IMG/VR virus record: IMGVR_UViG_3300031857_001667
Span: 1 to 20,970 of that record
Direction: 5' to 3' (one strand)
Length of the DNA: 20,970 nt
Origin: a virus
A program made the translations under genes and the position numbers. Positions 1-20,970 of this stretch are shown here, one piece after another. Below the pieces are notes generated by a model. It was not told where the DNA came from and made no database searches. It saw only the letters and a program-made list of their open reading frames with translations. How positions within the stretch are numbered: the stretch's first letter is position 1; every line of letters begins with the position of its first letter.

Positions 1-1769
1 AAGCGTTGACTGATGCGTTTAACCCAGACGCAAAGTTTAAAGCGTTAAGCGGTGCGTTAACAGGTGTTGCAGGTGGCTTTTCAGTTGTTACCGGTGCAAT
101 GGCTACGTTCGGAAAACAAAACGAAGATGTAGAAAAAGCGTTGTTAAAAGTTCAAGGAGCAATGGCTTTGGCTTCAGGCGCACAAGCAATTGGAGAAAGT
201 ATAGATAGTTTTAAACAACTTGGAGCGGTATTAAAAGCAAATACTATTGTTCAAAGAATAATGACGGCGGCTCAATATGCTTATAATTTAGCAATGTCAT
301 TAAATCCTATCGGAGCAATTATAGCGGCAACTATTGCTTTAATAGCAGCCGGTTACGGTTTAATAAAAATGTTTCAAGCAAGTACAGAAGCAACGGCTAA
401 AAACGAATCAGCAGTTAAAAAAAATGATGCGGCTTTAAAGCAACAAATAAAATCAAGTGAAAAAGCAAGTGAAGCATTAAAAACAAAAAACGGACACGAA
501 TACGAAATGGCGAAAGCTTCCGGTGCAAGTACAAAAGCATTAAGAGCATTAGCACTGAAACACGCAGAAGAAGAAATTGCACTTAACAAAGCAAGTTTAG
601 CAACTGCAAAAAATACATACGAGAAAAACAAGAATACTTTAGCAAGTTTAATTAATTCAGGCGCAAGTGATGAGTTAATCGAAAAGCAAAGAGAAATAAC
701 AGTTGAATCACGAAAAGCGTCCGCAGAAGAACGTAAAGATTTAGAAGAAGCGTTAAAAAATAAAAAAGATATTATAAGAAAAAACGCAGTTGAAGTTCAA
801 CAGGAAATCACGGACAAAAACACGAAGTTAAAAGAATCAAACAAAACGCATAACGATGCAATTAAACAACAAAACGAAGAAGCGGCTAAAGTTGAATTAG
901 ACCGTATTAAAACATTAAAAGAAAGCATACTTGCATTAGACGAAGAAATACGAGTTAGCAAATTAACGGATGAACAAAAGGAAGTTGACGCAATAGATAA
1001 AAAATATACGAAATTAATTGAAGAAGGCAAAAAAGCCAAGATTGATGTTTTAACATTAGAAGAAGAAAAGCGTTTAGCTTTAGCAGCAATAACTAAAAAA
1101 TATGATGACGCAGACGCAAGTATAAGATTAACAAATTCTCAAACTGTTATTTCTGAAATGGTAACCGCAGGAACTAAAAGACTTGAAGGAGAAAAAGCAA
1201 TATCCGAAAAATCAATAGAAATAGCAAAGGCAGAAGCCGAACAAAAAGCCGTTATACAACAACAAGGTTTAGACGTAGCTTCGCAAGGTGTTGGACTTAT
1301 TAAGAGTTTATTTGAAAAATCAAAAGGAGTTCAAAAAGCTGCGGTTATAGCTGAAAGTGCAATAGGTATTGCAAAAATGATTATATCAAATAAATTAGCA
1401 AACGCAGGTGCATTAGCAACACCACAAGCAATTGCTTCAAGTGGGGTTTCCGCAGTTCCTGTTATAGCATTAAACAACATAAGTACAGGAATAGGAATAG
1501 CTGCAAACATAACAGCAACAGCAAAGGCATTAAAAACATTAGGTGGTGGAAGTGCGCCTTCAGGAAGTGTAGGCGGTGGCGGTGGCGGTGGCGGTGCAAC
1601 AGCTCCAACAATGAGCGCACCACAATTTAACGTTGTAGGACAAAGTGGGGTTAATCAGTTAGCAAGTTTAAACCAACAACCAATACAAGCTTATGTAGTT
1701 TCAGGACAAGTAACTTCACAACAGGCGTTAGATAGAAACAGGTTAGCAAACGCAACTTTAGGCGGTTAG
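1..1769 (+). CDS. Tail tape measure protein, C-terminal part (5' truncated)
   Basis: The reading frame is open from the window edge (first full codon at 3), so the TTG at 6 is not the true start and the N-terminal part lies outside. The visible 587 residues have the tape measure layout. A hydrophobic, Ala/Gly-rich stretch (about residues 76-123, including SLNPIGAIIAATIALIAAG) is followed by a very long charged helical/coiled-coil region (about 125-390) rich in Lys, Glu and Ala. A second hydrophobic Ala-rich stretch and a Gly-rich linker (eight glycines, about 523-530) lead to a Gln/Asn-rich tail. In this family the protein sets tail length and helps DNA enter the cell. It sits directly upstream of head genes, an uncommon order. 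The family call is based on composition and layout, since no catalytic motif exists to confirm it. Confidence 0.85.
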   Translation, partial: ALTDAFNPDAKFKALSGALTGVAGGFSVVTGAMATFGKQNEDVEKALLKVQGAMALASGAQAIGESIDSFKQLGAVLKANTIVQRIMTAAQYAYNLAMSLNPIGAIIAATIALIAAGYGLIKMFQASTEATAKNESAVKKNDAALKQQIKSSEKASEALKTKNGHEYEMAKASGASTKALRALALKHAEEEIALNKASLATAKNTYEKNKNTLASLINSGASDELIEKQREITVESRKASAEERKDLEEALKNKKDIIRKNAVEVQQEITDKNTKLKESNKTHNDAIKQQNEEAAKVELDRIKTLKESILALDEEIRVSKLTDEQKEVDAIDKKYTKLIEEGKKAKIDVLTLEEEKRLALAAITKKYDDADASIRLTNSQTVISEMVTAGTKRLEGEKAISEKSIEIAKAEAEQKAVIQQQGLDVASQGVGLIKSLFEKSKGVQKAAVIAESAIGIAKMIISNKLANAGALATPQAIASSGVSAVPVIALNNISTGIGIAANITATAKALKTLGGGSAPSGSVGGGGGGGGATAPTMSAPQFNVVGQSGVNQLASLNQQPIQAYVVSGQVTSQQALDRNRLANATLGG

Positions 1770-1807
1770 AAAATACAACAAACAAACAATAATTTAATTA
1801 ATATATT

Positions 1808-2392
1808 ATGCGAATAGTTGAATTAATAATTGACGAAAAAGACGAAACAAGCGGAATTGACGCAGTTTCAGTTGTTGAAAGTCCTGCAATTGAAAGCGAC
1901 TTTATTTATCTATCAAAACACGAAATAGAGTTAAAAGAAGTTGATGCTGAAAAGCGTATTTTAATGGGTGCGGCTTTAATACCTAATAAACAAATTTACC
2001 GCAAGAACGACAAGAACGAAGAATACTATATTTACTTTAGTGAAGAAACTGTAAGAAAAGCAAGTGAATTGTTTTTTATGAACAGCAACCAGAACAACGC
2101 AACTTTAGAACATAAACAAAAGTTAGAAGGAATGTCGGTTGTTGAAAGTTGGATTGTAGAAGGAAAAAACGACAAAAGCACGAACTACGGATTTAATTTT
2201 CCAAAAGGAACTTGGGTTATTTCTATGAAAGTAAACAACGACGAAATTTGGAACAAAGTTAAATTAGGTGAAGTTAAAGGATTTTCTATTGAAGGTTATT
2301 TTGCGGATAAATACGAAATGAGTTTAATTAACGAAGATGAAATTTTAATAGATAAAATAAAACAAATAATAACGGAAAATGAAAACAACTAA
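1808..2392 (+). CDS. XkdF-like prohead serine protease
   Basis: This 194-residue protein resembles the XkdF family of phage serine proteases, which cleave scaffold and capsid during head maturation. What is visible: an N-terminal beta segment (MRIVELIID), a hallmark ESPAIESDF-type segment (residues 24-32), then a core with GAALIPNKQIYR (54-65), a candidate catalytic histidine in LEHKQ (H102), the segment SWIVEG (114-119), and a candidate nucleophile in GFSIEGYF (S160). The His-then-Ser order with GFSIEG matches herpesvirus/HK97-type prohead proteases. It lies upstream of the scaffold-like and capsid genes, as expected. The start has no Shine-Dalgarno sequence but an A/T-rich leader. The last 14 bp overlap the next gene, suggesting translational coupling. 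Confidence 0.85.
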   Translation: MRIVELIIDEKDETSGIDAVSVVESPAIESDFIYLSKHEIELKEVDAEKRILMGAALIPNKQIYRKNDKNEEYYIYFSEETVRKASELFFMNSNQNNATLEHKQKLEGMSVVESWIVEGKNDKSTNYGFNFPKGTWVISMKVNNDEIWNKVKLGEVKGFSIEGYFADKYEMSLINEDEILIDKIKQIITENENN

Positions 2393-2756
2393 AGAATTAA
2401 TTATTGCAGATATTACTGCAAAGGTAGAAGCAAAGTTAGCAAGTCAAAAAGTAGAATTAAGCGTTGTAGAAGATTTTAAAAAAGAATATGATAAGGCATT
2501 AGATTTACAATTAAAAGCAGAAACCGCAATAGTTAACTATAATGAATTAGGAGCAAAAATTCTTTCAGGATTAAATTTAGCGGGACAAAGTTTTTTAAAA
2601 GCAAATGCAAGATTTCAAGAAATTGAACAATTAAGCAAAGAACTTGGAGTAGAACCAAGTCAACCATTAAAAAACAACAAAGAAATTATTTCAAAAGCAA
2701 TTAAAGAAATTGATACTTATGTAAAAAAATTAAGTTCAAATAAAGTGAACATATAA
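2379..2756 (+). CDS. Small helical protein of the head module, unknown function
   Basis: I do not recognise this 125-residue protein. It is almost entirely predicted helix, rich in Lys, Glu, Ala and Leu, with no cysteine, signal peptide or membrane segment. It starts inside the end of the protease gene (14 bp overlap), so it is probably translated by coupling. The second half (about 50-120) has a layout reminiscent of the 112-residue protein two genes on: a helix, an (E/A)LG(V/L) turn, a Pro-containing loop, then a final helix. Its position between protease and scaffold-like protein suggests a role in head assembly, but this is inferred from context only. Confidence 0.75.
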   Translation: MKTTKELIIADITAKVEAKLASQKVELSVVEDFKKEYDKALDLQLKAETAIVNYNELGAKILSGLNLAGQSFLKANARFQEIEQLSKELGVEPSQPLKNNKEIISKAIKEIDTYVKKLSSNKVNI

Positions 2757-2767
2757 AATAATTTTAA

Positions 2768-2905
2768 ATGGCGAAGCAAACTAACGTTAAAGTTCATCTT
2801 AAAAAACCGAAAGTTAAACGTGCAGGAGTACACGCAAAAACACGAAATAGTAAATTAAAGTCAAGTAAAAATTACGTTAAAACTTATACAAGACAAGGAC
2901 GTTAA
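2768..2905 (+). CDS. Tiny, highly basic 45-residue protein
   Basis: ATG at 2768, TAA at 2903-2905. The product begins MAKQTNVKVHLKKPKVKR, contains GVHAKTRNSKLKSSKNYVK and ends YTRQGR. About a third of the residues are Lys or Arg, and acidic residues are absent. It occupies what would otherwise be an unexplained 192-bp gap between two coding genes in a compact operon. From memory, short proteins with HAKT...SKNYK...QGR patterns recur next to capsid genes in Bacteroidetes phages. I cannot name a function. A nucleic-acid-binding or capsid-lining role would fit the charge but is inference. Confidence 0.75.
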   Translation: MAKQTNVKVHLKKPKVKRAGVHAKTRNSKLKSSKNYVKTYTRQGR

Positions 2906-2948
2906 GTTTAAAAATACAACAAAAAATAAACAATTAAATTATACATAT

Positions 2949-3287
2949 ATGAACACACTACAAAACGTTTACGACAGGTTATCCGACAAAACGGAGTTAG
3001 CAAAACACGAAGTTCAATTAGGAATAGTACAAGACATTTTAAAATTATTGTCGCAAGGACAAGATTTAAATACAAATGCTTCTTCTGCTTTAGATAGAAC
3101 ATTAGTTTTATATCAAGAATCTTTAAAACCTTTAAGGTCTGCAAATACATTAATTGAAAAAGTAAAGAATGATGCAAAAGCATTAGGTTTAGATATACCT
3201 AAAGAAACATTATCCATATTTGAAAGAGTAGATAGTTTTTTAAATAGTTCTAATAATGCTTTAAAACAAATTAAAGCAATTAATTAA
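2949..3287 (+). CDS. Small helical protein of the head module, unknown function
   Basis: This 112-residue protein is not recognised. It is predicted all-helical, without cysteine or membrane segments, and ends in a Asn/Ser/Lys-rich helix (FLNSSNNALKQIKA). The middle and C-terminal halves resemble in layout the 125-residue protein at 2379: the motif ALGLDIPKETL (about 77-87) lies where ELGVEPSQPL lies in the other, followed by a last helix of similar length. The two may be diverged duplicates, or simply similar helical bundles. The leader upstream (about 2910-2948) is A-rich and ends in an ATTAAATTATAC-like block also found before other late genes. Confidence 0.75.
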   Translation: MNTLQNVYDRLSDKTELAKHEVQLGIVQDILKLLSQGQDLNTNASSALDRTLVLYQESLKPLRSANTLIEKVKNDAKALGLDIPKETLSIFERVDSFLNSSNNALKQIKAIN

Positions 3288-3308
3288 TAAATAAACAAAA
3301 CACGAAAT

Positions 3309-3884
3309 ATGAAAACAAGCGTAATTAATCAAATCAAAACACTTTTAGGAATGGAAGTGAAATTGGAAACAATGAAGTTAATGGACGGAATAACAATTTT
3401 TGAAGCAGACACTTTTGAAACTGACAAAGAAGTTTTTATTGTAACTGAAGACGAACAAAAAATACCTGTTCCAATTGGAGAATATGAATTAGAAGACGGA
3501 CGTATTTTAGTAGTAGAAGTTGAAGGAATTATTTTAGAAATAAAAGAAGTTGCAACTGAAGAAGAAGTTGTTAAAGAAGCACCGGAAGTAGAAGTTGAAG
3601 TAGAAGCTGAAGCAACACCAACAGCAAAGAAGACAATTGAAAGCGTAGTTAAAGAAACGTTCTTTGCAGAAATAGAAAAATTAACACAAGAAAATATAGA
3701 GTTAAAAGCACAATTAGAAAAGTTGTCTAAAGTTGACGAAGTTACAAACGAAGTAACCGAACTTGCAGACGTAAAGCCAATTGCGTTTAACCCTGAAAAC
3801 ACGAATGAAGTTGAACATTTCCAATACGCAAGTAAAAGACCACGTTCAATAATGGATTCAATTATAGAAAAAATAAACAATTAG
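3309..3884 (+). CDS. Putative capsid scaffolding protein
   Basis: The product has 191 residues. The first 80 include a small beta domain, with GEYELEDGRILVVEVEG (57-73) as the clearest block. A strongly acidic Glu/Val-rich segment (about 79-102) follows, then a coiled coil (about 116-141, ENIELKAQLEKL), a Pro/Asn linker, and a basic C-terminal tail (KRPRSIMDSIIEKINN). Acidic, extended, coiled-coil proteins encoded directly before the major capsid gene and after the prohead protease are usually scaffolds, and the basic end would be the capsid-binding helix. The function is therefore inferred from position and composition. A minor head component cannot be excluded. The upstream leader ends ACAAAACACGAAAT and no Shine-Dalgarno sequence is seen. 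Confidence 0.65.
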   Translation: MKTSVINQIKTLLGMEVKLETMKLMDGITIFEADTFETDKEVFIVTEDEQKIPVPIGEYELEDGRILVVEVEGIILEIKEVATEEEVVKEAPEVEVEVEAEATPTAKKTIESVVKETFFAEIEKLTQENIELKAQLEKLSKVDEVTNEVTELADVKPIAFNPENTNEVEHFQYASKRPRSIMDSIIEKINN

Positions 3885-3910
3885 TATTAACAATTTAAAA
3901 ACTTAACAAA

Positions 3911-4852
3911 ATGCCATTTGGTTCAAACCCAGTAATTACTACAACTTACGCAGGTGAGTTTGCAGGTAAGTATTTAGCAGCCGCTTTATTAAGCGCACCA
4001 ACATTAGAGCAAGGCGGAGTATCTATACTTCCAAACGTTGCTTACAAACAAGTTATGCAAAAAGTAGCTACAGGAAACATCGTAGCAAACGCAACTTGTA
4101 ACTTCACAGCTTCAGGAACGGTAACACTAACTGAAAGAGTATTAACAACTGAAGAATTTCAAGTAAATCTTGAACTTTGCAAATTAGACCTTGCACAATC
4201 TTGGCAATCGGCAAGTATGGGTTATTCAGCGTTCAAGACGTTGCCTAAAACTTTTGCAGACTTTTTAATTGCACACGTAGCAGCTAAAGTAGCGGCTAAA
4301 ATTGAAACTACAATTTGGGCAGGAACAAACGCAACAGCAGGAGAGTTTGACGGATTTAAAACTTTGATGTTAGCAGACCCAGACGTTATCGACGTTGCAG
4401 GTTTAACAACAACTTTAGATGCAACAACTGTTATAGCTGAAATAGGAAAAGTAGTAGACGCTATTCCTGCAACTCTTTACGGAAACGAAGGATTAAGAAT
4501 TTATGTTTCTCAAAAGATTGCTAAATTGTATGTTCGTGCATTGGGTGGTTTTGCAGCTTCAGGTTTAGGGGCAAACGGAACAAACACACAGGGAACACAA
4601 TGGTACACAAACGGAAGTCTATCTTACGACGGTATTCCAATTTTTATGGCTAACGGTTTAGGAGCAAACAATATGATTGCAACAACAGTTGATAACCTTT
4701 ATTTTGGATGCGGACTTTTAAATGATAGCTCACTTGTGAAAACTATTGATATGGCGGATATTGACGGTTCAAACAATGTAAGAGTTATTTTACGTTACAA
4801 CGCAGGTATTCAATATGGTATCGGTTCAGACGTTGTTCTTTACGGAGTATAA
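3911..4852 (+). CDS. Major capsid protein
   Basis: A 313-residue protein lying straight after the scaffold-like gene and followed by its own strong terminator, as expected for an abundant coat protein. It is rich in Ala, Gly and Thr, with an N-terminal MPFGSNPVITTTYAGEFAG, a long central helix (about 105-140, AHVAAKVAAKIETTIWAGT) that would be the spine helix of the HK97 fold, and a C-terminal beta region with RVILRYNAGIQYGIGSDVVLYG. No N-terminal delta domain is evident. The leader, AATTTAAAAACTTAACAAA before the ATG, is nearly the same as that of the next gene. The family is inferred from context, composition and resemblance to Bacteroidetes phage capsids. Confidence 0.85.
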   Translation: MPFGSNPVITTTYAGEFAGKYLAAALLSAPTLEQGGVSILPNVAYKQVMQKVATGNIVANATCNFTASGTVTLTERVLTTEEFQVNLELCKLDLAQSWQSASMGYSAFKTLPKTFADFLIAHVAAKVAAKIETTIWAGTNATAGEFDGFKTLMLADPDVIDVAGLTTTLDATTVIAEIGKVVDAIPATLYGNEGLRIYVSQKIAKLYVRALGGFAASGLGANGTNTQGTQWYTNGSLSYDGIPIFMANGLGANNMIATTVDNLYFGCGLLNDSSLVKTIDMADIDGSNNVRVILRYNAGIQYGIGSDVVLYGV

Positions 4853-4862
4853 CATTAAATAA

Positions 4863-4890
4863 AAAGCGTAGGCAACTGCGCTTTATTTTA
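4863..4890 (+). terminator. Intrinsic terminator after the capsid gene
   Basis: Arms AAAGCGTAG (4863-4871) and CTGCGCTTT (4876-4884) pair over nine positions, with one U-G pair, around a GCAA tetraloop of the stable GNRA type. A T-rich tail follows. It ends capsid transcription or protects the 3' end of the abundant capsid message. Confidence 0.8.
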
Positions 4891-4914
4891 TTCATAATTT
4901 AAAAACAAAACAAA

Positions 4915-5505
4915 ATGGCTTGTTTATTAACACACGGTAGAGCTGAAGTTTGTAAAGAGTTTGTAGGCGGTATAAAAAGTATTTACTTCATTAACTACGG
5001 AGATTTAGGCGCAATTACTTATGATGGTATTTCACCTGCAAATCCAGACATTACCGACCAAATTAAATCTATTGCAGGAACTTTCAGTTTATTTAAGTAC
5101 GACTTAAAAGGTGCAAATTCTTTTGAACAAACAATTACAAGTTCACGTGAAAACGGAACAACATTTGTTGAGCAAACTTTAACATTTACAATTAAAGGTT
5201 TAGATGCACAAACTACAAGACAAATGAAATTACTTGCTTGGGGTAGACCACACGTTATAATTAAGACAAACGCTAACAATTTCTTTTTAGCAGGACTTAA
5301 TCACGGAATGGATGTAACAACAGGAACTATTGCTAACGGTACTGCAATGGGTGACTTAAACGGTTACACATTGACACTTGTTGGACAAGAGCCAATTCCT
5401 GCAAATCATTTGCCTGTTGCTTCACCTTATGCTGATGCAGATTTAGTAGGTGCTGCGCCAAAAGTATTTACAGGTTTAACAACTGCAAATATTATTTCAG
5501 CTTAA
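4915..5505 (+). CDS. Putative major tail tube or virion protein
   Basis: This 196-residue protein begins MACLLTHGRAEVCKEFVGG, a recognisable start in Bacteroidetes phage virion proteins, and is mostly predicted beta. Distinct blocks are SIYFINYGDLGAITYDG (22-38), SFEQTITSSRENGTTFVEQT (about 68-87), LLAWGRPHVII (104-114) and FFLAGLNHGMDVTTGT (123-138). The C-terminus is Ala/Thr-rich and looks flexible. The gene is second only to capsid in having its own leader and terminator, so a high-copy structural part is likely. Tail tube is my first guess because it is beta-rich and follows the capsid gene. A head decoration protein is the main alternative. Confidence 0.6.
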   Translation: MACLLTHGRAEVCKEFVGGIKSIYFINYGDLGAITYDGISPANPDITDQIKSIAGTFSLFKYDLKGANSFEQTITSSRENGTTFVEQTLTFTIKGLDAQTTRQMKLLAWGRPHVIIKTNANNFFLAGLNHGMDVTTGTIANGTAMGDLNGYTLTLVGQEPIPANHLPVASPYADADLVGAAPKVFTGLTTANIISA

Positions 5506-5524
5506 CACTTAAAAAATTATTTTT

Positions 5525-5554
5525 AAAGCCGTTCGTAAGTTCGGCTTTTTTTTT
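5525..5554 (+). terminator. Intrinsic terminator after the tube-like gene
   Basis: AAAGCCG (5525-5531) pairs with CGGCTTT (5542-5548) around a ten-base loop, followed by an unbroken T run to 5554. With the hairpin at 4863 it isolates the capsid and tube-like genes as high-output units. Confidence 0.85.
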
Positions 5555-5598
5555 GTCTTAAAAAAAGAACAAAAACACGAATATTTAATTATACTAAT

Positions 5599-5931
5599 AT
5601 GATAGTATTAACACCTTCTACAAGTCCACAGACGTTTAGTTTTATTCCGAGAGACAATACCTTTAATGTTATGGAACTAACAGACGAACAAACAAACGTA
5701 ACAACGCCTGTAGCGATTACTTCAAGAACTGTTGGAGACTACATTTATACAATTACAGCAACCTTTGGTTTAGTAGAAGGACATTTTTATAATTTAGTTT
5801 TAAGAGTAGGTACAACCATTATATATAAAGACCGAGTATTTTGCACGGCACAAAGTTTAGTTACGTTTTCGGTTAACAACAATCAATACGTAAGTAATTC
5901 AACAACAAATGATTTTATAGTATATGAATAA
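5599..5931 (+). CDS. Small beta-rich structural protein, unknown function
   Basis: A 110-residue protein beginning MIVLTPSTSPQTFSFIPR, with Thr/Val/Phe-rich stretches typical of an all-beta fold and the repeated theme YIYTITATF / HFYNLVLRVG. There is no signal peptide or membrane segment. It begins a new transcription unit after the terminator at 5554, and its last eight bases overlap the portal start (5924), so the two are probably co-translated. I cannot assign a function. Lying between tube-like protein and portal, it may be a minor virion component. Confidence 0.75.
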   Translation: MIVLTPSTSPQTFSFIPRDNTFNVMELTDEQTNVTTPVAITSRTVGDYIYTITATFGLVEGHFYNLVLRVGTTIIYKDRVFCTAQSLVTFSVNNNQYVSNSTTNDFIVYE

Positions 5932-7711
5932 TTTACACGTTTTAAATTTGTCGGCTTATACGTCACCTGTTATTTCGGAAACAAACCGAGAAAATTGGGT
6001 TGACTTTTTAACCGAAGACGGAGACCAATATTTTCAATTCTTAATTGAGAGATATAGCAATTCAACAACGAATAACGCTATTATAAACAACGTAGCACGA
6101 TTAATTTACGGAAAAGGATTAAGTGCATTGGACGCTAATAAAAAGCCAAACGAGTACGCACAAATGATGTCTTTATTTCACAAAGAAGACGTACGAAAAA
6201 TGGTTTTGGATAGAAAAATGTTTGGGCAATTTGCTATTCAAGTACACTACAACGACAAGCACGACAAAATATTAAAAGCATATCATATACCGGTTAATCT
6301 TTTACGAGCTGAAAAATGCGATAAAGACGGACAAATAACAGGTTATTACTATTCGGACAATTGGGACGATACTAAAAAGTTTGCACCGATTAGATTTAAC
6401 GCTTTTGGTTATAGCAAAGACAAAATAGAAATATTATTTTCTAAACCTTATTCAGTTGGGATGAAATATTACGCTTATCCGGACTATCAAGGTGCAGTAC
6501 CTTATACACTTTTAGAAGAAGAAATTGCCGACTATTTAATTAACGAAGTTCAAAACGGATTTAGCGGTACTAAAGTTGTAAATTTTAATAACGGAATACC
6601 AACGGATGAACAACAAAGTATTATTTCAAACAAAGTTTTAAGCAAGTTAACAGGAAGTCGCGGACAAAAAGTAATTGTAGCTTTTAACAACAACGCTGAA
6701 AGTAAAACAACAGTTGAAGACATTCCGTTAAACGATGCTCCAGAACACTACACATATTTAAGCGAAGAATGTTTACGCAAAATAATGTTAGGACACAACA
6801 TAACTTCACCTTTATTATTTGGTGTTGCATCAACAAATGGCTTTTCAAGTAACGCAGAAGAACTAAAAAATTCAAGCATTCTTTTTGACAATATGGTTAT
6901 ACGACCATTCCAAGAAGAACTACTTGACGCGTTCGATAGCATTTTAGCGTTTAACGGAGTTGCTTTAAAGTTATTCTTTAAGACTTTACAACCTTTAGAG
7001 TTTACGGACTTGGAAAACACGCAAAACGAAGAACAAGTTGCAGAAGAAACAGGAACAGAATTAAGCAAAGTAAACACGGAATTAGAAGAAATATTAGCTC
7101 AAGTAGATGCAAATCAACTTGGCGAAGGTTGGATAATGGTAGATGAAAGAGAAGTTGCAGATAATGACGAAGAATTAAACTTACACCTTATAAAAGTTGA
7201 ATCTGATTTAGAGCCGAAAACAACAATTTTAAGCCGTTTAATTAATTTAATTCAAACAGGAAACCCACAACCAAAATTAAAGAGTTCACAAGACAAAAAA
7301 GTAGGTGAATTAAAATACTTTAAAGTTCGATACAAATACACAGGAAATAAAGCACCTGATAGAGATTTTTGTAAAGCAATGATGTTAAAAGAAGATAGAC
7401 TATTTAGAAAAGAAGATATTGATGCAATGAGTTTAAAAGCTGTTAATCCGGGTTTTGGAGAATTTGGTGGAAATATTTACGACATTTTTAAATGGAAGGG
7501 GGGAGCACGATGCCATCATAAATTCTCAAGAGTGACGTTTATGCTTGATTTAAATGCTATTGAAAAAGGTTATGAAGAAATAGGAACACGAGCAGCAGAA
7601 ATAAAAGGTTATAAAATTACTAATCCATACGAAGTTAGTTTTTACCCGAATAACCTTCCTTTAAAGGGATTTAGTCCAAATAATAAAAACTTACCTTCAG
7701 ACGTAAAATAA
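5924..7711 (+). CDS. Portal protein with long C-terminal extension
   Basis: A 595-residue protein. Residues 1 to about 365 look like a phage portal (the dodecameric ring through which DNA is packaged and ejected): NNVARLIYGKGL (55-66), VLDRKMFGQFAIQVHY (94-109), GYYYSDNW (140-147), and the helical clip/stem region with GHNITSPLLFGVAS (290-303) and FSSNAEELKNSSILFDNMV (307-325). An acidic linker (about 361-420) leads to an extra domain to the C-terminus, with RDFCKAMM (480-487), FRKEDIDAMS (494-503), NPGFGEFGGNIYDIFKWKGG (508-527) and a Cys-His-His cluster (530-532). Typical portals of this sort run 400-500 residues, so the extension is notable. It ends with a one-base overlap with the next start. 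Confidence 0.85.
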   Translation: MNNLHVLNLSAYTSPVISETNRENWVDFLTEDGDQYFQFLIERYSNSTTNNAIINNVARLIYGKGLSALDANKKPNEYAQMMSLFHKEDVRKMVLDRKMFGQFAIQVHYNDKHDKILKAYHIPVNLLRAEKCDKDGQITGYYYSDNWDDTKKFAPIRFNAFGYSKDKIEILFSKPYSVGMKYYAYPDYQGAVPYTLLEEEIADYLINEVQNGFSGTKVVNFNNGIPTDEQQSIISNKVLSKLTGSRGQKVIVAFNNNAESKTTVEDIPLNDAPEHYTYLSEECLRKIMLGHNITSPLLFGVASTNGFSSNAEELKNSSILFDNMVIRPFQEELLDAFDSILAFNGVALKLFFKTLQPLEFTDLENTQNEEQVAEETGTELSKVNTELEEILAQVDANQLGEGWIMVDEREVADNDEELNLHLIKVESDLEPKTTILSRLINLIQTGNPQPKLKSSQDKKVGELKYFKVRYKYTGNKAPDRDFCKAMMLKEDRLFRKEDIDAMSLKAVNPGFGEFGGNIYDIFKWKGGARCHHKFSRVTFMLDLNAIEKGYEEIGTRAAEIKGYKITNPYEVSFYPNNLPLKGFSPNNKNLPSDVK

Positions 7712-8211
7712 TGGCAGAAGCACTTTTAGTAACACGACAAGATTTAACAAAATACACTTCGTTAAACGGAAACGTAGATACGGACAATTTTATACAATAC
7801 ATAAAGATTGCACAAGATACAGACTTGCAAAATTTCACAGGAACAAAGCTATTAGACAAGATAAAAGCGGACATTATAGCAAATACATTAAGTGGAAATT
7901 ATTTAACGCTTACAACGACTTATTTAAAGCCGATGTTAATTCATTTAGCAATGAAGTATTATTTGCCGTTCGCAGCTTACACGATTTCAAACAAAGGTGT
8001 TTACAAACACAATTCCGAAAATAGTACGAGCGTAGAAAAAAACGAAATAGATTTCTTAATTGAAAAGGAAACACAAATAGCACAACACTACACACAACGT
8101 TTTATTGACTACATAAGTAATAACACAAGTTTGTTTCCTGAATATAACACAAATTCAAATAGCGATATGTTTCCTGACACAAACAACAATTACACCGGAT
8201 GGTACATTTAA
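7711..8211 (+). CDS. Head-tail connector-like protein (DUF6712-like)
   Basis: This 166-residue protein starts on the last base of the portal stop codon. It is mainly helical, with an N-terminal LLVTRQDLTKYTSLNGNVD (5-23), a middle LKPMLIHLAMKYYLPFAAYT (about 72-91) and an Asn/Tyr-rich C-terminal tail ending YTGWYI. The helical layout and the place directly after the portal fit the gp6/gp15-type adaptor group. The sequence reminds me of the DUF6712 proteins of Bacteroidetes phages. Adaptor proteins bind the portal ring after packaging and form the tail attachment site. The assignment is by pattern and context. Confidence 0.65.
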   Translation: MAEALLVTRQDLTKYTSLNGNVDTDNFIQYIKIAQDTDLQNFTGTKLLDKIKADIIANTLSGNYLTLTTTYLKPMLIHLAMKYYLPFAAYTISNKGVYKHNSENSTSVEKNEIDFLIEKETQIAQHYTQRFIDYISNNTSLFPEYNTNSNSDMFPDTNNNYTGWYI

Positions 8212-8285
8212 GAACATACAAACCAAAGGAAGTTAATATCGTAAAGTTAAAGACTTACCTAAACACTATAAAAAATGGGAAGTAG
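8199..8285 (+). CDS. Possible 28-residue overlapping ORF
   Basis: ATG at 8199 and TAG at 8283-8285 give the peptide beginning MVHLRTYKPKEVNIVKLK. It is basic, overlaps the connector gene by 13 bp and the Ig-like protein gene by 11 bp, and exactly fills the only gap between them. That dovetailing is typical of genuine small genes here, but the ORF is short enough to arise by chance. Conservation in related phages would decide. Confidence 0.35.
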   Translation: MVHLRTYKPKEVNIVKLKTYLNTIKNGK

Positions 8286-9060
8286 TTGGGGTTCTTTACC
8301 TTCGAGAACAAGTCCAAAAGGTGGACAACGTGGTTGCCTATGTAAAGACGGAAAAAGCTATTCTATAAAGTGTTGTAACGGAAGTTTAAGCGCTCAAGGA
8401 ATAGGAGTTATAGATGGTGTAGTAAATCCAATAGTACCTATTTTTCCTGCTAACACTATTGCACCTGTAATAAGTGGCGCTACGTCTTTAGGTAGTGTAC
8501 TTTCATCAACAACAGGAACTTGGATAGGAATACCTACACCAACTTTTGCTTACCAATGGCGAAGGGGTGTAACAAATATAACAAGCGCTACAAATTCAAC
8601 ATATACTTTAGTAGTTGGTGATTCAGCACAAAATATAACTTGTGTTGTAACAGCTACAAATACTTTAGGTAGTGCGTCAGCAACAAGTAACGTAATTACA
8701 GCACAAACATATTCAGCACCTGTTAATACGGTTGCACCTGTTATTAGTGGAACAACAACACTTGGAAGTGTTTTAACTTCAACAACAGGAACTTGGACAG
8801 GCAATCCATCACCTACTTTTTCTTATGGATGGACGAGAAACGGTTTATACATACTTGGTGCAACATCATCTACTTATACATTAATTGTTGCTGATTCTAA
8901 TGCTAATATTAATTGCGAAGTAGATGCTGACAATGCTTTAAATACTGGAACTGCATTATCTAATACAATAACAGCAGGTAATTATTCAAACATAAATAGA
9001 ATAACAGAAATTAACGACCAAAGAATAACAGAAAATAATAATAACAGAATAACACAATAA
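8275..9060 (+). CDS. Ig-like domain virion protein with cysteine-rich N-terminus
   Basis: A 261-residue protein in three parts. The N-terminus (residues 17-44) holds GGQRGCLCKDGKSYSIKCC, with cysteines at 21, 23, 33 and 34, and QGIG, a cap I recognise from Bacteroidetes phage virion proteins. Two tandem Ig-like domains follow (about 60-143 and 150-233), each with the pattern APVISG-(A/T)T-LGSVL-STTGTW-G-P-P-TF-Y-W and a Trp/Cys pair. The C-terminus carries three copies of an eight-residue repeat (N/Q)RIT(E/Q) (241-261). Ig-like domains on virions usually bind carbohydrates or mucus weakly. It sits just before the tail fibre gene, so a tail- or head-surface location is likely. Confidence 0.7.
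   Translation: MGSSWGSLPSRTSPKGGQRGCLCKDGKSYSIKCCNGSLSAQGIGVIDGVVNPIVPIFPANTIAPVISGATSLGSVLSSTTGTWIGIPTPTFAYQWRRGVTNITSATNSTYTLVVGDSAQNITCVVTATNTLGSASATSNVITAQTYSAPVNTVAPVISGTTTLGSVLTSTTGTWTGNPSPTFSYGWTRNGLYILGATSSTYTLIVADSNANINCEVDADNALNTGTALSNTITAGNYSNINRITEINDQRITENNNNRITQ
8995..9057 (+). repeat. Three copies of a 24-bp coding repeat (RITE motif)
   Basis: The 3' end of the Ig-like protein gene encodes NRITEIND, QRITENNN and NRITQ in exact eight-residue register, so the DNA repeats with a 24-bp period around the core AGAATAACA. Confidence 0.75.
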
Positions 9061-9063
9061 ATT

Positions 9064-10245
9064 ATGGCAGATTTAAAAATTAGTCAATTAACCGCAAAAG
9101 GAACAACCATAGCGGCTACCGATTTAGTAGAAATTAGTGAAAGCGATGGAGCAGGTGGCTATGTAACAAAGTCAGTTACAGGTGCAAATATTATAGGTTC
9201 AAAGCAGAACACTTTAGTCAGTGGCACAAACATCAAAACCATTAATTCTAATTCGATTTTAGGTAGTGGAGATTTAGTAATATCGAGCGGAGTAAGTTCA
9301 GTTTCAGCAACAACACCTGTAGTAGCTACAGGAACGACAACACCTGTTATTAGTTTAGCTTCAAATTATGGAGACACTCAAAATCCTTATGCTTCAAAAA
9401 CTGCAAATAATATTTTAGCAGCACCAAACGGAAGTTCAGGAGTACCTACATTTAGAGCTATTGTAGGCGCAGATATTCCTACACTTAACCAAAACACAAC
9501 AGGAACTGCAAGTAACGTTACAGGAATTGTAGCAGTAGCAAATGGTGGTACAGGCACAGCAACACCAAGTTTGGTAGCAGGAACGAACATAACTGTTACA
9601 GGGACTTTTCCTAATCAAACAATAACCGCTACAGGAACAGCAGGAGCAGTTACACAAATTGTTGCAGGAACAGGTGTTACTATTTCACCTGCAGGTGGTA
9701 CAGGAATAGTAACAATAAACGCAAGTGGTGGTGGCGGTGGTGGTACAGAGATAGGAGCTTTAATTGGTGGTGGTGTTGTCGTAGCAGTATTTGTTCAAGG
9801 TGGAGTTAATAAAGCACTTGTTGCAAGTTTAACTAATTTATCTACTTCTTTACCTTATACAATACCGGCATTTCAAACTACTTTAATAGGTGCTACTGCT
9901 CAAAGTTATTCAGATGGTCTTACAAATACTAATGCAATTATAGCACAAACAGGAGCGGCTGCTACTACAGCTTATGCTGCAGGAAGAGCAAGGCTTTTTG
10001 CAGATGGTGGATTTTCAGATTGGTATTTACCTTCAATTTGGGAATTAAATATGTGTTATAATACAGCAGCTTTAACAAGTAGAATTGCAGGAGTTACTTC
10101 ATTTGTTTCCAGTGGCTTTTATTCAAGTTCTACAGAAGGTGGTAGTAGTTTTCAGTTGGCTCAGGATTTCTTTAATGGTAGCCGAGCTAACTACGGTAAG
10201 AGCAATAACTTCAATGTCCGAGCAGTAAGAATACACACAATTTAA
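9064..10245 (+). CDS. Tail fibre / receptor-binding protein with DUF1566-like tip
   Basis: The product has 393 residues. The N-terminus MADLKISQLTAKGTTIAATD followed by an acidic EISESDGAGGY segment is a common attachment start of phage fibres. The middle (about 80-225) is Gly/Thr/Ser-rich with the VANGGTGTATPSL-VAGTNITVTGTF pattern seen in fibre shafts, ending in a Gly-rich linker. The C-terminal third (about 250-393) looks like an Lcl/DUF1566 domain with a C-type-lectin-like fold, with GGFSDWYLPSIWELN (315-329), GFYSSSTE (351-358), and DFFNGS...VRAVRI at the end. In other phages this fold carries host receptor binding and is often varied by diversity-generating retroelements. The start is 3 bp after the preceding stop. 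Confidence 0.8.
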   Translation: MADLKISQLTAKGTTIAATDLVEISESDGAGGYVTKSVTGANIIGSKQNTLVSGTNIKTINSNSILGSGDLVISSGVSSVSATTPVVATGTTTPVISLASNYGDTQNPYASKTANNILAAPNGSSGVPTFRAIVGADIPTLNQNTTGTASNVTGIVAVANGGTGTATPSLVAGTNITVTGTFPNQTITATGTAGAVTQIVAGTGVTISPAGGTGIVTINASGGGGGGTEIGALIGGGVVVAVFVQGGVNKALVASLTNLSTSLPYTIPAFQTTLIGATAQSYSDGLTNTNAIIAQTGAAATTAYAAGRARLFADGGFSDWYLPSIWELNMCYNTAALTSRIAGVTSFVSSGFYSSSTEGGSSFQLAQDFFNGSRANYGKSNNFNVRAVRIHTI

Positions 10246-10255
10246 ATAAATTAAT

Positions 10256-10405
10256 ATGAAAGTACAAATAGGATATTATAACGAACAAGGGACTTATATA
10301 GAAGAGCTTGTAGATGTTATTGAAAAAACAACAGAAGAATTAATACAAGAGAAAGAAGCACAGCTCTTAGCTATGTATGATGAGTTGAAAGCACTTAAAG
10401 GGTAA
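10256..10405 (+). CDS. 49-residue acidic protein, unknown function
   Basis: ATG at 10256, TAA at 10403-10405. The product starts MKVQIGYYNEQGTYIEEL and ends in a charged helix (LIQEKEAQLLAMYDELKALK), so it is a short beta piece plus an amphipathic helix. It lies 10 bp after the fibre gene and 3 bp before the next ORF. Small proteins in this position can be fibre chaperones or accessory tail parts, but nothing in the sequence proves that. CTC and CAG codons are slightly unlike its neighbours. Confidence 0.65.
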   Translation: MKVQIGYYNEQGTYIEELVDVIEKTTEELIQEKEAQLLAMYDELKALKG

Positions 10406-10408
10406 TAT

Positions 10409-10573
10409 ATGAAAAGTAATTATTTAGCAAGTCTTTATTTTATTGCGGGGTTTTTAACTTCGTTTTCTTTGATTTGTCAAGGCACAGAACCTTACATTAA
10501 TTTGGCAGGTGTTACTTTATTTTTTTACTTAACTTTCAGTTTAACTGAAGCACTTGAAGAATTAGGATTATGA
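10409..10573 (+). CDS. 54-residue two-TM protein, possible lysis accessory
   Basis: ATG at 10409, TGA at 10571-10573, sharing ATGA with the holin start. The product MKSNYLASLYFIAGFLTSF... has two hydrophobic segments, about residues 5-23 and 32-48, joined by a short loop (CQGTEPYIN), and an acidic C-terminus. Being coupled to the holin and having this topology, it may be an antiholin or a pinholin-like partner. That is inference, as I do not recognise the family. Confidence 0.65.
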   Translation: MKSNYLASLYFIAGFLTSFSLICQGTEPYINLAGVTLFFYLTFSLTEALEELGL

Positions 10574-11031
10574 GACTACAATTATATTTATTACTTTACA
10601 CAATTAAAAATTCCGCATTGAAACTTATAACAATTTGCTTTTCGTTTTTTTTACCTATTAGCGGAATACTTGGACTTTTATTTGCGTTGATATTGTCGGA
10701 CACGGCAACAGGAATTTGGAAAGCTAAACACCTAAAACAAGAAATAACATCACGCAAACTTTCAGCAATAGTTTCTAAATTACTTTTATACGAGTTAACG
10801 GTTATAATGTTTTACCTTATAGATTACTATATTTTAAACGACATAATTTTAACGTTCTTTTCAGTACCATTAATGCTTACAAAAGTTTTAGCGTTGGTAC
10901 TTGCTTCAATAGAAGTTATGAGTATAAACGAAAATTACAAAGTAGTAAAAGGAATAGACATTTGGCAGTCGGCAAAGTTATTATTTGCAAGAGCAAAAGA
11001 AGTTAAAGACAACATTAATAAATTAAAATGA
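10570..11031 (+). CDS. Phage holin (holin_4-like)
   Basis: A 153-residue membrane protein with about three hydrophobic segments (roughly 18-42, 72-91 and 94-117) and a charged Lys-rich C-terminus. The segment LSDTATGIWKAKH (about 42-54) followed by ITSRKLSAIVSKLLLYE (59-75) matches the recognisable DxxTG...K...SxK pattern of phage holins of the holin_4 type common in Bacteroidetes. Such proteins form lesions in the inner membrane at a set time and release or activate the endolysin. The start overlaps the stop of the preceding small membrane protein (ATGA), and its own end overlaps the endolysin start by 4 bp. Confidence 0.8.
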   Translation: MRLQLYLLLYTIKNSALKLITICFSFFLPISGILGLLFALILSDTATGIWKAKHLKQEITSRKLSAIVSKLLLYELTVIMFYLIDYYILNDIILTFFSVPLMLTKVLALVLASIEVMSINENYKVVKGIDIWQSAKLLFARAKEVKDNINKLK

Positions 11032-11462
11032 ATTTAAGCGCACACGTTACGTTAGCAGAATTTCAAGATTCATCAACTGCAACAACACACGGAATAAACA
11101 ACAAAATGAACGAGTCGCAAATTGCGTCCGCAAAACTTTTGTGTGAAAATGTTTTTGAACCTTTAAGAATTCACCTAAACACACCTATTAAAATTAGTTC
11201 GGGCTACCGTTCACCACAATTGAATAAAATGATTAAGGGGAGTTTATCAAGCCAACATTGTAAAGGTGAAGCAATGGACTTACAAATAGGCGCAAAGGGT
11301 TTTAATTTTATCAAAGACAAATTAGAGTTCGACCAACTAATTTGGGAGTTTGGAAACGATGAAAATCCTTCGTGGGTTCACGTTAGTTTCAGTTCTAAAA
11401 ATCGTAAACAAGTATTAAAAGCAACCAAAAAAAATGGGAAAACTATTTATTCTAATTATTAG
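11028..11462 (+). CDS. M15-family peptidase endolysin
   Basis: A 144-residue protein with the peptidase M15 signature: ISSGYRSPQLN (56-66), the zinc motif SSQHCKGEAMD with H77 and D84, and WVHVS with H118. These are the zinc ligands of the D-Ala-D-Ala/L-Ala-D-Glu peptidases that cut peptidoglycan cross-links, and the length is standard for the one-domain form. No signal peptide is seen, so export through the holin lesion is expected. It follows the holin directly (ATGA overlap), and its last 29 bp overlap the next gene in another frame. Confidence 0.9.
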   Translation: MNLSAHVTLAEFQDSSTATTHGINNKMNESQIASAKLLCENVFEPLRIHLNTPIKISSGYRSPQLNKMIKGSLSSQHCKGEAMDLQIGAKGFNFIKDKLEFDQLIWEFGNDENPSWVHVSFSSKNRKQVLKATKKNGKTIYSNY

Positions 11463-11862
11463 CATTTTACTTTATTCGTGTTCGGCTCAATATCACTTGA
11501 ACAAAGCAATAAAGAAGGGTTTTAAATGCGATGAAACAGGCGATACAATTCGTATTACAACTTTGGATAGTATTCCGGTAATTGTAAACGACACAATAGT
11601 TTGGGAAAAGTTTATAAGCACTAAAGACACGGTTATACAATACAAGAATGTTTACGTTCCAAAAACACGAATACAATTAAAACGTGAATACAAAATAAAA
11701 GTAAAAACTATCTACAAAGACAAGGTAGTTGAAAAAGCACAAGCACGAGCTGAAGGTAAAAAGAACAGACCAAAAGGAAATTTAAACCTTCTTTTTGTAG
11801 GTGTTGGAATAGGTTTATTGCTTTCGTACTTATGGAAGTATGCAAAAAAATCATTAATCTAA
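11434..11862 (+). CDS. Lipoprotein with C-terminal TM segment, candidate unimolecular spanin
   Basis: This 142-residue protein starts inside the endolysin gene. Residues 1-16 form a lipoprotein signal (MGKLFILIISILLYSC) with lipobox LYSC and Cys16 as the lipidated residue. The middle is periplasmic, with beta-like repeats ITTLDSIPVIVNDTIVWEKF (41-60) and a Lys-rich helix (about 82-113). A hydrophobic segment near the end (about 118-134, LLFVGVGIGLLLSYLW) is followed by a short basic tail. An outer-membrane lipid anchor plus an inner-membrane C-terminal anchor in one chain is the definition of a u-spanin, which disrupts or fuses the outer membrane in the last lysis step. Position after holin and endolysin supports this. 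Confidence 0.75.
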   Translation: MGKLFILIISILLYSCSAQYHLNKAIKKGFKCDETGDTIRITTLDSIPVIVNDTIVWEKFISTKDTVIQYKNVYVPKTRIQLKREYKIKVKTIYKDKVVEKAQARAEGKKNRPKGNLNLLFVGVGIGLLLSYLWKYAKKSLI

Positions 11863-11868
11863 ATTTTT

Positions 11869-12906
11869 ATGGCAAATAGCAGCGCAAGGTTTCGTTTAAA
11901 ACAGGACGAGATTGAAATACTTATGCAGTACAGGGGAATAAAAAATGCAACCGATGAAGCTGGAGTTGATGACAAAGACGTTAAACACGGTTGGCTAAAA
12001 ACAAAACAATCTTCTTTGTTCTTTAAGAACCCAAACTTTAAAGCTGAAGAACTAAACGAGATACAAAGAATAAAAGACGAATGTATAAAAGAAGTAAAGT
12101 TATACGCACCGAAATACCACGCAATAGAAACAATAAAAAGCGAAGACACGCATTTATTAGTAATTGATATTGCCGATTTGCATATTGGAAAACTTGCAAC
12201 AGCATTTGAAACAGGCGAAGACTATAATTCACAGATAGCCGTTAAACGTGCAAAAGACGGACTGCAAGGCATCTTAGACAAAGCAAAAGGGTTTAACATA
12301 GACAAAGTTTTATTTGTTGCAGGAAACGACATTTTACACACCGACAACACAAGAAGAACCACTACAGCAGGAACACCACAAGACACGGACGGAATGTGGT
12401 ACGACAATTTTATAATGGCAAAGAACCTTTACATTGATTTGTTAGAAAAATTAATAAGTTTTGCAGACGTCGAAGTTGTATATAATCCAAGTAATCACGA
12501 TTTGACACACGGTTTCTTTTTAATGCAATTAATCGAAGCACACTTTAGCAAGTCAAGTATTCGTTTTAACGTAGATTTAAAGCATAGAAAAGCGTTTAGG
12601 TACGGAAGTAATTTAATAGGAACAACACACGGTGACGGAGCGAAAATCGAACACTTACCGTTATTGTTAGCAACTGAATTTCCAATACTTTGGAGCAAAA
12701 CTAAACACCGATATATTTATTCGCACCATATACACCATAAAACAAGTAAAGATTTTATAGGAGTAACATTTGAAACGTTACGCAGTCCTTCAGGTTCAGA
12801 TAGTTGGCATCAAAAAATGGGATATACAGGCGTTCCACGAGCGGTTGAAGGCTACATACATCACAAAGAATTTGGACAAATTGCACGATTAACACATATT
12901 TTTTAG
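11869..12906 (+). CDS. Calcineurin-like metallophosphoesterase
   Basis: A 345-residue protein with the full set of metallophosphoesterase motifs: DLH (D103, H105), GND (152-154), SNHD (208-211), THGDG (253-257) and SHHIHH (285-290). These ligands bind a two-metal centre that hydrolyses phosphoesters. The first 90 residues look like a separate helical part, possibly DNA-binding. The substrate is unknown. A nuclease of the Mre11/SbcD type or an RNA or nucleotide phosphatase are both possible, though the partner ATPase of SbcCD is not visible here. It is the last gene of the upstream block, 6 bp after the spanin, and ends right before the 12.9-13.2 kb regulatory gap. Confidence 0.8.
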   Translation: MANSSARFRLKQDEIEILMQYRGIKNATDEAGVDDKDVKHGWLKTKQSSLFFKNPNFKAEELNEIQRIKDECIKEVKLYAPKYHAIETIKSEDTHLLVIDIADLHIGKLATAFETGEDYNSQIAVKRAKDGLQGILDKAKGFNIDKVLFVAGNDILHTDNTRRTTTAGTPQDTDGMWYDNFIMAKNLYIDLLEKLISFADVEVVYNPSNHDLTHGFFLMQLIEAHFSKSSIRFNVDLKHRKAFRYGSNLIGTTHGDGAKIEHLPLLLATEFPILWSKTKHRYIYSHHIHHKTSKDFIGVTFETLRSPSGSDSWHQKMGYTGVPRAVEGYIHHKEFGQIARLTHIF

Positions 12907-12934
12907 TTTGATTAAATAATTTATATTATATTTG
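12907..12934 (+). promoter_or_regulatory. Bacteroidetes-type promoter
   Basis: TTTG at 12907-12910 and TATATTTG at 12927-12934 match the Bacteroidetes -33 (TTTG) and -7 (TAnnTTTG) elements. The spacer is 16 nt, slightly short. It starts immediately after the phosphoesterase stop, and a transcript would run into the terminator at 12956. Confidence 0.55.
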
Positions 12935-12940
12935 TCATTC

Positions 12941-12996
12941 ATAGTTGAAAAAAAGAAAACAGTTGTAAGCTCCCCAGCACGCAGCTGTTTTTTTTT
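12941..12996 (+). ncRNA. Candidate short RNA between promoter and terminator
   Basis: If the promoter at 12927 is used, transcription would begin near 12941 and end in the T run at 12996, giving an RNA of roughly 55 nt that is mostly one hairpin with an exposed C-rich loop (CTCCCCAGCACG, 12970-12981). It has no ORF. It could be a small RNA, a decoy, or a leader whose terminator is overridden. This is inference from spacing alone. Confidence 0.35.
12956..12996 (+). terminator. Intrinsic terminator
   Basis: AAAACAGTTG (12956-12965) pairs with CAGCTGTTTT (12982-12991), ten pairs with one U-G, and a T run continues to 12996. It closes the upstream late operon and/or the short transcript from 12941. 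Confidence 0.75.
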
Positions 12997-13013
12997 GTCA
13001 CAAATTGTTACAA
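12995..13013. promoter_or_regulatory. Tandem TTGTNACAA dyads, candidate operator
   Basis: Two nine-base palindromes, TTGTCACAA (12995-13003) and TTGTTACAA (13005-13013), lie with one base between them. Their centres (12999 and 13009) are exactly 10 bp apart, about one helical turn, so two dimers would bind the same face. A repressor operator or a replication initiator site fits. No binding protein is identified. Confidence 0.5.
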
Positions 13014-13032
13014 TAAACGGTATAATTCCGAT

Positions 13033-13058
13033 TAATTAAGTAAAATTTACCTTAATTA
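13033..13058. repeat. AT-rich inverted repeat in the regulatory gap
   Basis: TAATTAAG and CTTAATTA flank TAAA-A-TTTA with one extra C, an almost perfect palindrome followed by a T run at 13064-13070. It may be an operator, an easily melted origin element or a weak terminator. Confidence 0.5.
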
Positions 13059-13135
13059 TATAATTTTTTTCTATTCAGAAAACCCAATAAACACAAGCAT
13101 TTTAAAAATAAATTAAAAATAATTGTTAAAAAGTA

Positions 13136-13165
13136 TTGCAGTTATTAAAATAAGTATTAGATTTG
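13136..13165 (+). promoter_or_regulatory. Early promoter (TAGATTTG)
   Basis: TTG at 13136-13138, a 19-nt spacer and TAGATTTG at 13158-13165 fit the Bacteroidetes promoter well, 32 nt upstream of the ATG at 13198. The 20-nt core TAGATTTGCATATAATTATT recurs exactly at the second early promoter (19468). Confidence 0.75.
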
Positions 13166-13197
13166 CATATAATTATTAACGAAACAATTTAAAAACT

Positions 13198-13359
13198 ATG
13201 AAAAACTTTAACCAAGTATTAGACTTTTTGGAACTACAACAACAAGAAGACAAACTAAACACGAACCAACTGCATTTAATTATTCAAACTTTAGTAACAT
13301 TTTTGAACAAAGAGCAGATGCAGGAAGTAGAAAATTTATTTAACCAATTTAAAAAATAA
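13198..13359 (+). CDS. 53-residue early protein, unknown function
   Basis: ATG at 13198, TAA at 13357-13359, first gene after the early promoter. The product begins MKNFNQVLDFLELQQQ and is predicted all-helical and Gln/Asn-rich, with no motif I recognise. The position, as first gene of the early operon, is where phages often place small host-takeover or regulatory proteins, but there is no sequence evidence for such a role. Confidence 0.65.
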   Translation: MKNFNQVLDFLELQQQEDKLNTNQLHLIIQTLVTFLNKEQMQEVENLFNQFKK

Positions 13360-13363
13360 GACT

Positions 13364-13501
13364 ATGAAAAACTTAATTGATTACTTTACACCAACAACCG
13401 AAGAACACAAATCGTTTTTAAAGCACTTTTTAAGCACTCTAACGATGTTTATAGTGTTGGGTGGTATGTTCTATTGTTTAATGTATTTAAAAGCGCTGTA
13501 A
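13364..13501 (+). CDS. 45-residue single-TM early protein
   Basis: ATG at 13364, TAA at 13499-13501. A charged N-terminal half (MKNLIDYFTPTTEEHKSFLK) is followed by one hydrophobic segment (about 26-43, including FIVLGGMFYCLMYL), so the product is probably a small inner-membrane protein. The leader and first codons (ACTATGAAAAAC) copy those of the preceding gene. No known function. Confidence 0.6.
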   Translation: MKNLIDYFTPTTEEHKSFLKHFLSTLTMFIVLGGMFYCLMYLKAL

Positions 13502-13502
13502 G

Positions 13503-13835
13503 ATGGAAAATAGAAATTTAGAATTTTGGAATAAAGGGTGGGAATTAACCTACGAGTTTTTAGGTTGGACTTATTCAATAGCAGGAACTTGGGAGTTCAA
13601 CGATTGGGACGAAGTTTCGGAATATGCGTTTATTGAATTAGACGTTGAAATTTCGCAGAAGTGGGAAACAGAAACAGACGACAATTTACAACCGCACGTT
13701 CTTGGGGTTCGTATTTTAGAAGATTTACGTTTAGAAATGCAGGAAGCAATAAACAGCGATTTAGCACACTACAACTTTTGGGAATGGAAAACAAGCAATG
13801 ACGATAGTAACTACACTTTTTACCACGAGTTATGA
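13503..13835 (+). CDS. Acidic, Trp-rich early protein, unknown function
   Basis: This 110-residue protein is not recognised. It is strongly acidic (many Glu and Asp against few Lys) and unusually rich in aromatic residues, with about eight tryptophans, for example WNKGWELTYEFLGWTY (9-24) and FWEWKTSNDD (92-101). There are no cysteines, signal or membrane segments. Acidic aromatic early proteins sometimes mimic DNA or inhibit host enzymes, which is only a speculation here. It starts 1 bp after the preceding stop and overlaps the next gene by 4 bp. Confidence 0.7.
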   Translation: MENRNLEFWNKGWELTYEFLGWTYSIAGTWEFNDWDEVSEYAFIELDVEISQKWETETDDNLQPHVLGVRILEDLRLEMQEAINSDLAHYNFWEWKTSNDDSNYTFYHEL

Positions 13836-14116
13836 AAAGTGGAACAACCTACGAGCAATTAGATTGGTGGCAACGACAATGGCGCGGAACATTTGATTTA
13901 GGGTTATACCTTGAGATTTGCAGAATTAAAAAAAACGAACAAATAAAATATAAAGAAATGAAACGATACAAAGTAACTTTTAAAACATATGCGTATGTTG
14001 GCGCACCTGTTAAGTTAGAAACACGAATAGTTGAAGCATACGACTTCCAGCACGTTAAAAACTTAATACAAAAGAATGACGATATTATAATTGAAATTAA
14101 ACAAATAGAAAAATGA
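13832..14116 (+). CDS. Early protein, possibly two fused small ORFs
   Basis: A 94-residue frame with two unlike halves. Residues 1-30 are Trp-rich (LDWWQRQWRGTFDLGLYLE). Residues 43-94 (from MKRYKVTFKTYAYVGAPVKL) look like a complete small beta-alpha protein of their own. The codons before Met43 (13958) are almost all A, like the A-rich leaders of other genes in this window, so a second or alternative start at 13958 is likely. No function is known. The first start overlaps the preceding gene (ATGA) and the end overlaps the next by 4 bp. Confidence 0.65.
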   Translation: MKSGTTYEQLDWWQRQWRGTFDLGLYLEICRIKKNEQIKYKEMKRYKVTFKTYAYVGAPVKLETRIVEAYDFQHVKNLIQKNDDIIIEIKQIEK

Positions 14117-14358
14117 AAACAGCAGTACAGGAAGTATTTAGCGATTTAGAAAAATTGCATCCAAATTTATTTAATGTTTACACAACCGAAGGTAAATTTT
14201 TTATTAACCACTTTCACAAATATTTAGAACTGGAAAAGGAGCAAATAGTTGAAGCACACGGAAACAAATTAAAAAAAAGTAAAGACGAAGGAAATTACGA
14301 GTATTGGTTTAGTGGCGAAGACTATTACAACAAAACATTTAAAAATACGGAACAATGA
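14113..14358 (+). CDS. Conserved-looking small early protein, unknown function
   Basis: An 81-residue hydrophilic protein with an amphipathic N-terminal helix (MKTAVQEVFSDLEKLHPNLF) and the block LEKEQIVEAHGNKLKKS ... YWFSGEDYYNKTF. I recall the EKEQI(I/V)-A...G...YYN(E/K)TF pattern from many Bacteroidetes phages and prophages, always as a hypothetical protein. It overlaps both neighbours by 4 bp (ATGA), so it belongs to the early operon. Confidence 0.7.
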   Translation: MKTAVQEVFSDLEKLHPNLFNVYTTEGKFFINHFHKYLELEKEQIVEAHGNKLKKSKDEGNYEYWFSGEDYYNKTFKNTEQ

Positions 14359-14711
14359 TTGAACTAATAAAACAAATAATAGAACAAGACGGACTTGCAC
14401 AAAAAAACCGAAAACGTGAAATAGTACACCGAAGAATTTATTTGTTTAGGAAGCTACGCGAAGACGGACACACACTAAAAGGAATAGGAAGTTTATTTAA
14501 TATGAACCACGCAACTATTCTACACGGTTTAAAAACTTACCAAGATTTAAGCGATGTAAACGACAAGTTATTTTTACACGACATAGAATACTACAAATTG
14601 CTTTTGAGTTTAGAACGTCCGGAACTTGACTTGCGTAAAGAAATAAAAGAAGCAAAGAACTTAAAAGACTTGCGTAAAATTCAGTTAAGAATAAAAAATA
14701 AATTTTATTAA
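14355..14711 (+). CDS. DnaA domain IV-like DNA-binding protein
   Basis: A 118-residue basic protein. Residues about 25-62 form a helix-turn-helix resembling the DNA-binding domain IV of the replication initiator DnaA: RRIYLFRKLREDGHTLKGIG, then NMNHATILHGLKTY (49-62), matching the DnaA signature (D/N)H(S/T)T(V/I)xH. The ATPase and other DnaA domains are missing. A stand-alone domain IV could bind DnaA-box-like sites as a repressor, an initiator or a DnaA competitor. The gene ends directly before a non-coding region with a promoter and structured arms, and the replication genes follow, so that region is a plausible target. Confidence 0.7.
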   Translation: MIELIKQIIEQDGLAQKNRKREIVHRRIYLFRKLREDGHTLKGIGSLFNMNHATILHGLKTYQDLSDVNDKLFLHDIEYYKLLLSLERPELDLRKEIKEAKNLKDLRKIQLRIKNKFY

Positions 14712-14736
14712 TTCGTGTTTATATTAAATTAATTAT

Positions 14737-14744
14737 TAAATTTG
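14737..14744 (+). promoter_or_regulatory. Putative promoter before the replication genes (TAAATTTG)
   Basis: TAAATTTG fits TAnnTTTG and is followed by CA, as in the two promoters at 13158 and 19468. The -33 element is weak (TTTA about 14718). Transcription would begin near 14750, just before the first pairing arm. Confidence 0.5.
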
Positions 14745-14753
14745 CAATTGTAC

Positions 14754-14844
14754 GGTCTAACATTATAAGTACAAAAAGGAATTATTGCCCTTGTTTATGA
14801 AGTTGAAGTTAGACCCAACGGATTGAACAGGGGCATTTTATTTT
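14754..14844 (+). ncRNA. Structured leader RNA: pseudoknot or attenuator
   Basis: Four segments pair in interleaved order. GGTCTAAC (14754-14761) is perfectly complementary to GTTAGACC (14808-14815). TGCCCTTGTT (14786-14795) pairs with AACAGGGGCA (14826-14835), ten pairs with one U-G. The order A1-B1-A2-B2 makes either an H-type pseudoknot or two competing folds. The second hairpin is followed by a T-rich stretch (14836-14844), like a terminator. GTTG (14802-14805) and CAAC (14816-14819) could form a small hairpin that would hide A2. No ORF lies here. A regulated leader for the replication genes downstream is my reading. Confidence 0.55.
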
Positions 14845-14859
14845 AAAAAAATTAAGATT

Positions 14860-15039
14860 ATGGAAGAAATTATTTTACAATGTGTTGAAAGTAAAAATGA
14901 CAAAATGATTGTTTCAATTGGAACTAATATTTGTTTTGAAGTTATTGAAAATGACACTTCAAAGACTGTTTGTATTAACACAAAAGATGCTGCTAAACTA
15001 ATTCATTATTTATCAATTTATTTATTTAATGAGTTATGA
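14860..15039 (+). CDS. 59-residue protein, unknown function
   Basis: ATG at 14860, TGA at 15037-15039. The product begins MEEIILQCVESKNDKMIVSI and looks like a small alpha/beta domain with three cysteines (8, 24, 38) and a last hydrophobic helix (KLIHYLSIYLF). It starts 16 nt after the terminator-like hairpin and shares ATGA with the replication gene. The coupling suggests it is expressed with the replication operon. Function unknown. Confidence 0.65.
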   Translation: MEEIILQCVESKNDKMIVSIGTNICFEVIENDTSKTVCINTKDAAKLIHYLSIYLFNEL

Positions 15040-15668
15040 GTGGTTGGATTAAAATACACAGAAAGTTTTTAGATTGGGAATGGTTTAATAAGTCTGAAGC
15101 TGTACACTTGTTTTTGTATATGCTTATTAAAGCTAATCACAAGGACAATAAATGGCAAGGCAACGATGTAAAACGTGGGCAATTTATTTCGTCTTTAGGT
15201 AATATTTCCAGTGCTACAGGAATAACTATTCAGCAAATTAGAACCATTTTAAAAAAGTTAGAAAAAACGAATGAAATTGTAGTAAAATCAACAAGCCAAT
15301 TTACTATCGTAACTATTTGTAAATATGAATGTTACCAAGATGAAAATGAAGACACTAACAAACCAATAACAAACAATCAACAAACGACTAACAAACAATC
15401 AACAACAAACAAGAATGAAAAGAAAGAAAAGAATGAAAAAGAAGTGATTTTAGATACTTGGATTGAATACAGGAAGTCGGCAAAAAAGACTCTAACACAA
15501 CAAAGCATAAAATCTATTTTAGTTAAAATGGAAAAATATACAAATGAACAATGTAAGTTTGTAATAAACAAATCAATCGAACAAGGTTGGCAAGGGTTGT
15601 TTTGGGACAACATACAAACAATACAAGAAGTTAATGAACCTAAAAAATGGAAAGCACCGTGGAGTTAA
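15036..15668 (+). CDS. Winged-helix replication protein, putative helicase loader/replisome organizer
   Basis: A 210-residue protein. Residues 1-105 are a winged helix of the kind found at the N-terminus of phage replisome organizers: MSGWIKIHRKFLDWEWF, then RGQFISSLGNISSATG (47-62) and IQQIRTILKKLEKTNEI (65-81) as the recognition part. A low-complexity Asn/Gln/Thr/Lys linker (about 108-138) leads to a C-terminal helical domain with WIEYRKSAKKTL (about 143-154) and IEQGWQGLFW (182-191), as in phage DnaD/O-type proteins. These bind origin DNA and recruit the helicase, which is encoded next with a 22-bp overlap. The origin itself may be nearby. Confidence 0.75.
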   Translation: MSGWIKIHRKFLDWEWFNKSEAVHLFLYMLIKANHKDNKWQGNDVKRGQFISSLGNISSATGITIQQIRTILKKLEKTNEIVVKSTSQFTIVTICKYECYQDENEDTNKPITNNQQTTNKQSTTNKNEKKEKNEKEVILDTWIEYRKSAKKTLTQQSIKSILVKMEKYTNEQCKFVINKSIEQGWQGLFWDNIQTIQEVNEPKKWKAPWS

Positions 15669-16564
15669 ATGGATATAAAATTACCGAAGCAGGAGACGTA
15701 ATTACTCAACTATTTAAGTATAGAGACAATTACAACAATAAAGGCAAATATTTAGGATTTAAAAGTTTGCACGAACATTATTCTATGAGTTTAGGAAATT
15801 GTACGGATTGGACAGGTTTCCCTATGAGCGGTAAAACGCAAGTATTAATGGAATGTTTAATGAACACTTCTAAATTTTATGGTTGGAAGCATTTAGTTTA
15901 CTTTCCTGATGTTGGTTCTAATGTAGAAATAATTGCTGATTTAATACATAAGAAAACAGGCAAGAGTTTCAACCCATTAGATAGAAACACGATTGAAGAC
16001 AAAGAAATAACACAAGCTATTGATTGGGTATTAGAACATTTTAAGGTATTGACTAAAAAAGATGTTAAGGCAAAACTTACACCAATACAATTTTGGGATA
16101 TGGCTGTTGAACTAAAAAAACACGATGAACTGCACACAGCTTCAATTGATAGTTGGAAGGACTTAAATCACCCTTATAACGATTACGGTGGCTATGCACA
16201 ATATTTAGAATATGTTTTGCCATATAGAAACCAAATTGCAGAAGACAATGATTTACATTTGCACACGATTATACATCCAAAACTAACTGAAAAAGAAAAC
16301 GGAAAAAGAAACGCTCCTGTTCCTTACGATTTAAAAGGTGGCAGCGAATGGTTCAATAGTGGTAAATGTATGATTACAGTACACAGGCAAGACCCTACAT
16401 TTAATTTAGCTGAATTACACTTTAATAAAATTAAACCACGTTCAAATGGAAATATTGGAATGATTGAAATTTGGTTTGATAAAGAAAAATTGTGTTACTT
16501 TGAACAATCAAACCCAGCGCCAAATGTATATGAAAAAACTTTTGCTTGTAAACAAACAATTTAA
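15647..16564 (+). CDS. DnaB/Twinkle-like replicative helicase (RecA-fold ATPase)
   Basis: A 305-residue protein with a RecA-type ATPase core: Walker A GFPMSGKT (57-64), a Walker B-like SIDSW with D168, a sensor-like TIIHPK (208-212) and GGSEWFNSGKCMITVHR (231-247), the region that carries the arginine finger in DnaB and Twinkle helicases. There is no primase or DnaB N-terminal domain, so it is a helicase-core-only form and much shorter than DnaB (about 450 residues). It unwinds DNA at the phage fork. Its start overlaps the replication protein by 22 bp. No primase gene is recognised in the window. Confidence 0.8.
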   Translation: MESTVELNGYKITEAGDVITQLFKYRDNYNNKGKYLGFKSLHEHYSMSLGNCTDWTGFPMSGKTQVLMECLMNTSKFYGWKHLVYFPDVGSNVEIIADLIHKKTGKSFNPLDRNTIEDKEITQAIDWVLEHFKVLTKKDVKAKLTPIQFWDMAVELKKHDELHTASIDSWKDLNHPYNDYGGYAQYLEYVLPYRNQIAEDNDLHLHTIIHPKLTEKENGKRNAPVPYDLKGGSEWFNSGKCMITVHRQDPTFNLAELHFNKIKPRSNGNIGMIEIWFDKEKLCYFEQSNPAPNVYEKTFACKQTI

Positions 16565-16575
16565 AAAATAAAAAA

Positions 16576-16866
16576 ATGGAACTTGAATTATTGAGCAGTA
16601 GAATAAACTTAAACCACACTTGTTTAAAATTACAAGTAAGCATTGAAGACATAAAAACGAAACATCCAAACCGAACCGATTTAATAAGTTCAATGGAGCA
16701 AAGTTTACACGAAATAAAAAAAGCAATGGTTGTTTATGAAGTCTTGGAAAAGGAGTTTAGAGTTGCAAGGCAAATGAATTTTAATTTAGAGCGTTTAAAT
16801 TTAGAGCAAAAACAAGAAATACAAAACCTTAAAAGACAAATTGAATTTAACAATATAGACTTATGA
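16576..16866 (+). CDS. Coiled-coil protein, unknown function
   Basis: A 96-residue protein, almost entirely helix, with heptad-like spacing over about 45-90 (MVVYEVLEKEFRVARQMN, LERLNLEQKQEIQNLKRQ). There is no catalytic motif, signal or membrane segment. It follows the helicase after 11 bp and overlaps the methyltransferase start by 4 bp. Its C-terminus, FNNIDL, matches that of the downstream methyltransferase (QNNIDL), because both lie in a repeated 23-bp junction. Function unknown. Confidence 0.7.
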   Translation: MELELLSSRINLNHTCLKLQVSIEDIKTKHPNRTDLISSMEQSLHEIKKAMVVYEVLEKEFRVARQMNFNLERLNLEQKQEIQNLKRQIEFNNIDL

Positions 16867-16871
16867 ACGTA
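16849..16871 (+). repeat. Direct repeat copy 1, upstream junction of the amino-methyltransferase gene
   Basis: Twenty-three bases spanning the stop of the coiled-coil gene and the start of the methyltransferase, identical at 21 of 23 positions to 17538-17560. The shared core is GACTTATGAACGTA. Recombination between copies would remove exactly one gene and keep the frames. Confidence 0.75.
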
Positions 16872-17555
16872 ATAAACACAAAAAAAATTGAAAATGATTT
16901 ATTAATAAACGCAGATTGCTTGGAAATATTGCCTTTATTAAACGAAAACGAAGTTGATTATTCTTTTACTTCACCACCGTACAATAGAAAAAGAAACGAC
17001 AAATATTCTAATTTTACAGACATAAATAATAATTGGCTTCAGTTAAATATAGATGTAATTACTCAACTTTTAAGAGTAACTAAAAAACACATTTTTTATA
17101 ATATTCAAACAAATTATTACAACCGACAAGACGTTTATAAATTAATTGGATATTTTAATAAAAACATAGTTGATATTCATATTTGGGAAAAATCAAACCC
17201 GATGCCAGCAAGTGGTAAAAATATTACAAACGCAGTTGAATACTTTTTAATATTAGGAAATGAAAGTTTAAAATCAAATACTACTTATACAAAAAATATT
17301 ATAACAACTTCAGTAAATTCAAATATGCCAAAAGAACATAAAGCGGTTATGAAAGACGATGTTGCAAAACATTTTATAGAAAAATTTACGCAAGAAAACG
17401 ATGTTATTTTAGATTGTTTTTTTGGGTATGGAACTACAGGTTTAATTGCAAAAAAATTAAATAGAAAATTTATTGGAATAGAAAAAGAAAAAATTTATTT
17501 TGATATGGCTTTTAAAAGATTGGAAACATTTACACAAAATAATATTGACTTATGA
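16863..17555 (+). CDS. DNA amino-methyltransferase (beta class, SPPY type)
   Basis: A 230-residue S-adenosylmethionine-dependent methyltransferase for an exocyclic amino group in DNA. The catalytic motif TSPPYN (36-41) comes first and the SAM-binding motif DCFFGYGTTG (184-193) with FIGIEKE comes near the end, which is the beta-class order. SPPY is more usual for N4-cytosine enzymes, though N6-adenine enzymes with it exist. The target recognition part between the motifs is short, so the site cannot be predicted. No cognate restriction enzyme is obvious, so it is probably an orphan that protects the phage or regulates it. It is bracketed by a 23-bp direct repeat and overlaps both neighbours by 4 bp. 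Confidence 0.85.
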   Translation: MNVINTKKIENDLLINADCLEILPLLNENEVDYSFTSPPYNRKRNDKYSNFTDINNNWLQLNIDVITQLLRVTKKHIFYNIQTNYYNRQDVYKLIGYFNKNIVDIHIWEKSNPMPASGKNITNAVEYFLILGNESLKSNTTYTKNIITTSVNSNMPKEHKAVMKDDVAKHFIEKFTQENDVILDCFFGYGTTGLIAKKLNRKFIGIEKEKIYFDMAFKRLETFTQNNIDL

Positions 17556-17560
17556 ACGTA
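17538..17560 (+). repeat. Direct repeat copy 2, downstream junction of the amino-methyltransferase gene
   Basis: Partner of the repeat at 16849-16871 (21 of 23 identical). It spans the end of the amino-methyltransferase (NNIDL, stop) and the start of the cytosine-5 methyltransferase (MNV). Confidence 0.75.
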
Positions 17561-18415
17561 GTATCTTTATTTAACGGAATGAATACAGGAAGACAAGCAC
17601 TTGAAAACGTAGGTATTAAAGTAAAAAAATATTATTCAAGTGAAATTAAACCGTATGCAATAGAATTAACGCAACATCATTTTCCTGACACAATCCAAGT
17701 TGGAGACGTAACCAAATGGAAGGAATGGGATATAGATTGGAAAAACATTGATTTAATTTTAAGTGGCTCACCTTGTCAAGATTTATCAGCAGCTGGAAAA
17801 CGAGCAGGAATAAACGGAAGTAGAAGTAGTTTGTTTTTCGTGTTTGTAGAAATTTTAGAACATATAAAAAAACTAAATCCAAAGGTTTTATTTTTACAAG
17901 AAAATGTTGGAAGTGCTTCAAAGTTAGATGTTGGAATTATGAGCCGTGCTTTAGGCGTTTACCCTGTTCGTATAAATTCAAAGTTAGTAACAGCACAACT
18001 GCGAGATAGATACTATTGGAGCAACATAAAAACGAAAGAAACTATGTTTGATATTGTTACTGATATTCCACAACCAAAAGATTTGGGAATAATGTTTAAA
18101 GATATTTTAGAAAACGGCACTACTGATAGAATTAAAAGTAATTGTTTAACAGAACGAGAATATAAAAATATTTATAAGGATATGGATAAACTAAAAAAAC
18201 ATATTGAAAATAAAAGAAAACAAGGTTTTGAGCCATTAATTCACGCAGTAGTTGGAAATAAAGTAAGAAATTTAACTAAAAAAGAATTTTGCCGTTTACA
18301 AGGTTTTCCTGATAACTATTGCGACATTTTAACAATTCAAAAAAGCGTTAGTTTACTTGGTGACGGTTGGACACTACCAATAATTGAACACATTTTTAAT
18401 TTTATAAAACGATGA
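17552..18415 (+). CDS. DNA cytosine-5 methyltransferase
   Basis: A 287-residue enzyme with the ordered C5-methyltransferase motifs: I, VSLFNGMNTG (4-13); IV, GSPCQDLS (72-79) with catalytic Cys75; VI, QENVGS (116-121); VIII, QLRDRYYW (149-156); IX, RLQGFPDNY (248-256); X, LGDGWTLPIIEHIF (269-282). It methylates C5 of cytosine in DNA. Motif I lacks the usual FxGxGG and, with the following GxxVxxYYSSE and GxxSSLFFxFVEIL, looks more like the Dnmt3-type branch than Dcm/HhaI. The recognition region (about 160-245) is small. It overlaps the amino-methyltransferase and NinG genes by 4 bp each. Confidence 0.9.
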   Translation: MNVVSLFNGMNTGRQALENVGIKVKKYYSSEIKPYAIELTQHHFPDTIQVGDVTKWKEWDIDWKNIDLILSGSPCQDLSAAGKRAGINGSRSSLFFVFVEILEHIKKLNPKVLFLQENVGSASKLDVGIMSRALGVYPVRINSKLVTAQLRDRYYWSNIKTKETMFDIVTDIPQPKDLGIMFKDILENGTTDRIKSNCLTEREYKNIYKDMDKLKKHIENKRKQGFEPLIHAVVGNKVRNLTKKEFCRLQGFPDNYCDILTIQKSVSLLGDGWTLPIIEHIFNFIKR

Positions 18416-18930
18416 AAAACACGAAGAAATGTTTTAACTGTAAAGAAGAATTTACACCGTTCAGCACCTTACAAAAGTTTTGTTTAAAAAACGAATGTAT
18501 AAAAGCAATGGTTGAAGCGCAGAAGTTAAAGGAATGGAACAAGAAGAAAAAGAAGTTAGTTGAAAACTTAAAAACTGCAAACGATTATTTAAAAATTGCT
18601 CAACAGGTGTTTAATAAATTTATTCGTGTTCGTGACGCTGGACTTAATTGTATTTCGTGCAACAAACCTTGTAAAAAAGAAAATGCAGGACACTATTATT
18701 CGCAAGGCGGACATTCAGCAGTAAGGTTTGATGAAGACAACGTACACTTGCAATGCGAAGCTTGTAACACTTATTTAAGCGGTAATTTGTTAAACTACCA
18801 GATAGGCATAGAAAAACGAATAGGAGCGCAAAGATTAATGGAACTTCAGGCAAAAGCACACGAAGTTAAAAAATGGACAAAAGACGAATTAAAACAAATA
18901 ATAGAAACCTATAAACAAAAACTAAAATGA
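18412..18930 (+). CDS. ninG: NinG/Rap recombination protein
   Basis: A 172-residue protein matching phage lambda NinG. An N-terminal zinc knuckle (C7, C10, C24, C29) is followed by a charged helix (about 35-70), then ISCNKPC (81-87) with C80 and C83, the block NAGHYYSQGGHSAVRFDEDN (91-110), and a second metal site CEACN (115-119). This HNH-like region carries the nuclease centre. In lambda, NinG promotes Red-mediated and Holliday-type recombination and cleaves branched DNA. Here it would work with the ERF annealase and the exonuclease encoded downstream. It overlaps both neighbours by 4 bp. Confidence 0.9.
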   Translation: MKNTKKCFNCKEEFTPFSTLQKFCLKNECIKAMVEAQKLKEWNKKKKKLVENLKTANDYLKIAQQVFNKFIRVRDAGLNCISCNKPCKKENAGHYYSQGGHSAVRFDEDNVHLQCEACNTYLSGNLLNYQIGIEKRIGAQRLMELQAKAHEVKKWTKDELKQIIETYKQKLK

Positions 18931-19418
18931 TAGAAATTAACGTAAGTAAAGAACAATTAGAACGTGCAAAAAACTTATACGAATTTAAAGTTTTAAATAA
19001 TTCATTAAGTAAAGGCAAAGGAAATTTAATTGGTGCAATAGGCGAAATTGTTCTTTTTGATTATTACACAAACAAAGGAAAAAATGTAGTTCACGCACAA
19101 GATTTTGAATATGATTTAATAATTGAAAAATATAAAATTGAATGTAAAACTCAATCGTCTAATTATACGCCAAAAAGTAATTACGATTGCAAATTAAGCA
19201 CGTTTAACGATAGTCAAAATTGCGATTATTATTGTTTTTTACACGTCTTAAAAGATTTTAGTAAAGTTTGGATAAAAGGAATGCTATCAAAAGAAAACTT
19301 AAACCAATTAAAGATTTTAAAAAAAAAGGGTGAACGCTGCGATGTATACAAAGATTTTATTTTTCCTGAAGACACTTGGATTGTAAAAAACCACCAACTT
19401 AAAAGAATTAAAAACTAA
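18927..19418 (+). CDS. PD-(D/E)XK nuclease-fold protein
   Basis: A 163-residue protein with the small-nuclease pattern of the restriction-endonuclease fold: a helix with GAIGEIVLFDYY (E40), then EYDLIIEKYK with D63, and the paired IECKTQ (E72, K74), giving the E...D...ExK arrangement. Cysteine-rich middle and basic C-terminus follow. Likely roles are a branched-DNA or Holliday junction nuclease of the recombination set, or a host-DNA nuclease. A restriction enzyme for the neighbouring methyltransferases is less likely but possible. It is the last gene of this operon, coupled to NinG by a 4-bp overlap and followed by a promoter gap. Confidence 0.65.
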   Translation: MIEINVSKEQLERAKNLYEFKVLNNSLSKGKGNLIGAIGEIVLFDYYTNKGKNVVHAQDFEYDLIIEKYKIECKTQSSNYTPKSNYDCKLSTFNDSQNCDYYCFLHVLKDFSKVWIKGMLSKENLNQLKILKKKGERCDVYKDFIFPEDTWIVKNHQLKRIKN

Positions 19419-19443
19419 ATTGTTAATAACTTTTATAATTTAA

Positions 19444-19475
19444 TTAGATTTATATATAAAAAGGTTGTAGATTTG
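19444..19475 (+). promoter_or_regulatory. Early promoter of the recombination operon (TAGATTTG)
   Basis: TAGATTTG at 19468-19475 begins a 20-nt block identical to 13158-13177. The -33 element is poor (TTAG at 19444). The ERF start at 19508 is 32 nt further on, the same distance as in the other copy. No hairpin terminator is visible in the 89-nt gap before it. Confidence 0.7.
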
Positions 19476-19507
19476 CATATAATTATTTACTAACAAAAAC
19501 AAAAACT

Positions 19508-20023
19508 ATGAAACATTTATTTAAAAGTTTAACAGCGTTCCAACAAGAAGTACCTGTTATTCACAAAGCAACACAAGGTTATGGTTACACTTACGCAGAC
19601 TTACCGAAAATCTTTGAAGTTATAAACCCATTACTAAAAAAACACGGTTTAGGGTTTACACAACTAATTAACGGAACACAAATTGCAACTTGTTTATTTC
19701 ACGTTGAAAGTGCTGAAAGTATCGAAAGTAAAATTGACATACCACAAGGAGTAATTTTAAAAGGAATGAACGAGTTCCAAGTATTAGGAAGTGCAATAAC
19801 TTACTTAAGACGTTACGCTTTAAGTTCAATGCTTGGTTTAGTTACGGACAAAGACACAGACGCTTCTGGAGAACAAGTAAAACACGAACCTAAAAAAGCT
19901 ACAATAGACAACGCACGTTTTCAAAAAGCAATTGACGCAATTAGCAAAGGAGAATATACCGTTGAAGAACTAACAACAAAGTTTAGTTTAACACCTGCAC
20001 AATTAAAAACGTTAGAAGTATGA
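19508..20023 (+). CDS. erf: ERF-family single-strand annealing protein
   Basis: A 171-residue protein with the ERF hallmark blocks: GYGYTYADLPKIFEVINPLL (24-43) followed by KKHGLGFTQ (44-52), and GSAITYLRRYALSSMLGL (94-111) with the acidic DKDTDAS after it. ERF proteins form rings that anneal complementary single strands, the phage counterpart of lambda Beta. The C-terminal 40 residues are a small helical tail. It heads the recombination operon and ends with a 4-bp overlap with the next gene. An exonuclease that would supply its single-stranded substrate is encoded two genes on. Confidence 0.9.
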   Translation: MKHLFKSLTAFQQEVPVIHKATQGYGYTYADLPKIFEVINPLLKKHGLGFTQLINGTQIATCLFHVESAESIESKIDIPQGVILKGMNEFQVLGSAITYLRRYALSSMLGLVTDKDTDASGEQVKHEPKKATIDNARFQKAIDAISKGEYTVEELTTKFSLTPAQLKTLEV

Positions 20024-20490
20024 ACCCTAATCAACTTAAACTTAATTTAAAAACTATGAAAGCACCAAGACAAGACCACGAAATTCAAACTATTAAATAT
20101 TATAATTTTTTATTAGATTTAAAATACAAAATAGATAATAAAAACGAAGTTATAATTAATAATTTTTGTCGTAAAAATAAAGTTACAACAAGATTTGTTC
20201 CTTTTTTAATTAAAAATAAAATTGTTTTTAGAGATGAAAATGATATGTATGTTTGGAATGAAAAAATACCTGTTACTAATCTTTTAATTAAAAAATTTCG
20301 CCAGTTTTGTCGTGAATATCAAAAAAAATACCGACCTACAAAAAATAAAGAAATAATTAAAAACGAACCTAAATTAATTAAACAACGTTCTAAAGTTCAT
20401 AACATAGGGAAGGAAGAAACAAAAGTTATTTATTCAGTTCAAAAACAAGAAATAGGACTTATTCGTAAATTTTTAAAATGGATTTACTGA
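20020..20490 (+). CDS. Basic protein between annealase and exonuclease, unknown function
   Basis: A 156-residue, strongly basic protein that I do not recognise. Its first half (about 20-80) has alternating helices and a beta hairpin (RFVPFLIKNKIVFRDENDMY) suggestive of a winged helix. The second half is Lys/Arg/Gln-rich (QFCREYQKKYRPTKNKEIIK). The ATG at 20056 (MKAPRQDHE) is an alternative start, because the first 12 codons are an A/L-rich leader-like stretch. Between a single-strand annealing protein and its exonuclease, a DNA-binding accessory is plausible. Confidence 0.7.
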   Translation: MNPNQLKLNLKTMKAPRQDHEIQTIKYYNFLLDLKYKIDNKNEVIINNFCRKNKVTTRFVPFLIKNKIVFRDENDMYVWNEKIPVTNLLIKKFRQFCREYQKKYRPTKNKEIIKNEPKLIKQRSKVHNIGKEETKVIYSVQKQEIGLIRKFLKWIY

Positions 20491-20970
20491 TGAAAATACG
20501 TTGTTCAGCATTGGGGCGGTTAATGACCGCTCCACGCACCAAGACCGAGACATTAAGCAAAACAGCAAAGAGTTACATACAAGAACTTGTTTTAGAAGAA
20601 AAATTTGGCATTAAAAAAGAGTTTAGTTCACGTTACACGGACAAAGGTTTACAATGCGAAGACGAAGCAATAAGTTTAGTAAACGATGTTTTAAGTTTAG
20701 GGTTTATATTTAAGAACGAAGAACATTTTAACAACGATTGGATAACAGGAACACCCGACGTAAACACGAATGAAATTTTACTTGATATTAAATGCAGTTA
20801 CGAAGCTCACACGTTTCCGTTCTTTGAAGACGAAATACCAACTAAAGATTATTACTATCAATTACAGGGTTATATGTGGCTAACAGGCAAGACCGAAGCG
20901 TTGTTATGTTATTGTTTAGTAAATACACCTTTAGAAATAGTTGAAGACGAAATTAGACGTGAACATTGGA
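20490..20970 (+). CDS. YqaJ/lambda-type exonuclease, 3' truncated
   Basis: The frame runs off the window end after 160 residues. MKIRCSALGRLMTAPRTK is the usual start of YqaJ-like viral recombinases. The nuclease core shows KGLQCEDEAI (52-61, E57), ITGTPDVNTNEILLDIKCS (85-103, with D90, D99 and K101 as the D...DxK metal site) and YYYQLQGYMWLTG (121-133, Q124). This PD-(D/E)XK enzyme digests one strand of a duplex end and gives the single strand that ERF anneals. The ATG at 20490 overlaps the preceding stop by one base. An in-frame ATG at 20478 would add four residues. Confidence 0.9.
   Translation, partial: MKIRCSALGRLMTAPRTKTETLSKTAKSYIQELVLEEKFGIKKEFSSRYTDKGLQCEDEAISLVNDVLSLGFIFKNEEHFNNDWITGTPDVNTNEILLDIKCSYEAHTFPFFEDEIPTKDYYYQLQGYMWLTGKTEALLCYCLVNTPLEIVEDEIRREHW

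Follow-up and report, generated by a model that had tools for sequence, protein, structure and literature searches.

What does the noncoding gap of 148 bp (14712 to 14859) in front of the replication genes of this phage encode? According to the original prediction, two pairs of complementary arms interleave there in the order A1-B1-A2-B2, and inspection of the sequence confirmed every arm at its predicted position. A1 (GGTCTAAC, 14754 to 14761) and A2 (GTTAGACC, 14808 to 14815) form 8 Watson-Crick pairs, and B1 (TGCCCTTGTT, 14786 to 14795) and B2 (AACAGGGGCA, 14826 to 14835) form 10 pairs, one of which is G-U. The gap contains all the arms, which sit 3' of TAAATTTG (14737 to 14744) and 5' of TTTTATTTT (14836 to 14844) and of the ATG at 14860. 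None of 1,000 dinucleotide shuffles of the gap produced 8 Watson-Crick pairs that cross a helix of 10 pairs in the same order. Throughout this text, the window is the whole stretch of DNA analyzed (20,970 nt), and its host is probably a member of the Bacteroidota, judging from the promoter type and the relatives described below. Lakes, seas, and guts abound in Bacteroidota phages, whose RNA leaders are, to our knowledge, almost unexplored.

Architecture and conservation of the leader

The nested fold of 14748 to 14845 reaches -26.9 kcal/mol, compared to -15.8 kcal/mol in shuffled sequences (z, -3.66; none of 200 as stable). From 14749 to 14835, this fold consists of a hairpin, P1, followed by a terminator stem, P3, that encloses an inner hairpin, P4; P1 and P4, built around A1 and A2, were absent from the original prediction. 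All these features lie on the plus strand. P1 pairs TGTAC (14749 to 14753), which includes the predicted transcript start, with GTACA (14769 to 14773), as seen in the minimum free energy fold and in double changes among relatives. A single-stranded A/U-rich linker without a covarying helix (14774 to 14785) leads to P3, which extends the predicted 10-pair helix to 12 pairs (14786 to 14797, including B1, with 14824 to 14835, including B2) and is supported by the minimum free energy fold and by covariation, RNAalifold adding two inner pairs. P4 pairs GTTG (14802 to 14805) with CAAC (14816 to 14819) and also covaries. Since A1 fills the loop of P1 and A2 fills the loop of P4, the helix between them, hereafter K, is a kissing-loop helix and not an H-type pseudoknot; the crossing of helices in the proposed pseudoknot therefore stands, and its simple H-type form does not. 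In the window and in most relatives, the P4 loop has two nucleotides before its K strand. Within the 21-kb window, the 8-mer of A2 is found nowhere but at A2 itself, and its complement nowhere but at A1.

P3 and P4 are separated by an internal loop (UGAA, 14798 to 14801, opposite GGAU, 14820 to 14823) in which GAx opposite xGA is kept in relatives, for example, as GAA/GGA or GAT/TGA, a pattern suggestive of tandem sheared G-A pairs. We considered a kink-turn at GAA/GGA and prefer tandem G-A pairs, as the loop is symmetrical and has no 3-nt bulge. A candidate leader peptide within the RNA (MKLKLDPTD, 14797 to 14826) was rejected because relatives have a broken frame or no ATG.

The sequence TAAATTTG matches the -7 element of Bacteroidota sigma-A promoters, for which the consensus in F. 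johnsoniae is TAHHTTTG with G at -5 (PMC6847099), and this spacing puts the predicted +1 on the opening base of P1 (14749). Of 55 aligned relatives, 53 have the exact element, and in relatives the first modeled P1 pair lies 0 to 3 nt from the predicted start. Downstream, P3 is a G-C-based stem followed by the U-tract of a predicted intrinsic terminator (14836 to 14844), which is kept in relatives (at least 5 U among the first 8 nt 3' of P3 in 54 of 55). Both the promoter and the terminator-like nature of the second stem were thus borne out, and the arrangement, with a promoter on the 5' side and a gene on the 3' side, is that of an intrinsic terminator or attenuator. A simple terminator scan of the window did not list this terminator because its loop is longer than 8 nt. 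No conserved TAnnTTTG was seen on the opposite strand in the alignment of relatives, as read from sequence.

Compensating base changes in homologs, the test named in the original prediction, were found. We reached related phage contigs in IMG/VR via the proteins of the window, aligned their gaps, and built a covariance model, R1, from P1, P3, and P4, leaving K out. R1 matches about 130 loci, including ones in Flavobacterium phage FL-1 (E value, 1e-6) and Cellulophaga phage phi18:3 (E value, 3e-5; E values of the model are rough), whose sequences share little with the window. We refer to these relatives as family 1, in which K occurs as 14 different 8-mers. Across 55 distinct sequences aligned to R1, 439 of the 440 K cells are paired, and 101 are doubly changed (cells count sequences, not events). 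The covariation of K is 0.685; shuffled controls gave 0.213, and slid controls never exceeded 0.060. Taken as a whole, the structure has 99.0% of its cells paired, and 20 of its 24 pairs show double changes: P1 is paired in 96.8% of cells (double changes in 4/4 modeled pairs), P3 in 98.8% (7/8 modeled pairs), and P4 in 100% (3/4 pairs), counts that the alignment to R1 favors for P1, P3, and P4 and that are unbiased for K since K is outside R1. The G-U pairs in the alignment, such as 20 U-G pairs at columns 65:105, indicate that plus-strand RNA, and not a DNA palindrome, is under selection. Runs of double changes occur only in P1, K, P3, and P4, and no alternative (antiterminator) helix that would exclude the terminator is conserved. 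One such helix, in which AAGG of the linker would pair with CCTT, was rejected, its pairing not being conserved in relatives. Loop complementarity is kept by compensating changes in family 1 and in 15/15 members of a second family, and we regard an RNA structure that includes K as close to certain.

Relatives of the leader and the genes around it

A sequence-free descriptor (K, P1, P4, P3, and T-tract) found the same plan where R1 gave no match, namely, at loci L140, L143, and L152 (all three with 7-nt loops), at L163 and L084, and in phage FCV-1.01 (L160). Without the promoter, the descriptor returns many chance matches. Requiring the promoter makes it specific: in 667 kb from cultured phages, 5 matches score at least 23 (11b, FCL-2, FL-1 twice, and phi18:3), and a shuffled control five times that size has a single match, scoring 19. 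We then searched IMG/VR with a family 2 pattern drawn from three of the loci that R1 had missed and restricted to the promoter, P1, and part of the P1 loop. It yielded 22 distinct matches, 15 of them real by promoter and context, and about 12 of these are independent because three are the pattern sources or copies of those. All 15 have the exact loop complement 35 to 41 nt further on, within a small hairpin, and together they use 8 different 7-mers. The complement is absent in all 6 matches without a promoter and also in L171, whose promoter-like match we take as chance. Family 2 is nearly unalignable with family 1 and follows the same plan with different K sequences; between its P3 and P4, AGUA stands opposite GAA, which resembles the signature of a loop E motif.

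The element extends far beyond this one phage. The cultured phages that carry it are FL-1, phi18:3, phi10:1, FCL-2, FCV-1.01, and 11b. The phi10:1 leader precedes gp024 to gp026, which include a primase/helicase, and the FCL-2 leader lies directly 5' of gp54, with gp55 next, occupying the position of the helicase-like gene. Our scans covered loci reached via replication proteins, one pattern, and a few hand-chosen cultured phages. In 395 Bacteroidia genomes, a model tuned to family 1, R2, gave one weak match that has neither K nor promoter, and we therefore claim no chromosomal copy.

In the window, the first gene 3' of the leader (14860 to 15039, plus strand) encodes 59 amino acids of unassigned function. 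It is followed on the same strand by genes for a DnaD-like helicase loader or replication initiator (15036 to 15668; PHROG 2514; E value, 4.5e-30) and for a helicase-like protein of the replication operon (15647 to 16564; PHROG 5482; E value, 2.9e-75) with weaker matches to DNA primase/helicase families. A same-strand gene directly follows the leader in 87/87 checkable loci, i.e., those with enough sequence, and in none of these does TAnnTTTG occur between the two. The first genes are unrelated, coding for proteins of 56 to 62 amino acids, DnaD-like loaders, Lin1244-type initiators, or HNH and GIY-YIG endonucleases; those behind family 2 leaders encode NUMOD4/HNH or GIY-YIG endonucleases or replication initiators. 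One leader can be followed by various first genes, and one gene can follow different leaders, a free exchange which argues that the leader is tied to a position and not to one protein.

Several family 1 loci, such as L007, L057, and L097, have a homing endonuclease gene (MEEIWKDVVGYEG...) between the leader and the DnaD-like gene, called NUMOD4-like by sequence resemblance to Pfam-confirmed family 2 proteins. Contig IMGVR_UViG_3300044675_001156 (L168 and L011/L083) holds both families with different kissing sequences, the family 1 leader 5' of replication genes and the family 2 leader 5' of a homing endonuclease gene. Two kissing-loop units, in FL-1 (KY421186.2) at 3691 and in L164 at 6992, have no long reading frame directly behind them; the stretch that follows is possibly another RNA or an intron, and Rfam gave no match at FL-1 3691.

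Upstream of the leader and outside the element, the gene at 14355 to 14711 (plus strand) resembles the C-terminal (domain IV) helix-turn-helix of DnaA (Pfam PF08299, Bac_DnaA_C; E value, 5.8e-7; 29.9 bits, below the curated cutoff of 31.5). Its product had been proposed as a regulator of the leader. Such a gene is often found there, but a special link is not established, because about 20 of 87 leaders have another upstream gene and family 2 precedes unrelated genes; the DnaA-like protein is thus an unproven candidate.

Candidate functions of the leader

Our preferred explanation, to which we give a probability of roughly 0.6, is that the leader is a structured RNA that acts in cis to attenuate transcription of the phage replication operon. 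From a start at about 14749, RNA polymerase would make P1 and the linker, next the 5' strand of P3, and then P4, whose loop would kiss the P1 loop through 8 pairs to give a compact rod. P3 would then close and, together with the U-tract, end most transcripts near 14844, releasing an RNA of about 95 nt. No promoter separates the terminator from the first gene, so that the replication genes would be expressed only by polymerases that read past the terminator, at a frequency most likely set by K, either unaided or together with a factor from phage or host. The kissing loop may keep the hairpin in its terminating form or, since the linker has only 12 nt in the window, may strain the base of P3. 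What the sequences show is the fold that includes K, a match to the promoter consensus, the outline of a terminator, and an unvarying place ahead of a gene; termination at the leader, its regulation, and the role of K in it we infer from the anatomy, in which a promoter-driven short RNA ends at its own terminator directly 5' of a promoterless gene, the plan of an attenuator. The loops vary freely yet stay complementary, which argues that they serve the fold itself, and the variety of K sequences, 14 in family 1 and others in family 2, excludes any fixed outside target of the loops. The units at FL-1 3691 and L164 6992 count against an attenuator. As for the switching on and off suggested in the original prediction, the structured leader was upheld, but a classic two-state switch is not visible, because no antiterminator helix is conserved and, on paper, K is compatible with P3.

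We advance more tentatively a gated terminator, in which formation or breakage of the intramolecular loop-loop helix would directly set termination efficiency and which Bacteroidota phages would reuse as a sequence-independent timing module in front of replication and homing endonuclease genes. The same architecture turns up 5' of replication-start and homing endonuclease genes, in leaders of widely differing sequence and also in cultured laboratory phages. Should the leader set the time or level of replication, it would offer a direct route to infection timing in Bacteroidota and, in nature, a clear example of a terminator coupled to a kissing loop within one RNA molecule.

Among the other readings, a small RNA of about 95 nt acting in trans, with the terminator as its 3' end and the downstream genes living on incidental read-through, seems to us rather unlikely. 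A promoter of its own, a hairpin at the 5' end, and a terminator at the 3' end are the plan of a stable small RNA, and two such loops could also join two molecules; yet a free RNA has no need to lie always directly 5' of a same-strand gene. Moreover, the loops are not conserved and do not recur in the window, which speaks against a fixed base-pairing target, and some phages carry two leaders whose loops differ (as on the contig shared by L168 and L011). The rigid, compact fold starting at +1 and the precise exchange of motifs at the P3-P4 joint would also suit a 5' element that modifies polymerase for read-through, like the HK022 put RNA, or that protects the 5' end of the mRNA against decay, the U-tract being a weak terminator. 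This is less probable still, as a strong U-tract after a G-C-rich stem base in 54/55 relatives fits termination better.

The leader could instead serve the protein encoded downstream as its RNA partner or antitoxin, by analogy with AbiF and type III toxin-antitoxin operons. The operon order is shared (promoter, structured RNA, terminator, and gene), and some first genes do encode nucleases. The first genes are unrelated, however, tandem repeats like those of type III antitoxin RNAs were looked for and not found, and the AbiF model of Rfam gave no match, which makes this reading very improbable. Scarcely credible is the view that the gap holds DNA sites (operators or an origin) and no RNA structure: the leader does sit between a DnaA-like gene and replication genes, but the many G-U pairs strongly disfavor it, as do the crossing helices, their coupling to the promoter start, and the copies 5' of homing endonuclease genes.

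The attenuator that we favor belongs to an already known kind, leader RNAs with terminators, but the recurrence of one fold, in widely divergent sequences, ahead of other phage genes points to an RNA control element that has yet to be described. Rfam searches at gathering and permissive thresholds gave nothing beyond chance matches in the window and no gathering match in 8 related loci, in support of the earlier statement that no element like it is described, and DNA similarity to annotated phages was limited to chance fragments. The family, K inside a terminator hairpin, and the dual replication and homing use were absent from Rfam and from the open-access literature searched (subscription journals and preprints were outside its scope). 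The c4 antisense RNA of P1-like phages and the CI RNA of phage P4, which governs a replication operon, are small phage leader RNAs with loops and early termination. Their loops pair with separate targets, whereas those of the leader pair mutually and vary freely; no Rfam match to c4 (RF01695) was found in the window or related loci, and no separate loop target of this type was found in the 21-kb window. The pseudoknot in the repZ leader of IncI-alpha and IncB plasmids is a loop-based long-range pairing 5' of a replication gene; its action is on translation and involves an antisense RNA of the opposite strand, whereas here there is a terminator and no antisense promoter was recognized. Fully complementary hairpin loops of 7 to 8 nt with flanking purines are found in ColE1 RNA I/RNA II and in the HIV DIS, where they join two molecules, in contrast to the two loops of one RNA here.

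RNA structure directly 5' of phage homing endonuclease genes, close to a promoter, is also found in T4, where leader hairpins hide the ribosome-binding site and have neither kissing loop nor terminator (PMC2988022). By analogy, a precedent for an attenuator may be seen in AbiF RNA, which has its own promoter, a structured RNA of about 100 to 130 nt, an intrinsic terminator, and a next gene without a promoter, and whose terminator reduces downstream expression in C. difficile (RCd22) (PMC12373285). AbiF RNA binds one protein family, whereas the first gene here is not fixed, and the leader differs from it by its kissing loop and by the lack of any sequence or model match: RF03085 was absent from the gathering matches in the window and 8 related loci and from the permissive matches. 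Downstream of the leader, other genes stand in place of an AbiF/Abi_2 gene.

Other transcription units

Promoters of the form TAGATTTG at 13158 and 19468 of the window share a downstream CATATAATTATT and precede early genes; they probably begin ordinary leaders without a kissing-loop structure. A second conserved promoter-terminator unit lies at 12927 to 12997, where TATATTTG is followed, after about 55 nt, by a hairpin and a long U-tract. Its hairpin reads ACAGTTG...CAGCTGT or ACAGTTA...TAGCTGT, a compensating change among relatives, and the unit, which has neither a gene directly behind it nor a kissing loop, is possibly a second small RNA. In L156, a promoter-terminator unit at 2690 to 2756 that comes after the same upstream gene as that at 11869 to 12906 of the window has a possible weak kissing pair, GCTTTCA/TGAAAGC.
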